A stretch of DNA of 64,000 nt from Nitrosopumilus sp. K4 (GTDB taxonomy: Archaea; Thermoproteota; Nitrososphaeria; Nitrososphaerales; Nitrosopumilaceae), in NCBI RefSeq assembly GCF_018128925.1, contig NZ_CP067007.1, forward strand, positions 186,001-250,000. The letters run 5' to 3'. The stretch's first letter is position 1; each line of letters begins with the position of its first letter. The position numbers and the translations under genes were made by a program. The notes under the pieces are model-generated. The model saw only the letters and a program-made list of their open reading frames with translations. It was not told where the DNA came from and made no database searches. Positions 1 to 64,000 of this stretch are shown here, piece by piece.

Positions 1-429
1 CTGTATTGCTCAGACATTACGTGTTTTGGAAGACATGAAAACAAGTTATCTTCATTGAAAAAACTAGGATTACAAACAAAGATTGGAATCAAAGACGATG
101 ATCATAATGTTTTTGATCTTGTAGTAGAGGCAACAGGAAACAATTCTGGATTTATAGATACTATGAAATTGGTAAAGCCAAGAGGAACTGTAATTTTAAA
201 ATCAACTATAGCATCTAAAGAAAACTTGGATTTGACTCCTACGGTAGTCAATGAAATTACTTTGGTTGGTTCAAGATGTGGGAAATTCAGACCTGCCATT
301 GATGCGCTTGCTTCTCATAAAATTTCTGTAGATGATCTGATTGATACTACCTATCCCTTAGAAAAATTCGAAGAAGCAATAGAATATGCAAAAAAACCAA
401 ACACATTGAAGGTTTTTCTCAAACCCTAG
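1..429 (+). CDS. MDR-superfamily (zinc-type alcohol) dehydrogenase, C-terminal part
   Basis: The frame is open from the first base and closes at TAG 427-429, so about 142 C-terminal residues are present and the start lies outside the window. The visible part is the end of a Rossmann domain followed by the closing segment of a medium-chain dehydrogenase: FDLVVEATG, a PRGTVILKS strand, and PLEKFEEAIEYA followed by LKVFL at the C-terminus. In this family an alcohol or polyol is oxidised with NAD(P). The catalytic zinc ligands would be in the missing N-terminal part, so substrate and zinc dependence cannot be judged. A TTG at 55 is internal and not the true start. Confidence 0.75.
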   Translation: MYCSDITCFGRHENKLSSLKKLGLQTKIGIKDDDHNVFDLVVEATGNNSGFIDTMKLVKPRGTVILKSTIASKENLDLTPTVVNEITLVGSRCGKFRPAIDALASHKISVDDLIDTTYPLEKFEEAIEYAKKPNTLKVFLKP

Positions 430-496
430 ACAGATTTGCGAACAAACCAAAAAATTTTAGATTTAAATTGGATTGAACGAAAATTGTACCAACCTT

Positions 497-1945
497 ATGT
501 CATCAATAACTCCAAAAAAAATTGCTGAAAATCAGTACCTAATTGAGGCTGACTCTAATCTTGGAATGAAGGTTCCTGTCAAAATCTATGCAAATGAGAG
601 TCTGTTGCAAAAAATGCTTACTGATAGGACCATAATGCAGGCTCGAAACGTTGCATCAATTCCTGGTATTGTGAGCCATGGTGTGGTTTTGCCTGATGGT
701 CATGAAGGATATGGTTTTCCAGTTGGCGGCGTTGCAGCAATGGATGCTGAAGAGGGCATGATTAGTCCTGGAGGAGTTGGATATGACATCAATTGTGGTG
801 TAAGGCTACTTCGAAGCAATCTTAACGAAGATACTGTTCGCTCAAAACTAAAAGATATTGTAACTGATTTGTTTAGTTCTATTCCTTCCGGAGTTGGCTC
901 CAAAGGCGCAGTAAAATTATCTCACTCTCAATTAGATGAAGTCTTGGTCAATGGCGTTAACTGGGCAATTGATAATGGATATGGTTCATCAAATGATGCA
1001 GATGTCTGTGAAGAAAACGGACAAATTGCAAATGCAGATCCTAACAAAGTTTCAGATAAGGCAAGAAAGCGAGGTGCCCCTCAACTTGGAAGTCTTGGAT
1101 CTGGAAATCACTTTCTTGAAATTCAAAAGGTTGCAGAGATTCATGATGAAGAAGCTGCAAAAAGAATGGGAATAACTGAAGGAACAATTACAGTTTTGAT
1201 TCATTGCGGTTCAAGAGGATTTGGCCACCAAGTCTGTAGTGACTACCTTAGAGTTTCAGAACAGGCCTTGGAAAAATATGATATTCATTTAGCAGATAGA
1301 GAACTGGCATGTGTTCCAAACAATTCTGATGAAGGTGATGCTTACAGAAAAGCAATGTTTGCTGCATTAAACTTTGCATGGAGTAACCGACAGATGATTA
1401 CCCATTGGACAAGAAAATCATTTGAGAGAGTATTTGGCCAAAGTGAATCTGATCTTGATATGAAACTAGTTTATGATGTTGCACACAATATTGCCAAAGT
1501 TGAAAAACACAAAGTCGATGGAAAAGAACGAAATCTTGTGGTTCATAGAAAAGGTGCCACACGAGCATTTCCCGCAAACCGCGATGAGGTACCGACAAAA
1601 TATCGTGACATTGGTCAACCCGTACTTATTCCAGGATCTATGGGAACTGCAAGCTGGATTCTACTTGGACAGCCAAATTCAATGGAACTTAGTTTTGGCT
1701 CTACTGCACATGGAGCAGGAAGGACCATGTCAAGATCCAAAGCAAGAAAGAATTACTCAGAAAGTGATGTCAAAAAGTCACTAAATGACAAGGGTATTTT
1801 CATCAAAGCATTAACTCGTGACGGTGTGGTAGAAGAGACTCCTCAGGCATACAAAGATGTAGATGCTGTAGTCAATGTATCACATAATTTAGGAATAGCC
1901 ACAAAAGTAGCAAAATTAGTGCCTATAGGTGTGATAAAGGGTTGA
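497..1945 (+). CDS. rtcB: RNA-splicing ligase RtcB
   Basis: RtcB joins 2',3'-cyclic phosphate and 5'-OH RNA ends and is the archaeal ligase for tRNA exons after intron removal. The 482-residue length from ATG 497 fits the family. Visible motifs are DGHEGYGFPVGG, the metal-binding cysteine in DINCG (about Cys100), SLGSGNHFLEI, HCGSRGFGH, PGSMGTASW and HGAGR, whose histidine (about 405) is the residue that is guanylylated in characterised RtcB. An in-frame TTG at 473 would add eight residues; ATG 497 is preferred because homologous N-termini start close to the SSITPKKI segment. The next gene starts inside its stop codon. The window also contains an intron-bearing tRNA (59553-59667), a likely substrate. 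Confidence 0.95.
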   Translation: MSSITPKKIAENQYLIEADSNLGMKVPVKIYANESLLQKMLTDRTIMQARNVASIPGIVSHGVVLPDGHEGYGFPVGGVAAMDAEEGMISPGGVGYDINCGVRLLRSNLNEDTVRSKLKDIVTDLFSSIPSGVGSKGAVKLSHSQLDEVLVNGVNWAIDNGYGSSNDADVCEENGQIANADPNKVSDKARKRGAPQLGSLGSGNHFLEIQKVAEIHDEEAAKRMGITEGTITVLIHCGSRGFGHQVCSDYLRVSEQALEKYDIHLADRELACVPNNSDEGDAYRKAMFAALNFAWSNRQMITHWTRKSFERVFGQSESDLDMKLVYDVAHNIAKVEKHKVDGKERNLVVHRKGATRAFPANRDEVPTKYRDIGQPVLIPGSMGTASWILLGQPNSMELSFGSTAHGAGRTMSRSKARKNYSESDVKKSLNDKGIFIKALTRDGVVEETPQAYKDVDAVVNVSHNLGIATKVAKLVPIGVIKG

Positions 1946-2352
1946 GCGACGATTCAGAACTTGAAAGACTAAAGGCAAAACGCCTCGCTGAGATGCAAAA
2001 AAACATCTCATTTAAACAAAATACAGAAAAACAACCAGAACAAAAACCAAAAGAGACTAAAACTCCAAGAGAAATTCTAGTACCTAAACTTGGATATCGT
2101 GGTCTTGAGGTCTTACAAAACGCAGAATCTCAATTCCCAAACGAAACAAAAATTATTGTTGAAAAACTAGCTGAATTAATCAAAAGCGGAGAAATTGATG
2201 AAACACTTGATGGTGGAAAATTATTGCTATTGTTTAGATCAGTTGGACTAAACATTCGCATGGAAACAAAAATCAACATTGAACAAGACGGAAAATTTGT
2301 TTCACTGTCTGACAAACTAAGTAAACAATCCCTTGATGATGGTGAAGGTTAA
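1942..2352 (+). CDS. PDCD5-like DNA-binding protein
   Basis: A 136-residue protein starting at TTG 1942, overlapping the rtcB stop by four bases (TTGA), which suggests translational coupling. An N-terminal charged helix (LERLKAKRLAEMQ) is followed by a low-complexity K/E/P/T linker (about residues 25-45) and then the compact helical core with PREILVPKLGYRGLEVL and LAELIKSGEIDETL, the pattern of the PDCD5/TFAR19 family. Archaeal members are small double-stranded DNA-binding proteins of uncertain physiological role. Assignment is by motif pattern; the core is somewhat more divergent than in other archaea. Confidence 0.8.
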   Translation: MSDDSELERLKAKRLAEMQKNISFKQNTEKQPEQKPKETKTPREILVPKLGYRGLEVLQNAESQFPNETKIIVEKLAELIKSGEIDETLDGGKLLLLFRSVGLNIRMETKINIEQDGKFVSLSDKLSKQSLDDGEG

Positions 2353-2663
2353 TGGATGTGGTGTTAGAAATCAGCACAAAAAATTACACCGATGATCTGC
2401 TTAATCTAAAAAAAGCAATGTCGCACATGGAAAGTCTTCTTGGTTGCTACAACGGTTATGTGTTAAGTGAACCTACGACAAACTTTGGCTGGACTTTTTT
2501 CAAAATAGCATTCAAACCTGATTTACAACATGGAATTGAAACAAAATTTGCAGACATGATTGGTAAATATGGTTGGGGTAAACCCGAAGAAAAGTTTGGA
2601 AAATTTATGTCTGATTATCTTAACACTAAAGGTTGCAACGTTAAGGTAAAATCTACTTCCTAG
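2352..2663 (+). CDS. Uncharacterised small protein downstream of PDCD5-like gene
   Basis: A 103-residue protein of unknown function. ATG 2352 overlaps the preceding TAA by one base (TAATG), placing it as third gene of an rtcB operon. It has no signal peptide or membrane segment; aromatic and glycine residues cluster in the middle ([11 protein letters not shown] and [12 protein letters not shown]). Its end overlaps the end of the convergent S11 gene by four bases. Coding is supported by the tight overlap and by the absence of a competing frame. Confidence 0.7.
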
Positions 2664-3157
2664 ACTCTTCTTCCTCTCTTTCCACCTTTCTTTCTAGTGG
2701 TGTCATGAGGGATTGGAGTAACATCATCGATTCTTCCGATTTTAAATCCGCCTCTTGCCAAAGCTCTAATTGCAGCTTGTGCACCTGGACCTGGAACTCT
2801 AGAACCAACTCCGCCAACTGCTCTTACTCTGATATGAAAACCTGTGAATCCTTTTGTTCTTGCAGATTCAACAACTGCATTTGCAGCTTTCATTGCAGCA
2901 AATGGCGATGACTCGTATCTGTCAGCGTTGACATGAATTCCGCCAGAACTGATTGCAACTGTCTCTCCGCCTGTAAGATCAGTCATGTGGATAATTGTAT
3001 TGTTATAACTGCTGTAAATGTGGGCAATTCCCCATTTTTCAGGCCCTTCTTTTTTTGCTTCTGGCTGTGATTGTTGAGTATCTTGAACCTCTTTTTCAGG
3101 CTCAGTCTCCTCTACTGGAGTCTCTACCTCTTCAATCTTGGCTTCAGTTTCTGACAA
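2660..3157 (-). CDS. rps11: 30S ribosomal protein S11 (uS11) with acidic N-terminal extension
   Basis: uS11 sits on the small-subunit platform and contacts the 16S rRNA 690 loop. The core begins near residue 42 with [17 protein letters not shown] and contains [43 protein letters not shown] and the basic tail [18 protein letters not shown]. The protein has 165 residues against about 130 for a typical archaeal S11; the extra part is an N-terminal acidic E/T/P/Q-rich stretch of about 40 residues. The 3' end overlaps the convergent upstream gene by four bases. No other ribosomal-protein gene adjoins it here. Confidence 0.97.
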
Positions 3158-3272
3158 TGTCTACTCACACCTTAAAGGGTTTAAAAAACATTGATTTTCA
3201 AATCTGTTCGTATTTTGACACCTTGCTGAAAAATCCATTTTACTCAAATACTATAGAAAAGAGATTTTTTGT

Positions 3273-3596
3273 ATGGGATCTGTACTTTTACCCGCTATAG
3301 GAATTGCAGTAGCTGCTGCCCTTTTTGGCTCTCTTGTTTTTCAGTATACAACTCCCCAAAATGAAATATCTCCATTTCTTGAAACAGAAAAAAAATGCGA
3401 AAAGATTGCACTTGAAGGATACAAAATGCATTTGAAATACCCTGATTCCTCACCTGATGAGCTTCCAGAATATGACCGAAACACCTTGCTGTCTCTTGAT
3501 GAACTTTGGATAAATGACTGTGTGAACAGACTGCCTGCCGCAACTGTCTTTGATATTATACAAAGAGTAGAGCTAGACTATTTTTCAGGTGAATAG
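3273..3596 (+). CDS. Small membrane-anchored protein, unknown
   Basis: A 107-residue protein with one hydrophobic segment at about residues 5-25 followed by a polar domain with two cysteines (about 42 and 81). The ATG at 3273 is the first codon of the frame. It lies between divergent S11 and convergent thiL and ends directly against the thiL stop. I do not recognise a family. It is probably a single-pass membrane protein with an extracytoplasmic domain of about 80 residues. Confidence 0.6.
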   Translation: MGSVLLPAIGIAVAAALFGSLVFQYTTPQNEISPFLETEKKCEKIALEGYKMHLKYPDSSPDELPEYDRNTLLSLDELWINDCVNRLPAATVFDIIQRVELDYFSGE

Positions 3597-4547
3597 TTAT
3601 TTTTTGAAATGACGCCACCCAGAATCTTTTATCTGGACTAACTTGTCTCCTTTAAGATACACACCTTTTCCTTTAGTGACATATCCAATTTGCACAACTG
3701 GGGTTTTTAGTTTGGATGCCAGTTTATGAATATGGTCTCTGTATTTTTTTGGCGCTGTAAAAACAAACTCGTATTCCTCACCTGTATTGAAAATCAAATC
3801 CATTGAATCAATTTTGTTTTGTTCTGCAAACTCATAAACGCTTTTTGGTGTTGGGATTTTATCTATGACAAACTTTTGCTTGCTCTGCTTTGCCATTTCA
3901 TTTAGCGTAGTTGAAAGACCGTCACTCGAATCCATTGCAGCTGAAAAATATTTTCTGCCTTTTAGACCAAACTCCAGTCTTGGCTTTGGCTTTAGAACTG
4001 CTTTTTGACATTTTTGGACAAACTCCTTTCTGCCTTTTTTCTTGTAAATGAGAGATTTCAATCCTACTCCTGTTAACCCAAATAGGCCTGTTGCAAACAC
4101 GATATCTCCTGATTTTGCACCTTTTCTTGGAACAATTCTGTCAGATTCACCAAAAACACAAACATGAAAAACAATCTCTTGTCCCTCATTGGTGTCTCCT
4201 CCTAGGATTTTGATCTGAAATTCATCAGATGCTCTTTTGATTCCCCTTGAAATCTCAACGATTTTTGAGTGTGAAATTGTCTTTGGAAGGTTTAGAGATA
4301 TTATTCCAAATTGTGGCTTTACTCCCTTTGCTGCAAAGTCACTAATGCATGCTACAATGCTTTTTCTTGCGGCCTCTGCCAATGTCATTTTTGGGGGAAT
4401 GTCTGTACTTTGAACTAGTGTGTCTACTTTAACGATGATGTTTCTTTTACCTATGTTGAATTGCTCTACGTCTTCAGAAACAAAATTTTTGTTTCCAATT
4501 CCATTCTGAATGATTTTGATAATGTCTGATTCATCTAACCCTTTCAT
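3597..4547 (-). CDS. thiL: Thiamine-monophosphate kinase ThiL
   Basis: ThiL phosphorylates thiamine monophosphate to the active cofactor thiamine diphosphate using ATP. The 316-residue protein has the expected AIR-synthase-like fold markers: VDTLVQSTDIPP near the N-terminus, a GGDTNEG metal/nucleotide site, and AMDSSDGLSTTL in the C-terminal domain. It is the second gene of a pair, its ATG lying 17 bases inside the end of the glmM-like gene. The C-terminal end abuts the upstream convergent gene without overlap. Confidence 0.93.
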   Translation of the reverse strand: MKGLDESDIIKIIQNGIGNKNFVSEDVEQFNIGKRNIIVKVDTLVQSTDIPPKMTLAEAARKSIVACISDFAAKGVKPQFGIISLNLPKTISHSKIVEISRGIKRASDEFQIKILGGDTNEGQEIVFHVCVFGESDRIVPRKGAKSGDIVFATGLFGLTGVGLKSLIYKKKGRKEFVQKCQKAVLKPKPRLEFGLKGRKYFSAAMDSSDGLSTTLNEMAKQSKQKFVIDKIPTPKSVYEFAEQNKIDSMDLIFNTGEEYEFVFTAPKKYRDHIHKLASKLKTPVVQIGYVTKGKGVYLKGDKLVQIKDSGWRHFKK

Positions 4548-5829
4548 AGCACTCTCTTACTAATTTCAGATTGTCTTGAGTAATTTTCATGCTCTTTTCT
4601 TTGTTGTTTGATTCAGCAGAAACTCTAATGATGTCTTCAGTGTTTGATTTTCTAATTAACACCCAACTATCTTCATCTATAATCCCTTTAATTCCATCTA
4701 GGGTGATTACTTCTGAATAATTTTTGGACATTTCTTTTGCAATGTTTTCGATCACTTTATCATGAAATTGAGAATCAACGTTTGTTTTTTCTCTTGTCTG
4801 ATGATAACTTTGCATAAAGTTTAGAATTTCTTGATAGTTTGAATCTCTTAGCATTGATGCTATGAGACCGCTAGTTAGAATTCCTTCTCTACAATAATTA
4901 AATTCTGGCAAAATAAAACCTGCACTGCTTCCTTCTCCCCCAGCTTGTGCATTTGATTTTAACATTAAATCAATTACATTAGCTTCTCCAACTTTGGATC
5001 TTTGAACACTTCCGCCTCTCTCTTTGATGAACTTTTCAATTGAAACACTTGTATCAATACTTAGCACAAAATTTTTGTAACCAAGATCTAGTGCCTTTGC
5101 CACTCCGAGGCCCAAAGTCACATCCGGTGTCTGTTTTTTTCCATCTTTTACAACAACTAGACGATCTCCGTCTAGATCAAATGCAAAACCAATATCTTTT
5201 GATGAAGATGCCGTGACAAGATCAGATAAACTATCTGCTGTGGGATCAGGTCCTCTGGTACAGTTTGATAGTTCACCGTTTATCACATGAATGTTGCAGC
5301 CTGTCTCTGATAGTAGTTTGGGTGCATAGTCTCTTGTTGCTCCTCCGCCTATGTCTATGACTATTTCTGGGTTGTTTTGGATACTTCCTATCAGTTTTTT
5401 TGCATCCTCGATATATGATGATGAGATTTTTTCTTCAGAACCAATTTTTGTTTTTGATATTTTTTGATTTTCTAAAATCTTTGGCAGTTCTTCTTCATTG
5501 ATGCCTCTTCCATCAATAATGAACTTTAATCCATTCCATTCTAGAGGGTTGTGCGATGATGTTACAATTACTCCTGCACCGTACTTTCTTGACTCCCTAA
5601 ACACAACAGGTGTCGGCGCAGTTCCCAAATCAAATACATCAATTCCATTTTTTAGCAGCGCAGCTGATGCAGTTTCCTTTACCATTTGTCCTGATGGCCT
5701 TGTGTCTTTACCAATGACGCATTTTTGAGACTGTATGAGTGATGAAAAGTTGTTGCAAAACTGTAATGTCTCTTTTAGAGTGAAATCTTCTCCAAATATA
5801 CCACGAATTCCGGAAATTGTTTTTTTCAT
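4531..5829 (-). CDS. glmM: Phosphoglucosamine mutase / phosphohexomutase
   Basis: An alpha-D-phosphohexomutase of about 432 residues. The phosphoserine loop is VTSSHNPLEWNG (about Ser92), the metal loop is DLDGDRLVV, and GGEGSSAGFI matches the sugar-binding loop. Archaeal members convert glucosamine-6-P to glucosamine-1-P or act on mannose/glucose phosphates, feeding UDP-GlcNAc and glycan synthesis; the exact substrate cannot be read from motifs. I chose ATG 5829 (MKKTISGIRGIFG) because the longer frame would begin at a TTG only five bases from the tRNA-Thr gene. The first gene of the glmM-thiL pair. Confidence 0.9.
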   Translation of the reverse strand: MKKTISGIRGIFGEDFTLKETLQFCNNFSSLIQSQKCVIGKDTRPSGQMVKETASAALLKNGIDVFDLGTAPTPVVFRESRKYGAGVIVTSSHNPLEWNGLKFIIDGRGINEEELPKILENQKISKTKIGSEEKISSSYIEDAKKLIGSIQNNPEIVIDIGGGATRDYAPKLLSETGCNIHVINGELSNCTRGPDPTADSLSDLVTASSSKDIGFAFDLDGDRLVVVKDGKKQTPDVTLGLGVAKALDLGYKNFVLSIDTSVSIEKFIKERGGSVQRSKVGEANVIDLMLKSNAQAGGEGSSAGFILPEFNYCREGILTSGLIASMLRDSNYQEILNFMQSYHQTREKTNVDSQFHDKVIENIAKEMSKNYSEVITLDGIKGIIDEDSWVLIRKSNTEDIIRVSAESNNKEKSMKITQDNLKLVRECYERVR

Positions 5830-5882
5830 TTGATCAAAATCGGAAAGGCTTTTTATTAACTCTGATGGCTTCACCAAAAAGT

Positions 5883-5956
5883 GCCTCGATAGCTCAGCCT
5901 GGTAGAGCGAACGCCTCGTAAGCGTTAGGTCGCGGGTTCAGATCCCGTTCGAGGCT
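5883..5956 (+). tRNA. tRNA-Thr (anticodon CGT)
   Basis: A 74-base cloverleaf. The acceptor arms GCCTCGA (5883-5889) and TCGAGGC (5949-5955) pair perfectly, with discriminator T and no encoded CCA. The anticodon stem AACGC/GCGTT closes the loop CTCGTAA, giving anticodon CGT for codon ACG. The T-arm is GCGGG-TTCAGAT-CCCGT with one G-T pair. No intron. A run of seven T follows at 5967-5973. Confidence 0.97.
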
Positions 5957-5966
5957 TAAAAAATTA

Positions 5967-5973
5967 TTTTTTT
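5967..5973 (+). terminator. T-run terminator after tRNA-Thr
   Basis: Seven consecutive T residues on the sense strand eleven bases after the tRNA-Thr 3' end. Archaeal RNA polymerase terminates at oligo-T tracts without needing a hairpin, so this is the likely end of the tRNA transcript. It is judged only from composition. Confidence 0.4.
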
Positions 5974-5991
5974 AAAATTACTAGAAAAATC

Positions 5992-6162
5992 TTAAGAGCT
6001 TGTCTCAGTGAAGGTCTCAATGTCAACTTCTAATTCTTTTCCTAAACCTTCCCACCAGTTTTTACTATTTTCTGTCATGCTCCCCTCAAAAATTATCTCT
6101 GATCCTCCTTTATAGATCTGTCGGTCGATTAACCATTGATCAATTATGACACAAAATCTCAT
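5992..6162 (-). CDS. Small protein coupled to upstream membrane protein (56 aa)
   Basis: A 56-codon frame from ATG 6162 to TAA 5992. Its ATG overlaps the TGA of the upstream 60-residue membrane protein in an ATGA arrangement, a strong sign of coupled translation. The protein starts with a hydrophobic MRFCVIIDQWLI stretch, contains YKGGSEIIFEGSM and two adjacent tryptophans, and ends acidic. No family recognised. The main caveat is its size; conservation in relatives would settle it. Confidence 0.5.
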   Translation of the reverse strand: MRFCVIIDQWLIDRQIYKGGSEIIFEGSMTENSKNWWEGLGKELEVDIETFTETSS

Positions 6163-6341
6163 TTGTTGTTTTCTTCTTGTTTTCTTTTTATCTTTCTATA
6201 GAAAATGATCATCAATGCACCACCTGCACATGCCCAAAACACTGGGGATAATCCTGGTTCTACTTGAGGTATTACGCCAACAAATGCCAAAGACATTATG
6301 CCAATCAACACCAGTCCGATTAACTCTAACATTTTTGCCAT
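6159..6341 (-). CDS. Two-TM mini membrane protein (60 aa)
   Basis: Sixty residues with two predicted membrane helices (about 5-25 and 31-49) separated by a short proline-containing turn, and a basic C-terminal tail (YRKIKRKQEE) that should face the cytoplasm. It starts at ATG 6341 and is divergent from another two-TM mini protein at 6401, with about 60 bases between them. No family recognised. Confidence 0.65.
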   Translation of the reverse strand: MAKMLELIGLVLIGIMSLAFVGVIPQVEPGLSPVFWACAGGALMIIFYRKIKRKQEENNK

Positions 6342-6377
6342 TTTGCTCTATATCCCAAGTCATTTCAAAAAGATATA

Positions 6378-6392
6378 TGGTTTTGTAAACCA
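6378..6392. promoter_or_regulatory. 15-bp palindrome between TATA box and start
   Basis: TGGTTTTGTAAACCA is a perfect palindrome with 6-base arms and a TGT spacer. It lies between a TATA-like element (about 6371-6378) and the ATG at 6401, which is 26 bases from the TATA centre, so the transcript is probably leaderless and the palindrome occupies the zone between TATA box and transcription start. A repressor bound here would block transcription. Inference from geometry only. Confidence 0.4.
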
Positions 6393-6400
6393 CGTAAATT

Positions 6401-6613
6401 ATGGACAAGTATCTTACAGTAATTTTGATTTTCATGATTGTGACTATCATCATTGCATTTGTAGATCCTGCTACAGGAGAAGGTCGATTTATTGTTCCAT
6501 TATTTTATGGTGGGATTGCAGGGATAGCACTTATTGTCATTTACAGCTCCTACAAACAAAGAAAAGAGCGCCAAAGAGAAAATGCTGAACGAAAAAGAAA
6601 ATCTAAAAAATAG
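6401..6613 (+). CDS. Two-TM mini membrane protein with basic tail (70 aa)
   Basis: Seventy residues: membrane helix at about 4-22, a short loop (DPATGEGRF), a second helix at about 32-49, then a 20-residue strongly basic tail of K/R/E. The architecture mirrors the divergent 60-residue protein at 6159-6341, although sequence similarity is weak. It ends three bases before the stop of a convergent winged-helix gene. A leaderless start at ATG 6401 is suggested by the TATA element 26 bases upstream. Confidence 0.7.
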   Translation: MDKYLTVILIFMIVTIIIAFVDPATGEGRFIVPLFYGGIAGIALIVIYSSYKQRKERQRENAERKRKSKK

Positions 6614-6616
6614 ATT

Positions 6617-6898
6617 CTAGAGTTCCAGACCGAAAGATTCTGCAATGCTGGAGAACTTTGAATAAGACTCCAAATACTGTCTTCCTTTTTCAGTAATGAC
6701 AAATGTATTTCTTCCATCAAATTCTATTCTGTTGATCAGTCCAGAACCTGTCAAGTTCTCAAGGAATTTTGATAATCTTGAATGTGATAAGTTTGCCTTT
6801 GTAAGCAAAGATGTCGTTTTAATTCCCTGCTGGCCTGACTCTTCAGTAGCAGTCAAAAGATCTGCAACTATTTGCATGCTAGTTCGATAGGAAACCAT
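6617..6898 (-). CDS. Winged-helix transcriptional regulator (93 aa)
   Basis: A single winged-helix domain: an N-terminal helix (SMQIVADLLTATEE), a helix-turn-helix with SLLTKANLSHSRLSKFLENL, and a wing around FDGRNTFVITEKGRQYLES. It belongs to the small archaeal regulators in which the whole protein is one DNA-binding domain. It is clearly paralogous to the protein at 13821-14108, sharing the YRT.M start, the KANLSHSRLS recognition region and the C-terminal SF-GL ending. The target genes are unknown. Confidence 0.85.
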   Translation of the reverse strand: MVSYRTSMQIVADLLTATEESGQQGIKTTSLLTKANLSHSRLSKFLENLTGSGLINRIEFDGRNTFVITEKGRQYLESYSKFSSIAESFGLEL

Positions 6899-6977
6899 AC
6901 GAATGGTACTGTAAAACCAAGATATAAGGGTATTACCATCAATTCAGATCAGATAAATAGGCTCTAGCCTGATTTCT

Positions 6978-7568
6978 GTGAGATTGTCTTCTCAGTCTCC
7001 TGTACCGTGGTTTGATGCTTTTCTTGGAGTGGCATACCGGTATTATGATCTTAGAATGAATGTCGTTCCTTTATTTTCAGACAGAAAAGAGGCAACAAAC
7101 CTGTGGACTGAAAAAATCCATTGGTGGACAGATCCATCAATCAAGATTCGATTCGTCGAGATTGATGATGACTACTGGTTTATCATGGGAGCAGAGTCGC
7201 AAAAACCTGATTCTAACATGTCTTTTTTCAAAACTCTTCCAAAGTCTGAAAATTATGAGAGATTCAAAAAGGGTCATGGCGGCGAGGCGTATCTACGATT
7301 GGGAGTATACAGTGAACAGACTTTGAATGATGTAAAAAAAGATGCACTATGTAGTTGTGGGCATGCAGCAGAAGACCATGATGAAGGTGACAATGATGCA
7401 TGTTTGTATAAGGTGTGTATCTGCAAAAAGTTTTCTAGTTTTCAAGTAAATTTACTTAAACGAAAAAAAACTGTTACTGATATCTCATTTGTTGATGAAA
7501 AAGATGCCAAAGATGATCCTCTTGTTTGGAATTGTCTTTATGTAAACAAGTATTCAAAATCTGAATAA
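6978..7568 (+). CDS. Uncharacterised protein with C-terminal Cys/His cluster
   Basis: A 196-residue protein from GTG 6978, which lies about 26 bases after the TATA-like AGATAAATA (about 6950-6958), supporting a leaderless start. The first 110 residues are rich in aromatic residues (HWWTDPS, DDDYWFIMG). A cluster CSCGHAAEDHDEG with later C....CICKKF (about residues 125-150) looks like a metal site of the CxCxH...C...CxC type. No family recognised. The 3' end abuts the stop of the convergent zinc-ribbon gene. Confidence 0.65.
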   Translation: MRLSSQSPVPWFDAFLGVAYRYYDLRMNVVPLFSDRKEATNLWTEKIHWWTDPSIKIRFVEIDDDYWFIMGAESQKPDSNMSFFKTLPKSENYERFKKGHGGEAYLRLGVYSEQTLNDVKKDALCSCGHAAEDHDEGDNDACLYKVCICKKFSSFQVNLLKRKKTVTDISFVDEKDAKDDPLVWNCLYVNKYSKSE

Positions 7569-7748
7569 TTATTCTTCTTTGTTTACTCTAGTATGATCTC
7601 CGGGATAATACTCGTCTAGCTTTTTTGAATAGCAATCTCCACATAATGGTCCGTTGATCTTCCATTCTTCCATTGGGTTGAATTGCATTTCTATTTTATC
7701 CCCGCAAATGGTGCATTTTAGTTTTAAACCCAAAGTATCATTGCTCAC
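7569..7748 (-). CDS. Small zinc-ribbon protein (59 aa)
   Basis: A short protein with two CxxC pairs (CTICGDK and CGDCYSKK) about 23 residues apart, forming a probable single zinc ribbon. GTG 7748 is chosen as start (VSNDTLGLKL); the longer frame from 7769 would add a hydrophobic stretch unlike the rest. Function unknown; such ribbons bind nucleic acid or protein partners. It lies downstream of the candidate structured RNA region but on the other strand. Confidence 0.65.
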   Translation of the reverse strand: MSNDTLGLKLKCTICGDKIEMQFNPMEEWKINGPLCGDCYSKKLDEYYPGDHTRVNKEE

Positions 7749-7795
7749 TTTAATCAATATAAAAAACATTCTGGGTTTGAACCAAAAAAATCATG

Positions 7796-7804
7796 TTAAA
7801 TAAT
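7796..7804 (+). promoter_or_regulatory. TATA-like element before candidate RNA
   Basis: TTAAATAAT on the plus strand, with its centre (about 7800) 23-26 bases before the first base of the long stem that starts at 7823. This is the spacing expected between an archaeal TATA box and its transcription start. AT-rich sequence gives many such matches by chance, so the call depends on the downstream structure. Confidence 0.35.
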
Positions 7805-7822
7805 ACTGGTTTCTAAGAATTT

Positions 7823-7918
7823 TAGGTAGCTAGTCTGACCAGTGTAAACCTCCTGCAAGATTTTTACTTGGTTAGACTACTGCCTATGGGTTTACAGCAA
7901 ATTACTGACTAGCTTTTT
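7823..7918 (+). ncRNA. Candidate structured non-coding RNA
   Basis: Between two minus-strand genes lies a plus-strand inverted repeat: TAGGTAGCTAGTCTGACCA (7823-7841) pairs with TGGTTAGACTACTGCCTA (7869-7886), 18 pairs with one bulged C (7830). Its loop contains TGTAAACCT (7843-7851), which can pair with GGGTTTACA (7888-7896). The three non-Watson-Crick positions are all G-U on the plus strand and would be A-C on the minus strand, so the RNA is probably plus-strand. A TATA-like element precedes it and a T5 run (7914-7918) follows. The last 27 bases are antisense to the 3' end of the AIPR gene. Alternatives are a bidirectional terminator or a DNA-level element. Confidence 0.4.
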
Positions 7919-9643
7919 GATTGCTAAAATCTCATCTTCTTCTTGTCTGATTTTTTTATCAACAACTCTGAGCATAGAGTCATTCCAGACATGCTGTGAA
8001 AAGAAATTGTGTTTTGTGTTGGCAAGCTCTATCTCATCATCTACAACAGTATCTTCTAGAAATTTGGTGACAATCACGTCTGTGAGCTTTAGTATTCTAG
8101 AGTTTAACTTAAAACTGCGAAAAATTGGCTCTAGTTTTCTAATGTCTCCTTTGAAATCCCCCTTTGTCTCTAGAATTTTCTTGTGTAGTATTCTAAAGTA
8201 TACTCCGACATAAAACAAAGTTGCATATCTTTTTGTCTTGTGTCCACCTTGCTTGCCATATTTTAGAGACTTTTTTGCAAATTCCTTTACAAGATAAGGA
8301 TACAACAAAATCCTGTAATCGTCTTTAAGGTTGTCATTGAAAATATCATCATACTTGCTTCCTCTTGGAAGAAATTGTGCAGGAGAACTATATGCTTCAG
8401 TGGGTCGTTGTTCAATTCCTGCAACAAGTGACTGTATTGCATCCTTTGCAACGATTACTTTTTTGTGATTGTCTGGCAAGTAATTATTGTAAGTAGAATC
8501 ACCTTCATACTCACATTGTTTTGATTTTGTTTTTGTATCAAAAGATCCTGCCTGAATTTCATAAAAATAACCACAGTTTCTTAATTGTGATTTTATTGAT
8601 TTGTGAAAGTCCATTAATGAAACAAGATCTTTTCCTCTTACTGAGTTCTGTGAGTTTCTGTACTTTGTGATGTTGTTTTGCTCTTGCTCATCATCTGCTT
8701 TTATGATGGTAACTGTCATAGAACCATCCATGTTCTTTGTCCGTTTAGAATGATCTAAAATTGAATTAGATGTCTGAGCTCCGTTGACTATTTGTGGCGC
8801 ATGCAGCTTGATCATGTTCTCCCCTAATTCCTCAAAGTCACTTACTACAATTGTAATTCCGTTGTTGTAATAGAAAAATTTCCCTGGATTGGTTTGAAGT
8901 GTTTCTCGCAATCCCTTGTTTACAGTTGTCTTAAACTGCATCCACTGTCTAATGTTTGATTCAAAAACATAATCTCTGTTCTTGCTTACAAAGTCTGTAA
9001 GTTCTCTTAGTTTCAAAATTCCCAGTATTGTGTTCTCATGCCTAAGCATTCTTTCTAGTTTTATTGATGATTTCTTTCCTGCTGCTGGTTTTTTGATTCT
9101 GTCCCACAACTTTTGAATGATTTTTTCAATATCAATTACCTCGACAACGTCATCGCTGTAATCTACTTCCTGATCTGTGACATAGCAGCATTTGATTTTC
9201 AGGTTTTTTTCTTTAATTTTTGTTACAAGCTGTGCAAGCTCTGGTCTCATCTTTGTAACATCTTTTGCAAGCAATCTTTTTGCATCTTCTTTGAATTTGG
9301 CAATTGCTTCCAGAGAATGTGATGTTCCGTATTTTGATTGGAATAGTCTAATGGTATTATCAGAAAAATCAACAGGGAGATAAGCGTCTATTCCTAAGTC
9401 ATTTGCACCATCAACAATTGCATCAGCTGCATCATCTTCTGTTGCCTCAAACACTCTTGTTAAAACCCACTGGAGAAAATTATTTCCCTTTTCAACGTCA
9501 CTCTTTGAATCATCTGCGTATTCTTTTATGCTCTCTTTGACGTTTTCAGAAAACCCCTCTAATGGCGGTGTGGAGTTTTTCTGAACTAGCAGGGTTTTTG
9601 ATCCTGGGATGTATTCAAGTAATCCGTTACCATTTTGAGCCAA
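7892..9643 (-). CDS. AIPR-family protein with nuclease-like N-terminus
   Basis: A 583-residue protein. The central part has the hallmarks of the AIPR (abortive phage infection resistance) family: FYYNNGITIVVSDF at about 280 and IVNGAQTSNSI at about 310. The N-terminal 130 residues contain DDAADAIVDGANDLGIDAY followed by IRLFQSKYG, which matches a PD-(D/E)xK-like core with an acidic residue, a strand and a Q-x-K. AIPR proteins occur in defence and restriction-like loci; nuclease activity here is inference. TTG 9643 is the likely start, 24 bases from TATA-like sequence shared with the divergent copper-protein gene. No restriction or methylase partner adjoins it. Confidence 0.85.
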   Translation of the reverse strand: MAQNGNGLLEYIPGSKTLLVQKNSTPPLEGFSENVKESIKEYADDSKSDVEKGNNFLQWVLTRVFEATEDDAADAIVDGANDLGIDAYLPVDFSDNTIRLFQSKYGTSHSLEAIAKFKEDAKRLLAKDVTKMRPELAQLVTKIKEKNLKIKCCYVTDQEVDYSDDVVEVIDIEKIIQKLWDRIKKPAAGKKSSIKLERMLRHENTILGILKLRELTDFVSKNRDYVFESNIRQWMQFKTTVNKGLRETLQTNPGKFFYYNNGITIVVSDFEELGENMIKLHAPQIVNGAQTSNSILDHSKRTKNMDGSMTVTIIKADDEQEQNNITKYRNSQNSVRGKDLVSLMDFHKSIKSQLRNCGYFYEIQAGSFDTKTKSKQCEYEGDSTYNNYLPDNHKKVIVAKDAIQSLVAGIEQRPTEAYSSPAQFLPRGSKYDDIFNDNLKDDYRILLYPYLVKEFAKKSLKYGKQGGHKTKRYATLFYVGVYFRILHKKILETKGDFKGDIRKLEPIFRSFKLNSRILKLTDVIVTKFLEDTVVDDEIELANTKHNFFSQHVWNDSMLRVVDKKIRQEEDEILAIKKLVSNLL

Positions 9644-9660
9644 GCAGTCTTTCTAATATC

Positions 9661-9672
9661 CTATATATTTAG
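9661..9672. promoter_or_regulatory. Shared TATA region of divergent AIPR and copper-protein genes
   Basis: CTATATATTTAG lies in the 60-base gap between the divergent starts at 9643 and 9704. Read either way it is a good TATA box. Its centre is about 24 bases from the minus-strand TTG and about 38 from the plus-strand GTG. The two promoters must overlap and could compete. Confidence 0.45.
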
Positions 9673-9703
9673 AGAATTTGGTAATTACATAATAACTAGG
9701 ACT

Positions 9704-10177
9704 GTGTTGTGGTTTGATTTGAAGAAAAAAATTCTTGTTTTTGGTGTTGTAATTGCAATTGCATTGACGATAGCAGTGTTTGCAAGCAATGAAAGCGTTC
9801 AAACAAATGAACCTGAACCACAACCAGAACAAAAACAAAACAAAACATCTGAACTAAAAACAGAACCAGAAACTCATTTTACTGAGGCCGATATTGTCAT
9901 GCCAAACAAAGTTTCAAGACCTGGTTGCGAAGAAGACAATCGATGTTATGTCCCAACAACATTTTCTGCTGCCAAAGGACAAACAGTGATTTGGTCAAAT
10001 GAGGATGTTGCGTTTCATAGTGTGACTTCTGGATTTTATGGTTCACCATCTGGATTGTTTGACAGTGGCCATTTAGATCCATACGAGTCATTTTCCTATA
10101 CTTTTGAAGAAACTGGAACTTATGATTACTATTGTACGCTCCACCCTTGGATGGCAGGACAGATTATAGTAGAATAA
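9704..10177 (+). CDS. Membrane-anchored blue copper (plastocyanin-like) protein
   Basis: About 157 residues. An N-terminal basic-hydrophobic segment (about 6-27) is a signal peptide or membrane anchor, followed by a 35-residue E/P/Q/K/N-rich linker and a cupredoxin domain. Type 1 copper ligands are visible: His in VAFHSVTSG, and Cys, His and Met in YYCTLHPWM. Such proteins are numerous in ammonia-oxidising archaea and are thought to replace cytochrome c as electron carriers outside the membrane. GTG 9704 is chosen because an upstream extension to 9635 would overlap the divergent AIPR gene. The stop codon ends one base before the tRNA-Cys gene. Confidence 0.9.
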   Translation: MLWFDLKKKILVFGVVIAIALTIAVFASNESVQTNEPEPQPEQKQNKTSELKTEPETHFTEADIVMPNKVSRPGCEEDNRCYVPTTFSAAKGQTVIWSNEDVAFHSVTSGFYGSPSGLFDSGHLDPYESFSYTFEETGTYDYYCTLHPWMAGQIIVE

Positions 10178-10249
10178 AGGTACCCGAGGGAGTCGAACCC
10201 CCTTGTATAGGCTTTGCAGGCCCACGCATAACCGTTCTGCCAGAGTACC
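10178..10249 (-). tRNA. tRNA-Cys (anticodon GCA)
   Basis: On the minus strand the acceptor arms GGTACTC and GGGTACC pair with one T-G. The anticodon stem TGGGC/GCCTA closes the loop CTGCAAA, giving anticodon GCA. The T-arm is GGGGG-TTCGACT-CCCTC. The discriminator is T and CCA is not encoded. Its 3' end directly abuts the stop codon of the convergent copper-protein gene, so no spacer is left for a terminator outside that gene. Confidence 0.96.
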
Positions 10250-10288
10250 GTTTTGAAAAACACAAAATGAACAATTAAACTCTTTAGA

Positions 10289-10510
10289 TTAGAATTTTGT
10301 AAATGGTTTTGAAGCAAGCTTGATGTCTTCGCCCTTTACCGTCTTTCTACCTGCATGTGATGCCATATCTACGGCACTTTTTGCAATACCGTCTGCCAAC
10401 TCCTCGATGATTCTTCTTAGTTCGTCTGCAGACTCGTCACTTACTCTTTCTGCACCTGCTTTTTTCAATATTCTATACATTGCTGAAAGTCCTAACTCTG
10501 ATGATTTCAT
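10289..10510 (-). CDS. Archaeal histone
   Basis: A 73-residue histone-fold protein: [24 protein letters not shown], a long central helix with [20 protein letters not shown], then [15 protein letters not shown]. It forms dimers and wraps DNA. There is no tail, as usual for archaeal histones. A TATA-like TTTTATCAT on the minus strand about 30 bases upstream fits the ATG start. It is the only histone gene in this window. Confidence 0.97.
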
Positions 10511-10603
10511 TAATCTAATTTTCCATTATTATGATAAAAGATTTTGAGTGAAAAAATATCACCAAGGAATCGATTTATACAGACTATTTCAAAATATGTT
10601 TGA

Positions 10604-11359
10604 ATGACTTGGTATTATGACTCACACATCCATCTGTCTGATCCCTCCTACCGTCAAGACATGAAAAATATTGTTTCTGTGATGGAAAATATGAATCTAA
10701 AAGCATGTTGTGTTTCCATGAATCCAAATGATGCTAAAGATACATTAGAACTTGCAAAATCATCCGAACTGATTTTACCCTTTATTGGAATTCATCCAGA
10801 ATGTGCAAAAGATGATCTGGATTTGATGGTGGATATGATTGAGCAAAACCATCAATTGTTAAGTGGTATAGGTGAAATTGGATTGGATCCTACTTATTGC
10901 CAATCAGACGAAGATACCAAAAGACAAGTTCATGTCTTTGAAACTCTTTTATCTGTGGCAGAAAAATACCATAAACCCATCTCAATTCATTCAAGAAAAA
11001 GCCTTGATGATGTTCTACAAATTATGACATCCTATGATACTAAACATGCTTTACTTCATTGGTTTGATGGCAGCAAAAAACAATTGAGACATGCAATGGA
11101 TATGGGCTTTTTTGTCTCATATGGCCCTGTAATGATCTATGCAAATGATAAACAAACGCTTTTGTCAAATACTGAAGAATCAAAAATTCTAGTAGAAACT
11201 GATGGCCCTGTAAGATTTTCAAGATGTTTTGAGATGAAATCTGCCCATGTTGTCTTTATCCCCAGTGTGATTTTTGCCGCTTCCAAAATTCTCTCAAAAT
11301 CCTTTGACGATATGTCTTTGTTACTAGAAAAGAATTCTGAATCATATCTTGGAATATAG
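10604..11359 (+). CDS. TatD-family metal-dependent hydrolase
   Basis: A 251-residue TIM-barrel hydrolase. Metal ligands visible are the HIH motif near residue 8, IGEIGLDPTY, IHSRKS, LLHWFDG and VETDGP. TatD proteins are Mg-dependent 3'-5' exonucleases implicated in DNA repair; substrate specificity of archaeal members is untested. ATG 10604 lies 26-27 bases from the TATA-like GATTTATACAG, indicating a leaderless message. The next gene (S17e) starts 31 bases downstream from its own TATA box. Confidence 0.88.
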   Translation: MTWYYDSHIHLSDPSYRQDMKNIVSVMENMNLKACCVSMNPNDAKDTLELAKSSELILPFIGIHPECAKDDLDLMVDMIEQNHQLLSGIGEIGLDPTYCQSDEDTKRQVHVFETLLSVAEKYHKPISIHSRKSLDDVLQIMTSYDTKHALLHWFDGSKKQLRHAMDMGFFVSYGPVMIYANDKQTLLSNTEESKILVETDGPVRFSRCFEMKSAHVVFIPSVIFAASKILSKSFDDMSLLLEKNSESYLGI

Positions 11360-11390
11360 GTATAAAAAACCCTAATTCACTAGTCGAGGA

Positions 11391-11735
11391 GTGGATAGAA
11401 TAAAGCGTCTCTCTTATGAAGTACTAGACAAACACCAATCAAAATTTGGTGAAGATTTCGCTGATAACAAAAAAATTCTAGATCAAATATCCATTATTCG
11501 CTCTAAAGGACTGAAAAATGAGGTTGCTGGCTATATCACAAAATATGTTAAAAAACAAATTCGTGAAGAGAAGATAAAACAAGCACAAAGAGAGGAAGCT
11601 ATCAAACAAGAGACTGCATATGAAGTAGAACCTGAAGTTGAGGAAACTAACATAACTAAATCTGAAGATGTTGTTGAATCAACTGAGGCAGCAGCAGAAC
11701 CAGAACCTTCAGAGTCTGAAGAAAAATCCGAATAA
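11391..11735 (+). CDS. rps17e: 30S ribosomal protein S17e (eS17) with acidic tail
   Basis: The first 60 residues match eS17: RIKRLSYEVLDKHQSKFGED, DNKKILDQISIIRSKGLKN and VAGYITKYVKKQ. The remaining 50 residues form a glutamate-rich low-complexity tail that the core protein lacks. The start is GTG 11391; the TATA-like GGTATAAAAAAC at about 11360 is 26 bases upstream, so the message is probably leaderless. It precedes the ubiquitin-fold/Cgi121 gene by 37 bases. Confidence 0.92.
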   Translation: MDRIKRLSYEVLDKHQSKFGEDFADNKKILDQISIIRSKGLKNEVAGYITKYVKKQIREEKIKQAQREEAIKQETAYEVEPEVEETNITKSEDVVESTEAAAEPEPSESEEKSE

Positions 11736-11772
11736 ACAAGAAATTAATTCTAATTGAATTTTCTATTAGTTG

Positions 11773-12546
11773 ATGATTACTGTAAAATTTCTAGGTGGAG
11801 CAAAAAAATCATTTTCAACTGATCATATGGAGATTCAAAAATCTAATATATCTATAGATGATCTTTTAGGCCATCTGACATCTATCAAGCCCCAAACTAC
11901 ATTGGAGCTTGATACTGATAACATTCTCATTGCTGTAAATGGAATTGATTCTTCTGCAATGGATGGAAAAATGACTATCATTAAGGATGGTGACACAGTA
12001 AGCATTATTCCCGTAATTCATGGCGGCTCGCCAAAAAGAGTGATTTTTTCCTCCTCAAAAAAAAATGTACAGCTATTAGAAATCAAAGGTGATAAAAAAA
12101 TTGATGTGTCATTTCTTGATGGATTAAGAAAACGCTTTCCTAAGTTAATTATTCAAGCAGTTTCGAGTGAATTTATTCTAAATACCTCTCATGCCAAAAA
12201 AATAATCTCATTGTCCTTAATTTGTCAAAAAAATGATAATCTACTTTCAAAAAAATTAGAAACAGACATCCTGATGCGATTTGGTTTGACATCACAAATT
12301 TCTGATGCAATAAAGATTGCAGGAATAAAGCCAAAAAAAAATTTTTTTGTTGTATCAATTGGACCAAAAAAAGAATTAGACAGTTTGTACTTATCGTTAA
12401 AACCCTCTCTGAGTGAAATTTTCTCAAAAAACCACTCTTTTAGTATCAAAAAACAATTCAGAATTAATAAAAGACAAATTGATTGTGTTCTGACAAAAAC
12501 CCCTTTAGAGGATATACTAGTGGAGCGAGCTTCTGTTTTACTCTGA
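11773..12546 (+). CDS. MoaD/ThiS-like ubiquitin fold fused to Cgi121 (KEOPS subunit)
   Basis: A 257-residue two-domain protein. Residues 1-85 form a beta-grasp domain of MoaD/ThiS type ending in DGDTVSIIPVIHGG, including the glycine pair that is C-terminal in free sulfur carriers and protein modifiers. From about residue 97 the sequence matches Cgi121: FILNTSHAKKIISLS, a LETDILMRFGLTSQISDA core, then AGIKPKKNFFVVSIG, and a C-terminal TPLEDILVERASVLL. Cgi121 carries tRNA to KEOPS for t6A37 synthesis. The convergent genes opposite encode a THUMP protein and Sua5, the t6A pathway's first enzyme. ATG 11773 is preferred to TTG 11770. The 3' end overlaps the THUMP gene by nine bases. Confidence 0.82.
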   Translation: MITVKFLGGAKKSFSTDHMEIQKSNISIDDLLGHLTSIKPQTTLELDTDNILIAVNGIDSSAMDGKMTIIKDGDTVSIIPVIHGGSPKRVIFSSSKKNVQLLEIKGDKKIDVSFLDGLRKRFPKLIIQAVSSEFILNTSHAKKIISLSLICQKNDNLLSKKLETDILMRFGLTSQISDAIKIAGIKPKKNFFVVSIGPKKELDSLYLSLKPSLSEIFSKNHSFSIKKQFRINKRQIDCVLTKTPLEDILVERASVLL

Positions 12547-13059
12547 AATACTGCGTTTGGTTTTCTCGACGCTTAAAACATCTGATTTTTTCAAAATGGC
12601 AACGCCTGTTGTATTTCCTAAAATCTCAATTAGGATTATTTTGTCTGGAAATTCTAATGACACTTTATTTTTGAATTTTTTTGCAATTCTTGAAATTAGT
12701 TCTTGGCCTGAAACATCTGAATTTCTTTTTTCAATGGATATTCTATAAGTTTCATCATCGGAAATTTGATCTGATAATTCCTGTACTTGATTCTCAATAC
12801 TATCAAGATTTGTCTCTGCAACTTTTTGAATTGGAATTATTCTAAGACAATACCTGATAGACCATGGCTCATCAATTAGTTGTTCTTTGATTTTTTTTAC
12901 CACTTCTATTGGATTTAATGATGTTTGGGCAGTCAAAATACCTGACATTTTTGTTATTGTTATAGACGGCTCTGAATCTCCCATTTCGCCTAGAATTTTT
13001 GTTATCTCTTCTTCTGTTTCTGGTTCTAAATGACGTGCACAGGTAACGATTAGATTCAA
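12538..13059 (-). CDS. THUMP-domain protein (Tan1-like tRNA-binding adaptor)
   Basis: A 173-residue protein consisting of a THUMP module: NLIVTCARHLEPETEEEITKI at the N-terminus, then alternating strands and helices with SIRYCLRIIPI and KVSLEFPDKIILIEIL. There is no catalytic domain, so it resembles Tan1/THUMPD1, the tRNA-binding adaptor for ac4C formation. It starts within the end of sua5 (four-base ATGA overlap), so both tRNA-modification genes are translated together. Confidence 0.87.
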   Translation of the reverse strand: MNLIVTCARHLEPETEEEITKILGEMGDSEPSITITKMSGILTAQTSLNPIEVVKKIKEQLIDEPWSIRYCLRIIPIQKVAETNLDSIENQVQELSDQISDDETYRISIEKRNSDVSGQELISRIAKKFKNKVSLEFPDKIILIEILGNTTGVAILKKSDVLSVEKTKRSISE

Positions 13060-13655
13060 AGTATTTCCATCAACTCCTTTTTAGTTAAAACCCCTTCTCT
13101 GAGAATCTTTAATTTCCCATCCTCAACTTCTGCTATTGTTGATGGCACTCCTCCTGAAATCTTACCTCCATCTAAAAACAGATCAAATCCTTTGATACTT
13201 TGATAGCACTTTTCTGGATCTGTAAACGACTCTTGTCCTGAAATATTTGCACTAGTTCCAATCAAAAAATGACATTTTTTTAACAACTGCAACACACAAT
13301 TATTTTTTGGAACTCTGATTGCAATCTTGTTGTTAATTTTTAGAGGTTTTTTCAGTCTATCGTCTTTTAATTTTAATACCAAAGTTAGTGGTCCTGGCCA
13401 AAACTTTTCAGCTAATTTCATTGAGACATCATCAAATTCTACAATTAATGCTGTTGTTTCTTTCGAGTATGATAAAATTGGTAAAAATTTTGTTTCTTCC
13501 CTTGATTTGATCTCATAGATCTTTTTTACTGAATTTTCGTTGTATGGGTTACAACCAATACCGTAAACTGTGTCTGTGGGAAAAATCACGACTCCTCCTT
13601 TTTTTATCTCTTCGTTGGCTTTTTCTATTCCTTGAGGATCGCAATTGACTTTCAA
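13056..13655 (-). CDS. sua5: L-threonylcarbamoyladenylate synthase (Sua5/YrdC)
   Basis: Makes threonylcarbamoyl-AMP from threonine, bicarbonate and ATP, the donor for tRNA t6A37. The YrdC signature is clear: KGGVVIFPTDTVYGIGC, the KSREETKFLPI segment, WPGPLTLVL, AIRVPKN and GTSANISGQ. At 199 residues it is the short YrdC form, lacking the C-terminal Sua5 domain. The start is TTG 13655. It heads the sua5-THUMP pair facing the Cgi121 fusion gene. Confidence 0.95.
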   Translation of the reverse strand: MKVNCDPQGIEKANEEIKKGGVVIFPTDTVYGIGCNPYNENSVKKIYEIKSREETKFLPILSYSKETTALIVEFDDVSMKLAEKFWPGPLTLVLKLKDDRLKKPLKINNKIAIRVPKNNCVLQLLKKCHFLIGTSANISGQESFTDPEKCYQSIKGFDLFLDGGKISGGVPSTIAEVEDGKLKILREGVLTKKELMEIL

Positions 13656-13695
13656 TGCTTTAATGGTGCCTTCGTTCTTTAATTATTCATTTTCA

Positions 13696-13729
13696 TTTGA
13701 ATAAGTTTTTAACACTTAAAAAATTCAAA
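13696..13729. promoter_or_regulatory. AT-rich inverted repeat between divergent genes
   Basis: TTTGAAT (13696-13702) and ATTCAAA (13723-13729) are perfect complements, and the inner T5/A5 runs extend the pairing around an AACACTT loop, with AAG bulged. It lies between sua5 (divergent, start 13655) and the 28-codon frame at 13738. AT-rich sequence makes such pairing fairly likely by chance. Confidence 0.25.
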
Positions 13730-13737
13730 CCGAAGAT

Positions 13738-13824
13738 ATGTCCCAACCATCTGATTATGAAGATACTGATTTTGAAGATGATTTTGATGATGAATTAGAT
13801 GAATTTGAAGAAATAGAAGATTAG
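13738..13824 (+). CDS. Acidic micro-protein (28 aa)
   Basis: A 28-codon frame from ATG 13738 to TAG 13822-13824 encoding an extremely acidic peptide: after MSQPSDYEDTD, most residues are D, E or F. Its stop overlaps that of the convergent winged-helix gene by four bases. The position directly after a promoter-like AT-rich region and the non-random D/E/F composition suggest a gene, but its size keeps confidence low. It could act as a DNA mimic or a charged partner; that is speculation. Confidence 0.4.
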   Translation: MSQPSDYEDTDFEDDFDDELDEFEEIED

Positions 13825-14108
13825 ATGGTTAATCCAAAGTTGTCTGCAAAGGAACTGAATGTCTTGTATGCTTGCAGAAACTCTCTTCCTGATTGACTAA
13901 TTCTGTACTTGTTGGAATTATCTGATTCTACCTGTTCTAACAAACCTTGTGTTACTAGCGTTTTTAGAATTCTAGAAATTCTAGAATGGGATATGTTTGC
14001 CTTTCTAATCAGGTAAGTTACTGTTGCACCATCTTCGTCTTGAAGATCATCCCTAGTTGTGGATAGGATATCCCCAATAATTTTCATATGAGTTCTATAT
14101 TCTGCCAT
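13821..14108 (-). CDS. Winged-helix transcriptional regulator (95 aa)
   Basis: One winged-helix domain: YRTHMKIIGDILSTTRDD, helix-turn-helix TYLIRKANISHSRISRILKTL, wing SDNSNKYRISQSGREFLQAY and a final SSFADNFGLTI. It is a paralogue of the regulator at 6617-6898; recognition helices differ by only a few residues (KANLSHSRLSKFL against KANISHSRISRIL), so their DNA targets may be related. The ATG at 14108 follows an AT-rich upstream region. Confidence 0.85.
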   Translation of the reverse strand: MAEYRTHMKIIGDILSTTRDDLQDEDGATVTYLIRKANISHSRISRILKTLVTQGLLEQVESDNSNKYRISQSGREFLQAYKTFSSFADNFGLTI

Positions 14109-14229
14109 TTTATTCTCTATGATTTTATTTTCAAATTTCTATGAGAGTGGCTTGATATTTTCCAATATACTAAAAAGATAAAAGATTTTGACAAATAGAT
14201 TCTATCTCAAAATTTTGAGCCTGAATGAA

Positions 14230-14874
14230 TCATTCTTCAAAATTATCATCAAATTTTATCTTGGTTAGGGGGACTTTGCTAACTGGAATGAACAATGCAA
14301 TTAACCCTCCAATCTTTATGGTCATAGAAACTGTATAGAGTATTGATTCTGGAAATACAAAAGAATACCATCCTAGAAATTCACCCAGAGCCAAAAGCGC
14401 CAATCCTATTGCAACTGAAATAGCACCCTTGTTTTTGTTTTCAAAATATGAAAGCATTGTTTCAATTGCTCCATATGCTAATAGTATAAACGACACAGAT
14501 CTGAAAATATGTTCTATTTGTACCGATGAAACTAGAAACAATGGGAAAATTCCAACTGATCTAAAGTATCTTGACTTTGGAAAAAATGATTTTATACTGT
14601 GCGAGAATGCAATAAAGAAATATCCTACGGTTTGAATGACAATTCCTAAAGTTTGAATCCATCTTTCTATATTTCCAGATTTTATTACAAAATCCTCTAC
14701 CATGTAACCTGCCCAAATCACAAAAAATCCTAAACTGATTGACAAAAATGCGATTGTTAATCTGAATAATGTTGGACTGCCAGTATTTCTAAATCCAATC
14801 AGTGACATTATTCCAATTCCAAGTCCTACTAAAAATCCAACTAGATTGAGAATGTTTTCTAATAGAAATTCCAA
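14230..14874 (-). CDS. Polytopic membrane protein, unknown (214 aa)
   Basis: A hydrophobic protein with about six or seven predicted membrane helices, starting MEFLLENILNLVGFLVGLGIG and ending in a short charged cytoplasmic tail (KIKFDDNFEE). No transporter or enzyme signature is visible. It is transcribed alone, separated by 120 bases from the winged-helix gene downstream. Confidence 0.75.
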   Translation of the reverse strand: MEFLLENILNLVGFLVGLGIGIMSLIGFRNTGSPTLFRLTIAFLSISLGFFVIWAGYMVEDFVIKSGNIERWIQTLGIVIQTVGYFFIAFSHSIKSFFPKSRYFRSVGIFPLFLVSSVQIEHIFRSVSFILLAYGAIETMLSYFENKNKGAISVAIGLALLALGEFLGWYSFVFPESILYTVSMTIKIGGLIALFIPVSKVPLTKIKFDDNFEE

Positions 14875-14935
14875 TGATGTTTAGAAATTTCTTTTACTAA
14901 TTATTTTAATCTGATGAATGATTTAACTATCTTGT

Positions 14936-15145
14936 TTAATCCCACTCGTCTAAGGAGCCTGATGATTGTCCCTCAGTACTTCCTGCATAATCTCCTAAAA
15001 TGTCAGAATATTTCTTTTCATTATGTGCAACAAATTTTACGTATTCTCCATAACTCATATCTAGATCACAATTGTCACATTTTACAAAAGAATAATCCAT
15101 TGCAAGTTCTGCATTTTCTTTGCATTTTGGACATTTGATCTTCAC
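14936..15145 (-). CDS. Small zinc-ribbon protein (69 aa)
   Basis: MKIKCPKCKENA and KCDNCDLDMSYGEY give two CxxC pairs about 16 residues apart, a compact zinc ribbon in the first 35 residues, followed by a polar acidic tail ending SSGSLDEWD. The start is GTG 15145. Function unknown; it is divergent from the YggX-like gene at 15222. Confidence 0.7.
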   Translation of the reverse strand: MKIKCPKCKENAELAMDYSFVKCDNCDLDMSYGEYVKFVAHNEKKYSDILGDYAGSTEGQSSGSLDEWD

Positions 15146-15221
15146 AAGATATTTTGTTTGTGTTATCTATTATTGCTTTACATTCAATAAAAGATAAAAG
15201 GAGTTTTGATATGGATTCTTT

Positions 15222-15500
15222 ATGGGTCGTACTTGTACAAAATGTAAGAATCCTATACCTGATAACGAACAATTGGACATGGTTGCAGAAAAATACCCTA
15301 CATGCAACAAATGTTGGGCTGAATGGAAGGAATATCGTGTAATGGTGATGAATGAAATGAGACTAGATATGTCCATGCCTGATCATAGAAAATTATTGAA
15401 AAAACATGAAAAAGTATTCGTTGGTGTTCTTTCCCCTGAGGGAGAAATTATAGATTACAGTAACGAGGATAATAGAAAACCTGATGAACCTAATGCCTAA
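15222..15500 (+). CDS. Zinc-ribbon protein with YggX-like Fe-trafficking domain
   Basis: Ninety-two residues. The N-terminus has CTKCKN and, 20 residues later, CNKCWAEW, which can make a zinc or iron site. The following segment (CWAEWKEYRVMVMNEMRLD, then MPDHRKLLKKHEKVFVG) follows the pattern of YggX, the bacterial Fe(II)-trafficking/oxidative-damage-protection protein (W-W-NE-RL-HR-L). YggX itself lacks this N-terminal CxxC pair. The ATG is at 15222. The 3' end overlaps the convergent gene by four bases. Confidence 0.65.
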   Translation: MGRTCTKCKNPIPDNEQLDMVAEKYPTCNKCWAEWKEYRVMVMNEMRLDMSMPDHRKLLKKHEKVFVGVLSPEGEIIDYSNEDNRKPDEPNA

Positions 15501-15958
15501 AGACCAAGTAGTTTTTTTGCATTATCTGGAATCACAAGAAACGTTCTTTTCTTTTTAGTATCTTCTAGACCGTCCAATATTCTCTTTATTGTATGAGCAA
15601 GTATTGCTTTTTTCTCATTATCTAGTGTTAGATAGATTTCTAAAATTCCATCAAGATTAAATGTGATTAATTTTTGTGGATTGTTTGATACTTCATCAAT
15701 ATATGCAAAAAACAATCCTTCCCTTTCTTCTTCTGTTAGTGTAGTTAGAATTTCTAACCATGTCTTGAAAAGTTTTGAAAAATTTGGAAATGGTATTGTT
15801 GGTCCAGCTTCTAATGCATTGTTAATGATCTCTTTTTTTTCTTCATCTGATAAAGTAAAAAATTCCATCATTCTCTTTTTCAAGATTGGTTTCCTGAGAA
15901 AATCTGGCAGATTTGCCAAGTTTACAATAATATTTCCAGCATAGTTTGGTCCGGCCAT
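15497..15958 (-). CDS. Uncharacterised helical protein (153 aa)
   Basis: A 153-residue soluble, mostly helical protein with a run of charged amphipathic helices (LSDEEKKEIINNALEAG, LTTLTEEEREGLFFAY, LDNEKKAILAHTIKRIL). It has no cysteines and no membrane segment. No family recognised. ATG 15958 is the start; the gene is divergent from purA. Confidence 0.7.
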   Translation of the reverse strand: MAGPNYAGNIIVNLANLPDFLRKPILKKRMMEFFTLSDEEKKEIINNALEAGPTIPFPNFSKLFKTWLEILTTLTEEEREGLFFAYIDEVSNNPQKLITFNLDGILEIYLTLDNEKKAILAHTIKRILDGLEDTKKKRTFLVIPDNAKKLLGL

Positions 15959-16038
15959 CGATCAAAATTTGTATTTGTGAGATATTAAATCCTGTGACGC
16001 CACTTTAGCTTAAATAAACCAAATTTTTGCTCATAATT

Positions 16039-17040
16039 ATGACATCTACTGTTGTTGTTGGTGGTTTTTTTGGTGATGAAGGGAAAGGCAAGATAATTTC
16101 CTACTTGGCAATTAAGGACAATCCTTCAATAATAGTTCGTGGTGGGGCAGGACCAAATGCTGGTCATACGATTAGAGATGGAGATAGAGTCTACAAGGTT
16201 CGAATGCTCCCAAGTGGTTTTCTAAACAAAAACGCCAAAGTAATGATTGGGCCTGGAGTTGTAATTAACCCTGATGTGTTGCTAAAAGAAATACGTGATT
16301 TTGATGCGTCTGGTCGTTCATTTATTGACAAACATTGTGGTATTATTGAAGAGACTCACTTAACTCGTGATTCAAAAGGCGATTTAAAAGAAAAAATTGG
16401 TAGTACTGGATCTGGTACTGGTCCTGCAAATGCTGATAGAGCCATGAGGGTTTTGAAACTTGCAAAAGATTTTGATTCTTTATCGTCTCTTATTGTAGAC
16501 GTACCTGAAGAAATTAATTCGGCTATTTCTAAAAACGAGAATGTTCTAATTGAGGGAACTCAAGGGACATTTCTTTCATTATGGCATGGGACATATCCAT
16601 TTGTAACTTCAAAAGATGTTACTGCATCTGGAATTTGTGCTGATATTGGTCTTGGACCAAAGAATGTTGATGAAGTAATTGTTGTCTTCAAATCTTATGT
16701 TACGCGTGTAGGCACGGGGCCTCTTGCAAATGAGCTTACGCTTGAACAAGCCCAAAGTAAAGGTTGGTCTGAGTTTGGAACAGTAACTGGAAGACAAAGA
16801 CGTGCAGCAGATTTTGATTTTGATTTAGCTAGGCGTGCAATCATGCTCAACAGTGCAACACAAATTTCTATTACAAAACTAGATGTGATCTTTCCAAGTT
16901 GTGCAGGCATGACATCTTATGATAATTTGCCTGAAGAAGCAAAATCATTCATACAAAATATTGAGCGTGAACTAAATATCCCTGTCACAATTATTGGAAC
17001 AGGCCCAGCTATCGATGATGTAATTGATAGAAGAAGTTAG
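16039..17040 (+). CDS. purA: Adenylosuccinate synthetase PurA (short archaeal form)
   Basis: Catalyses IMP + Asp + GTP to adenylosuccinate, the first step to AMP. Motifs: GGFFGDEGKGKI (phosphate loop), GAGPNAGHTI, GSTGSGTGPANADR, EGTQGTFLSLWHG and GTVTGRQRRAADFD. The protein has 333 residues, the compact archaeal form about 100 residues shorter than bacterial PurA. ATG 16039 is favoured over TTG 16027: the TATA-like CTTAAATAAA (about 16010-16019) is 25 bases upstream, indicating a leaderless message. Confidence 0.95.
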   Translation: MTSTVVVGGFFGDEGKGKIISYLAIKDNPSIIVRGGAGPNAGHTIRDGDRVYKVRMLPSGFLNKNAKVMIGPGVVINPDVLLKEIRDFDASGRSFIDKHCGIIEETHLTRDSKGDLKEKIGSTGSGTGPANADRAMRVLKLAKDFDSLSSLIVDVPEEINSAISKNENVLIEGTQGTFLSLWHGTYPFVTSKDVTASGICADIGLGPKNVDEVIVVFKSYVTRVGTGPLANELTLEQAQSKGWSEFGTVTGRQRRAADFDFDLARRAIMLNSATQISITKLDVIFPSCAGMTSYDNLPEEAKSFIQNIERELNIPVTIIGTGPAIDDVIDRRS

Positions 17041-17089
17041 CCTGAAAATTTTTGGATAAGTTTAATTTGAATATGATTAATTATCTCTC

Positions 17090-17752
17090 GTGGATAAATT
17101 ACCTCGTTACATTCAAGTTTCTTCCTCATTAGAATTTTCACGCTTGGTTTGTGCACTTGAGCGTGCGCCACGAGTATCTTTCCTTCATGAGCATGATGGC
17201 AAGAAAGTTTTGTCTGTTCAAATGGATATTCTAAAAGAAAAACCGATTGTTTACTATACACCGTTAGAGAATAATGGCCATTACATTTGCTATGGATTAA
17301 AGGGTGGAAAAGAAGAGTCTGCAATTGTAGATACTACTTCTGACTCCAGCAAACTATATTCTCCCATAGTGCGAATAAAATCACTTCCTGAAACTTTGAG
17401 GCCCGGTAATGGTACACTTGATAGATATCAACCAATTGAATTAGAAGATTTATCTAGCCTTGCAAAACTAACATGGGGGTTTGAAGAAATTCCATTCCCT
17501 TTGTTTTTATTCCCACATAATCAAAATTGGCTTGTTGGAGTTTTTATGAACTTTAATGAAGAAGGAACCTCTTATTTTTGTCATGTCGTGCTTGATGACG
17601 AACCTAAAAAACCCTTTTTGAAATTTTCTACAAACAACGGATCTGAACCAACATTTGTGGATAGTCCATCTGAACATGGATATTCGTATGTCAAAATAAT
17701 AAAATTAAAAGACACCCACCCTCTTGTAGATTATGGTCACCTTCAAAACTAG
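17090..17752 (+). CDS. Uncharacterised protein upstream of pyrF (220 aa)
   Basis: A 220-residue soluble protein from GTG 17090, which sits 26 bases after a TATA-like GTTTAATTT. It has no membrane segment and no recognisable catalytic motif; the sequence looks like a mixed alpha/beta fold with conserved-looking aromatic/proline segments (GFEEIPFPLFLFPHNQNW). It overlaps the pyrF start by 20 bases, so the two are co-transcribed. Confidence 0.7.
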   Translation: MDKLPRYIQVSSSLEFSRLVCALERAPRVSFLHEHDGKKVLSVQMDILKEKPIVYYTPLENNGHYICYGLKGGKEESAIVDTTSDSSKLYSPIVRIKSLPETLRPGNGTLDRYQPIELEDLSSLAKLTWGFEEIPFPLFLFPHNQNWLVGVFMNFNEEGTSYFCHVVLDDEPKKPFLKFSTNNGSEPTFVDSPSEHGYSYVKIIKLKDTHPLVDYGHLQN

Positions 17753-18470
17753 ATTATCCAAGATCTCAAAAACTAACGGCAAAGTGGTTCTTGCCAATGA
17801 TTATGACACTTCCACTTCTAATATTGAAGCCAAAACTATTCAAAATATCAAAAAATTACATCCATTTCTGTGTGGAATCAAACTAAATTTTCATTTACTC
17901 TTGCCTCTTGGTTCTAAGCAGATTTCTAGAATAAACAAGACTGCACACCGATATGGGTTACAAACAATTGCTGACATTAAACTAAATGACATTGGAAATA
18001 CAAACCGTGTTACGTCTGAGCACTTGTGGAATTTAGGATTTGATGCAGTAATTGCAAATCCGATTATGGGGCTGGAAAGTCTTAAGAATTTGGTAAAATC
18101 TGCTCACAAAAATGATCGGGGTGTTATTACATTGTGCCACATGAGTGCACCTGAGGCAAAACTATCATATGATATGGAAGTAAAAATGAAAAAAAAGCAG
18201 CAATTGTATCAACTGTTTTTGGATTGGGCTGTTGATTCCAAAGTTGATGGAATTGTGGTTGGTGCAACATTTCCCAAAATTATTGAATATTGTAACAAAA
18301 AAGCTGGCAAAAAACTAAGCATATTCTCGCCTGGAGTTGGAACTCAAGGAGGTAGTGCAGAAACAGTACTGTCTGCAGGGACTGACTTTCTGATAGTTGG
18401 TCGAACTATTCTAAATGACAAAAACCCTACCTCTATTGCAAAAGCACTGCATCTAGAGACTCTGAAGTAA
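17733..18470 (+). CDS. pyrF: Orotidine-5'-phosphate decarboxylase PyrF
   Basis: Decarboxylates OMP to UMP, the last step of pyrimidine synthesis. The TIM-barrel motifs are VVLANDYD (substrate Asp), CGIKLNFHLLL, the catalytic DIKLNDIGNT, GVGTQGGSAE phosphate loop and FLIVGRTIL. Length 245. ATG 17733 lies inside the preceding frame. pyrD and pyrK are 23 kb away in the same window. The end overlaps the convergent Nudix gene by 18 bases. Confidence 0.93.
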   Translation: MVTFKTRLSKISKTNGKVVLANDYDTSTSNIEAKTIQNIKKLHPFLCGIKLNFHLLLPLGSKQISRINKTAHRYGLQTIADIKLNDIGNTNRVTSEHLWNLGFDAVIANPIMGLESLKNLVKSAHKNDRGVITLCHMSAPEAKLSYDMEVKMKKKQQLYQLFLDWAVDSKVDGIVVGATFPKIIEYCNKKAGKKLSIFSPGVGTQGGSAETVLSAGTDFLIVGRTILNDKNPTSIAKALHLETLK

Positions 18471-18869
18471 CGAATAGGATTTTGTTAGTACTGTTTTTGC
18501 ATTATCAAATGTTGTCTTGTCCATTGCTGTAAGATAATCCATCCAAACAAAATCCAAATGCTCATGAGAAATGGAAATATCTTTAGTTTTAGTTTCTCCT
18601 AGGAAAAAAACCACTTTTTTATGAACTAATTCTCCTTGAAACTGAAAATTATACTCAATCCATTCCTCAAATCCTTCTATGAATGAAATATCTGTAATTC
18701 CTGTTTCCTCTTTTGTTTCTCTAATTGCAGTTTCATGCGTTGTTTCTCCTTTTTCCATTTTACCTTTAACAAAATCCCAGTGTCCAGAAGGATAATGCAA
18801 TAACAAAAATAAAATTTTTGAATCTTCTTTTCTGAATATTACTACTCCTGCTGATGTTTCTTCTATCAT
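18453..18869 (-). CDS. Nudix hydrolase (Ap4A hydrolase-like)
   Basis: A 138-residue Nudix protein. The Nudix box begins at GKMEKGETTHETAI and continues RETKEETGI, complete in all catalytic glutamates. GHWDFVKGK before the box is typical of diadenosine polyphosphate hydrolases. The ATG overlaps the uppS stop by one base (TAATG), so it is the second gene of that pair. Confidence 0.93.
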   Translation of the reverse strand: MIEETSAGVVIFRKEDSKILFLLLHYPSGHWDFVKGKMEKGETTHETAIRETKEETGITDISFIEGFEEWIEYNFQFQGELVHKKVVFFLGETKTKDISISHEHLDFVWMDYLTAMDKTTFDNAKTVLTKSYSLLQSL

Positions 18870-19660
18870 TATTTCCCTAACCTTCTTTTTCTTTCTTGAA
18901 ATGTTCTAATTGCTCTCATCAAATCTATTTTCCTAAATTCAGGCCAAAAGATATCCATAAAAACTAATTCACTATATGCACTTTGCCACATTAAAAATCC
19001 GCTTAGTCTTTTTTCCCCTGATGTTCGAAGTATCATGTCTGGTGATGATTGTGGTAGATGTGATGTGTATAGGTTTGATTCAATGACTTTTTTGTTAATA
19101 TCTTCGATATTTAATGCACCGTCTTGAATTTTTTCACCAATTTTTTTTACTGCATCGACTAGTTCATACTGTCCTCCATATGCTAAGGCAATATTTAGAA
19201 AATGATTATCATAATCCTTCGTAGCATCGTCTAATCGTCTTAAAACTTCTTTAATTGAATCTGGTAAAAGCTCAATTCTACCAATTCCTTTGACTCTCAT
19301 TTTATTTTTATGAATTCTGGGATCATTGTAGAGTTTTTCTAATCTCTTTCGAATCAATTCAAACAGATATTGTAACTCATCATCATTTCTATCTAGATTC
19401 TCAGCTGATAATGCATACAATGTAATTATTTTGATATCAAACTCCTCACACCAATCAAGCAGGTTTTCTACTGCGTCTGCTCCCTTCCAATGCCCTTCCT
19501 TCTTCATGGTTAGGTGCCTTTTTGCCCATCGTCTGTTTCCATCTAAAATTAATGCAACATGATTTGGTATGGAACCACTCCGTACCTCATTTTCAAGCCT
19601 TCTTGAATAAATTTTGTATAATCCTGATACTTGAAAAATTGTATCTAAAATCTTGCTTAT
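18869..19660 (-). CDS. uppS: cis-Prenyltransferase (UPP/polyprenyl diphosphate synthase) with ATA start
   Basis: Elongates isoprenyl diphosphates to the cis-polyprenyl carrier lipid. Motifs: HVALILDGNRRWAKR with the catalytic Asp (about 40), LYALSAENLDR, LNIALAYGGQYELVDA, SSPDMILRTSGEKRLSGF and SELVFMDIFWPEF. The first ATG in frame (19507) would delete the catalytic DGNRRWA segment, and no ATG, GTG or TTG exists between the in-frame TGA (19669-19667) and 19507. An ATA at 19660 (ATA AGC AAG) is preceded by AGGTGA (19672-19667) with a six-base spacing, a good Shine-Dalgarno site, giving 263 residues. Continuous coding of the conserved N-terminus is seen directly; ATA initiation is inference. 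Confidence 0.88.
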   Translation of the reverse strand: MSKILDTIFQVSGLYKIYSRRLENEVRSGSIPNHVALILDGNRRWAKRHLTMKKEGHWKGADAVENLLDWCEEFDIKIITLYALSAENLDRNDDELQYLFELIRKRLEKLYNDPRIHKNKMRVKGIGRIELLPDSIKEVLRRLDDATKDYDNHFLNIALAYGGQYELVDAVKKIGEKIQDGALNIEDINKKVIESNLYTSHLPQSSPDMILRTSGEKRLSGFLMWQSAYSELVFMDIFWPEFRKIDLMRAIRTFQERKRRLGK

Positions 19661-19727
19661 GTCTAGTCACCTGTGTAAATTATTACTAACTGAAGATATC
19701 AGTGTTTTTCAGGATTTCTATTTGTAT

Positions 19728-20873
19728 CTAATCTGAGACCATTTCTTGGTGCTTATGTTTTCTGTATTTTTTAAACAAAATTGTGGCTGAAACCAAAGTT
19801 GTAGCAAGTCCTGCCAAAAGTGGTGGAATTAGAGTGAATGAACTCTCATCATACATCATAATGTTGGTAAATTGGGAAACCGTTGGATAAAGCGCCCCTA
19901 AAACAATTATGCGTAAAATATCGCTGATTTGTCTTGGTATTCCTCCAATCCAATTACTTAGCAAAACTCCTGCAAAGATTGCACCTAGTCCAATCCATAA
20001 GATAGGGAGTGCTCCTGAAACAAACTGACCTATAATCACTTTGTCAGTAATTTTTGAAATCAATTCTGTATCGCTTTGTAATAATCCTGATTCAACTGAA
20101 CTAATTCCAGCTGGAACTGATGATAGTATTAACAAAATTCCTGCAACAACTGTGAACATTCTGATGAATCCCATTGGTGTAGGTTTTGCCCAATTTGACC
20201 AAGCTCTGTCTACATCAAAAGCTCTGATTAAAAATGCGCCCCCTAAAATACTAATTAAAACAGCAAAAATTTCAGCCGTATATCCAAATACAGTACCAAT
20301 ACCTCCAATTAATAACAAAATTCCTGGAACACCTAAGAAAAATTTTGAATATTTTGAATCATATGCAACCATCTTAAGATATTTTCCGAAAACAGCGTAA
20401 GAATATTCAACACTTCTGCTTACTTTCATGACTACTCTCTGTACAGATACTACTGGCAATACATTTTGAATTACTGGAATTACACTTTCATCATCTTCTC
20501 CATCTGAAACAATTACTGCACCATTTGCTGAAAATCTTTCTAAAACAATTTTTGCTTCAGATAAAATTTTTTCATCAGCTTGTACACCTCTATCTTTAAC
20601 ACCAGCTATTGTTGCAACTTCGACTTGGTATCCCTTACTTATCAAATCTTCATATGTTTTAATTGCGGCAAAAATTGAATTTGAATCTGCATCTTCAGGA
20701 TCTTCTAAAGCCAATCGTTGTGCAGCCTCAATACATGCATCTCTTCCTATGACTGGAGTGATTATGCCTGTTTTTTCACCTACGTCGTTGTCTCTGTCTA
20801 CACAAATTACCACTAATTTATTGGCAGTAGACGCATTAACGTCCTTTTCTATCTTCTTAGAACTTTGAGACAT
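19728..20873 (-). CDS. DUF373-family membrane protein
   Basis: A 381-residue protein. The N-terminal 150 residues are soluble (VVICVDRDNDVGEKTGI, VIGRDACIEAAQRLALEDPEDADSNS split by loops, VIVSDGEDDESVIP), the pattern of archaeal DUF373. The C-terminal half contains about six membrane helices. Function unknown. ATG 20873. The charged C-terminus (KKYRKHKHQ) should be cytoplasmic. Confidence 0.87.
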   Translation of the reverse strand: MSQSSKKIEKDVNASTANKLVVICVDRDNDVGEKTGIITPVIGRDACIEAAQRLALEDPEDADSNSIFAAIKTYEDLISKGYQVEVATIAGVKDRGVQADEKILSEAKIVLERFSANGAVIVSDGEDDESVIPVIQNVLPVVSVQRVVMKVSRSVEYSYAVFGKYLKMVAYDSKYSKFFLGVPGILLLIGGIGTVFGYTAEIFAVLISILGGAFLIRAFDVDRAWSNWAKPTPMGFIRMFTVVAGILLILSSVPAGISSVESGLLQSDTELISKITDKVIIGQFVSGALPILWIGLGAIFAGVLLSNWIGGIPRQISDILRIIVLGALYPTVSQFTNIMMYDESSFTLIPPLLAGLATTLVSATILFKKYRKHKHQEMVSD

Positions 20874-20947
20874 TCTCTTTTATTCACACAATTAGTTTTT
20901 AACAATTTCCAACTTTTGAAAATATTATAGTTAGGTTTTGAGGCTGT

Positions 20948-21445
20948 TTATGGTCTCTGGGAGTCGGATGTTTTTATCATTTCTATAGATTCTGCCTTAA
21001 GCGTTTCAATTTTCTTCAAAACTTCTGACATCTCCTCTTGGCTACTTCCGTCCTTAATCATATTTGCATATACTTTAGTTTCTACGATGTATGAATTGAA
21101 TTTTTTTAATGCATCCATATAGCTAATATAACTTTCTTGCCAAGGTTCAGATGGTTTTGATGTAACAAATTCACTGATTTTTGCAGTAACTTGACTGGTT
21201 GTTACATCTGTTATTGAAATATACTCATCTGGAGTAATATTTCCGTCTCTCATATTTTGAAACTCTGTGTCAATTGATTCTTGTAAAACTTCATGAATTT
21301 TTTTTACTCCGTCTAAATAATTTCCATAATCAGATACCACAAAAGTTGATTCTGTTTCTTGTGGTATTGTCCAAAAAATAAAACTTCCACCTGTAATTGC
21401 AGCTAAAATTATAACAGTTACGATAATTCCCTTTTTTGATGCCAT
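20948..21445 (-). CDS. Membrane-anchored helical protein, unknown (165 aa)
   Basis: A single N-terminal membrane segment (about 6-25) precedes an extracytoplasmic, helical domain rich in S/T/E/K. No cysteine. No known family. It is followed by the DUF373 gene's start region 75 bases downstream but transcribed towards it, so the two may be unlinked. Confidence 0.65.
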   Translation of the reverse strand: MASKKGIIVTVIILAAITGGSFIFWTIPQETESTFVVSDYGNYLDGVKKIHEVLQESIDTEFQNMRDGNITPDEYISITDVTTSQVTAKISEFVTSKPSEPWQESYISYMDALKKFNSYIVETKVYANMIKDGSSQEEMSEVLKKIETLKAESIEMIKTSDSQRP

Positions 21446-21694
21446 TTGATTTACATTGTCAATTAGGAGCTTATAACTGGTGAACTTTCATAAATTATCT
21501 TCTAATTCACTAAAAATTAAAAAAAATCTGTTGTAATGGATTTCTTTTTGGAAATATTGAAGAAATCTGTATGTTCGTTGCTTTTTTCTAATTCATATTT
21601 AATGTTGACTCAAAAAATTTACACACATCTAGTCTATAGTTAAATAATTTTCACAGGCTCTGGCTAAATAGAACCAAGTTTGACATTTTTTAGA

Positions 21695-21841
21695 ATGGTT
21701 GAAGCATATTGCGTAAAATGCAGAGCAAAAAGGGAAATCAAAGATCCCAAAGAAACTAAACTAAAAAACGGACGTCCTGCAGTAAAAGGCACATGTCCAA
21801 AATGTGGAACTAATGTTTTCCGTATAGGAAAGATGGATTAA
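21695..21841 (+). CDS. DUF5679-like small zinc protein (48 aa)
   Basis: A 48-residue protein from ATG 21695 to TAA 21841. YCVKCRAKREIKD and TCPKCGTNVFRIG form two CxxC zinc pairs around the conserved-looking KNGRPAVKG. This is the pattern of DUF5679, small proteins of unknown function often linked to DNA topology or translation genes. It stands just upstream of the aIF2beta operon, 70 bases away. Confidence 0.8.
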   Translation: MVEAYCVKCRAKREIKDPKETKLKNGRPAVKGTCPKCGTNVFRIGKMD

Positions 21842-21911
21842 ATCACTAACAAAAGTCCACGATTTCTCTTTTTCAAAAACCCATATAGGGTATTCTATAC
21901 ACTAAAAATTA

Positions 21912-22334
21912 GTGACCAAATCAGAATATGAAAATTTACTAAAAAGAATTCAGGATAAGATTGGTAATGTCCAAAAAGAATCTGAATCTAGATTTGAACT
22001 TCCAGTTGTAGATGTAATGTGGGAAGGGCAAAAAACTTTCCTGCGTAATTTTTCAGATTTTCCCAAAGTTCTCAGAAGGGATCCGGATAAGGTATTACAA
22101 TATCTCTCAAAAGAATTTGCGGTTCCTGCAGAAAGGATCGGTGATCAAGCCATGTTTATTGGAAAGAGAGCTCCTGATGATTTTACGCGTTTATTTCAAA
22201 TCTATGTTAAAGACTATCTTGAATGTCCTACATGTAAAAGTCCTGACACAAAAATTGTTAAAGAAAATAGAATTTCATTTTTAATCTGCGAGGCATGTGG
22301 AGCAAAATCTACTCTCAAAGGTAAATATGCATAA
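21912..22334 (+). CDS. Translation initiation factor 2 subunit beta (aIF2-beta)
   Basis: The beta subunit of the heterotrimer that delivers initiator Met-tRNA to the ribosome. Of 140 residues, the core carries FLRNFSDFPKVLRRDPDKVL and LSKEFAVPAERIGDQAMFIGK, followed by a C-terminal zinc ribbon (ECPTCKS and CEACGAKS). The start is GTG 21912. The DUF424 gene begins at the overlapping TAATG. It heads a run with RIO1, a KH protein and topoisomerase VI. Confidence 0.95.
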   Translation: MTKSEYENLLKRIQDKIGNVQKESESRFELPVVDVMWEGQKTFLRNFSDFPKVLRRDPDKVLQYLSKEFAVPAERIGDQAMFIGKRAPDDFTRLFQIYVKDYLECPTCKSPDTKIVKENRISFLICEACGAKSTLKGKYA

Positions 22335-22630
22335 TGCAATTCTCAGTCAAAGTATCAAACTACCAAAAAAATTTGATGTTAAATATTTGTGATTCTGATT
22401 TACTTGGTAAAGATATCATTCAAGATAAATTAACAATGAGTATTAGCAAGAGCTATTATGGAGAAAAGATTGTTGGTAAACAAGAAGCAGAAGAACTCCT
22501 AAAAAAATCCTCTATTATCAACATGGTAGGTGATCAAACAGTTTCATTGTCTATTGAGCTTGGTATTGGTTCTGAAAATGGTGTAAAAAGAATTTCAGGT
22601 GTTCCATTTCTGATTGTTTTCAAAATGTAA
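22334..22630 (+). CDS. DUF424 family protein
   Basis: A 98-residue protein with the DUF424 pattern: LNICDSDLLGKDI, YYGEKIVGKQEAEELL, INMVGDQTVSLSIELG and the C-terminal ISGVPFLIVFK. Found in most archaea next to aIF2beta; the function is not established. It shares one base with the end of the aIF2beta gene. Confidence 0.88.
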   Translation: MQFSVKVSNYQKNLMLNICDSDLLGKDIIQDKLTMSISKSYYGEKIVGKQEAEELLKKSSIINMVGDQTVSLSIELGIGSENGVKRISGVPFLIVFKM

Positions 22631-22679
22631 GTGGATAAAAAAGAAATCCATTTTATCTAGTGATTGCTAAAATTGTATA

Positions 22680-23459
22680 GTGTCCGATGATCTCAGTAGA
22701 AAATTAGAATCTAAATTAGATAAAAAACTAATTTCAAAATTAAAAAAGAAACAACTTGATGATGGTTTTAAAAAAGGTAAAACTATCAATGAAGTTTTAG
22801 ACAAACCTACTGTGATGACTCTTTACAAAATGATTAAAGATCATATTATTTCATATGTTAATGGTTCTGTTAGTGCAGGAAAAGAATCTCTGTTGTTTTG
22901 GGCAGTTGATGAAAACAAAGTTGACGTTGCTTTGAAAATCTATCTGGTGTCTACATCTAATTTTAAAAAACGAGAGCCATATATTACTGGAGATCCACGA
23001 TTCTCGAAATTAAAAAAGGGTACAAAAAACCTTGTTCATTTATGGGCAAAAAAAGAATTTAGAAATTTATCACAAAGTCATGAAGCAGGAATTCCTGTAC
23101 CCCGACCACTATATGTAACAAATAACGTACTAGCAATGGAGTTTATAGGCGATAATGGTTCTCCTGCAAAACTATTGTTAGAATCTGAAGTAGATGAAAA
23201 TGACTATCACCAATCTATTTTAATTATAAAACAATTTTATCAAAACGCAAAACTTGTTCATGGGGATTATTCTGAGTATAATATATTCAAAACAAAAAAT
23301 GGATTGATTGTTTTTGATCTTGGTTCTGCAGTAGATCTAAGACATCCTAATTCCCAAGAATTTCTTAAAAGAGATATTAATAACATTACACGTTTCTTTT
23401 CTAAAAGGAGAATTTCTGTTGATGATCCATCTAAAATATTTGAGGACATTGTAAAATGA
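22680..23459 (+). CDS. rio1: RIO1-type serine protein kinase/ATPase
   Basis: A 259-residue RIO kinase. Markers are SVSAGKESLLFWA in place of the normal P-loop, ALKIYLVSTSNFKKREPYI with the catalytic lysine, KKEFRNLSQSHEAGIPVP, LVHGDYSEYNIF (catalytic loop) and LIVFDLGSAV (metal-binding Asp). RIO1 acts in late small-subunit maturation. The KH gene overlaps its end by four bases; KH (Dim2-like) and RIO1 act in the same process in eukaryotes. GTG 22680 start. Confidence 0.94.
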   Translation: MSDDLSRKLESKLDKKLISKLKKKQLDDGFKKGKTINEVLDKPTVMTLYKMIKDHIISYVNGSVSAGKESLLFWAVDENKVDVALKIYLVSTSNFKKREPYITGDPRFSKLKKGTKNLVHLWAKKEFRNLSQSHEAGIPVPRPLYVTNNVLAMEFIGDNGSPAKLLLESEVDENDYHQSILIIKQFYQNAKLVHGDYSEYNIFKTKNGLIVFDLGSAVDLRHPNSQEFLKRDINNITRFFSKRRISVDDPSKIFEDIVK

Positions 23460-24025
23460 GCTTTGAAAAATTACTACGAATTCCAAATGATAGAATAGCA
23501 GTATTGATTGGTAAATCTGGAAATGTAAAATCAAAAATTGAACAATTATGTAGTGTAACTCTTGATATTGATGGTGATACTGGAGAAGTTTTGATAAAGT
23601 CTACTGGTGATATTGAAAAAATGCAGCCGTTTAAAGCAATGGAAATTGTAACTGCAATAGGCAGAGGTTTTTCTCCTGAAAATGCAATGACATTGCTAAA
23701 AGGTGAGAATGCATTACATGTGATTGATCTAAGAGAATTTGGCAAATCTAATTCTAATATTGAAAGGATTAAAGGTAGAATTATTGGAGAAGGTGGTAAG
23801 GCAAGAAGAAATATGGAAAATCTAAGTGGCACTCATATCTCAGTCTATGGTAAAACAGTTTCAATTATTGGTGATGCATCAAAACTACGATTAGCTGTTG
23901 ATGCAATATCTTCTATTTCAAATGGAAGCATGCATGGAGCAGTATACAATAAACTTGAAGCTGCAAATCGTAAAGAAAAACAAGAAAAAATGAAATTGTG
24001 GGAAGATCAAGATGTCTTCTATTAA
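23456..24025 (+). CDS. KH-domain RNA-binding protein (Pno1/Dim2-like)
   Basis: A 189-residue protein with two KH domains, the GxxG loops being LIGKSGNVKSKI near residue 19 and IIGEGGKARRNM near residue 104. Order and spacing match archaeal Dim2/Pno1, a small-subunit rRNA processing factor that also contacts aIF2 and RIO1 homologues. It overlaps rio1 by four bases and top6B by 14. Confidence 0.92.
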   Translation: MSFEKLLRIPNDRIAVLIGKSGNVKSKIEQLCSVTLDIDGDTGEVLIKSTGDIEKMQPFKAMEIVTAIGRGFSPENAMTLLKGENALHVIDLREFGKSNSNIERIKGRIIGEGGKARRNMENLSGTHISVYGKTVSIIGDASKLRLAVDAISSISNGSMHGAVYNKLEAANRKEKQEKMKLWEDQDVFY

Positions 24026-25850
24026 AGAACAATTTAATCAGATATCTCCTAGTGAGTTCTTTTACAGTAATCGTGATTTAGCTGGTTTTAGCAATCCTAC
24101 CCGTTCTCTTTATACTGCTGTTAGAGAATTTGTTGAAAATGCATTAGACGCATGTGATCAAAAAGGAATCTTGCCTGATGTCCATCTGACCATCAAAGCC
24201 GTAGATCCTGATAAATCTGACCCAAAACCATACATTTTGACTGTAAAAGATAATGGCCCTGGTGTTGATGCTGAGCATATCCCTTTGGCATTTGGGACTG
24301 TCTTGTATGGTTCAAAATTTGGATTAAAACAAGCAAGAGGAATGTTTGGGTTGGGTGCAACTATGGCAATTCTTTATGGCCAAATTACAACAAACAAGCC
24401 TGTTATTGTAAAAAGCTCTACTGATGGAGAAATACAAAATGAATTTGAGATTTTACTTGATATCCAAAAAAACAAACCTATAATTCAAAAACACACTACC
24501 AAAGAAGTTTCTAAAAAAGGTCTATCTGTCAGTATTTGTTTAGAAGGGGATTATTCTAAAGCTGGTTCAAAAATTAGAGATTATGTTTATGAAACATCTC
24601 TTATCACTCCCTACGCAACAATTACTTTTGATGATCCTAAAGGAGAAAAATACCATCACCCGAGATTTGTTAAAGAGATACCTCCTCCTCCAACTATAAT
24701 CAGACCTCATCCTCATGGAATTGATGTAGAGCGTATTCGTAGGATGATAGTTGAATCACAATTTGAACTTCCAAACATAGATGATACTATGATAGAAAAA
24801 GTGAGAAAGGATTTAGGACTATCAAAAAAGAATTTGAGCTTTACAGCAATAATGGATAAGGCAAAAAAGAAATGGAAAAATCTTTCACGTCAGGTTAGAG
24901 TTGTAATTGCGTTAATGTCATTTCTAAAAATGGATTTTGAAAAACTCCAAAAAATTAGAATTGAAGATCTTGATGTACCTAATAAAAAATTACATTATTG
25001 GGATTTTGGAGACTCTCAATCAAAAGAAGTTGAAATTGATCCTGAGAGCCCATATTACAAGCAATTGACAAATACTGTTCAAGGAGAACCTTTGACTACT
25101 TTTCTGACAAAGAGATTTCAACGTGTTGGTCCTACAACTGCTGTAAAATTTGCAGAATTTGCAGGATTCAAACCTGAAAAAAGAATGGGTACTATGACAA
25201 ATCAAGAACTAGTAACACTTAGTGATTCACTACAAAAATTTGATGACTTTCTTTCTCCTGATCCAAGTTGTCTTGCACCTCTTGGGGAAGAACCTCTTGA
25301 AAAGGGAATAAAGAAATTTTTCAATCCTGATTTTGCTGCAGTTGTTCAACGACCTGCTTCAGCATACTCTGGATTTCCATTTATAGTTGAAATGGGGATA
25401 GCATATGGGGGGGATATCAAACCTGGTGGCCCTCACGTTTATCGATATGCAAATAGAATTCCACTACTTTATGATGAAGGAAGTGATGTTGTTCTTAAAG
25501 TTGTTAATGATACTGACTGGGGACGTTACAAAGTAAAAGGTGAACCTCCATTCATCATAGTCTCTCACATCTGTTCTACCAGAATTCCTTACAAAACTGC
25601 TGGTAAAGAAAATGTTGCAGACAGACCAGAAATTGAACGTGAATTAAGACTAGCCCTACAATTTCTATCTAGAAAACTGGCTGCATACATGTCAAAGAAA
25701 GGACAAGCTGAGATGGCAAAGAAACGTGCAAATCTCTATGCTAAATATATTCCAATGATAGCTCAATTTTGTACAGAGCTTGCAGGAAAGAAAAAAGAAC
25801 CCAATTATAAGAAAATTTTAGAAGAGGAGACAATAGATGGCAACCAGTAA
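24012..25850 (+). CDS. top6B: DNA topoisomerase VI subunit B
   Basis: The ATPase subunit (612 residues) of the type IIB topoisomerase. The GHKL motifs are present: REFVENALDACDQ, LTVKDNGPGVDAEHI and GMFGLGATMAI, then a helix-two-turn-helix segment and the transducer domain with KPGGPHVYRYANRIPLLYD split across strands. It opens DNA gates with Top6A, encoded immediately downstream with a 14-base overlap, and starts inside the end of the KH gene. Confidence 0.97.
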   Translation: MSSIKEQFNQISPSEFFYSNRDLAGFSNPTRSLYTAVREFVENALDACDQKGILPDVHLTIKAVDPDKSDPKPYILTVKDNGPGVDAEHIPLAFGTVLYGSKFGLKQARGMFGLGATMAILYGQITTNKPVIVKSSTDGEIQNEFEILLDIQKNKPIIQKHTTKEVSKKGLSVSICLEGDYSKAGSKIRDYVYETSLITPYATITFDDPKGEKYHHPRFVKEIPPPPTIIRPHPHGIDVERIRRMIVESQFELPNIDDTMIEKVRKDLGLSKKNLSFTAIMDKAKKKWKNLSRQVRVVIALMSFLKMDFEKLQKIRIEDLDVPNKKLHYWDFGDSQSKEVEIDPESPYYKQLTNTVQGEPLTTFLTKRFQRVGPTTAVKFAEFAGFKPEKRMGTMTNQELVTLSDSLQKFDDFLSPDPSCLAPLGEEPLEKGIKKFFNPDFAAVVQRPASAYSGFPFIVEMGIAYGGDIKPGGPHVYRYANRIPLLYDEGSDVVLKVVNDTDWGRYKVKGEPPFIIVSHICSTRIPYKTAGKENVADRPEIERELRLALQFLSRKLAAYMSKKGQAEMAKKRANLYAKYIPMIAQFCTELAGKKKEPNYKKILEEETIDGNQ

Positions 25851-26943
25851 AAAATCAAACAGACTCAAAAAAGCTGAAAAAAAACAAAAAGACATTCTTG
25901 AAATCTTAAAATCTCATGGTGCAAAAATCTATGAAGATCTAGACAATGGCCAATTTCCAAAATTCTCTATTCCAAGCCGTTCAGTAAGTAATATTGTATA
26001 TGATAAAAAACTTAGGCAATACATTTTAGGTAATTCAGCAGCTGTGAGAAACTCTAGAAATTCTTCTCAATTAAGATCATTTACTCAATTAATGTGGCTT
26101 GCTTTTTTTGCAAATAGGCTTTCCAAAGAAAAGAAATCATCTACATTGAGAGATGTTTATTATTCTTCTCAAGCATTTGCAATAGAATTTGAAGATCAAT
26201 CTGAGTCTGACAATATAATTGTGGATCTTGAAGCAGTTCTATCAAAACCCAGAGAAGACTTTCACATATTTCCTGAAGAGAGAAGTTCTATTTTTGGCGA
26301 TTTGAATGTAGAGTATACTATTCCGGGCTATGAGGGGAAAACTATGAATCTTTCAAACCATCCTGATGGATATTCTATTGGACCCAGCTTAACTACTGCT
26401 GAATTATTAGACACTAGTGCAGAAATTGTGATAGCAATTGAAAAAGGTGGTTTGTTTACCAGATTCGTTGAAGAACAAGTTGATAAAAAATTCAAATCTA
26501 TAATTATAAACACTGGTGGGCAGGCCCCTCGTTCTACAAGAACTCTTCTAAAAAGACTTCATGATGAAATGGGTCTTCCTGTAATTGTGCTGACTGATGG
26601 TGATGTGTATGGAGAACATATTGCAATGGTAATAAAATCTGGTTCTGCAAATGCTGCACACTTAAGGGAGCTTACTGTTCCTGATGCAAAATGGGTTGGT
26701 GTGTGGGCTACTGATATTGAAAAATACAAACTTCCAACAATTCCAATGACTGAGTCTGACATTAAGCGCTGTTATGATCTTCAAAAAGATCCAAGATATG
26801 AAGAAGGAATTTGGAAAAAAGAACTTGATGTGTTTTTAAAAATAAAGAGAAAGGCTGAATTAGAAGCATTCTCAAAGTATGGTCTTACAAACATCACAGA
26901 CAAGTACCTTCCACAGAAATTAGAACTAGCAAAAAGTCTTTGA
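25837..26943 (+). CDS. top6A: DNA topoisomerase VI subunit A
   Basis: The Spo11-like DNA-cleaving subunit (368 residues). The catalytic tyrosine lies in TLRDVYYSSQAF (about Tyr109) and the Toprim domain shows AIEKGGLFTRF, with acidic residues in IVLTDGDVYGEHI. It forms the A2B2 enzyme with the upstream top6B product. Last gene of the run that begins with aIF2beta. Confidence 0.97.
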   Translation: MATSKKSNRLKKAEKKQKDILEILKSHGAKIYEDLDNGQFPKFSIPSRSVSNIVYDKKLRQYILGNSAAVRNSRNSSQLRSFTQLMWLAFFANRLSKEKKSSTLRDVYYSSQAFAIEFEDQSESDNIIVDLEAVLSKPREDFHIFPEERSSIFGDLNVEYTIPGYEGKTMNLSNHPDGYSIGPSLTTAELLDTSAEIVIAIEKGGLFTRFVEEQVDKKFKSIIINTGGQAPRSTRTLLKRLHDEMGLPVIVLTDGDVYGEHIAMVIKSGSANAAHLRELTVPDAKWVGVWATDIEKYKLPTIPMTESDIKRCYDLQKDPRYEEGIWKKELDVFLKIKRKAELEAFSKYGLTNITDKYLPQKLELAKSL

Positions 26944-27414
26944 CTATTTTATTCTTAAAGTTAAAACACCGTTTCTGTATTTGAAATCAAAAATCTGCAT
27001 TGCGTTGGAACCTTCAATTGGAACTTCTTTTGAAAATCCTCCAGAACCTCTAATGTATAAAATTCCATCAATCAATCTAACTGCAATTTTATCTTCTGGA
27101 CCTGGAACCTCTGATACAAAAACAAATTCTCCTTCCCCTTTGATAAGATCATACACCCAATTTTTTGACTCTTGTTCCCTTGGAGCATAGATTGGTTTTT
27201 GCTCTTTGGTCATTTTCTTTAGAACTCGAACCCAATAAAACATGGTGATGGCAGCTGCTCCAATTAAAATAAAACTCACAAATCCTGAACCGGATCTCTG
27301 AGTCATAACATAGATAATTCCTAAAAACAAAATTATCATTATTGGGATAACAAAATTTACAGATTGTTCATTTGAATATGTACCCTTATAACTTGCCAAA
27401 CATCCAAAATTCAT
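26944..27414 (-). CDS. Membrane-anchored Hsp20/alpha-crystallin-like protein
   Basis: From ATG 27414 (156 residues) two membrane helices (about 20-37 and 44-63) are followed by a beta-rich domain resembling a small heat-shock/CS domain: GEFVFVSEVPGPEDKIAVRL, DGILYIRGSGGFSKEVPI and the closing YRNGVLTLRIK, comparable to the E-PG-...-NGVLT-I signature of Hsp20. Small heat-shock proteins are normally soluble. An upstream ATG at 27453 is less likely because it almost touches the divergent gene. No oligomerisation tail (I-x-I/V) is seen. Confidence 0.65.
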   Translation of the reverse strand: MNFGCLASYKGTYSNEQSVNFVIPIMIILFLGIIYVMTQRSGSGFVSFILIGAAAITMFYWVRVLKKMTKEQKPIYAPREQESKNWVYDLIKGEGEFVFVSEVPGPEDKIAVRLIDGILYIRGSGGFSKEVPIEGSNAMQIFDFKYRNGVLTLRIK

Positions 27415-27471
27415 TCTTACCAAATATAAAGTATCTTTGGTTTTTATTACCATTTTTTGGGATTTGTCATA

Positions 27472-27696
27472 TTGACAGATGAAAAAAAAATTGGTAAATT
27501 AACTATGAAAGAAATTATTCTAAAGGGTTCGATTATAGCTATAATTGTAACGGTTCCATCAATCGTTGCATTTCTTGCAAGTTGGAATATTTTGAATGAT
27601 CTAATTCAGGCGGCTATAATTGGTGCTGTAGTTCATTTCATTGCAATGGGTTTTTCACTTAAAATCTCAAAAAAGATATTGGTAAAACATGACTGA
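27472..27696 (+). CDS. Two-TM small membrane protein (74 aa)
   Basis: From TTG 27472 the protein begins LTDEKKIGKLTMKEI and has membrane helices at about 19-37 and 43-61, with a basic end. The frame can be extended to TTG 27457, but that leaves almost no promoter. Its last eight bases overlap the HTH gene, so the two are probably one operon. No family recognised. Confidence 0.6.
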   Translation: MTDEKKIGKLTMKEIILKGSIIAIIVTVPSIVAFLASWNILNDLIQAAIIGAVVHFIAMGFSLKISKKILVKHD

Positions 27697-28045
27697 TTTA
27701 AAAAAACTGGAAAATGATCTGATTTCTGAAATAAAATTAGATCCTATTCAAGCAAAAATCTATCTTTTAGTTACTTGTTCTGGAAAAATGTCTCCAAAAC
27801 AAATATCTAAAAAATTAAACATATCTGAATCTGAAGCCTTGAAAAATTCTAAAGGTCTTATAGAATTGGGTGCATTTATTGACATTACTGAAACTGAGTT
27901 TGAAGCAATGCATCCGAGATTTACAGCTGTTAACATGTATCGTAGGTATTGTGAAAGAGAAAATATTGAGTTTAAAAGAAACAAAATAGTTGATAACATT
28001 GGGGTAGTTTTAGAAAGACACTATGATGATGCAAGAACTAAATAA
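27689..28045 (+). CDS. TrmB-like helix-turn-helix regulator (118 aa)
   Basis: A small DNA-binding protein: a winged helix with LDPIQAKIYLLVTCSGKM, SPKQISKKLNISESEALKN and LIELGAFIDITETEFEAM, followed by a short helical tail (NMYRRYCERENIEFKRNK). The pattern fits the TrmB/Sugar-sensing HTH type without the effector domain. It overlaps the membrane protein upstream, which may be its sensor or target. Confidence 0.75.
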   Translation: MTDLKKLENDLISEIKLDPIQAKIYLLVTCSGKMSPKQISKKLNISESEALKNSKGLIELGAFIDITETEFEAMHPRFTAVNMYRRYCERENIEFKRNKIVDNIGVVLERHYDDARTK

Positions 28046-28067
28046 TACTAATGAATGGTGAACATCG

Positions 28068-28466
28068 TTGACAATCGATACTGAATCATGTAAACATCAA
28101 CCCGTGTATTTTGGTGTAGTTAACATCAACATTAATGAGCGTACTATAGGTTCCGTTGATGTTTGGCGTTGTGGCATGTGCAAAAAAAGATTTTGTGAAG
28201 AAAAACAGTTAGGTATTGAAGAATTAGCTGATTTGGTAGGGATGCCAAAAATTGATCCTGATGCAAAATGGGGTGTAACTGTTTGCAAACTACAAGAAGG
28301 AAAATACCGGTGGAAATTAGTTAGATTGAAAGAAAATGGTGAAATTAAACATGAATGTGTTGATGAGCAAATCATTCCACTCAAAGTAAATAATTTCAAA
28401 GTTGAAGATGATAAGCATTGGAGCTTTTTGATTGATGATAATATCAACAAGGCAGTTGAAATCTAA
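28068..28466 (+). CDS. Uncharacterised protein with CxxC site (132 aa)
   Basis: Starts at TTG 28068. An N-terminal C/H pair (ESCKHQP) and a CGMCKKRFCEE segment may make one zinc site; the remainder is a beta-rich domain with many charged residues. It lies 22 bases after the HTH gene and eight before the next gene, probably one transcript. No family recognised. Confidence 0.65.
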   Translation: MTIDTESCKHQPVYFGVVNININERTIGSVDVWRCGMCKKRFCEEKQLGIEELADLVGMPKIDPDAKWGVTVCKLQEGKYRWKLVRLKENGEIKHECVDEQIIPLKVNNFKVEDDKHWSFLIDDNINKAVEI

Positions 28467-28474
28467 TTTCTAAA

Positions 28475-28759
28475 ATGAATCTCAAAGTTCACATTAACAA
28501 CATACATGGGAGTCAAATGGCTGCAAAAATTACAGGAAAATTCACCCTTGATGATCATACGTTTAGATTCAATGCAATTGCATTTGGCAGAATAGGTGGA
28601 CAAAATGTGGGTGCAAAACTCTCAAAAACAACTGAAAAAGAATTAGAAAAACTAGGCTATGATGTAGAGGAAGTAATTTTATCTCTTCAATCCAATTTGT
28701 TACAAGGTGATCTTACATTGCCTGAGGGACTAAAACGAGAATCTTTTGTAGATGATTAG
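28475..28759 (+). CDS. Uncharacterised protein (94 aa)
   Basis: A 94-residue soluble protein with an N-terminal beta-rich half ([21 protein letters not shown]) and a glycine-rich turn ([11 protein letters not shown]), then a helical half. No cysteines. ATG 28475. It closes the four-gene group from 27472, and its stop overlaps that of the convergent mtnP gene by four bases. Confidence 0.65.
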
Positions 28760-29547
28760 AATTCTGCTTCTTCTAGTGCCTTAGCACAAGAACAACTTCT
28801 TGTTTTGGGAATTTTATCTATTAATTCCGTCAAAACTTGTTTTGTGCTTTCAACATTTTTTGATAATGTTTCTAAAACCTCTTTTGCTGTAACTGGTTTT
28901 TCAGCCCATACATCATAATCTGTAACTGTTGAAATTGATGCATAACACATCTGTGCTTCTCTTGCAAGTTGACATTCTGGAACAAGTGTCATGCCAATAA
29001 TTTCTGCACCTGTTGTTCGATAAAATTTTGATTCTGCTTTTGTTGAAAACCTTGGTCCTTCTATGCATACATAAGTACAGTCCTTATGGATTTTCAAATT
29101 TTGCTTGTTTACTACATCTAAAATTGATGATTGTAATTCTGGACAAAATGGATCTGCTACCGAAATGTGAATCACACGTCCATCCTCAGAAAATGAACCG
29201 TCTCTTGATTTTGTAAAATCTAAAAATTGTGTTGGTAGAGCAAAATGACCTGGTTCGACTTCTTCTTTTAAACTGCCAACTGCAGATGGTGCAATAATTC
29301 TTGAAACTCCTAATTCCTTAAATGCCCAAATGTTTGCTTTGTAGTTTATCATGTGAGGTGGGATTGAATGTTTTTTTCCATGTCTAGGCAAAAATGCAAT
29401 TTTTCTTCCTTTGAAAACACCAACTGTAATTTTATCTGAAGGCTTGCCAAACGGTGTATTGATATCTATTTCCTGAGGATTTTCCAATAATCCTGAATCA
29501 TAAATTCCAGTACCTCCAAAAATTCCAATTTCTACATCTTTATCCAT
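28756..29547 (-). CDS. mtnP: S-methyl-5'-thioadenosine phosphorylase
   Basis: Cleaves methylthioadenosine with phosphate to adenine and methylthioribose-1-P. Motifs: [15 protein letters not shown], the phosphate site [41 protein letters not shown] and [14 protein letters not shown]. The C-terminus carries CSC, like the CxC motif of thermostable archaeal MTAP II. ATG 29547 (263 residues) overlaps the apt stop by one base, giving a coupled apt-mtnP adenine-salvage pair; a longer frame to 29571 is unlikely. Confidence 0.93.
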
Positions 29548-30059
29548 TAATATTTCACCAATGATTTGCAATTGTATTTGCTAATCCCATTCATTCCGTT
29601 TAATTCGGTGAGTTCTATGATAAATGCAAAACCTGTGATGTTTCCTCCTACTTTTTCAATCAATTTGGCTGATGCCTTTGCTGTTCCACCTGTCGCTAAA
29701 AGGTCATCACAAATGATAACTTTTTGACCTTCCTCAATTATGCCCTTTTGAATTTCAATTGTATCTTGACCATATTCTATCTTGTAAGATAGTTTTGTAG
29801 TCTTTCCGGGAAGTTTTCCTGCCTTTCTTATCATTATCATGCCCTTGTTGTATCTTGTAGCCAAAATACAGGCTAGAATAAATCCTCTTGATTCGATTCC
29901 AGCAAATACATCTACATCCTTAGGGTGAAAATACTTGGCAAATTCATCTGCAATATATGATAATGATGATGGATCCTTTAGAATTGGACTAAAATCACGA
30001 AATAATATCCCTTTCTTAGGGAAGTTTGGAAATTCAGCAATTTTGTCTTTAAGATTCAT
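29547..30059 (-). CDS. apt: Adenine phosphoribosyltransferase
   Basis: Turns adenine and PRPP into AMP. The 170-residue protein shows [25 protein letters not shown], the [10 protein letters not shown] loop and the PRPP-binding [17 protein letters not shown]. The adenine released by the MTAP encoded next to it is its natural substrate, so the operon recycles the by-product of polyamine synthesis. Confidence 0.95.
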
Positions 30060-30097
30060 AAAAAAAATTCAACGAGGTGAAATAAAATTGTTTGAAA

Positions 30098-32251
30098 TCA
30101 CTCTACTATGTATGTGGTTTCAGCTGAATCAAAAGCATCTTCTGCAGAAATAGTATATTTTCCAGGCACTGTGTCTTTGGGAATTATCCATGTCATGTTG
30201 ATCTCTCCTTGAGATGATGCAGGGAATTCTAAACTCTCAATTTCAGTTCCATTTTCATCAGTTATCTTGATCTCTACCGTTCCTTTAGCTCCTATGACTT
30301 TAATTTCAATACTATTTCCAACAGTTGGCACCTCTATTCCTTCTTTGACGCTAATTACCATTCCTTCTTGATGAATTGCTGAGACTTCGATTTCTATTTC
30401 CGCAAAGTTTGAACCACTGACTGCTTTAATTTTCCATTTTCCAGGTTCTGCTCCTGATGGGATTCTAAATCCATCCTCAGATATTTTCCCGTTTTTGTTG
30501 GAAAATGTTTCTTTTACTTTAACTTCTTTTCCACTAGGATCAAAAAGTGTAACTGTCAGGAGAACATTTGGGTTTGTATCTCCTAAAATCAAAATTGAAT
30601 CCCCTGGTGAATATTCTAGTTTTGTAGTAGAGATGTGTATGTCTCCAGAACCAACTTGTAATCCTACTGTGAATATCTCACTATTTTTTGTTGCTCCCTT
30701 GCTTACTACTGCAGTATACACGCCTGATGCATATCCATCAAGTTCTAATTCATAAGTAGTTCTTCCATCTGGTTTTAGTTTTATTGGGATGGTTTCGCCT
30801 TTTGGTTTATCAGAAGGATCTATAATTAACATGCTGAGTAATTCTGAAGGTTTTCCAGTAAGTGTGATTATAGCTGTTTCAGATGATTTGTAATTTAGCT
30901 TGTCAAATTCCAAATTAACTGGGATTGTTGGGAGTTGACCTAATCCTGCAAAAATAAATTCTTTATTTTTGCCCTGGGTTGCAATTAACGTCCATGTTCC
31001 TTCTTTGTCAACATTTGCAATTGTTGGATACTCTAACTCAACAAATCCTGTTTCATCCACTTCTATAATGTTTGAAAACCTTTCATCTCCTAATGGATCC
31101 TCTAGAATTAATTCAATTGGTTCGTTTGGCAGTGCTGTTCCATTAAATCTCATTGGGGAGCCAGGTTCGAATTTCAAACTCTCTGGAGATATGATGATTA
31201 CTTTGTCAGATTCAACACTCCAGTTTTTCAAAAGTTTACTTCTTCCATCTGTAATCTCTGCACTATATTTCCCAAATGGTGTGTCTAATGGTACAAGAAT
31301 TGGTTCATCAAGTTTCCAATTTCCTTTAGAATCAACTTCTGCTGTTCTTGTATTGATGATTTCTCCTTCTGGATTGGATATTTTAGCTGTGATGGCACTT
31401 CCTGGTTGCCCTGTACCTGAAATTTCCAACATGTCTCCTCTATGCATTACATTTGGAAGACCTTTGATTGTAAGTCTGATGTTATCTGATTCAGGAACTC
31501 TGTCTTCTAATCCTCCTAATCTTAAACTAATTTTCTTTTCTCCACCTTGTTTGTCTTTGACTTTGAAATCTACTCTATCTGCATCAATGTTCTTTGGAAT
31601 TTTCATTGTTGTCATAAAATGTCCTGCATCATTTGTAACAAAACTGCCAATCTTTTTTGAGTCTACATAAAAGTCAAATTCTTCTGTCTCTCCAAAATTA
31701 TCTCCTGTTACTCTGATTGTTCCGCCCACATTTGGTTTTTCAGGAATTATTCTAAAAATAGAATCTGTTAGCACTCCTTTTTCTGAAGTTGTTTTTGCTA
31801 TTGGTTTTGTACTTGCATCAGGTTTTTTTAATTCTCCTGCTATTGATTTTCCTATTTCAATTTCTTTATTGGTCTTGTCCAGTGCTTTCCAATTTATTCC
31901 CGAAGATATTTTGTCTGTTTTTACTCCAAACTTTATGGATTCTCCTGGCTTTACTGGTTCTGATGAGGTGAATATGATGACGCCTTGGGGTGTTTTTTCA
32001 CCTTTCCATCCTTCTTCTGTTTTAAATGACTTGAAACTAAAATCAGAACCTAGCCAAATTCTAAACGTACTGACATCTTTGGTTCCTTCATTTGTAAATT
32101 CAATAATTGTAGTTTCTTCAAAAGCAACACTTTTTGCACTGACTGATTCTGCGTATACACTTGGAATTACTGCAAATCCTATTGAAAATACTAGAACTGA
32201 AAGGAAAACTCCTCTCATAGAGGACATGTTCATTAGTTCAGTCTGTCTCAT
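30098..32251 (-). CDS. Large exported protein with Ig-like repeats
   Basis: A 717-residue secreted protein. A signal peptide (RGVFLSVLVFSIGFAVIPS, cleavage near VYA-ES) is followed by about seven beta-sandwich modules recognisable by recurring turns such as PGESIKFGV, PGSAITAKI, PNEPIELILEDP, PNVLLTVTLFDPSG and PGKWKIKAVSG. There is no C-terminal membrane segment. Typical of thaumarchaeal surface or matrix proteins; the function is unknown. Starts at ATG 32251, although internal ATGs a few codons on (MSSMRG) are equally good. Confidence 0.8.
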   Translation of the reverse strand: MRQTELMNMSSMRGVFLSVLVFSIGFAVIPSVYAESVSAKSVAFEETTIIEFTNEGTKDVSTFRIWLGSDFSFKSFKTEEGWKGEKTPQGVIIFTSSEPVKPGESIKFGVKTDKISSGINWKALDKTNKEIEIGKSIAGELKKPDASTKPIAKTTSEKGVLTDSIFRIIPEKPNVGGTIRVTGDNFGETEEFDFYVDSKKIGSFVTNDAGHFMTTMKIPKNIDADRVDFKVKDKQGGEKKISLRLGGLEDRVPESDNIRLTIKGLPNVMHRGDMLEISGTGQPGSAITAKISNPEGEIINTRTAEVDSKGNWKLDEPILVPLDTPFGKYSAEITDGRSKLLKNWSVESDKVIIISPESLKFEPGSPMRFNGTALPNEPIELILEDPLGDERFSNIIEVDETGFVELEYPTIANVDKEGTWTLIATQGKNKEFIFAGLGQLPTIPVNLEFDKLNYKSSETAIITLTGKPSELLSMLIIDPSDKPKGETIPIKLKPDGRTTYELELDGYASGVYTAVVSKGATKNSEIFTVGLQVGSGDIHISTTKLEYSPGDSILILGDTNPNVLLTVTLFDPSGKEVKVKETFSNKNGKISEDGFRIPSGAEPGKWKIKAVSGSNFAEIEIEVSAIHQEGMVISVKEGIEVPTVGNSIEIKVIGAKGTVEIKITDENGTEIESLEFPASSQGEINMTWIIPKDTVPGKYTISAEDAFDSAETTYIVE

Positions 32252-32331
32252 CTCTCACTTAAACCTTAAAGAATTTTTTTCATTTTTGTATTTCATGATT
32301 GAGTACTTTTTATCAGAAACCTTCTTTAATC

Positions 32332-34425
32332 TCAAGCTTTGGCACGCTGATATTTGTCTAAATCTTGTTTTGTGGCAGTATTTTGATATTGTCGTATTCT
32401 TTCTGCAATCATTCTATAAAGCGTTCTGAATTGATCTTTTGTTTTATCTGACAAGAAATCTGTCTCTTCTAATGCAATTTTTTCACAAATGTATCTTGTT
32501 ATTTCTTCATTATCAAATTTGCCCCAGTCGTCATCTCTATGATCTTCCCAGATGCTTCTTAGACTGTCTAAAATTCCCTTTTTGCTCTTTTCTAGTATGT
32601 CTTCTGGTGTAAGATTAGAAAATCCTTCATGTCTTAATTTAATTTCATAAGTCTGATTTACTGCGTGCAGATAATCTTCTAAAACGATATAATCTTCAAT
32701 TGATTCTAGTTTCTTTGCCTCTCTTTCAAAGAAAATTGTTTGGATTGGAGAGAATTCATTTGATATGAGTTGGGCTGAAATTTGTTTTGATTCATCCGTG
32801 TTGTCTAGTAGAATAAATGTCCTGTAACCGTGATTTCTGTAGAAAATTGCCAATGGCAACACTGAATTCTTGTTATATGCTGCAACAATGTTAAGTGGAT
32901 TCATTGAGATATTTGGATCTTGCAAAAATTTGTCAAATGAGTTTAGATACATTGCGTCAGACATTGTTTCAACAATGATAACAGGTCTTGAATTGGTTCC
33001 TATTTCTCTATCTACAATTGATTCTACTAACCCTCTTGACAGTCCATATAGTATTGGAGTTAGAGTTTTGTCATCTGCATTCCAATAATCATAAAAGATC
33101 CTACTAAGATGTTTTTTTCTATCTAACTCAACTACAAGAAGATTTCCTGGAGTATAATCAAATATCATAAATGGTGAGTGTGTTGCGTAAAGAACTTGGT
33201 TTGAACCTGCTAAATTCTTTAGAAGATCTGATATTCCCATTTGTTGGGTTGGGTGTAAATTCCTGGCTGGCTCATCTAAAAGAAGAATTGCTTCTTTTAA
33301 TTCTGCACGCTGTGTTTCTGCTGCAAAGTTTACAATAAAAGAAAATGTCCATTTGAAACCTTCTGCTCTTCTGTTAAGTAATCCTGTATTTGTTACCGTT
33401 CCATCTTTGTGAACATCTGAAATTACAACACTCATTATGTTTCCTGGATTGTATCTCAAATCAACATGAATAGGATCTCCCTTCCAAGCTGGATTCAACT
33501 TGCTTGTTAGTCTATTACTTGCAGCATTGAGAATCTTTATGCATTTTGATGGGGTTTCTTTTACTTCGTCTAGTTCTTTAATGTCCAATTCCGCAAGATA
33601 AAATAGATTTCTAACAGTTTCTGCTTTATCAAATTCTTCGATATATTCTATTGATTCTCCCCTGTCTCCTCTTTCTTCTCTAAGATACTCGTTTAGATTG
33701 ATGTTACCGTAAATTTTTTTGTAATCTGAAAAGTAGACAAACCGTGGATGTAGGTTGGATGAAAGGAAGTTTTCTAGTGCCGTTTTTTCACTTTCTCCAG
33801 AAAGAAGATTTGAGAACTGGCTTTCAGGATCCTCGTAAATTTTTTCCCACTCCTCGATGACTTTTGGCTCTTGAATTGCAATCACGTGAAATTGGTTACT
33901 AAATTCAGCCATTCCACTATCAAATGACTCTTGATTTTTTGGCGGACCTCCCTCAAAGAATTTTGTGTCGATCTGAATTCTTAGGTGATTTGGAATTGTA
34001 TCTAGAAATCCAATTATTCTTTTTGTAAAATTTTCCCAAGAGTTTACGCCTCTATTTTCCTGATTACTTAGTTGAATGTCTTCAAACTCATATTGAACTT
34101 GAGGTCTTTTGTTACTTCTGTATAATCTGATTTTTTTTATTTCAGGTAGATTTGGAAATCTTTCTTTTATCATTCTTGTTTCGTTTGTATTTAGTTCAAA
34201 TTCCCCTTCTGCAAGTCTAATCTCATCTTTGAGTTCTTCTGACATCTCATCACAAAGATCGAGTTCAGAAACTTCTTCCTCTTTGTTTAAGAGCGTTAAA
34301 GCTTGCAAAATTGTGGTTTTTCCACTCTCATTCCTACCAACAAATGCTGCTAAATCACCAACGTTGATTTCACCAGAATCATGAATGCAACGATATGCTC
34401 TAACTCGAAATTTTCTAAGTCGCAT
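32332..34425 (-). CDS. OLD-family ATPase with Toprim nuclease domain
   Basis: A 697-residue SMC/RecF-like protein. The N-terminus has RVRAYRCIHDSGEINVGD and the Walker A loop GRNESGKTT; about 350 residues later come Walker B ILLLDEPARNLHP and the switch histidine in ATHSPFMI. The C-terminal part has a Toprim-like core: IIVETMSDAMYL and FILLDNTDESK. This is the domain order of OLD-family nucleases, known from phage P2 Old and Gabija GajA. No UvrD-like helicase or other defence gene is adjacent, so a GajAB system is not supported. A 16-base-wide gap separates the 3' end from the surrounding genes' transcripts; it stands alone. Confidence 0.85.
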   Translation of the reverse strand: MRLRKFRVRAYRCIHDSGEINVGDLAAFVGRNESGKTTILQALTLLNKEEEVSELDLCDEMSEELKDEIRLAEGEFELNTNETRMIKERFPNLPEIKKIRLYRSNKRPQVQYEFEDIQLSNQENRGVNSWENFTKRIIGFLDTIPNHLRIQIDTKFFEGGPPKNQESFDSGMAEFSNQFHVIAIQEPKVIEEWEKIYEDPESQFSNLLSGESEKTALENFLSSNLHPRFVYFSDYKKIYGNINLNEYLREERGDRGESIEYIEEFDKAETVRNLFYLAELDIKELDEVKETPSKCIKILNAASNRLTSKLNPAWKGDPIHVDLRYNPGNIMSVVISDVHKDGTVTNTGLLNRRAEGFKWTFSFIVNFAAETQRAELKEAILLLDEPARNLHPTQQMGISDLLKNLAGSNQVLYATHSPFMIFDYTPGNLLVVELDRKKHLSRIFYDYWNADDKTLTPILYGLSRGLVESIVDREIGTNSRPVIIVETMSDAMYLNSFDKFLQDPNISMNPLNIVAAYNKNSVLPLAIFYRNHGYRTFILLDNTDESKQISAQLISNEFSPIQTIFFEREAKKLESIEDYIVLEDYLHAVNQTYEIKLRHEGFSNLTPEDILEKSKKGILDSLRSIWEDHRDDDWGKFDNEEITRYICEKIALEETDFLSDKTKDQFRTLYRMIAERIRQYQNTATKQDLDKYQRAKA

Positions 34426-34527
34426 CTAGCGATATTTAGTTGGCTACGATTTAACTCATTCGTCACATTCATCACAAATTTCTGAATTTGCTAAATAGAT
34501 ATAAGGGAATTTGGAAAACCAAACCAA

Positions 34528-34983
34528 ATGGCAACTAGAGGAATTCTATATGCTGTATTTGTTTTACCTGTTATATTTTCAATTGTATTTGGTTCAGCTG
34601 TCATGGCCGATATCTTACAAGAACCTGACCGTGAACTAAACATGTGGAGAATTGGAAGTGTTTCTTCTCATGACAAGTCAATTCAGATAATTGGTCTTGC
34701 ACAACAATACTCTACATCTAGTCCTGTTAAAGTACTCGTATCTGTAGATGATCATTCCTATGATTGTGGCGATCTATACCTTACAATCTATTCTGGAAAT
34801 AATGTTGTTACCCAAAGCGGATTCTTGGAACAATGCTTTGTAAAAGATAACTCTCAATTACCCATAGATGATGAATTTTCTGAAATTCTTGATACTCCAG
34901 GTCAGTATGAATTAGTGGCAGAAATTAAAGACAAATCACAAAAACACACAATATCTGCAAGCGGAAAATTTACCGTTAAATAG
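34528..34983 (+). CDS. Exported small Ig-like protein
   Basis: A 151-residue protein with a hydrophobic signal segment (about 6-26) and a beta-sandwich domain of about 110 residues, containing two cysteines (YDCGDLYLTIYSG and LEQCFVKD) that could form a disulfide. ATG 34528. It probably acts outside the membrane; function unknown. The 3' end is covered by a 17-bp palindrome at 34979-34995. Confidence 0.75.
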   Translation: MATRGILYAVFVLPVIFSIVFGSAVMADILQEPDRELNMWRIGSVSSHDKSIQIIGLAQQYSTSSPVKVLVSVDDHSYDCGDLYLTIYSGNNVVTQSGFLEQCFVKDNSQLPIDDEFSEILDTPGQYELVAEIKDKSQKHTISASGKFTVK

Positions 34984-34995
34984 GAATATCCTATT
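34979..34995. promoter_or_regulatory. 17-bp palindrome upstream of TFE-beta gene
   Basis: AATAGGAATATCCTATT has perfect 7-base arms and an ATA spacer. It spans the stop codon of the exported protein (34981-34983) and stands just before a TATA-like TATAATAA (about 34997-35004) that is about 26 bases from a start at 35026 and 39 from ATG 35039. A regulator bound here would touch the TFB/BRE region of the TFE-beta promoter. Confidence 0.4.
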
Positions 34996-35038
34996 GTATA
35001 ATAAATAGGAATTTTATGTTAAAAACAAGGGTGAACTG

Positions 35039-35911
35039 ATGGCTAAAAAAGACAAACTAACTGAAGAGGCAGAAAAGATCAAAGCAGAACTTGCTGAACT
35101 AAAAGAAAAAACAAAAATTTTAGAATCAAAACCAGCAAAGAAGACCGCAAAGAAAGCTGAAAAACCAGCAAAGACCGCAAAGAAAGCTGAAAAACCAGCA
35201 AAGAAGACCGCAAAGAAATCTGAAAAACCAGCAAAGACCGCAAAGAAAGCTGAAAAACCAGCAAAGAAGACCGCAAAGAAATCTGAAAAACCAGCAAAGA
35301 AGACCGCAAAGAAATCTGAAAAACCAGCAAAGACCGCAAAGAAAGCTGAAAAACCAGCAAAGACCGCAAAGAAAGCTGAAAAACCAGCAAAGAAGACCGC
35401 AAAGAAAGCTGAAAAACCAATCAAGGAAAAGAAATTAACTAAAAAAGAATTAGCAGAACAAAAAAAGGAAGCTGAACGTACCCTTGAAGAAGAGTTAGAA
35501 GAACAACTTACTGATGAAGAAATTGAGAATTTCCAAATCGAAAAAGTGGATATGGAAAGATTGACAAATAGGGTTTATGATATTTTAGCTGAGAAAGAAT
35601 CTGAAGGAATGTTCCAAAGTGATCTTTGGAAAAAACTCAAACTTTCTAGTAGAGATGGGTCTCGTCTTGCGCTGAAATTAGAAAGAATGGGAACTATTAC
35701 TAGAGAAAAAATTCTTGAAAAAGGAAGATGGACTTACAAATTAATTCTAAAGAAAACCCCGATAAGCACTTTGTCAATAGAAAATGCACCGTGTCTTGTT
35801 TGCCCTGTGGAACAAAAGTGTTCATTAGAAGGTGAGATTAGTCCTAGAAACTGTCAGTTTATTGAAGACTGGGTTATTGCAGAAATGAAAAAACCAAAGA
35901 AAGCCAAATGA
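35039..35911 (+). CDS. TFE-beta / RPC34 (RPC39) orthologue with histone-H1-like N-terminal tail
   Basis: A 290-residue protein. Residues 30-130 are a repetitive basic tail of KPAKKTAKKSE and KPAKTAKKAE units like eukaryotic histone H1 tails. The C-terminal 120 residues carry a winged helix (SEGMFQSDLWKKLKLSSRDG, LALKLERMGTITREK) and an Fe-S type cysteine set, C252, C255, C261 and C272, in PCLVCPVEQKC and GEISPRNC; human RPC39 has the same PC-CPV-C-G-ISP-NC pattern. TFE-beta/RPC34 helps open the promoter. A Shine-Dalgarno GGGTGA precedes ATG 35039 by four bases. The rlmE gene overlaps by four bases. Confidence 0.82.
   Translation: MAKKDKLTEEAEKIKAELAELKEKTKILESKPAKKTAKKAEKPAKTAKKAEKPAKKTAKKSEKPAKTAKKAEKPAKKTAKKSEKPAKKTAKKSEKPAKTAKKAEKPAKTAKKAEKPAKKTAKKAEKPIKEKKLTKKELAEQKKEAERTLEEELEEQLTDEEIENFQIEKVDMERLTNRVYDILAEKESEGMFQSDLWKKLKLSSRDGSRLALKLERMGTITREKILEKGRWTYKLILKKTPISTLSIENAPCLVCPVEQKCSLEGEISPRNCQFIEDWVIAEMKKPKKAK
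35143..35418 (+). repeat. In-frame tandem repeats encoding the AKP tail
   Basis: About nine imperfect units of 30 or 33 bases, built from aaaccagcaaagaccgcaaa and an alternative with an extra AAG codon, alternating in an irregular order. The near-identical codons show recent duplication rather than selection for amino acids alone. All unit lengths are multiples of three, so copy-number change would leave the frame intact. Confidence 0.85.
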
Positions 35912-36501
35912 GACTAATTGACGCAAGAAAAGATCATTATAGAAAACTAGCTCATGAACAAGGATATAGAAGTAGAGCTGCATACAAACTAAAAGAACTA
36001 AACCAATCTTACAGGATTATTGGTCCTGGTTTTTACGTACTTGATTTAGGATGTGCTCCTGGTGGCTGGACTCAGATGGCAGTAAAACTTTCAGGAAATA
36101 AAGGCAAAGTTATGGGTATTGATCTTTCCTATGTTGAAGAAATTCCTGGTGCATGCTTACTGCGAGAAAATATTGAAGATGAATCTATAATTGATGAGAT
36201 TATGTCTTATTTTGAAAGAAAGGTCAATGCAGTAATTTGTGATCTTTCTCCACAAGTAACAGGTAATTGGTCAGTTGATCATGCAAAGCAAATTTCTCTA
36301 AACTATGATTGTGTAAAAATTATGGATAAGGTTTTAGCACACAAAGGAAATGCAGTTTTCAAAGTATTTGATGGAGAATACTCGATGGAATTCAAAGACT
36401 TTGTTAAGAAGAAATTCTCTAGAATTAATTTGACAAAACCTAAAGCCAGTAGAAAACAAAGTAGTGAGTTATATCTTGTTTGCCTTGGTTACACGGGTTA
36501 A
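35908..36501 (+). CDS. rlmE: RlmE/FtsJ-family ribose 2'-O-methyltransferase
   Basis: A 197-residue SAM-dependent methyltransferase. Motifs: RSRAAYKLKELNQSY, the SAM loop VLDLGCAPGGWTQM, catalytic K/D positions in VICDLSPQVTGNWSVDH and AVFKVFDGE. It methylates a ribose in 23S rRNA (or tRNA in some homologues). Starts in the ATGA overlap with the TFE-beta gene. Confidence 0.93.
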   Translation: MRLIDARKDHYRKLAHEQGYRSRAAYKLKELNQSYRIIGPGFYVLDLGCAPGGWTQMAVKLSGNKGKVMGIDLSYVEEIPGACLLRENIEDESIIDEIMSYFERKVNAVICDLSPQVTGNWSVDHAKQISLNYDCVKIMDKVLAHKGNAVFKVFDGEYSMEFKDFVKKKFSRINLTKPKASRKQSSELYLVCLGYTG

Positions 36502-37640
36502 TTGGAAAAAATTTCAATTATCTGTTTGATGTTTGCATTTGTTCTAAATCCAGTCGGGCAAAAAACAGTAGGACTTGCTAAAAACCCCATTTCTTTCAAA
36601 TTTGATATTATGCCCTCTAATTTGGGTGGTGATGTCTTTAGGCTTGATGCAATCTCATCTAATGTGTGATAAGTTGCAGGCATATCTGACTCTGTAAGAC
36701 ACTTTGTAATGATCTTCTCACAATTCTTTTCCACTGAAAAATTTGGGATCTGATTTAACATTTCTTGGACAAATTCCTTTTCAAATATTTTTCCAATCCA
36801 TAATGGCCCTGCAATTTTATTTTCTGAACCGCACAAATCACAATTTTTTACATTTTCCAGTGCTGTTTTCCTATTTGAACAATTTTTACAATGAAGAATA
36901 TACCCGAGATTTTCTTCCTGATCTGGACGATTCAAAATTCTAACAAATGTTCTGTAATAATGCATATCACTTTCTACAAAAAGTGGTTTCATTTCAACCC
37001 CTAATCTGCCTGTTACCATTCTAAGACATCCTAAAACTAGTCTTATTGCAATTTCATTACCATATTCTACTCTGATTGGAATTCCTCCGTACTTTCTTTT
37101 ACATGCATTTTGGAATAATCCATTTAACACCTGTAGATCTGTTGCGGTGGTTGATAGTATTCCTCCGTGCATTGTTGCTCTAATCCCGCAATCAAAAAAT
37201 GGTGCAGGTGAACCAAATGGATCTATGTCGACAATTGAGCCTCTTTCTCCTTTCTTAGAATAATTGCTAAAGAATCTACACACTTCTTTTTCAGAAAATT
37301 TTACATTTTCTAAATTGTTTATCTTGGCAGAGTGTTCTGCCAATTTTAATGCAGTTGGATTGAGATCATTTATTATAACATTGTCAACTTGTAATTCATT
37401 TGCAACACGTAATCCCCTTGAACCTAAACCTGATAACCCCTCAAGAAAAATTTTTGGACCTTCAAATTTTTTTAAAAATGATGCATAAGCAATAATTGAC
37501 AAATCTCTATTCAATTTTGCCTTTGGATTGAAAAATGCCGGTTCTTTTGGTGGTACCTTGTCTGTTATTGACTTTATTGGTACAAGTAGTTTTGTTGTCC
37601 CTTCTACAATCTCTTCAAATAATTCATCTGGAATTTGCAA
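36498..37640 (-). CDS. trm1: tRNA (guanine26-N2)-dimethyltransferase Trm1
   Basis: A 380-residue enzyme that makes m2,2G26 in tRNA. It has PAFFNPKAKLNRDLSI, the SAM motif FLEGLSGLGSRGLR, the catalytic DIDPFGSPAPFFD and a zinc site CKNCSNRK/CDLCGSE in the C-terminal third. The start is TTG 37640. The 3' end overlaps the convergent rlmE gene by four bases. Confidence 0.95.
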   Translation of the reverse strand: MQIPDELFEEIVEGTTKLLVPIKSITDKVPPKEPAFFNPKAKLNRDLSIIAYASFLKKFEGPKIFLEGLSGLGSRGLRVANELQVDNVIINDLNPTALKLAEHSAKINNLENVKFSEKEVCRFFSNYSKKGERGSIVDIDPFGSPAPFFDCGIRATMHGGILSTTATDLQVLNGLFQNACKRKYGGIPIRVEYGNEIAIRLVLGCLRMVTGRLGVEMKPLFVESDMHYYRTFVRILNRPDQEENLGYILHCKNCSNRKTALENVKNCDLCGSENKIAGPLWIGKIFEKEFVQEMLNQIPNFSVEKNCEKIITKCLTESDMPATYHTLDEIASSLKTSPPKLEGIISNLKEMGFLASPTVFCPTGFRTNANIKQIIEIFSN

Positions 37641-37701
37641 TTATTTTTCTATTTTTTTCAAACCTATAATGGTTTAATACTTGTACTAGAAGAAAAAATC
37701 C

Positions 37702-38331
37702 GTGCAAGTTTGTGGAGTTGATGATGCTGGAAGAGGTTCTATGCTTGGACCTCTTGTTATTGCTGGAATCTCAATTAATAAAACAAAACTAAGAAAACTA
37801 AAGGCACTTGGAGTAAAGGACTCAAAACAGATTCCTCCAAAATTGCGTGAGGAATTATCCAAAAAAATAATTTCACTGGTGGATGATTATCATATAGTTC
37901 GAATCCTCCCAAAATCAATTGATGCTAGTGTAAAATATCATAATCTGAATCAACTAGAAGCAAAATATATGGCCAAAGTGATCTCAAAACTAAATCCTGA
38001 TACTTCCTATGTTGATTCATGTGATGTGAATCCCAAAAGATTTGGTAAGGAGATATCGAAATTGTCTAACAACAAAAAAATCAAGTCTTATCATCATGCC
38101 GATAGTAGGTTTGTAGTGGTTTCTGCCGCTTCAATTATTGCCAAAGTTTCAAGAGACAAATCTATTGCTAGGCTCAGAAAAAGACATGATCTGGGAAGTG
38201 GATACCCATCTGATAAAATCACTGTAAATTTTGTAAAATCATATTATGCTGAAAACAAAATTTTACCTACATTTGTCAGAAAAAGCTGGAAACCTACTAT
38301 GAAAATCCTAAATTCAAAATCATTTCTTTGA
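37702..38331 (+). CDS. rnhB: Ribonuclease HII, with Asp in place of the first catalytic Glu
   Basis: Removes RNA from RNA-DNA hybrids. GVDDAGRGSMLGPLVIAG occupies the place of the classical GxDEAGRG motif: Asp7 is followed by Asp8 where nearly all RNase HII have glutamate. The other metal ligands are present in SYVDSCD and HHADSRFVVVSAAS, and AKVSRD follows. 209 residues from GTG 37702. Its 3' end overlaps that of the convergent fibrillarin gene by 12 bases. Confidence 0.9.
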   Translation: MQVCGVDDAGRGSMLGPLVIAGISINKTKLRKLKALGVKDSKQIPPKLREELSKKIISLVDDYHIVRILPKSIDASVKYHNLNQLEAKYMAKVISKLNPDTSYVDSCDVNPKRFGKEISKLSNNKKIKSYHHADSRFVVVSAASIIAKVSRDKSIARLRKRHDLGSGYPSDKITVNFVKSYYAENKILPTFVRKSWKPTMKILNSKSFL

Positions 38332-38994
38332 TCTTGCAATAACTATTGCATGATCTTTATCATATGGATGAAGATCAATTGTCTGTAAAATTTCAAATTC
38401 TGATTTTAACTTTTCAACTTCTTCTTGTACTATTTGTTTAGGTGATTTTGTCACATCAATGCTTCTTGTTTTTATAACTAAGAAAAAATACCCATGTTTT
38501 TTCAGATACATTCTACAATTATCAATTGCAATCTTTGTTTGGTCTGGTTGTGCAATGTCTACATAAACAACATCAACTTTTCCAAACACAGAAAAATACT
38601 CTTTTGGTTTTCTTGCATCTTGTAATATTGGAATTATATTTTTTCTGTATGTTGCAACTCTGTCTAGAAAATCTCTAGCTACTCTGCTTGCATGTTCTAC
38701 TCCAAAGATGATTCCACTAGGGCCTACAATGTCTGAAATATGACTAACTGTGGTTCCTGTAGATACACCAAGATACAAAACTGATGATTTGTTTTTGAAT
38801 GGAAATTCTTCTAACCCATTCATTATTGCAGCTGCAAGTTTACTCCTAAAAGGATCCCATAATCTGTATTCTGTTCCCTTTTTTATGATTAATTTTTCTT
38901 TGTAAACTTGATTCCCTACAACCAAATTTTCGGTGGCAAGTTTTTTTTCACCTTCTGATTTAATCCAAAAAAATACTTGATTATCTTCTTCCAA
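38320..38994 (-). CDS. flpA: Fibrillarin-like rRNA/tRNA 2'-O-methyltransferase
   Basis: The catalytic subunit of the box C/D sRNP. Motifs: KLATENLVVGNQVYKEKLI, YRLWDPFRSKLAAAI, SAM site VLYLGVSTGTTVSHISDI and DVVYVDIAQPDQ. TTG 38994 gives 224 residues, a normal fibrillarin length, and overlaps nop5 by 14 bases. The frame can be extended to 39171, but that extension is the antisense-free shadow of the repetitive nop5 tail. Next to nop5, its partner. Confidence 0.9.
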   Translation of the reverse strand: MEEDNQVFFWIKSEGEKKLATENLVVGNQVYKEKLIIKKGTEYRLWDPFRSKLAAAIMNGLEEFPFKNKSSVLYLGVSTGTTVSHISDIVGPSGIIFGVEHASRVARDFLDRVATYRKNIIPILQDARKPKEYFSVFGKVDVVYVDIAQPDQTKIAIDNCRMYLKKHGYFFLVIKTRSIDVTKSPKQIVQEEVEKLKSEFEILQTIDLHPYDKDHAIVIARSKK

Positions 38995-40273
38995 ACTTCT
39001 TTCTCTTCTTATTTTTATTTCTAGAACCTTCATTCTTTCTAGAACCATCTCGTCTTCCAGAATCTCTTCTAGAACCATCTCGTCTTCCAGAATCTCTTCT
39101 TCTGCCAAAGCTATTCCTGTCTCGTTTAAATGACTCTGGCTTTCTGATATCCTTTTCAGAAGGTTCTTCATACTTTTTACCTATCTCGTCTACTCTTACG
39201 TTGAGTTTTTCAAGTAAGGTCTTGTTTAATCCTTCACCATACACATCCACTCTTGCAGCAATTACAGCTTTTGCAGCAATTGCTCGTGCAATTTTCCCTC
39301 TTTGCCATCTAGGTGCTGCATGTACCATTGCATGCTGAAATAACAATCCGTGTTTCGGTGGTTGAGCTCCTGTTTTTAGTGCTCTAAACAATGCTTTTTC
39401 TGCACCTAATACTTGGATAGTGCTTGCTGGCATTGATGCTAACCTTTTGATACTTCCAGCTCTTGCTAAAACTCTTGCACCTACAGCAGTACCTAAAATT
39501 GCAGAAACATTTGGTGCCACTCTTTGCATTTCAGATTCTATGTGATCTTCTAATTTCTTTCGTAACTCATGAAAATCTAAAATTTGTTTTGCAATATCTT
39601 GAACAATTGTAAGATTTACATCTGAAATATCACCGCCCCTGCTTTTTGATGCAATCAATGAAAGCATTTCGACTTTTGAATCAGGAAAACCTGCATCTTC
39701 ATAAACTTGATTTGATAATGAATCTCGTTTTCCTGCTAATACAATTTGTGCATATCCGTTAATGCTGTCAATGATGTTGTCTAATTCAGGAAAATGTAAT
39801 CCATACCATTCACGCAATCTTGAACTAAGTGCATTTGCAATCTTGTCAATTTCATCAAGTGAATTAATTGCTTGAATAATGTGGAGATCTGGACTCTCTG
39901 AAACTTCCGTTACTTTAGATGATGACAACCCCATGGCAAACTCTCTTAGTTTTCCAAGTGCATCTTGAACATTTTCTGCAAAACCAGAATCTACAATTAT
40001 TTGTGGTTTTGTAGATTGAATGTTCTCAATTTCAAATTCTTCCATTAATTGTGAATCGATAGAGTTTTTTTTCAAAATTGCAAGTAATGCCTCATCGCTA
40101 ACTGTTACTCCTCGGTTTAGTGATTCCAGATATCTCAAAAGTTCAGACAATCTTGCTTCTTTTTTCTTTATTCCCAAATACTCTTTAGTTGAATTTGAAA
40201 ATGGAAACGATTTTTCCAGTTTGTTGTCTTTGAAAACTGATATTCCCAATTCTGTTAAAATTACAGAATACAT
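38981..40273 (-). CDS. nop5: Nop5 (Nop56/58-family) C/D sRNP core protein
   Basis: A 430-residue scaffold linking fibrillarin to L7Ae and the guide RNA. The Nop domain shows ALGTAVGARVLARAGSIKRLA-type sequence, then ASTIQVLGAEKALFRAL, QPPKHGLLFQHAMV and GKIARAIAAKAVIAAR. After residue 370 comes a basic R/D/G/S/K tail with two copies of RRDSGRRDGS. The gene precedes fibrillarin in one operon and is divergent from pyrD. Confidence 0.94.
   Translation of the reverse strand: MYSVILTELGISVFKDNKLEKSFPFSNSTKEYLGIKKKEARLSELLRYLESLNRGVTVSDEALLAILKKNSIDSQLMEEFEIENIQSTKPQIIVDSGFAENVQDALGKLREFAMGLSSSKVTEVSESPDLHIIQAINSLDEIDKIANALSSRLREWYGLHFPELDNIIDSINGYAQIVLAGKRDSLSNQVYEDAGFPDSKVEMLSLIASKSRGGDISDVNLTIVQDIAKQILDFHELRKKLEDHIESEMQRVAPNVSAILGTAVGARVLARAGSIKRLASMPASTIQVLGAEKALFRALKTGAQPPKHGLLFQHAMVHAAPRWQRGKIARAIAAKAVIAARVDVYGEGLNKTLLEKLNVRVDEIGKKYEEPSEKDIRKPESFKRDRNSFGRRRDSGRRDGSRRDSGRRDGSRKNEGSRNKNKKRKKFGRR
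39041..39100 (-). repeat. Two exact 30-bp tandem copies in the nop5 tail
   Basis: Two consecutive identical 30-base units encode the RRDSGRRDGS repeat of the Nop5 C-terminus. The identity at every codon position points to a recent duplication. The same bases in the overlapping frame would encode the EEILEDEMVL repeat of the rejected long fibrillarin frame. Confidence 0.8.
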
Positions 40274-40358
40274 AACTAGCTCATTTTATGTCTCCTTTAA
40301 AAAAGGTACAGAAATACTGAATCAACTGTTATATTCGAAACTAGGTCAATGATTCAAA

Positions 40359-41270
40359 GTGGAACCCAGTCTGGCTACTTCTGTAGGTAAAATTCAACTA
40401 GAGCGACCAGTTATGCTGGCTTCTGGCATTCTGGGAATTTCTCTTGATGTCTTTAATCGTCTTTATCGTTCTGGTGCAGGAGCAGTAGTAACAAAGTCTC
40501 TTAGCAAGGAACCTTGGGAAGGATATCCTAACCCTACAATCTTTAGTGTAAAAGGTGGGGGATGGATTAATGCCGTAGGGCTTTCAAACCCTGGTGCTGA
40601 GTACTTTGCAAAAATGATTGAATCAAATAAAGACATTCCAATCATTGTTAGCCTTGTTGGTTCTATTCCTGAAGATTTTGAATTCATGATAAACCAATTT
40701 AAAAATTGCAATGTTACTGCGTATGAGCTGAATCTTTCATGTCCTCACGTTGCTAAGGTTGGACTTGAAGTAGGTGATGATCCTGATCTTGTAAAGAAAA
40801 TTGTAAACACTGTGAAAAATTCAACTGATGTTCCAGCAATTGCAAAAGTTGGATTGGGAACAACGCATTATTTGAAAACAGTTGGTACTGCAATAGAATC
40901 TGGAATTGACGCAATTACTGCAATTAATACAATTAGGGCTATGGCAATTGATGTGTCTACAAAGAGGCCGATTCTTAGCAACAAATTTGGTGGATTGTCT
41001 GGAACCCCCATCAAGCCTGTTGCTTTGAGATGCGTATATGAGATTTCTTCAAAGTATGATATCCCGATAATTGGATGTGGTGGGATTTCTACTTGGGAAG
41101 ATGCCGTAGAGTTCTTCTTAGCAGGTGCTTCTTCTATTCAGCTTGGAAGTGCAATAGGTGATAACTGGATAAATGTGTTTGACGACATTAACAACGGGAT
41201 AAAAAAATACATGAATGAACATGGATTTTCAAAAATTGAGGAGATGGTAGGTCTTGCAAAGAAATCATAA
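40359..41270 (+). CDS. pyrD: Dihydroorotate dehydrogenase catalytic subunit (PyrDB type)
   Basis: Oxidises dihydroorotate to orotate with FMN. The 303-residue barrel has MLASGILGISLDV, GWINAVGLSNPGAEYF, AYELNLSCPHV with the active-site region, AIAKVGLGTTHY, IGCGGISTWEDAVEF and GASSIQLGSAI. The presence of a PyrK partner downstream (17-base overlap) makes it the class 1B enzyme that passes electrons to NAD. GTG 40359 start. Confidence 0.94.
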   Translation: MEPSLATSVGKIQLERPVMLASGILGISLDVFNRLYRSGAGAVVTKSLSKEPWEGYPNPTIFSVKGGGWINAVGLSNPGAEYFAKMIESNKDIPIIVSLVGSIPEDFEFMINQFKNCNVTAYELNLSCPHVAKVGLEVGDDPDLVKKIVNTVKNSTDVPAIAKVGLGTTHYLKTVGTAIESGIDAITAINTIRAMAIDVSTKRPILSNKFGGLSGTPIKPVALRCVYEISSKYDIPIIGCGGISTWEDAVEFFLAGASSIQLGSAIGDNWINVFDDINNGIKKYMNEHGFSKIEEMVGLAKKS

Positions 41271-42066
41271 CCATCCAAAAATTTGTACTATTGAAAAAGT
41301 TATTGATGAGACACCTACTGTTAGAACTTTAGTGTTCTCTGATGATGTTTTGTCAGATGTTTTTCCTGGACAATTTGCAATGGTTTGGATTCCTGGCGTT
41401 AATGAGTTACCAATGAGTGTGATGATTACAAATGAAACAGGAAAGGCTGCATTCACTGTAAGAAAACATGGTCCTGCATCAACAGGACTATTCAATGTCA
41501 AAGTAGGTCAACAAATTGGAATTAGAGGGCCATATGGAAATTCATTTGATTTGAAACAAGGAAATCTATTGCTTGTTGGCGGGGGAACTGGATTGGTACC
41601 GATGATGCGTCTTTTGACATTTGTACAACCTGATGATGATGTTACTGTCCTCATTGGCGCAAAATCCAAAGAAGAAGTATTCTTTGAGGATTTGGCAAAC
41701 AAACTCTTGGAGAAAAATCCACATAGGGTTATCGTAACTACTGATGATGGAAGTTATGGAGAAAAGGGATTTGTTACTGATATTGTAGAAAAACTAGTTG
41801 CTGAAAACAAGTATGATGGTGTTTATACCTGTGGTCCTGAAATTATGATGTTTAAGACAGTGCAATTAGCTCATTCAAAGGGTCTTTTTGTACAAGCAAG
41901 TCTTGAACGTATGATGAAATGTGGTGTAGGAATATGTGGAAGTTGTTGCGTGGGAGAAGACTTGGTTTGCAGAGATGGGACTGTTTTTGATGGTGATCAC
42001 CTGATGTCAAACAAGGAATTTGGGCGTTTTCATAGAAACAAGGCTGGAATTTTAGAAAATTACTAG
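41254..42066 (+). CDS. pyrK: Dihydroorotate dehydrogenase electron-transfer subunit PyrK
   Basis: A 270-residue FAD and 2Fe-2S protein. The flavin-binding part shows FPGQFAMVWIPG and GIRGPYGNSFDL, the NAD part LLLVGGGTGLVPMMRL, and the C-terminal cluster CGVGICGSCCVGEDLVC supplies the four Fe-S cysteines (about 223, 228, 231 and 239). It starts at TTG 41254 inside the end of pyrD. Confidence 0.94.
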   Translation: MQRNHNHPKICTIEKVIDETPTVRTLVFSDDVLSDVFPGQFAMVWIPGVNELPMSVMITNETGKAAFTVRKHGPASTGLFNVKVGQQIGIRGPYGNSFDLKQGNLLLVGGGTGLVPMMRLLTFVQPDDDVTVLIGAKSKEEVFFEDLANKLLEKNPHRVIVTTDDGSYGEKGFVTDIVEKLVAENKYDGVYTCGPEIMMFKTVQLAHSKGLFVQASLERMMKCGVGICGSCCVGEDLVCRDGTVFDGDHLMSNKEFGRFHRNKAGILENY

Positions 42067-42117
42067 TATCTACCAGCAAGGTTTAAAATAAATCATGAAA
42101 TTATTGCGTTGAAGGGC

Positions 42118-43842
42118 ATGGGTACTCCAAAAATTGTATTGACTGCAGATCGTACTTTGATGTCGCCATATAGGGGACTCTCATTAGCTACGTTTTTTGG
42201 ATGTGCTCCGGCAATTGATCCACATAGGGACAAAAACAGTTTTTGGTACAAAATTCTTGGAAACCAAGTAACCCCAAAAATTCTGTTTGATTTTATTTGT
42301 AATTATATTCCTCATACTAACGGCGTTGCAAAATTTGCTCCATATGGACTCAGAAAACTTGAGGCTGGTTTGCTACGAGATGGATTTAGACGTGATGAAG
42401 TAGTTGTTGCACATCCTGATCATATTGAAAAATTCATTGGGCCTGAAACTCAAGTTGTTGGAACATATGAGATGGACCCTCTGGGAATGGGTCCTGTAAC
42501 TATGACATTTACTTATGGTAGAAAACAAATCTCATATGACGAATTATACAATACTGAACTCCATCATAGAATCAAAACTGCTAAAGAAAAAACTGGGAGT
42601 AAAGCCAAAGTAATCTCTGGAGCTTCTGGAACCTGGCAATACAATTATGATCCAGAAAAAATTGAAGAGTTTGGAATTTATGCAATTTTAGAAGGTGAAC
42701 TTGGTGGTATTGCACCAGAAATTGATGGGCATGCTGGTAGGTTCTTTAACTATTTGATTAATGGTGACTTTGAAAATATGGATCCTTTCAGAAAAAGAAG
42801 TGATTTCAAAGTAAACATCAAAGAGTTTGAAAGAAATGGAAAAAAACTTCATGGACGATTTGTTAATTTCTGGGATAGGCCTGACTTGGAAGAAATTCCT
42901 GACATTGTTGAACCGAGTATGCATGGAATGGTTGAAGTTATGAGAGGATGTGGTAGAGGATGTAAATTCTGTGATGTTACACTAAGAGCATTAAGATACT
43001 ATCCTCCAGAAAAAGTCAAAAAAGAAATTGAAATTAACATGAAAAAAGGTGGTTCCAAATCTGCTTGGATTCACAGTGATGATATTTTTGTTTACGGAAT
43101 GGATCCAAGAACTGCAAAAGGAATGGAACCAAACAGAGAAGCACTAGAGGAACTTTTCACAGCAATCATGTCTACAGGTGTTGAACATACAAACCCAACA
43201 CACGGTACACTTGCAGGAGCAATTGCCGATGAAAAACTAATTCCAAATCTTTCAAAAATCATCAAGTCTGGACCTGACAACATGATTGGTGTTCAGGCTG
43301 GTTTTGAAACAGGTAGTCTTAGATTGATTGGAAAATATGCCGATAGAAAACTCGCACCATATTCACCAGAAGAATGGCATTGGGTTGTAAAAGAAGGTGT
43401 CAAGACCCTGAATAAGGATTATTGGATTCCTGCATTTACTCTTATTATGGGACTGGATAATGATGAACAACCAGAAGATTCCTGGGAAACTATTCGTTTA
43501 ATCAGTGAATTAGAACGTGAACAACCAGGTTCAATGTTTACTGCAACTGCATTAACATTTGTTCCAATTGGTTTGCTTGAAAAATCTGATTTCTTTAATA
43601 TTGGAAATGAAATGACTCCTGCACAACTGGGTGTATTGTACAAAACTTGGCAGCACAATTTCAAATATGGAATCCAAAAATTCATGACCAAAACTGGTGC
43701 AAAAGGCCCTCAAAGATACTTTTTCAATGCTATTGCAAGGTCTCTGGGTGGTGTTCCATTAGGCGCTATGGAAAGATATGCACGCAAAAAAAGCCGTGAA
43801 CATGAACATGTCATTGAAACTGTAAAGGCCAAGTACTGGTAG
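42118..43842 (+). CDS. B12-binding-type radical SAM protein
   Basis: A 574-residue enzyme with a B12-binding-like N-terminal half and a radical SAM domain: VEVMRGCGRGCKFCDVTL holds the CxxxCxxC cluster site near residue 285, followed by SAWIHSDDIFVYG, and GVQAGFETGSLRLIGKY. The reaction is unknown; homologues act on lipids, tetrapyrroles or RNA. ATG 42118 is seven bases after the start expected from TATA-like TTTAAAATA (42081-42089); TTG 42109 is possible. It lies 51 bases after pyrK. Confidence 0.85.
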   Translation: MGTPKIVLTADRTLMSPYRGLSLATFFGCAPAIDPHRDKNSFWYKILGNQVTPKILFDFICNYIPHTNGVAKFAPYGLRKLEAGLLRDGFRRDEVVVAHPDHIEKFIGPETQVVGTYEMDPLGMGPVTMTFTYGRKQISYDELYNTELHHRIKTAKEKTGSKAKVISGASGTWQYNYDPEKIEEFGIYAILEGELGGIAPEIDGHAGRFFNYLINGDFENMDPFRKRSDFKVNIKEFERNGKKLHGRFVNFWDRPDLEEIPDIVEPSMHGMVEVMRGCGRGCKFCDVTLRALRYYPPEKVKKEIEINMKKGGSKSAWIHSDDIFVYGMDPRTAKGMEPNREALEELFTAIMSTGVEHTNPTHGTLAGAIADEKLIPNLSKIIKSGPDNMIGVQAGFETGSLRLIGKYADRKLAPYSPEEWHWVVKEGVKTLNKDYWIPAFTLIMGLDNDEQPEDSWETIRLISELEREQPGSMFTATALTFVPIGLLEKSDFFNIGNEMTPAQLGVLYKTWQHNFKYGIQKFMTKTGAKGPQRYFFNAIARSLGGVPLGAMERYARKKSREHEHVIETVKAKYW

Positions 43843-43882
43843 TATACAAATACATAAATTCACTATTTTTGCATTATATTAC

Positions 43883-44065
43883 ATGGCAACTCACGGTTCG
43901 CTTACTAAAGCAGGCAAAGTAAGAGGTCAAACACCAAAAGTTGAAGGAAGAAAAATTGTTGGTACTAACTCTAGCCTTAGAAATAAAAGCAATTTCAAAA
44001 AGAGATTCGTTCTTGGCAGAGTTCCAGGACAAAACAAGCCTGGACAACGTAGAAAGAGACGATAG
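43883..44065 (+). CDS. rps30e: 30S ribosomal protein S30e (eS30)
   Basis: A 60-residue basic protein with the conserved THGSLTKAGKVRGQTPKVEG start and a KRFVLGRVPGQNKPGQ end. It lies near the decoding region of the small subunit. Transcribed alone from a TATA-like AAATACATAAAT about 26 bases upstream. No ubiquitin-like fusion, as expected for archaea. Confidence 0.93.
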   Translation: MATHGSLTKAGKVRGQTPKVEGRKIVGTNSSLRNKSNFKKRFVLGRVPGQNKPGQRRKRR

Positions 44066-44120
44066 TCAAATTCTGTTGTAATAAATTATCTGTTTGCGAT
44101 CAATCTCCAAAACAATATCC

Positions 44121-44151
44121 TTATAAAGTACTGGTACCGTACCATACGGTA
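44121..44151 (+). promoter_or_regulatory. radA promoter with palindrome abutting the start
   Basis: TTATAAAG (44121-44128) is a strong TATA box; its centre is 26 bases before ATG 44151, so radA mRNA is probably leaderless. The whole interval next to the start is a perfect 17-bp palindrome, TACCGTACCATACGGTA (44135-44151), with 7-base arms and a CCA spacer, its last base being the A of the start codon. This is the position of a classic archaeal repressor site, which would block polymerase recruitment. The binding protein is unknown. Confidence 0.55.
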
Positions 44152-45317
44152 TGGTTGAAGATTTAAGATTAGATAGTTTAGAGGGCGTAGGTCCTGTAAC
44201 TACTAGGAAGTTATCTGATGCAGGTGTCCACAACGTAATGGATCTCATAGTTAGAGGTCCTGTTGAAATTGCAGAAATAACTGGAATGGAAAAAGACACC
44301 GCAGAAAAAATTGTCAATAAAGCCCGACAGCATCTAGTTGATGGAGGATTGCTTGCAAAGAATTTTGTTAATGCAAGTGAGATTTACAAACATAGACAAT
44401 CCATTGGTAAGATTACAACTGGTACCAATTGTCTTGATACTCTATTTGATGGTGGTCTTGAAACACAAGCCCTTACAGAAGTTTACGGTGAGTTTGGTTG
44501 TGGAAAAACACAATTTGCTCATACGATGTCAGTAATGGTTCAAAAACCAAAAGAAGAAGGTGGGTTAGAAGGCTCTGTGTTATACATTGATACTGAAAAT
44601 ACTTTCAGACCTGAAAGAATTGTATCTATTGCACAAGCACATGGAATGGATCCTGAAAAAGTTTTAGATAATATCATTGTTGCACGAGCATACAACAGTG
44701 CACACCAAACATTGATCCTTGAGGAATCTGGACCTGTAATAGAAGAAAACAACGTAAAACTGATTGTTGCAGACTCTGCAGTTGGACTTTTCCGTTCTGA
44801 ATATCTTGGAAGAGGAACACTATCTAACAGACAACAAAAACTAAATCACTTTGTTCATCTGTTATCTAGAATTGCAGAAACATACAACTGTGCTGCAATT
44901 GCTACAAACCAAGTTATGGCATCTCCTGACGTCTTCTTTGGTGATCCTACACGTCCAATTGGTGGAAATGTTGTTGCACACACAAGTACATACCGAATCT
45001 ACTTTAAGAAATCAGGCAAGAAAAGAATTGCAAGAATGGTTGATAGCCCTCATCATCCTGAAGAGGAGGTCATTTTTGCATTAGGTGAGGCTGGAGTAAT
45101 GGATCCAGAAGAAGCTGAAAAGAAGACCAAAAAGATAACCAAAAAGGCAACTACAAAGAAGACAAAAGAACCTGAACTAGAAACTGAAGTTGAAGTACCA
45201 TCAGAGACTGATACTGAAACCAAAGTTGAAACAAAAACAGAAACAGCTGACTCTGATACTACAGTTGAATCTACACCCGAAGAACCTGTAGATGAGTCAG
45301 AACCTGTAGAAGAATAA
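44151..45317 (+). CDS. radA: DNA repair and recombination protein RadA
   Basis: The archaeal RecA/Rad51 recombinase. A helix-hairpin-helix N-terminal domain (LEGVGPVTTRKLSDAG) precedes the ATPase core with Walker A GEFGCGKTQ (about 113-121), Walker B KLIVADSAVGLFR and the L2-loop region. A low-complexity acidic tail of E/T/V/S/K residues (about 60 residues after position 325) is unusual; core RadA ends near 320. The leaderless promoter carries a palindrome. T-rich sequence follows the stop. Confidence 0.97.
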   Translation: MVEDLRLDSLEGVGPVTTRKLSDAGVHNVMDLIVRGPVEIAEITGMEKDTAEKIVNKARQHLVDGGLLAKNFVNASEIYKHRQSIGKITTGTNCLDTLFDGGLETQALTEVYGEFGCGKTQFAHTMSVMVQKPKEEGGLEGSVLYIDTENTFRPERIVSIAQAHGMDPEKVLDNIIVARAYNSAHQTLILEESGPVIEENNVKLIVADSAVGLFRSEYLGRGTLSNRQQKLNHFVHLLSRIAETYNCAAIATNQVMASPDVFFGDPTRPIGGNVVAHTSTYRIYFKKSGKKRIARMVDSPHHPEEEVIFALGEAGVMDPEEAEKKTKKITKKATTKKTKEPELETEVEVPSETDTETKVETKTETADSDTTVESTPEEPVDESEPVEE

Positions 45318-45320
45318 CTC

Positions 45321-45337
45321 TTCTTTTTTTCCTTTTT
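45321..45337 (+). terminator. T-rich terminator after radA
   Basis: Two T tracts (T7 at 45324-45330 and T5 at 45333-45337) follow directly after the radA stop codon, split by CC. Such tracts suffice for archaeal termination. The next gene starts at 45374 with its own upstream AT-rich sequence. Confidence 0.45.
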
Positions 45338-45373
45338 GTAATCTATGAATATAGCTTTGAACTTTTTTTATCA

Positions 45374-45988
45374 ATGTCTGAGATAAAATGTATCTTGTTT
45401 GATATTGGTGGCGTTTTAGTTGATTGGCACATGTCCTGGATCACTTCAGAGGTATCAAAGCGATTTAAAATTAAAGAATCTCTGATTAATGAAGGCTTTA
45501 CAAATTATCTTCATGAATTGGATTCTGGATATATTGATGAAAATACCTTTTGGAGAAAAATTGCAGATTACATCGGATCTGAATCACTTAGAAACAATAC
45601 TGAATCCTTGTGGAGTACCTACTTTAGCAAAAACGCAAAACCAAATCATAGTATCATAAACATTGCAAAAGATCTTCAGACAAACTCTTACACTATGGGA
45701 ATTATCTCAAACATTGAAAAGATAACACACAAAATTGTTAATGACTGGAATGTTTTGGAACCTTTTGAACACTATTTCATGTCTTATCAAATTGGATTCT
45801 CAAAACCAAATCCAAAAATCTACGAACATGTGTTAGAGAGACTTCCGTTTAAGCCCAATGAGGTGTTTTTCATTGATGATAAGCAATCAAATGTTGACGC
45901 TGCAAGAAAATTTGGATTAAAATCTGTGCTTTTTGAAGATGATGTCCTATTGAAAAAATCCCTCGATGAATATGGAATCAAAGTGTAA
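45374..45988 (+). CDS. HAD-superfamily hydrolase
   Basis: A 204-residue HAD phosphatase: motif I ILFDIGGVLVDW with the nucleophile and acid/base Asp pair replaced by DxGG (D-I-G), motif II GIISN, and motif III/IV in GFSKPNPKIY and VFFIDDKQSNVDAA. The DIGGV form of motif I is normal in HAD IA phosphatases acting on small sugar or nucleotide phosphates. Substrate unknown. Confidence 0.85.
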   Translation: MSEIKCILFDIGGVLVDWHMSWITSEVSKRFKIKESLINEGFTNYLHELDSGYIDENTFWRKIADYIGSESLRNNTESLWSTYFSKNAKPNHSIINIAKDLQTNSYTMGIISNIEKITHKIVNDWNVLEPFEHYFMSYQIGFSKPNPKIYEHVLERLPFKPNEVFFIDDKQSNVDAARKFGLKSVLFEDDVLLKKSLDEYGIKV

Positions 45989-46060
45989 TGGATACAAGAA
46001 ACCCTACATGTTTTTTGGAGTGTGTTGATTAAATTATAATATTTGAAAATTTGCTTATAC

Positions 46061-47119
46061 ATGATGACTGACCTTTATGGCCTCCTACCCGAAGAAATGG
46101 AGAAATTGGTGATGGATATGGGTTATCAAAGATATAGAGCAGATCAAATACTGCTCCCGTTATACTACAAATTTCCAAAGGATATATCAGAAATTAAACA
46201 ACTCCCAAAAACAATGAGAGAAGAATTGATTAAAGCAGGATACACAATAGGTTCAACTAAAGAGATTCACCAAGTAGTTAGCAAAGATGGTGAAACAATG
46301 AAATTACTTCTCGGCCTTCCTGATGATAATTCTGTTGAAACTGTTCTAATGCAATATCCCTCAACAAAACTTTTTGGAATTCCACGTTCGACAATTTGTG
46401 TATCGACTCAAATTGGTTGTGCAATGGGATGTGTTTTTTGTGCAACAGGACAAATGGGATTTGAAACCAATCTTAGAGCTGAGCATATTGTATCTCAGGT
46501 AATTCACTTTGCAGAAATTTTACAAAAACGCAATCAGCATGTCACTAATATTGTATTTATGGGAATGGGTGAACCGATGGCAAATTATGATGAGATGATT
46601 AAAGCAATTCGCATACTCACACACCCAAGAGGTTTTGGAATTGGTCAACGACATATTACAATATCTACGATTGGTATAACATCGGGAATCGACAAACTTG
46701 CTGAAGAAGATCTACAAATCGGTCTTGCAATATCGTTACATGCTCCAAACGATAAACTACGAAAAAAACTTGTTCCAACAGCAGGGCCAAACTCTGTACA
46801 GGAAATCATTGATGCTGGAAGACGTTATTTCAAAAAAACAGGACGTCGTGTAACATTTGAGTATGCTTTGATGGAAGGTGTAAATGATTCAATTGAAACT
46901 GCAATGGAATTAGCTAATCTTTTGAAAGGAAATGGCTCTCATGTTAATCTGATTCCAATAAATCCTACTGCAGGTGATTTTAAACGACCTTCAACTGGAC
47001 GTGTTTTAAAATTTGAGCAAATTTTAGTGGATGCTGGAATAAATTGTACTGTTAGGGTCGAAAAGGGTACTGAGATCTCTGCTGCATGTGGTCAATTGCG
47101 AACAGATATGATGAACTAA
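46061..47119 (+). CDS. rlmN: Radical SAM rRNA methyltransferase RlmN
   Basis: Methylates C2 of A2503 in 23S rRNA and A37 in tRNA in bacteria. Motifs: TICVSTQIGCAMGCVFCATG (cluster CxxxCxxC), VFMGMGEPMANYDE, HITISTIGI, and the C-terminal AACGQLR cysteine that acts with a second Cys in methyl transfer. ATG 46061/46064 lie 26 bases from the TATA-like TTATAATAT (46033-46041); the TTG at 46043 is not needed. RlmN is a mainly bacterial family. Confidence 0.9.
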   Translation: MMTDLYGLLPEEMEKLVMDMGYQRYRADQILLPLYYKFPKDISEIKQLPKTMREELIKAGYTIGSTKEIHQVVSKDGETMKLLLGLPDDNSVETVLMQYPSTKLFGIPRSTICVSTQIGCAMGCVFCATGQMGFETNLRAEHIVSQVIHFAEILQKRNQHVTNIVFMGMGEPMANYDEMIKAIRILTHPRGFGIGQRHITISTIGITSGIDKLAEEDLQIGLAISLHAPNDKLRKKLVPTAGPNSVQEIIDAGRRYFKKTGRRVTFEYALMEGVNDSIETAMELANLLKGNGSHVNLIPINPTAGDFKRPSTGRVLKFEQILVDAGINCTVRVEKGTEISAACGQLRTDMMN

Positions 47120-47215
47120 TTTTCTAAAATTCTTTTAAAATTCCACAAATTTAATGCCAAATCTGCCTACCTTTGGTAACTGTTAAAATAGGGTCTTTGG
47201 GAGTTCTACTCAGAT

Positions 47216-47515
47216 ATGGCAACTAAGAAGACCTCTGGTCGCTCACATGGATTTAAGCATAAATCAAGGTCTGTGATGAAGAAAAAATCCCCAAGAGGAG
47301 TATCATTCCTACTTAGAGAGTATCAGGAAGGTCAGCAAGCACTTGTCATTATTGATCCTAGACAGCACAAAGGATTGCCACATAGACGATATCATGGCAA
47401 AGTTGGTATTGTGACAAATGTAGGTAGACGTGCAGTAACACTAGATGTGAAATTAGGAAATAAAACGAAAACCTTAATCACTAGAATGGATCATATCAAA
47501 CCGTTCGGTGTATAG
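47216..47515 (+). CDS. rpl21e: 50S ribosomal protein L21e (eL21)
   Basis: A 99-residue basic protein with SRSVMKKKSPRGVSFLLREY, DPRQHKGLPHRRYHGKVGI and RMDHIKPFGV. Leader of a conserved archaeal operon; the TATA-like TGTTAAAATA (47181-47190) is 26-28 bases from the ATG. The rpo4 gene begins two bases after its stop. Confidence 0.96.
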   Translation: MATKKTSGRSHGFKHKSRSVMKKKSPRGVSFLLREYQEGQQALVIIDPRQHKGLPHRRYHGKVGIVTNVGRRAVTLDVKLGNKTKTLITRMDHIKPFGV

Positions 47516-47517
47516 AA

Positions 47518-47844
47518 ATGGAAGAGGTAAAAAAGAAACAAAGCATTTCTCTTTCTGAAGTTAAAGAGATTTTAGGAAAAGTTGACGCTGAAGAAATGGA
47601 TCAAATTCAGCGATGGACCTATGATTATGTTTCAAAATTTGCAAAAATTGATCCTAAAGATGCTAAAGAGATGAAAAAGAAACTCATCAAAGAATGTGAA
47701 TTAACAGAAGAGGAAGCTGTTGAAATTGTAAACATTAGACCATCTAGCTTGGCAGAACTACGTTCATTCACATTTGGATGGAAGAAACTTATTCTTGCAG
47801 AAACTCTAGAAAAAATGCTCAAGATAATCAAGGAGCATTCTTAA
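47518..47844 (+). CDS. rpo4: RNA polymerase subunit Rpo4 (RpoF)
   Basis: The Rpb4-like stalk subunit (108 residues), which pairs with Rpo7. Helical throughout: ISLSEVKEILGKVDAEE, WTYDYVSKFAKID, LTEEEAVEIVNIRPSSLAEL. Archaea commonly encode it between L21e and DUF655, as here, which supports the call. Confidence 0.92.
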   Translation: MEEVKKKQSISLSEVKEILGKVDAEEMDQIQRWTYDYVSKFAKIDPKDAKEMKKKLIKECELTEEEAVEIVNIRPSSLAELRSFTFGWKKLILAETLEKMLKIIKEHS

Positions 47845-47864
47845 TCTTTCAGGAGTAGTTTATC

Positions 47865-48431
47865 TTGCATAGGGCACATTCCCCACCTAGAAAGTATGAA
47901 GAGTATGCATATGTTTTAGATTTTAATCCACGAGGAAAATCATCTACTGTTCGTGGACGTGAAGGAATTATCATCACTGCGATTGGCGAAGATCGTTTAA
48001 CATTACTTGAAATTCTCGGTGTTCCCAACTCTGCTTTTGAAGTGGGAGAACGAATTTACATTGGAAAGGAAGGAAGAACAAAAGTTCTTTCTGTTCTTGG
48101 AAAAATGGAATATGATAACATATCTTCTTCTGCTCAGAGTGAATTGCCTGGAGTAGTTGAAAAAATTGTAACTCAAAACGAATCTAGATTTGTAGATTAT
48201 CTAAACAATGCACAACCCCTTACTCCAAGAATACATGCACTTGAATTAATTCCCGGTATTGGAAAAACATACATGAAAACGATGCTAGAAGAACGAGATA
48301 AGAAAAAATTTGAAAATTATCAGGATCTACAAGATAGAGTAGGATTCAAAGATCCAATCAAACACATCTCTGATAGGATAATGGATGAGATTACTGGTGA
48401 GAGTAGAATGAATCTCTTCGTCAAGAGATGA
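47865..48431 (+). CDS. DUF655 RNA/DNA-binding protein
   Basis: A 188-residue protein: an OB-like N-terminal part (YVLDFNPRGKSSTVRGREG) and a helix-hairpin-helix region (LELIPGIGKTYMKTMLEER). The DUF655 family is archaeal and its function is not established; position before ksgA suggests a link to ribosome maturation. TTG 47865 start. Confidence 0.9.
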   Translation: MHRAHSPPRKYEEYAYVLDFNPRGKSSTVRGREGIIITAIGEDRLTLLEILGVPNSAFEVGERIYIGKEGRTKVLSVLGKMEYDNISSSAQSELPGVVEKIVTQNESRFVDYLNNAQPLTPRIHALELIPGIGKTYMKTMLEERDKKKFENYQDLQDRVGFKDPIKHISDRIMDEITGESRMNLFVKR

Positions 48432-49126
48432 TTAAGAGAAAAAGACTCGGGCAACACTTTCTAAATTCAAATTCAATTGCACAATCTATCGTTTCTGAGG
48501 CTAAAATTACTAAAAATGATGTTGTATTTGAGATTGGAACTGGATTTGGAATTCTTACGCCTTTGTTATGCGCTAAAGCAAAAAAGGTAATTTCAATTGA
48601 TGCTGACAGTAAACTTTACCAAAATGCCAAGAACCAATTTGATAAAATTGAAAACCTTGAATTGAAGTTAGGTGATGGCTTCAAAACCAAAGATAAATTT
48701 ACAATATTTGTTTCAAATTTGCCTTACTCTAAAAGCAAAGACGCCATTGAATGGCTTGCACAAAAAAACTTCTCTCATGGGATAGTCATGGTTCAGAAGG
48801 AATTTGCTGACAAATTATTTGTTAAAACAAAAGATAGGCGAGCAGTGAACATCATAGCAAACTATGCCTTGGATTTTGAAAAAGTCAGAAATATAGGTAA
48901 AAACAACTTTGATCCTCCTCCAAAAGTGGATTCTGTAATACTTAGAGTGACAAAAAAGAAAATTGTTGACAAAAAACTAATCCAGACCATCAACAAGATC
49001 TTTTCTTATAGGAGAAAAACACTTCAAAATATTTACAAACAGTTTGGAAAAGAGACAAAGTCTGACAAACGCTTAGATGATCTTTCAGGAGATGAAATAG
49101 TTGCCATTGCAAAAGAAATACTTTGA
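48428..49126 (+). CDS. ksgA: 16S rRNA dimethyladenosine transferase KsgA/Dim1
   Basis: Makes m6,2A at the two adjacent adenosines near the 3' end of 16S rRNA. Markers: KRLGQHFLNSNSIAQ, VFEIGTGFGILTPLL, ISIDADSKL, the catalytic VSNLPYSKSK and FDPPPKVDSVIL. 232 residues from ATG 48428, which overlaps DUF655 by four bases. Confidence 0.96.
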   Translation: MIKRKRLGQHFLNSNSIAQSIVSEAKITKNDVVFEIGTGFGILTPLLCAKAKKVISIDADSKLYQNAKNQFDKIENLELKLGDGFKTKDKFTIFVSNLPYSKSKDAIEWLAQKNFSHGIVMVQKEFADKLFVKTKDRRAVNIIANYALDFEKVRNIGKNNFDPPPKVDSVILRVTKKKIVDKKLIQTINKIFSYRRKTLQNIYKQFGKETKSDKRLDDLSGDEIVAIAKEIL

Positions 49127-49643
49127 AAATGATGAATATCCTCCATCTGAGGATACTTTCTTCATTGCCTCAAACATAGAAAATGAGAAAGGTGACTCCG
49201 CATTAGATGTTGGAAGTGGTTCAGGTTATCTTACCAAACTCTTGTCTGAAAATTTCTTAAATGTGATTGGAACTGACATTAATTTTTCTGTTTTAAAAAA
49301 CCAGACATACAAAACAGACAATATTGTGTGTTGTAATGGTGCAGATGCATTATTGTTTGAATTTGACTTGATAGTGTGTAATCTGCCTTATCTTGCAACT
49401 GATGAAATTCTAGATGTTGCTACTGACGGTGGAAAAGATGGATTTGAAATACCAAAAAAAATATTTGATTCTGTAATTGATAAAATAAGAAAGGGAGGAA
49501 AATTCATCTTTGTTACTTCGTCCCTGTCTGATTACCAAAAACTCATTGATTATGTCCAAAAAATAGGCTTGAATCCAAAAATCATTGCAAAAAAGAAACT
49601 TTTCTTTGAGGAATTAATTCTTGTTGAAGCAAAACGATATTGA
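49101..49643 (+). CDS. HemK/Mtq2-like protein glutamine methyltransferase
   Basis: A 180-residue SAM methyltransferase: YPPSEDTFFIASNI, SALDVGSGSGYLTKLL and the substrate-amide motif CNLPYLATDE. Archaeal homologues methylate the GGQ glutamine of release factor aRF1, like eukaryotic Mtq2. TTG 49101 start, overlapping ksgA by 26 bases; last gene of the L21e operon. Confidence 0.88.
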   Translation: MPLQKKYFENDEYPPSEDTFFIASNIENEKGDSALDVGSGSGYLTKLLSENFLNVIGTDINFSVLKNQTYKTDNIVCCNGADALLFEFDLIVCNLPYLATDEILDVATDGGKDGFEIPKKIFDSVIDKIRKGGKFIFVTSSLSDYQKLIDYVQKIGLNPKIIAKKKLFFEELILVEAKRY

Positions 49644-50684
49644 TTATTTTCTTAGCTTTTCTTTGGCATAGCCAATGATTGCATCGGTCATTTGAGTGGT
49701 GCCTGCACTCCCTCCGATATCCCATGTGACTGCCTTTCCTTCATTGATTACTTTGTCAGTTGCATAGAATATTGCATCTCTGACTTCTTTTTCACCAAGA
49801 TAATCTGCCATCCAAGCTCCCGATAGAACTGTTGCAGTTGGATTTACTTTATTTTGCCCTGCAAACTGTGGTGCACTTCCATGTGCTGCCTCAAACATTG
49901 CATAATTATCCCCGATGTTTGCAGAATAAATTAATCCAATTGAACCTACAAGGGCTGATGCAAGCTCTGAAATGATGTCCATGAACAAATTGGTGCTTAC
50001 TAGCACAGAACCATTAAACTGATCTGTTGCAATAACCATTTGTTGAGCCATGTTATCAATGTAGATTTCAGATAATTCAATCCCTGTTCCCTCAACTGCT
50101 TTTTGTGCTTCATCCCAAAATATTCCGTCAGTTTGTTTTAGGATATTTCTTTTTGTAACTGCGACCATCTTTTTCATATTGTACTTGTTTGCCCAGTCTA
50201 CTGCTGAATCCAGCAATCTTCTACTACCTTGTCTTGTAATCTTCCTAATTGCAATTGCAGCATCTTCGGTAATTTTTGCTTCTATCCCTGTATAGAGTCC
50301 CTCAGTTGCCTCTCTAAAACAAACACAATCTAATTTTCTGTCAGGTGTTAATCTATCATAAGTTTTAGTAGGTCTGATGTTTGCATAAAGATCAAATTTC
50401 TGTCTTAATGTGACTGCGACACTTCTAGGTGCTCCGGGAACTGGGATGGTTGTTGTTGGTCCCTTAAAACAACAGTCTGATTCTTCTAAAATCTTCATAG
50501 TTGCATCTGGAATGTATGATGCATCTTTTCTGCCATTTTTGTCCCACTGTTCAGAGCCTGCCTCACATAGAACTAATTCTGATTGGAAATTACATTCCTT
50601 TAAAACGCGTAACATGGAGTCAACTACTTCAGGACCTATGCCGTCTCCTCTCATTACAGCAGCTTTTTTGCTCAAAACTGCCAA
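49644..50684 (-). CDS. icd: Isocitrate/isopropylmalate dehydrogenase family, probably isocitrate dehydrogenase
   Basis: A 346-residue beta-decarboxylating dehydrogenase. GDGIGPEVVDSM, the FREATEGLYTGIEAKI loop, VTKRNILKQTDGIFWD, and the C-terminal NIGDNYAMFEAAHGSAPQFAGQ, cut here at motif level, are characteristic. The EGLYTGIE loop and TDGIFW segment favour isocitrate over isopropylmalate, but the substrate is inference. TTG 50684 start. Feeds 2-oxoglutarate synthesis. Confidence 0.82.
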   Translation of the reverse strand: MAVLSKKAAVMRGDGIGPEVVDSMLRVLKECNFQSELVLCEAGSEQWDKNGRKDASYIPDATMKILEESDCCFKGPTTTIPVPGAPRSVAVTLRQKFDLYANIRPTKTYDRLTPDRKLDCVCFREATEGLYTGIEAKITEDAAIAIRKITRQGSRRLLDSAVDWANKYNMKKMVAVTKRNILKQTDGIFWDEAQKAVEGTGIELSEIYIDNMAQQMVIATDQFNGSVLVSTNLFMDIISELASALVGSIGLIYSANIGDNYAMFEAAHGSAPQFAGQNKVNPTATVLSGAWMADYLGEKEVRDAIFYATDKVINEGKAVTWDIGGSAGTTQMTDAIIGYAKEKLRK

Positions 50685-50773
50685 AATTTAATGTGATTAT
50701 TATTTAATTCTACCTTGAGATGTTTATTTTCCAGAGATATGATTTATAGAGTTGATCTTTTTAAAAATGTAAA

Positions 50774-51520
50774 ATGATTATCGTACAAATATCTGATCTT
50801 CATGTAGGTTCTCAATTCTTGCAAGAGAAGTTTGATATTTTGGTTGATGAAATTAACGAACTCAATCCAGACGCTATAATAATTACTGGTGATCTGACAA
50901 ATGAAGGCTTGATGAAAGAATATAAAAAATGCAGGACTCTATTGACTAAATTTAACACAAAAAAAATTTTTACAGTTAGTGGAAATCACGATTATAGAAA
51001 CACTGGTTACTTGCTTTTCAAAAAATTTTTCCCTTTTGAAGCAATCAACGAATTAGATGAAAAAATTGTATTGGTTACTCTTGGTACTGCAAGACCTGAT
51101 AGGAATGAGGGCGAAGTAGGTTATAGACAGAATCTCTGGCTTGAACGAACTATGAAAAAATACAAAGACCGAATTAAAATTCTAGCAATGCACCATCATC
51201 TTGTTGCAATACCTGATACTGGTTCTGATCAATTAACCGTAGTTGATGCTGGTGATGTTTTGCGAACCATTATGGATACGAATGTTGATCTTGTTTTATG
51301 TGGTCATAAACACAGGCCTTGGATTTGGAATTTTGGAAAGCCAATGGTTGTAAATGCTGGAACTGCTGCATCTGAAAGAGTAAGAGGCATGTTTGAGAAT
51401 ACGTACAACATAATTTCGATTCAGGACAAGAACATTCAAGTTGATCTAAAAATTGTTGGAGGAAAAAGACTACCTCTTGATGAAATAGTGAGTAACTATA
51501 GTCAATATGGTGAAGAATGA
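50774..51520 (+). CDS. Calcineurin-like metallophosphoesterase
   Basis: A 248-residue protein with all five motifs: ISDLHVGS, IIITGDLTNEG, TVSGNHDYR, LAMHHHLV and LVLCGHKHRPW. The order and spacing resemble CpdA-like phosphodiesterases, which hydrolyse cyclic nucleotides or other phosphodiesters. Divergent from icd with a 90-base gap. Confidence 0.88.
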   Translation: MIIVQISDLHVGSQFLQEKFDILVDEINELNPDAIIITGDLTNEGLMKEYKKCRTLLTKFNTKKIFTVSGNHDYRNTGYLLFKKFFPFEAINELDEKIVLVTLGTARPDRNEGEVGYRQNLWLERTMKKYKDRIKILAMHHHLVAIPDTGSDQLTVVDAGDVLRTIMDTNVDLVLCGHKHRPWIWNFGKPMVVNAGTAASERVRGMFENTYNIISIQDKNIQVDLKIVGGKRLPLDEIVSNYSQYGEE

Positions 51521-51553
51521 ATTTATTTACAGACTAATTCAATGCATCACAGT

Positions 51554-51640
51554 GCGGGGATCGCCTAGCCTGGTAGGGCGTGGGATTGCTAATCCCATGT
51601 CAGCAATGACACGGGGGTTCAAATCCCCCTCCCCGCGCCA
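51554..51640 (+). tRNA. tRNA-Ser (anticodon GCT), CCA encoded
   Basis: Acceptor arms GCGGGGA (51554-51560) and TCCCCGC (51630-51636), discriminator G and encoded CCA (51638-51640). The anticodon stem TGGGA/TCCCA closes loop TTGCTAA, giving GCT. A long variable arm (TGTCAGCAATGACAC) confirms the serine type, and the T-arm is GGGGG-TTCAAAT-CCCCC. The encoded CCA contrasts with tRNA-Thr, tRNA-Cys and tRNA-Met here. Confidence 0.97.
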
Positions 51641-51681
51641 TTAAAAATTAAACTTAATAGTCCGCTTTGGACATCTATACT

Positions 51682-51843
51682 ATGGGACGAAGAAAAACAC
51701 AAAAAATTATTCGCACTGGTCCAAAAAATGCAACAACCGGAATGTGTCCCGTTTGTAAAACTATTGGTAAGGTTTTCCTTCTTGGTCCACCAGGACAAGA
51801 GCGTGGAAAATGTGAAAAATGCCGCCAAGAATTTGAAATTTAG
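51682..51843 (+). CDS. Small zinc-ribbon protein (53 aa)
   Basis: MGRRKTQKIIRTGPKNATTG precedes a ribbon with CPVCKTIGKVF and, after a GPPGQERGK loop, CEKCRQEFEI. Two CxxC pairs about 24 residues apart. ATG 51682 to TAG 51843. The basic N-terminus suggests nucleic-acid binding. No family recognised. Confidence 0.7.
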   Translation: MGRRKTQKIIRTGPKNATTGMCPVCKTIGKVFLLGPPGQERGKCEKCRQEFEI

Positions 51844-51916
51844 TGCAAAAAACTAACGAGCCTATCAACAAATTTACCCATAACTTTTTAAGACAATTTT
51901 TTGATGATACATAATC

Positions 51917-52087
51917 ATGAGTTCCGAAGCTGAAACAATCTATGAAAGAGTAGCAAAGCTTGAAGATGAAATCGCTTTACTAAGAAGCGAAGTTGATGTT
52001 CTCAAAAGAGCACTTAGAAACAAAATTGCTCGACATGAGATTTCAATGATCAAGAAAGGACAAGATATTAGTTCTATTATTGATTAA
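51917..52087 (+). CDS. Small coiled-coil protein (56 aa)
   Basis: Heptad-type helix ETIYERVAKLEDEIALLRSE continuing into DVLKRALRNKI, all in a 56-residue frame from ATG 51917 to TAA 52087. Leucine/isoleucine spacing predicts a coiled coil over about 30 residues. Its stop overlaps that of the convergent SirB1-like gene. Function unknown. Confidence 0.65.
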   Translation: MSSEAETIYERVAKLEDEIALLRSEVDVLKRALRNKIARHEISMIKKGQDISSIID

Positions 52088-52902
52088 TTCTTTGTCTTTA
52101 TACTTCTAATTAGTTCTAAAATAAAATCCACATCTTCTGCATTTGGATTTATTTCTAAATACTTGTTCAGATATTTCAAAGCAATATCTGAATGCAATAT
52201 TCTTTCTTCTAAGATACCTTTGTCTCTAATATCTTCTGCCGCATCTGGTTCTATTGCTAAAATCATGTCTACACATCTTAGTGCCTTGTCATAAACAAAC
52301 GATTGAATGTATGAATTTTTTAGATTTCTTGCCATTCTAACAAGCACTTGCTCTGGTGTTATTTCGTCTAGAAACTCTGGCTCAAACTCTAACTGTCCAC
52401 CAAAATTTGTATCCAGAATTTCTTGTAATTCGTCAATATCTAATAACCTCCCATCATTGAATGGATCTAAAATCATCTCTTCGTTGTATTTTACTAAAAC
52501 ATGTCTTGGAAATCCTACTATCTTTAATTCCAATCCTACAAACTTTGCTATCTCTACATACAAAATTGAAATTGTAATTGGTAATCCTGATTTTTTATCA
52601 ATTACTTCATTTAGAAAATTATTTTTTGGATTGTAGTAATCATCGTTATCTCCTTGGAATCCAAGATTTTCAAATAGATGTTCATTTAGCATTGATATTA
52701 GATATGTTGGATTTTTCACATCGTTAATTGACTCTTTTAATGACATTCCGATAATATTGATTTTATTGATGTATTCATCTATGTTAAGATCAGGATATTC
52801 TAATAATTGCGCAAACTTTAGACATTTTTCAACTAGGTTGAAGTTTGGGTTTTTTACAAATGAAACCCATTCTGCAACATAAGGATCAAATTTCTCTTCC
52901 AA
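52084..52902 (-). CDS. SirB1-type transglutaminase-like protein
   Basis: A 272-residue protein. The SirB1/transglutaminase-like segment runs from FENLGFQGDNDDYYNP to NNFLNEVIDKKSGLPITISIL and FPRHVLVKY; the last part, DKALRCVDMILAIEP onward, looks like TPR helices. The usual cysteine of active transglutaminases is absent, as in SirB1. TTG 52902 is directly after the upstream gene's stop; the two are one operon. Confidence 0.8.
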   Translation of the reverse strand: MEEKFDPYVAEWVSFVKNPNFNLVEKCLKFAQLLEYPDLNIDEYINKINIIGMSLKESINDVKNPTYLISMLNEHLFENLGFQGDNDDYYNPKNNFLNEVIDKKSGLPITISILYVEIAKFVGLELKIVGFPRHVLVKYNEEMILDPFNDGRLLDIDELQEILDTNFGGQLEFEPEFLDEITPEQVLVRMARNLKNSYIQSFVYDKALRCVDMILAIEPDAAEDIRDKGILEERILHSDIALKYLNKYLEINPNAEDVDFILELIRSIKTKN

Positions 52903-54099
52903 TTATTTCTGGTTAATCCTTTTGAGATATAGGTCTGGTTCCTTGATTTCCCTAGTGTTTGGTGGGATTTCGATCATCTTTCTGAATGCATCCTTGCCTA
53001 ATTTTTCATAAATTTTCTTTGTAAATTCCTTACCCATACTCTTTCTAACTTGATATGATGAAAAATCCGTGCCCATGTATGTTGTAAGATAGTTTTGAAA
53101 GTCAGAATCATCTTTGAGGATATTTTCAATGGCAAATGCTGCCATTCCCTCCATTGCAGTAAAGGCTGCATGGTGCTTTTGAATTGGACCTAACCATCTC
53201 TTGTATATGTCCAATAATTGCGGAATTGATTCAGAAATCTTTGGATCAATTTCAACATGTGTGAATGTCATGACATCTGGTCCAATCTGTTCAATAAGAA
53301 AATGGTCTGGATTTAAAAAGAAAAATAAGTTTGCCTTCTTAGCAAATGGAAAATCATCAGGCACTGCCTGCAGTTGAAGATATTCGGATAATTTGTTTAT
53401 TGTTTCTGTATCTAATGAAAGAATAATTCCTGCAAGCTCTTCATTTATTTTATTTACCTGAGTTGCAGATTCCCTGTTAATTTGTTGCAAGTTTTGTTGA
53501 GCAGAATGGATTATTTCCTCTAAAACCGTCATTTTTACTGCACCCAGATATCCTGAATTCACTTGCTTAAATTTTGAATCATATGGTTCCCCTTGTTTAT
53601 GCAAAATTATTTGTGGATATCTTGACAGAATGAATTTGTTTAGATAAATTATATTGTCTAAATAATCTCCATATGTTGTAGTGATTTTTGAAATATATTG
53701 AATTGCATATGTTGAATATACTAAATACTTTGCAGTATCATTTTTCATTAACTCTGCAATCTTCTTTAAATTCTCGTCTGCAACTGCCATAAATAATTCA
53801 TTTACGAATTCTTTTGAATTCTCATCAGAGAACACCTTATCCCCTTTGATTTTTTTAAGCTCTTTTAATTCTGGATATTTGATCTTTATATCTGGAATTT
53901 GAATTTCTAGAAATTCTTCAACTTTTTGTTTTAGTGATGGAAAAACATCTTGAGAAATTTTTTCCAATTCTTCAAACTTTACTTTTCCTTCAAGATCCTC
54001 ATTTGCCTTTTGAGCAAGTTGGGTGATCTCTTTTTCTTCATTTAGCTCTACTGATAATTGACCAAATAATGCCTCTGCAAACTCATCAAACTCGCTCAT
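52903..54099 (-). CDS. Uncharacterised helical protein (398 aa)
   Basis: A long, mostly helical, acidic protein of 398 residues without signal peptide, membrane helix or HExxH. It begins FDEFAEALFGQLSVELNEE and contains a hydrophobic core around FFFLNPDHFLIEQIG and KHHAAFTAMEGMAAFAIEN. No confident family. It is co-transcribed with the SirB1-like gene, with no base between them. Confidence 0.75.
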   Translation of the reverse strand: MSEFDEFAEALFGQLSVELNEEKEITQLAQKANEDLEGKVKFEELEKISQDVFPSLKQKVEEFLEIQIPDIKIKYPELKELKKIKGDKVFSDENSKEFVNELFMAVADENLKKIAELMKNDTAKYLVYSTYAIQYISKITTTYGDYLDNIIYLNKFILSRYPQIILHKQGEPYDSKFKQVNSGYLGAVKMTVLEEIIHSAQQNLQQINRESATQVNKINEELAGIILSLDTETINKLSEYLQLQAVPDDFPFAKKANLFFFLNPDHFLIEQIGPDVMTFTHVEIDPKISESIPQLLDIYKRWLGPIQKHHAAFTAMEGMAAFAIENILKDDSDFQNYLTTYMGTDFSSYQVRKSMGKEFTKKIYEKLGKDAFRKMIEIPPNTREIKEPDLYLKRINQK

Positions 54100-54192
54100 T
54101 TTGAATAAATCCGTGTTCTACTACATTTAATATTATCTTGTTTTGTACCTAAAACAAATTATTAACTCAAAACCTATCTTTTAATATTCAAA

Positions 54193-55062
54193 ATGCATGA
54201 ATTCAGCCTTCAATACCTTCGATGTGTAAGATGTGGTTCAAAATTAGACTGTGATGTTTTTTCTGAATATTCTGAAATCATTGAAGGACTTTTACAGTGT
54301 AAAAAATGTGACTTGCATTTTCCAATAATTGAAAAAATACCTGTTCTTTGGGATGATTTTTCAACATATCTATCTTCTAGAACTGTTCTTGCCGGAAAAT
54401 TATATCGCACTATCAAAAATGAACGATTAAAACAATTTCTCAAAAAATCTCTCCTAAAAACAAAAAAAACTGATGATAGAACTACACTTGAGGAAAAATG
54501 GAGCAAGATATATCAGCAAAGTAGAAATTCTAAATTTTATTCTGTAATTAAACATGAATTAAAACAAATTCCTAGATCTGATCTTGTATTGGAGTATGGC
54601 TGTTCTGTAGGATTCATGACTCATTTTTTGGCTAATCGACACGAAGTGGTTTTTGGTGTAGATAGATCATTTAGTGCAATTTCTGTTGCAAAAAAATCCA
54701 ACAAAAACAATTTGGATTATTTTGTCGCAGATTCTTTATCTGATGTATTTGGTAAAACAAACTTTGATTTGATTTTGGCTCTAAATGTTTTAGAGTTGAT
54801 TGAACCTGTAAAATTACTGCAACATGCATCAAGACACATCAAGAGGGGCTTCTTTGTCATTTCTGATCCGTATGATTTTGATAGAGGAATAAACTCCGTA
54901 AAACATCCTCTGAATGAAACATCTCTTAGACAAAATCTTGAAAAACTTGGATTTTCTATTACTTTAAAAACAAAAAAGCCTTCTTTTCATTCTTGGAATC
55001 TTAAAATAAATCCCAGAACCACATTGAATTACAAGGTAGATGTCATTATAGGAAAAAAATAA
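54193..55062 (+). CDS. SAM-dependent methyltransferase with Trm112-like zinc domain
   Basis: Residues 1-60 form a zinc-ribbon of Trm112 type: LRCVRCGSKL and LLQCKKCDLHFPIIEKIPVL. After a basic linker comes a class I methyltransferase with SAM motif VLEYGCSVGFMTHFL, an acidic VFGVDRSFSA and ILALNVLELIEP. The target is unknown; the layout resembles methyltransferases for lipids or cofactors. ATG 54193. Confidence 0.82.
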   Translation: MHEFSLQYLRCVRCGSKLDCDVFSEYSEIIEGLLQCKKCDLHFPIIEKIPVLWDDFSTYLSSRTVLAGKLYRTIKNERLKQFLKKSLLKTKKTDDRTTLEEKWSKIYQQSRNSKFYSVIKHELKQIPRSDLVLEYGCSVGFMTHFLANRHEVVFGVDRSFSAISVAKKSNKNNLDYFVADSLSDVFGKTNFDLILALNVLELIEPVKLLQHASRHIKRGFFVISDPYDFDRGINSVKHPLNETSLRQNLEKLGFSITLKTKKPSFHSWNLKINPRTTLNYKVDVIIGKK

Positions 55063-55118
55063 TCTCATATTTTGATAATATGAATTTCCTTTAAGTGGTG
55101 CTGTGTAAAATTATTTGC

Positions 55119-55262
55119 ATGACATCTATGTACGATACTGGAATTGTTATTGTAATTGCCCTTGTATCTATTACTGTTAGTTTTACGGCAGATGGTTCGA
55201 TGACTAAGTTGAAAATTTACATGCCTATTTTTAAAAAACTGATTTATTCTCTTACCTTTTAG
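55119..55262 (+). CDS. Small membrane protein (47 aa)
   Basis: A 47-codon frame from ATG 55119 to TAG 55262 with one membrane helix (GIVIVIALVSITVSFTA, about residues 8-24) and a basic tail containing K/L/Y. The start of the next gene is eight bases on, and they may form an operon. Coding is judged from the transmembrane pattern and codon continuity. Confidence 0.45.
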   Translation: MTSMYDTGIVIVIALVSITVSFTADGSMTKLKIYMPIFKKLIYSLTF

Positions 55263-55270
55263 AGTATTTG

Positions 55271-55633
55271 ATGGATTTTGAAAAGTTTTGTTCAGACATT
55301 ATGGCTTTGAACCCAAAAGTCCGTTTTGCAACAATTTATGATGATTGGGGCAAAAAATTAGCAGGAGGTATTAGGGAAGGAGTTGAAAACCTTCTTTCAC
55401 CACACCAAGAAAAAGAGATGGTAAGCTTATCTGTAATGGACTGGAAGGCACGAAAAGAAATGTCAAAATGGCTAGGAAAAACCATCTATACGCTTGGTGA
55501 ATATGAGAAAATCAAACGCTTTTCATTTTATCTAGGTCTTGATAATTTGCTTTTGGTTAGTACAGAAAAGGATGCTGATACTAATGAAATAGTAGATGGT
55601 GTAATCAAACTCTATTACAAAAATCTTGAATAA
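55271..55633 (+). CDS. Thaumarchaeal DUF6659-like protein
   Basis: A 120-residue protein that begins MDFEKFCSDIMALNPKVRFA and contains GGIREGVENLLSPH and LGKTIYTLGEYEKIKRFSF. The pattern FC-I...VRFA...REG...LLS resembles DUF6659 proteins of ammonia-oxidising archaea, apparently roadblock-like. ATG 55271 is preferred to TTG 55268. Function unknown. Confidence 0.65.
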   Translation: MDFEKFCSDIMALNPKVRFATIYDDWGKKLAGGIREGVENLLSPHQEKEMVSLSVMDWKARKEMSKWLGKTIYTLGEYEKIKRFSFYLGLDNLLLVSTEKDADTNEIVDGVIKLYYKNLE

Positions 55634-55698
55634 TCAAATTAATTGATAGTTTCTAGTTAACTGTGTTTTTAATAACAAGTTATTTTTTCAAGATATTG

Positions 55699-55893
55699 AT
55701 GCATTGTAACAATACCTGTATACAATACAAGGCAAAAGCCAACACGTATGAGGGAGGCAGATATGAACAGGGACAAAAACGATGCCATCAATGCGAGATT
55801 TACCTAAACTGGGATGGTTTATGGTGTCCATGCTGTGGTTATCTCTTGAGAACTAAACCTAGAAGCAAAAAAACAAAACGTAAGAGACACTGA
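55699..55893 (+). CDS. Thaumarchaeal zinc-finger protein (64 aa)
   Basis: A short basic protein with CNNTCIQYKAK, CHQCEIYLNWDGLWCPCCGY and a tail KPRSKKTKRKRH. Six to seven cysteines form one or two zinc sites. This type is repeatedly found in ammonia-oxidising archaea. ATG 55699 is chosen; the longer frame from 55663 adds a hydrophobic stretch inconsistent with the rest. Confidence 0.7.
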   Translation: MHCNNTCIQYKAKANTYEGGRYEQGQKRCHQCEIYLNWDGLWCPCCGYLLRTKPRSKKTKRKRH

Positions 55894-55930
55894 TTTTACT
55901 TTTTATAGTGATGTATGATGTAACTTTATT

Positions 55931-56107
55931 ATGTTAAAATCTGTAATTGCAATTCTAATTGGAATTATTGTTTTTTTAGTTGGATTGGTGATCGTAATTA
56001 CTGAAAATTTTGCAACAGAACTTTATGGGGTTGGAATTGGATTGATTGCTTTAGGTATTGCAATTTGTGGTATATCGATATTGGGCAAGATAAAAAATTG
56101 GTTTTAA
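55931..56107 (+). CDS. Two-TM small membrane protein (58 aa)
   Basis: ATG 55931 to TAA 56107. Membrane helices at about 4-24 and 33-52, separated by TENFATELYG, with a basic end. Similar in layout to the mini membrane proteins at 6.1-6.6 kb but not in sequence. The AT-rich upstream region holds a weak TATA match. Confidence 0.55.
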   Translation: MLKSVIAILIGIIVFLVGLVIVITENFATELYGVGIGLIALGIAICGISILGKIKNWF

Positions 56108-56182
56108 CTAAATAAGCTTATGTTGTGAAATTAAACTCAAGTCATGATGAATTGTTATAACAAATTATGGGCATTATATGCT

Positions 56183-56419
56183 ATGTCTCATACAGCAGTT
56201 GTACTTGTAACATGTCATCAGAATCAAACTCTTTCTACAAAAAAATCTCTTGCTGAAATACCTGAAATTAAAACGATTAGTACTGTAAAAGGACCCTATG
56301 ACATTGTAGCTAAAATAAAATCCTCATCTGTAGATGAACTAAAAGAAACCATAACCTCAAATATACGCAAATTGCCTACCGTACGCTCAACACTCACACT
56401 AAGAGTCCTTCAGCAATAA
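56183..56419 (+). CDS. Stand-alone Lrp/AsnC ligand-binding (RAM) domain
   Basis: Seventy-eight residues with the RAM beta-alpha-beta pattern: HTAVVLVTCHQNQ, LAEIPEIKTISTVKGPYDIVAKI and LRKLPTVRSTLTLRVL-like strands (here TVRSTLTLRVL). There is no DNA-binding domain, so it must act as an amino-acid sensor or partner. ATG 56183 chosen; a TTG/ATG pair 39 bases upstream gives an unlike extension. Confidence 0.75.
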   Translation: MSHTAVVLVTCHQNQTLSTKKSLAEIPEIKTISTVKGPYDIVAKIKSSSVDELKETITSNIRKLPTVRSTLTLRVLQQ

Positions 56420-56629
56420 TTTTACTTGTAACTCATCTGATCATGGTCTGAATTTTAAAAGAAATAACCTACAATTACTTCTATTATTTTTCAACAAACA
56501 CTTATTTTTTTGAAACAAAAATCCAATGTTTAAAACTACAAAGGTGAAAGAACTTCCTTTTCAGATGTGAAGAAAAGAACTGGAATGAATTAATGACATG
56601 TATCCTTCTGTGAAAAATAATGGGAAAAT

Positions 56630-56848
56630 CTAGTTTTGCATTGAAGCATCTGAAATTACCTCTATAGCACGAATCCTGTCCACTACGTTGGTTTTTACAT
56701 ATGACGGATCATTGGAATCAACTTGGGCCAGTACTTCGTTTTGGTTTTTTCGTTCCTGAATGTTTTTGATGTCTCTAAATTCTTTTAGTCTTTCTATTGC
56801 TTGATTTCTTTTACCTTCTTTGCATGAAATTAATACATCGAAGACCAT
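56630..56848 (-). CDS. RAM-like small protein (72 aa)
   Basis: MVFDVLISCKEGKRNQAIERL and TNVVDRIRAIEVISDAS suggest another ferredoxin-like fold related to AsnC-type sensors, but the match is weaker than for the gene at 56183. The ATG at 56848 is preceded on the minus strand by a TATA-like sequence in the centre of an inverted repeat. Divergent from the gene at 56955. Confidence 0.55.
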   Translation of the reverse strand: MVFDVLISCKEGKRNQAIERLKEFRDIKNIQERKNQNEVLAQVDSNDPSYVKTNVVDRIRAIEVISDASMQN

Positions 56849-56882
56849 GTACAATGTTTGTTATTTTTGGTATTTAATTTTC

Positions 56883-56921
56883 AATAAGCTAATTTGTTTA
56901 TAATCCACTCATTAGCTTATT
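56883..56921. promoter_or_regulatory. Inverted repeat around a shared TATA box
   Basis: AATAAGCTAAT (56883-56893) and ATTAGCTTATT (56911-56921) are perfect 11-bp complements separated by 17 bases. The spacer contains TTTATAAT (56898-56905), a TATA box readable in both directions, placed about 26 bases before plausible starts for the genes at 56848 (minus) and 56955 (plus). The symmetry suggests a dimeric regulator controlling both. Confidence 0.5.
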
Positions 56922-56954
56922 AACACCTATGTGGTATTGTATGTAAATTAATGT

Positions 56955-57371
56955 ATGCAAACAAATCAATCAATGTCATGGAAAGAACTACAAGATCAAT
57001 TTCAAAATAATCTTGAAAATTTTAACAAACATTTTGCTTTGATTCAAAATTCCGTAAATGAACTTAAAAATATCTATACTAATGTAATGGAAAAATCTAA
57101 GGATGACTCATATGAACTCAGAAAGGAATTTGCTAATTTATGGTTAAGTAAAATTGATGTATCTGATAATGATTCTCTTTTGGCAATACGTGATGAATAT
57201 GATACTTTTCTAAATGGTCCGAAACCTGTTGTTTCTGATTTTAAAAATTTTGAGGCTGCATTAGAACAAAAATTATATCTAAAATCTATCAGTTCACTTA
57301 AAGCCTATGATGAATTTATGCATGAATTTTTTAGAACCTGGAAAACAATGTGGAAGAATAAGCGTAAATAA
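56955..57371 (+). CDS. Helical protein, phasin-like in composition (138 aa)
   Basis: A 138-residue all-helical protein: MSWKELQDQFQNNLENFNKH and FRTWKTMWKNKRK, with coiled-coil tendency. The size and amphipathic pattern resemble phasins or PhaE-type subunits of polyester granules, which occur in this lineage, but no diagnostic motif is present. Function unknown. ATG 56955. Confidence 0.65.
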   Translation: MQTNQSMSWKELQDQFQNNLENFNKHFALIQNSVNELKNIYTNVMEKSKDDSYELRKEFANLWLSKIDVSDNDSLLAIRDEYDTFLNGPKPVVSDFKNFEAALEQKLYLKSISSLKAYDEFMHEFFRTWKTMWKNKRK

Positions 57372-57596
57372 TTTTTAAATTATGAACACCATGTTTGTTT
57401 TCAGTTTATTTTATGATCTCAATAATGCTGACTAATGTGTTAGAATTTATTTCTGATTTGAAATCTAGAATGCTATAATTTTGACTCTCCTATTGCTTAA
57501 AACACATCTAACATTCCCAAAAATTCGATGATGAAAAAAGTTGATGTCCTCTTAATTAATTTATAAATAAAACAAAAAATGAAGAAATTCTTGCTG
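57372..57596. other. Non-coding stretch
   Basis: About 225 bases without a convincing frame. It is AT-rich, with an ATGATGA box-C-like heptamer near 57530 but no matching D box within a plausible distance. I see no reliable feature here. Confidence 0.5.
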
Positions 57597-57740
57597 CTAT
57601 CCAAATAATCCGCTAGCAACAAGATATGCTCCAGCTCCCATTCCCATCATTGCACCTATTCCCATACAGATTAGATCAAACTTTATGATTTTTTTGAATG
57701 GGGCGTGGACTGTTTGTTCCAATGTATCTTGTGTTTTCAT
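57597..57740 (-). CDS. Small membrane protein (47 aa)
   Basis: ATG 57740 to TAG 57597. After MKTQDTLEQTVHAPFKKI comes one membrane helix rich in Gly, Met and Ala (MGIGAMMGMGAGAYLVASG), a small-residue pattern suited to helix packing. It is too short for confident annotation. The gene lies downstream of the inverted repeat at 57827-57894. Confidence 0.5.
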   Translation of the reverse strand: MKTQDTLEQTVHAPFKKIIKFDLICMGIGAMMGMGAGAYLVASGLFG

Positions 57741-57826
57741 GATTGTGTTTAGTTTTCGTTCTTCATAGATTTTGGTAAGCTAAGATTATGACTAATCAAT
57801 ATGAGCATTAATCATACTGTGATTTC

Positions 57827-57894
57827 ATGCGAGAACAAATATTTTCTAGATCCGAACAATCTTGTGATTTTTTGTAATCATAATGTTCTCGCAT
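57827..57894. repeat. 11-bp perfect inverted repeat with 46-base spacer
   Basis: ATGCGAGAACA (57827-57837) and TGTTCTCGCAT (57884-57894) are perfect complements and are more GC-rich than the surroundings. The spacer holds a small TGATT/AATCA hairpin. It lies upstream of the divergent genes at 57740 and 58086 and may be a structured leader, an operator or a non-coding RNA end. Confidence 0.5.
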
Positions 57895-58018
57895 TTATCT
57901 AAAAATAAAATTATGGCACTATTTTGTGAGGTATGGTTTGTGTTGTTATTCGTACTCTTAAGTTATGGAATTAAGGGCTAGTTTTTAGTTTCAAACATGT
58001 GGTAAAGAAAATTTTCAA

Positions 58019-58033
58019 ATCTCTATTAGAGAT
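58019..58033. promoter_or_regulatory. 15-bp palindrome upstream of DM13 operon
   Basis: ATCTCTATTAGAGAT has perfect 7-base arms and one central base. It lies about 25-40 bases upstream of TATA-like TTTAATACT (58057-58065), whose centre is 26 bases from ATG 58086. The position fits an activator or repressor site beyond the TFB-recognition element. Confidence 0.45.
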
Positions 58034-58085
58034 TGGGGCATAAACTGGAAAATTCGTTTAATACTTTTTTCAGATATTCTTTGTA

Positions 58086-58664
58086 ATGAACAAATTCATA
58101 ATCACTACAATCATCGTAGTTGTTGCAGGCATATCTGTTGCTTTTGCAAGTCCTCTATTCTATAACACCGAAATCAATGAACCTCTTCCTGATTCTATGA
58201 TGGAAGACACTATGATGGAAGACACTATGATGGAAGACACTATGATGGAAGACACTATGATGGAAGACACTATGATGGAAGACACTATGATGGAAGACAC
58301 TATGATGGAAGACACTATGATGGAAGACACTATGAGAAAATCATATTCTGGAACCTTTGTAGGTGTAGGTGACGGCATTCATGATGTGAAAGGAGAATCT
58401 CGAGTACTTTTCTTAGATGATGGAAGAGACGTACTTAGGCTTGAAAATTTCAAATCCACAAATGGCCCTGATCTCTATGTGTATCTTTCAACTGATACTA
58501 AAGCCACAAACATTGTTAATCTTGGTGCATTAAAAGCCAACATAGGTAATCAAAACTATGAAATTCCTGATGGTACAGATTTGGAAAAATATAATCATGT
58601 CTTGATCTGGTGCAAGTCTTTTAGTGTCTTGTTTGGCAGTGCAGAACTTACTGCTACCTCTTAA
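58086..58664 (+). CDS. Exported DM13-domain protein with nine MMEDT repeats
   Basis: A 192-residue exported protein. A signal segment (KFIITTIIVVVAGISVAFA) is followed by a linker with nine exact MMEDT repeats (residues about 38-82), and then a DM13 domain: SYSGTFVGVGDGIHDVKGE, RVLFLDDGRDVLRLENF, GPDLYVYLS and YNHVLIWCKSFSVLFG. DM13 domains are thought to take part in redox or electron transfer, with a conserved Cys as in LIWC. The met/asp/glu-rich repeat could bind copper or other metal ions. Leaderless start at ATG 58086. Followed ten bases later by a winged-helix gene. Confidence 0.85.
   Translation: MNKFIITTIIVVVAGISVAFASPLFYNTEINEPLPDSMMEDTMMEDTMMEDTMMEDTMMEDTMMEDTMMEDTMMEDTMMEDTMRKSYSGTFVGVGDGIHDVKGESRVLFLDDGRDVLRLENFKSTNGPDLYVYLSTDTKATNIVNLGALKANIGNQNYEIPDGTDLEKYNHVLIWCKSFSVLFGSAELTATS
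58197..58331 (+). repeat. 15-bp minisatellite, nine exact copies
   Basis: ATGATGGAAGACACT repeated nine times without a single substitution, followed by a degenerate partial copy (ATGAGAAAA). In-frame, so copy-number change alters linker length by five residues each. Exact identity implies recent expansion or ongoing recombination. Confidence 0.95.
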
Positions 58665-58674
58665 TTTTTTTAAT

Positions 58675-59193
58675 ATGAGTGTAAATCTGATTTCTTACAA
58701 TATAGAAAAAATATCTAAAGATAAACTGGAAAATCAAAAGGAATCGTATTTGAAAGATTTATCTGCTTTATCTCAAAACTTTCATGATAGAATGTTTTCT
58801 TCTGTAATTTCTATGCTGCAACCTATGTCGATTTCCTCTTTTATATCTGGACTAATTTGCAGTTTTGATGATGGTTCATCACATATCAATTACAACGAAT
58901 CAAGACAATTCAAACTGATTTTGTGGTCTATCATAGGTGCTACTCGTGGAGGACCAAACCGTGCAAGAATACTGAATATTTTGATAACTGATCCATTAAA
59001 CTCACATCAAATTGCAAAAAAACTACACCTTGATCACAAAACTATAAGACATCATTTGAAAATACTTGTAAAAAATGATCTGATAAAAAAATCTTCTGAG
59101 GAATCATATGGTGCAACATATGTTCTGACAAGTATTATGCAAAAAAATGTGGAAATTTTAAAAGAGATTGTAACTAAGATGGGTGATAATTAA
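58675..59193 (+). CDS. Winged-helix (ArsR-like) regulator (172 aa)
   Basis: After a helical N-terminal region of about 80 residues comes a winged helix: RGGPNRARILNILITDPL, SHQIAKKLHLDHKTIRHHLK and VKNDLIKKSSEESYGATYVL. ATG 58675 is chosen; a longer frame from 58624 overlaps the DM13 gene. The N-terminal half lacks cysteines, so no ArsR metal site is visible. It is probably the regulator of the surrounding operon; its stop overlaps the membrane-protein start. Confidence 0.85.
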   Translation: MSVNLISYNIEKISKDKLENQKESYLKDLSALSQNFHDRMFSSVISMLQPMSISSFISGLICSFDDGSSHINYNESRQFKLILWSIIGATRGGPNRARILNILITDPLNSHQIAKKLHLDHKTIRHHLKILVKNDLIKKSSEESYGATYVLTSIMQKNVEILKEIVTKMGDN

Positions 59194-59504
59194 TGACTGA
59201 AATGTTTGATTATACTTTTGCTGCTGTAATTTTTGCTTTTGTGAATATTGTTTTGCTTGGAATACTGATTACAACATATGCACAAAACCTTCGAGTAATT
59301 CGTTCTTACTTTACTGTAGGTATGGTCTTTGTTGCAGCTATGCTATTGATTCAGAATATCATGATTATTGGATTATGGTCTACTTTGTATATGGAAAGCT
59401 CTGAATTTATGAAAACGGTAGATATGATGTCTCATTACATGTTTGTGATAAATTTAGTCCAAACAATTGGTTTGAGTATTTTGGTTTGGATTACACGTAG
59501 ATAA
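59193..59504 (+). CDS. Three-TM membrane protein of the DM13 operon
   Basis: A 103-residue protein with membrane helices at about 9-29, 36-59 and 76-98 and methionine-rich turns (MMSHYMF, LWSTLYMESSEFMK). The ATG lies in a TAATG overlap with the regulator gene. No transporter signature. Methionine-rich positions again hint at soft-metal binding, but this is speculation. Confidence 0.75.
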   Translation: MTEMFDYTFAAVIFAFVNIVLLGILITTYAQNLRVIRSYFTVGMVFVAAMLLIQNIMIIGLWSTLYMESSEFMKTVDMMSHYMFVINLVQTIGLSILVWITRR

Positions 59505-59552
59505 TAAGTGATATTATGCTAGTTTGAATTTTATTCAAAAATAATTTGTGAA

Positions 59553-59667
59553 TGCCGGGGGCGAGTTTCGAACTCGCGACCTCCAGATTATGAGTATTGC
59601 CTTAGTTGGAGAACCGCTAGAGTTTACCAAGTGAACTGGCACTCTAACCAGGCTGAGCTACCCCGGC
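59553..59667 (-). tRNA. Elongator tRNA-Met (anticodon CAT) with noncanonical intron
   Basis: Exon 1 (59667-59636) starts GCCGGGG and ends ...GTGCCAG; exon 2 (59595-59553) starts ACTCATAATCTGG and ends CCCCGGC plus discriminator A. The spliced anticodon arm is CCAGA-CTCATAA-TCTGG with perfect pairing and anticodon CAT; T-arm GCGAG-TTCGAAA-CTCGC. G1-C72 and a non-GGG anticodon stem exclude initiator tRNA; Ile-CAT is possible but the sequence around the anticodon matches elongator Met. The intron is at 59596-59635. No encoded CCA. Confidence 0.93.
59596..59635 (-). other. 40-nt tRNA intron between positions 30 and 31
   Basis: Junctions form a bulge-helix-bulge motif: exon GAG pairs with CTC of exon 2, a central 4-bp helix TGCC/GGCA is flanked by three-base bulges AGT (cut AG|T) and ATA (cut AT|A), and an imperfect helix follows inside the intron. 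Cuts after the second bulge base give exactly the exon ends that restore a cloverleaf. Located in the anticodon stem rather than at the canonical 37/38 site. Confidence 0.85.
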
Positions 59668-59717
59668 ATGACTAAAGGGGCAAAATTTGGGAAATTAAAT
59701 GCTACGTATGGATTTTT

Positions 59718-61397
59718 TTAGTGATTTTCTACTCTAGCAATTTCAGACCAATTCACTTTTTCATTTTGAACCCATAGGAATTTTTTCTGCAATGCTGAAG
59801 TGTACAATTTTTCCCACTCTGCACCCATCTCGTCAGTCCATGCTTTGAACACACGAGGATCGATATAATTTCTCAATGAAGTTCCTAAATTGTAATCTCT
59901 TGTTTTTTCAGACAGGTCTATTTGCAACTTTAGTTTCTCAATTCTATCTTTGTGTTTTGCTTTTCTGCTTTTGATTTGTTCATTTAATGTCTTGATTCTC
60001 TTTGTCTTTGTCTTCTTTTGAGCATCTGTTTTAGGCTCAGAACTTTCAACTTTCTTTAGAGTTTCTTCAGCTTTCTCCCAAGGTTTTTCTTTGCTGATTT
60101 TTTTGAGAGTGTCTTTTTTCTTTTGTAATGACTGTTCAAAGGTTTTAGGTATGGTTCTCTTATGATTACACATTATTGCTGCTTCTAAGTTTGCAATTTT
60201 AGCATGGTATAATTTTTCATTATCTGATTTCTTTTTTACATCTGTATGTTCTTTGAGGTAATTTTTTACTTTTGTTGTTGCTAAATATGTTCTAAAAACT
60301 TTGGCAGTTAATCCTTTTACAATTCCTGAGAAATATGCATTAACATGTCTTGATGTAATATCGTGGAAAATTTCATCTTTGGGTTTTTTCTTATCGATGA
60401 GTTTCTTGAGGTTTTCTTGGAATTGTTTATCATTTCCTTCAGCTTTTACTGTTTCTTGCCATCTGACACTATCTTTTCCCAAAAAGTCAAATTCTATAGC
60501 ATCTGAAGTAATCTTGACATGTTCTTTTCTTAGGGTCGTAGCTCCTACAGTGTCTGCTTCATCAGGATCTTTTTCATCTCCTACTCTCATTGCAGTTCTG
60601 TAAATTAAATAACATGCAGTAGCAATTCTACTTATTTTCTCATCCTTACTTTTCATATCTTTAACCATTCTGTCTTTTATCTTCTCAATTTCTTTTGCAA
60701 GCTTTACTGCTTTTTCATACTTTGCTTTGTCTCTGTCTTGTTTTAATCCAGCCGTATCTGCAAGCCATACATACTTTCTTTTCTGTGTTAGAAAGTCCAT
60801 CCAACTTGCAAGCCACATGGAATCTTTATCATGAATAATTTTACCCCAATCACCTTTGGGAACTTTTGCTTCCTTTCCAAGATTTAGCGTAACATCTTTT
60901 GCAGTAATTCTGGGTTTCCATCTTCCTCTAAGTGGATGCTCTCCTCTCCCAATGAATATTCCAGGAGGCTCTGCCATGTAGTTTGCAACTTCGACTTCTT
61001 TTCCATCCATTATTGCAACTCCGTATTTTGCTTTGAGCTCTTCTCGTAGTTCTTTTCTCTTCTTTGCTAATTCTTTTTTCTCATCCTTTGACATCATTTC
61101 TTTTAGATCTTTTTCTTTGTCAACAAGCTTGTAGGCATGAGAAAAATCAATGTCTTCATATGAAATATTCCTGAATTTTGATGGGAGTGTTTTTGCAAAA
61201 TCTGCTGTAAAATTTTTCTGAAAAACTTTGTCTTGTACATATGGGGTGTCTTTCTTTTTTGCCCATTGGTAGATCATCTCTTCTTGGTCTATGTTGAGAT
61301 TTACAGGCTCTCCTTTGATCTTTATCTTAATTCCTTGTGACTCGTATGCAGGAGGAAACAAGATTCCATTGTGTTGTAGCGTTTTCCATTTCGTCAT
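59718..61397 (-). CDS. top1B: DNA topoisomerase IB (eukaryote-type)
   Basis: A 559-residue type IB enzyme that relaxes supercoils via a 3'-phosphotyrosine. It has the eukaryotic core: GIFIGRGEHPLRGRWKPRI, WLADTAGLKQDRDKAKYEKA, YLIYRTAMRVGDEKD, VGATTLRKEHVKI, and the C-terminal catalytic SLRNYIDPRVFKAW (about Tyr511) after a coiled-coil linker. Found in thaumarchaea but rarely in other archaea. ATG 61397; a GTG at 61406 is less likely. It neighbours the intron tRNA on the same strand. Confidence 0.95.
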   Translation of the reverse strand: MTKWKTLQHNGILFPPAYESQGIKIKIKGEPVNLNIDQEEMIYQWAKKKDTPYVQDKVFQKNFTADFAKTLPSKFRNISYEDIDFSHAYKLVDKEKDLKEMMSKDEKKELAKKRKELREELKAKYGVAIMDGKEVEVANYMAEPPGIFIGRGEHPLRGRWKPRITAKDVTLNLGKEAKVPKGDWGKIIHDKDSMWLASWMDFLTQKRKYVWLADTAGLKQDRDKAKYEKAVKLAKEIEKIKDRMVKDMKSKDEKISRIATACYLIYRTAMRVGDEKDPDEADTVGATTLRKEHVKITSDAIEFDFLGKDSVRWQETVKAEGNDKQFQENLKKLIDKKKPKDEIFHDITSRHVNAYFSGIVKGLTAKVFRTYLATTKVKNYLKEHTDVKKKSDNEKLYHAKIANLEAAIMCNHKRTIPKTFEQSLQKKKDTLKKISKEKPWEKAEETLKKVESSEPKTDAQKKTKTKRIKTLNEQIKSRKAKHKDRIEKLKLQIDLSEKTRDYNLGTSLRNYIDPRVFKAWTDEMGAEWEKLYTSALQKKFLWVQNEKVNWSEIARVENH

Positions 61398-61468
61398 TAT
61401 TTTCACTTTAAAACTGCGGACTTTGACAAAAACTGTATTCTATGTGTATATCAATTTAACGAAGTACT

Positions 61469-62302
61469 TTATTCACTAGGAAAAAGCTCCTTACTCATGT
61501 ATTTCTCAAATTCTATGTCTGTTTTCATCTTTTTTGCCTCCATGAACATTGCAGCATCTGTACCTACAATGTATCTTGGTTGGATCTCTTTGTCGTGAAT
61601 TGCCTTAATTATTGCTTCAGCCACTTGGGATGGCGCAGTTCCCATCTCTGCCATCATTTTGATGCCTGTTAGGATATGGCTAGTCAATTCATTATATTTT
61701 GGATCAGACTTTGAATCTGGAATTTTCATAGATTCAAAAAAGTTGGTTTTTACAACTCCTGGTTCAATTAATGTAGTCTTAATTCCAAACATTCCAAGCT
61801 CATATCTTAAGCATTCAGTTAGACCTTCTAGGGCAAATTTTGAACTTATGTATGCTGGAGAACCAGGCAGCCCCATTCTTCCTGCAACTGAACTCACATT
61901 AACTATGATTCCAGAATTCTGTTTTCTCATAATTGGAGCAACCTCTTGAATTATTCTAACTATGCTGAAAAAATTTGTTTCAAATTGTTTTCGAAAATCA
62001 TCAACTGATACATCTTCTGTACATCCGAATTGACCATATCCTGCATTATTTACAACAACATCTATCCTCCCACCTTCTGTTATGGTTTTTTTAATTGCAG
62101 ATGTGATGGATTCTTCTTTATCTACGTCGAGTTCTATAATGTCTATTGGAATGTTTTCCTTTTCTGCAATTTCTCGCAATTTTCCCCCTTTGTTGACATC
62201 CCTCATACTTGCAAATGTATGGTACCCGTCTCTTGCAAGAGCAAGTGATGTTTCAAATCCTATTCCTGATGAACTGCCTGTTACAAGAGCTACTTTTTCC
62301 AT
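61469..62302 (-). CDS. Short-chain dehydrogenase/reductase (SDR)
   Basis: A 277-residue classical SDR: the cofactor loop VTGSSSGIGFETSLALA, VVNNAGYGQFG, the catalytic serine in IVNVSSVAGRMG and YISSKFALEG with catalytic Tyr/Lys. The preference for NAD or NADP and the substrate are not evident. Separate from its neighbours. ATG 62302. Confidence 0.92.
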   Translation of the reverse strand: MEKVALVTGSSSGIGFETSLALARDGYHTFASMRDVNKGGKLREIAEKENIPIDIIELDVDKEESITSAIKKTITEGGRIDVVVNNAGYGQFGCTEDVSVDDFRKQFETNFFSIVRIIQEVAPIMRKQNSGIIVNVSSVAGRMGLPGSPAYISSKFALEGLTECLRYELGMFGIKTTLIEPGVVKTNFFESMKIPDSKSDPKYNELTSHILTGIKMMAEMGTAPSQVAEAIIKAIHDKEIQPRYIVGTDAAMFMEAKKMKTDIEFEKYMSKELFPSE

Positions 62303-62340
62303 AATGTTTCTAAATTCTTGTCATATTTATCCCATTTTGA

Positions 62341-64000
62341 TTAAACAAGAGGCCTGTCTCCCTCTGTAGGATCAATTAGTTCTGTTTTTTCTCCGTCATT
62401 AATTCTTGATAATACTTCAAGTGCTGAATATTTGTGGAGAAATTCATTGTTGTTTCCACATCTATATGAAAATGTACATCGAGGACATCCTGATTCATTT
62501 TTGCATGGACATTCTTTTACAATAAACATGCTCCTTTCAATTGCTTTTTCAAATCTGTCGTAAAGTGCTTTACTTGCACCATTTCCTCCTATGGCACCAT
62601 CGTATATGAAAATCAAACCTGATGTACCAAGCGAAATTCCTCCCAAATCTTGGGACACTCCACCAGTTATCATATTGCTTCCTTCAATAACTACGTGTTC
62701 AGTTGCATGGTATCCGCTAGCCTCTGTATAGTCCTCATCTTCTGCCTTTTGGATTTCCTTTAATGGTCTTGGGGCATGAAATACAATGCCTTTTGTTACA
62801 AAATCATACTCTAATGGATAATCAAGCAATATTTTTTCCCCCTGAGTGACCTCTTGACCTAGCTCAATGTTGACATAACCATAGACCTTTTTCTGAATGT
62901 GGAGTTTACAAAATGCAACTTCCACTCCAAATGCTTTTCTTCTATCATATACTGTTTCAATAGTTGGCCATTCTTCAGTAAGTGCTTTTGTATAGTATGG
63001 ATAGTCTCTTGGAATTCTTTCTAATTTTGCATAATTTTTTTTTGGATATCCAAATTCCTTTACTTTGTATCTTGTTCCTGCAAGAAAATAAATTGCATCT
63101 TTGTGAAGTTCTTCTAGTGCAATTGGGAGGATTCTGTCACCTACCTTTTTGTCATTTAAGAAAATATCTATTGACTTTCCAATACCTCTGATGCTATAAT
63201 CATTTAACATTGAACCAATTTTGTCAAAGTTTGGAATTATTCTATTATTGAATTCAACTACATTACCTTCATTGATGTGATAATTGATGACTTCTTGATG
63301 TTCTTTTAACTCATGTTTGGAAATTGGTTTGTCACATGCCATTGCTAACACTTGAAATTCTTCTACAAATGGATTCTTTGGATCAATGTATGTTCTTTCA
63401 ACATCTTCAAAATAATCGTCTGGATGATTCTTATAGTATTGTGAAATTGGATCATTTCCAAGTGCTAAAAACGCATAACCCCTCTGACCTTTTCTTGCAG
63501 CTCTTCCAATCCTCTGAACTAATCTATTGACTGGGATTGTTGATGAAATAACACAATCTACATTTCCAATGTCTATGCCAAGTTCAAGTGTAGGTGTACA
63601 TGATATAGCTGCGAGTTTGTCTTCTTTGAAATCTCTTTCAACTGATTTTCTGTAATTTACCATCAATCCTGCTCTGTGAACTTTGATGTTGACTTTTTGT
63701 TTTTTAGCTTGTATTGCTAAAAGTTCAGAGTTTAAATGAGAATTGTTAAAGACCATCGTCTTGTGATTTTCTTCAGTCATTCGTTTTGTCAAATCTACCA
63801 TCAATGCTCTTTGTGTTCTAAGTGAAGGAAAAAGCATAACAAAATCTGTTTGTCCTTTTCTGCCAGAACCGTGAATTAGGCTCATTTTTTCTCCAAATAA
63901 TTGCTGACAAAAGTCTTTTGCATCTTTAAGAGTAGCTGATGCTGCGACAAACTGAATCTTTTTTGAGCATATTCTCTTGAGCCTCTTTATGATATAGTGT
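62341..64000 (-). CDS. DEAD/DEAH helicase with DUF1998 domain (MrfA/Hrq1-like), C-terminal part
   Basis: The frame continues unbroken to the right edge, so at least 553 residues are present and the N-terminus with the Walker A and DEAH motifs is missing. Motif III FVAASATLKDA is visible near the edge, then motifs IV-VI with ISCTPTLELGIDIGNVDCVI and QRIGRAARKGQRGYAF. The C-terminal DUF1998 part has the cysteine cluster CPCKNESGCPRCTFSYRCGN. This is the layout of MrfA/Hrq1 helicases, which act in mitomycin-type crosslink repair. An internal ATG at 63885 is not the start. Confidence 0.9.
   Translation of the reverse strand, partial: HYIIKRLKRICSKKIQFVAASATLKDAKDFCQQLFGEKMSLIHGSGRKGQTDFVMLFPSLRTQRALMVDLTKRMTEENHKTMVFNNSHLNSELLAIQAKKQKVNIKVHRAGLMVNYRKSVERDFKEDKLAAISCTPTLELGIDIGNVDCVISSTIPVNRLVQRIGRAARKGQRGYAFLALGNDPISQYYKNHPDDYFEDVERTYIDPKNPFVEEFQVLAMACDKPISKHELKEHQEVINYHINEGNVVEFNNRIIPNFDKIGSMLNDYSIRGIGKSIDIFLNDKKVGDRILPIALEELHKDAIYFLAGTRYKVKEFGYPKKNYAKLERIPRDYPYYTKALTEEWPTIETVYDRRKAFGVEVAFCKLHIQKKVYGYVNIELGQEVTQGEKILLDYPLEYDFVTKGIVFHAPRPLKEIQKAEDEDYTEASGYHATEHVVIEGSNMITGGVSQDLGGISLGTSGLIFIYDGAIGGNGASKALYDRFEKAIERSMFIVKECPCKNESGCPRCTFSYRCGNNNEFLHKYSALEVLSRINDGEKTELIDPTEGDRPLV

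Follow-up and report, generated by a model that had tools for sequence, protein, structure and literature searches.

The sequence analysed here, a window of 64,000 nucleotides from Nitrosopumilus sp. K4, contains a long hairpin beside a gene of the AIPR family, and the question that it raises is what such an element could be for. An earlier note had proposed that the plus strand gives a structured RNA, which might alternate between folds and control the toxin-like AIPR gene. The reading favoured here, to which a probability of about 0.86 is assigned on the basis of sequence comparisons, is that the hairpin is part of a dedicated antisense RNA, encoded in trans, that would block the translation start of a zinc-ribbon gene.

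The hairpin, whose 5' arm (7823-7841, plus strand) pairs with a 3' arm at 7869-7886, lies where the earlier note had placed it and has 18 pairs, two of them G-U, with C7830 bulged. The plus-strand fold of 7796-7918 reaches -35.6 kcal/mol (z = -3.51), a value equalled by none of 200 shuffled sequences, while the minus strand of the same segment gives z = -1.69. In an alignment of 82 relatives, 92% of the cells are paired and double changes appear in 11 of the 23 pairs, the arms thus changing with compensation; the covariation score over these sequences is 0.220, versus 0.035-0.064 for slid versions. Taking this covariation into account, the hairpin is not due to chance. Two additional pairings had been indicated, one between the loop (7843-7851, TGTAAACCT) and 7888-7896 (GGGTTTACA), the other between 7829-7835 (GCTAGTC) and 7907-7913 (GACTAGC). 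Both exist in this genome, where the longest complement between the loop and the sequence downstream measures 9 nt; in the relatives, however, its mean is 5.4 nt, close to the 5.1 nt of shuffled sequences, and both pairings are peculiar to the present genome. Since they are not kept in relatives, the idea of a switch between folds, or of a pseudoknot, has been discarded. Searches against Rfam gave no family at gathering score, the best E-value (0.45, Y_RNA) being taken as chance, and neither an archaeal H/ACA nor a C/D guide RNA was matched above that score; the RNA is therefore not a described Rfam family. In one genome (G119; L033, 1473-1564) an AIPR-like sequence occupies the place of the hairpin 3' arm, through either a deletion or an assembly fault.

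A TATA box (TTAAATA, 7796-7802, plus strand) precedes the hairpin and a T5 run (7914-7918), the probable site of termination, follows it, both as previously noted. TTAAATA, TTATATA or GTAAATA is found 51-58 nt 5' of CTCCTGCA in all 114 related loci, which were chosen partly by a TATA-like box 5' of the core, a rule that excluded none of them; the background frequency of TTAAATA is 0.5% per 40-nt window. A run of at least five T, 40-110 nt 3' of CTCCTGCA, is present in 95 of the 114. When read on the plus strand, the wobbles of the hairpin comprise 246 G-U versus 20 A-C cells, and those on the start side of the duplex in trans described below 21 versus 1, these cells not being independent counts. 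The constancy of the TATA box, together with this bias, leads to the conclusion that the RNA would be read from the plus strand, and the idea of a structured plus-strand RNA with a putative promoter of its own is supported. The small RNA (predicted extent 7825-7918) should start near 7825, according to the spacing from the TATA box, and end at the T run, the hairpin being the core of a predicted plus-strand transcript of about 90 nt.

A DNA search located the whole element, as a single copy, in the present genome; every one of the five genomes of the genus carries it, and some match was obtained in 99 of 151 genomes of the family. Its core is present in at least 16 genera of this family of ammonia-oxidising archaea, and the loci have a common layout: TATA box (GTTAAATA), hairpin and a near-invariant loop (CTCCTGCAA). 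The best-conserved stretch is the loop seed CCUCCUGCA (7849-7857, plus strand), with the character of an anti-Shine-Dalgarno sequence, whose columns are invariant or nearly so and whose CUGCA is mostly unpaired. In 84,980 prokaryote genomes the exact core pattern matched 93 stretches, and among the 80 matches listed, all fold below -15 kcal/mol, 79 have the TATA box and 79 are recorded under archaeal names, nearly all from this group of archaea. The eightieth (L361), bacterial and devoid of a TATA box, was taken as chance, as were a match in contig C33 of G084 and another in G058 (L232) with neither promoter nor hairpin context. No match to the exact core pattern was obtained in viral contigs. 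Outside the family, a covariance-type model gave a low-scoring match in G208 (E 0.006), and a recurrent weak match of the model, some 9 kb away from the target gene discussed below, falls within coding sequence and was attributed to chance.

The search of the genome against itself gave one other significant match, at G000:C1:638377-638405, which coincides with the start of a gene coding for an 82-aa zinc-ribbon-like protein (G000:C1:638145-638390, minus strand), outside the window. This gene lies on the opposite strand, which makes its mRNA (UGCAGGAGGUUUACAUUGGUCAG) complementary to the small RNA. The two are unlinked on the same chromosome (193.8 kb versus 638.1-638.4 kb), and they are also distant from each other in other single-contig genomes, such as G047 and G011. 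The gene is present in 137 of the 151 family genomes and was not found outside the family among 120 genomes of the class. It is located a short distance downstream of the uL6 gene, adjoining a tRNA gene. TTG is its probable start codon, replaced by ATG in some lineages, with GGAGG a few nucleotides upstream. The protein, with two CxxC motifs, is near-invariant across the family; it has no Pfam or NCBIfam family above cut-off, its AlphaFold model has a mean pLDDT of 69, and a sequence search of the PDB returned just generic zinc fingers along with short, weak matches. A type I toxin-antitoxin system was considered and rejected, the target being a CxxC/CxxC zinc-ribbon-like protein and not a small hydrophobic toxin.

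The complementarity resides in an anti-RBS segment (UCUGACCAGUGUAAACCUCCUGCA, 7834-7857, plus strand) made up of the loop and the 5' arm of the hairpin, about 24 nt complementary to the target from its Shine-Dalgarno sequence through its start codon to codons 2-3. In the present genome all 24 positions are paired, 22 by Watson-Crick pairs and 2 by G-U. Duplex positions 1-24, compared in ungapped register in 60 genomes (1440 positions), give 1380 Watson-Crick pairs, 30 G-U pairs and 30 mismatches; shuffling the RNAs among genomes lowers the Watson-Crick count to a mean of 1324, and shuffling them within genera to a mean of 1367, with 0 of 2000 shuffles as high as the observed value in either case. 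The mismatches are concentrated at duplex positions 5-10, the target Shine-Dalgarno and its edge, without compensation.

The plus-strand complement of the target start is found in every genome holding both elements, and it follows the differences between lineages. Thus, TTG and ATG starts are matched in the RNA by CCAAUG and CCAUUG, and valine or alanine at codon 2 by CUGACC or CUGGCC. At the first base of the start codon the pairs are T-A in 42 cases and A-T in 11; at the second position of codon 2 they are T-A (28), C-G (28) and T-G (4), with no C-A, and at its third position both the codon and its RNA partner are altered in G014 and G118. In duplexes predicted for 95 genomes, at least two Watson-Crick types occur at nine positions, the double changes including the start codon (T-A/A-T), codon 2 (T-A/C-G), position -4 (T-A/C-G) and position -1 (A-T/T-A). 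Parsimony on the AIPR tree, used in place of a species tree, counts 17 double-change events, among them start-codon exchanges within genera g17 and g19; partners were taken from the predicted duplexes with unpaired cells left out, and, close to the Shine-Dalgarno edge, a small number of events hinge on a predicted bulge. The complementarity to the ribosome-binding site and start codon is maintained by covariation.

Genomes in which BLAST had missed the RNA were searched with one degenerate pattern, derived from the starts of the targets themselves and allowing up to two mismatches. A second, unlinked site was obtained in g3, g8, g16 and the remaining g17 genomes (for instance, CTGGCCAAAGTAAATCTCCTGCA for the start TTTACTTTGG in g3, and ATGGCTAATGTGGACCTCCTGCA for GGTCCGCATTGG in g8), versus 2 matches in 39 genomes for a reversed-pattern control. 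The second sites that were read have a TATA box and a hairpin, with the exception of the extra site in G058. A covariance model trained on the first 82 sequences revealed the RNA also in g5, g7, g9 and g21, where it again matches the local target start. At the genus level, RNA and target motif occur together in 16 genera and the RNA without the motif in none, while neither the RNA nor the TGCAGGAG motif is present in g2, g4, g6, g10 and g15, the g10 target having been seen in one incomplete genome. In g13, represented by a single fragmented genome (G016), the motif is present and the RNA was not found. The resulting 2x2 table (16/0/1/5) has an exact probability of about 2e-4, relatedness being ignored.

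The AIPR gene (7892-9643, minus strand; PF10592, E 2.6e-60) is the one that the earlier note had suggested to be under control of the RNA. Its 3' end is overlapped in antisense by 27 nt of the small RNA, and it adjoins the RNA in 112 of the 114 loci; a 66-aa zinc-finger-like gene (7569-7769, minus strand) is the conserved upstream neighbour. However, in G019 the RNA lies beside a tRNA and no AIPR gene is present, whereas in G007 an AIPR gene (80% identical) and the 66-aa gene are neighbours and the hairpin is missing from the space between them, the target motif being also lost; G028 likewise has AIPR without the RNA. The hairpin does not, then, always accompany AIPR genes, and AIPR can be considered just a neighbour. 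Moreover, conservation falls on the anti-RBS core and not on the overlap, and a cis-antisense regulator of AIPR is thus very improbable. Less credible still, to the point of being practically negligible, is a chance hairpin or a terminator of the AIPR gene, an idea prompted by its location just beyond the AIPR stop codon and refuted by comparative data: covariation, promoter, distribution, pairing in trans and its persistence in the genome without AIPR. The AIPR gene itself is syntenic and conserved in most of the family, with 80% identity between distant genera, and in appearance it is not a mobile defence gene.

Two other explanations accept the trans relationship and read it differently. 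The minus strand could be the functional one, carrying a second copy of the ribosome-binding site, as a leader peptide or as a decoy in the AIPR 3' UTR, the two copies staying alike through binding of the same factor. The minus strand of the anti-RBS segment does read TGCAGGAGGTTTACAYTGGTCAGA, the letters of the target start, and sequence identity in trans cannot by itself distinguish strands; nevertheless, the predicted promoter lies on the plus strand at all 114 loci, the wobbles of both hairpin and duplex favour that strand, and G019 has no AIPR gene at its RNA locus. The minus-strand reading frame, which varies from 6 to 32 codons, is not conserved, and the leader peptide was discarded on this ground, leaving this explanation with little probability. 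Somewhat more weight, although it is still unlikely, can be given to the pairing activating or protecting the mRNA, or to the mRNA acting as a sponge for an RNA with other main targets. In archaea, sRNA154 has been described as stabilising certain targets while blocking one other (PMC5867862), and the CCUCC of the loop could reach other Shine-Dalgarno sites. Against this, the pairing extends from the Shine-Dalgarno over the start codon to codons 2-3, so that initiation there would be impossible, and no further target-like site was detected in a whole-genome DNA search (E <= 1) or in a duplex scan of the window.

Returning to the antisense RNA acting on the zinc-ribbon gene, the joint evolution of RNA and target start, which extends to replacements of the start codon itself, indicates that the RNA very probably switches translation off. 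We infer that it is transcribed, binds its target in the cell and represses it, repression being preferred over activation from the position of the pairing. From its own promoter an RNA of about 90 nt would be produced and would fold into the long hairpin, exposing the anti-Shine-Dalgarno seed in its loop. This loop would contact the Shine-Dalgarno of the zinc-ribbon mRNA, whose start codon and codons 2-3 would then invade the 5' arm, giving rise to a duplex of about 24 bp covering the Shine-Dalgarno, the start codon and the first codons and leaving the ribosome blocked. Within the hairpin, CUGCA is free and CCU is partly paired, so the likely path is a first contact through UGCAG and a subsequent strand invasion of the 5' arm. 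The native duplex, computed for a 40-nt stretch of the RNA and a target start of 60 nt, is predicted at -54 kcal/mol, versus -32.6 kcal/mol for the best non-self duplex in the window (4264 stretches). RNAcofold gives a net binding of -20.6 kcal/mol after the cost of both folds; opening the hairpin is therefore costly, and a helper may be needed. An extension of this mechanism, improbable as it stands, would be a family-wide, one-to-one RNA switch, locked to a single start of translation from the ancestor shared by most family members onwards, with repression relieved by the AIPR mRNA, which is antisense to the RNA at its 3' end and may be a sponge; if true, this would link the zinc-ribbon protein with a defence-like gene.

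Long dedicated pairing is known from bacterial trans antisense RNAs, such as IstR-1/tisB, which control small membrane toxins. The present system resembles that pair in having one RNA and one mRNA encoded by separate genes, with long complementarity in the 5' region, and differs in its target, a conserved soluble-looking zinc-ribbon protein encoded near ribosomal-protein genes. Trans-encoded small RNAs of Methanosarcina mazei (sRNA162, sRNA154 through its loop 2, and sRNA41) are comparable archaeal examples: masking of the ribosome-binding site and start codon has been described for the first M. mazei target (PMC3432209), and sRNA41, like sRNA154 acting on glnA2, is reported to mask the ribosome-binding site (PMC5867862). 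Since Shine-Dalgarno and start codon would be covered here too, initiation should be blocked as in those cases (PMC5867862, PMC3432209). Compared by description, the M. mazei RNAs belong to another lineage and have other targets, some of them several each, whereas the present RNA has one evident target and a nearly perfect duplex kept across the family. A review of 2012 stated that regulatory small RNAs had been examined in no thaumarchaeon (PMC3432209), and searches of openly available papers on small RNAs in Nitrosopumilus and thaumarchaea gave no report of this RNA, which could already figure as an unnamed transcript in a dataset. Ammonia-oxidising archaea, abundant in ocean and soil, would possess an RNA family for which the target can be named, the interaction specified base by base and controls drawn from matched lineages. 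It is also a rare case in which the base of a start codon and the one opposite it in the antisense RNA have been altered jointly several times, one that is directly testable in cultured strains, and it would mark a family-specific zinc-ribbon protein as worth tight control.

Some observations concern the region upstream of the zinc-ribbon gene. A 22-bp palindrome (TTTCTAAAYTCGARTTTAGAAA), possibly a local operator, has four copies in the genome (L002; G000:C1:633634, 637828, 638482 and 638542), all within about 5 kb of this gene and two of them directly upstream, in its promoter. In g4, with genomes of 0.8 Mb (L157, L167), the target retains the promoter palindrome, but its leader and Shine-Dalgarno have disappeared together with the small RNA. 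The leader includes a conserved TTAGAC...GATCTAATA...GATC stretch; about 60-20 nt before the start (L046, minus strand), TAGAC...GATC...ATA...GATC is invariant in 26 sequences, with little covariation, and weak pairing of the small RNA with its GGTTTAC...TTAGAC part is possible.
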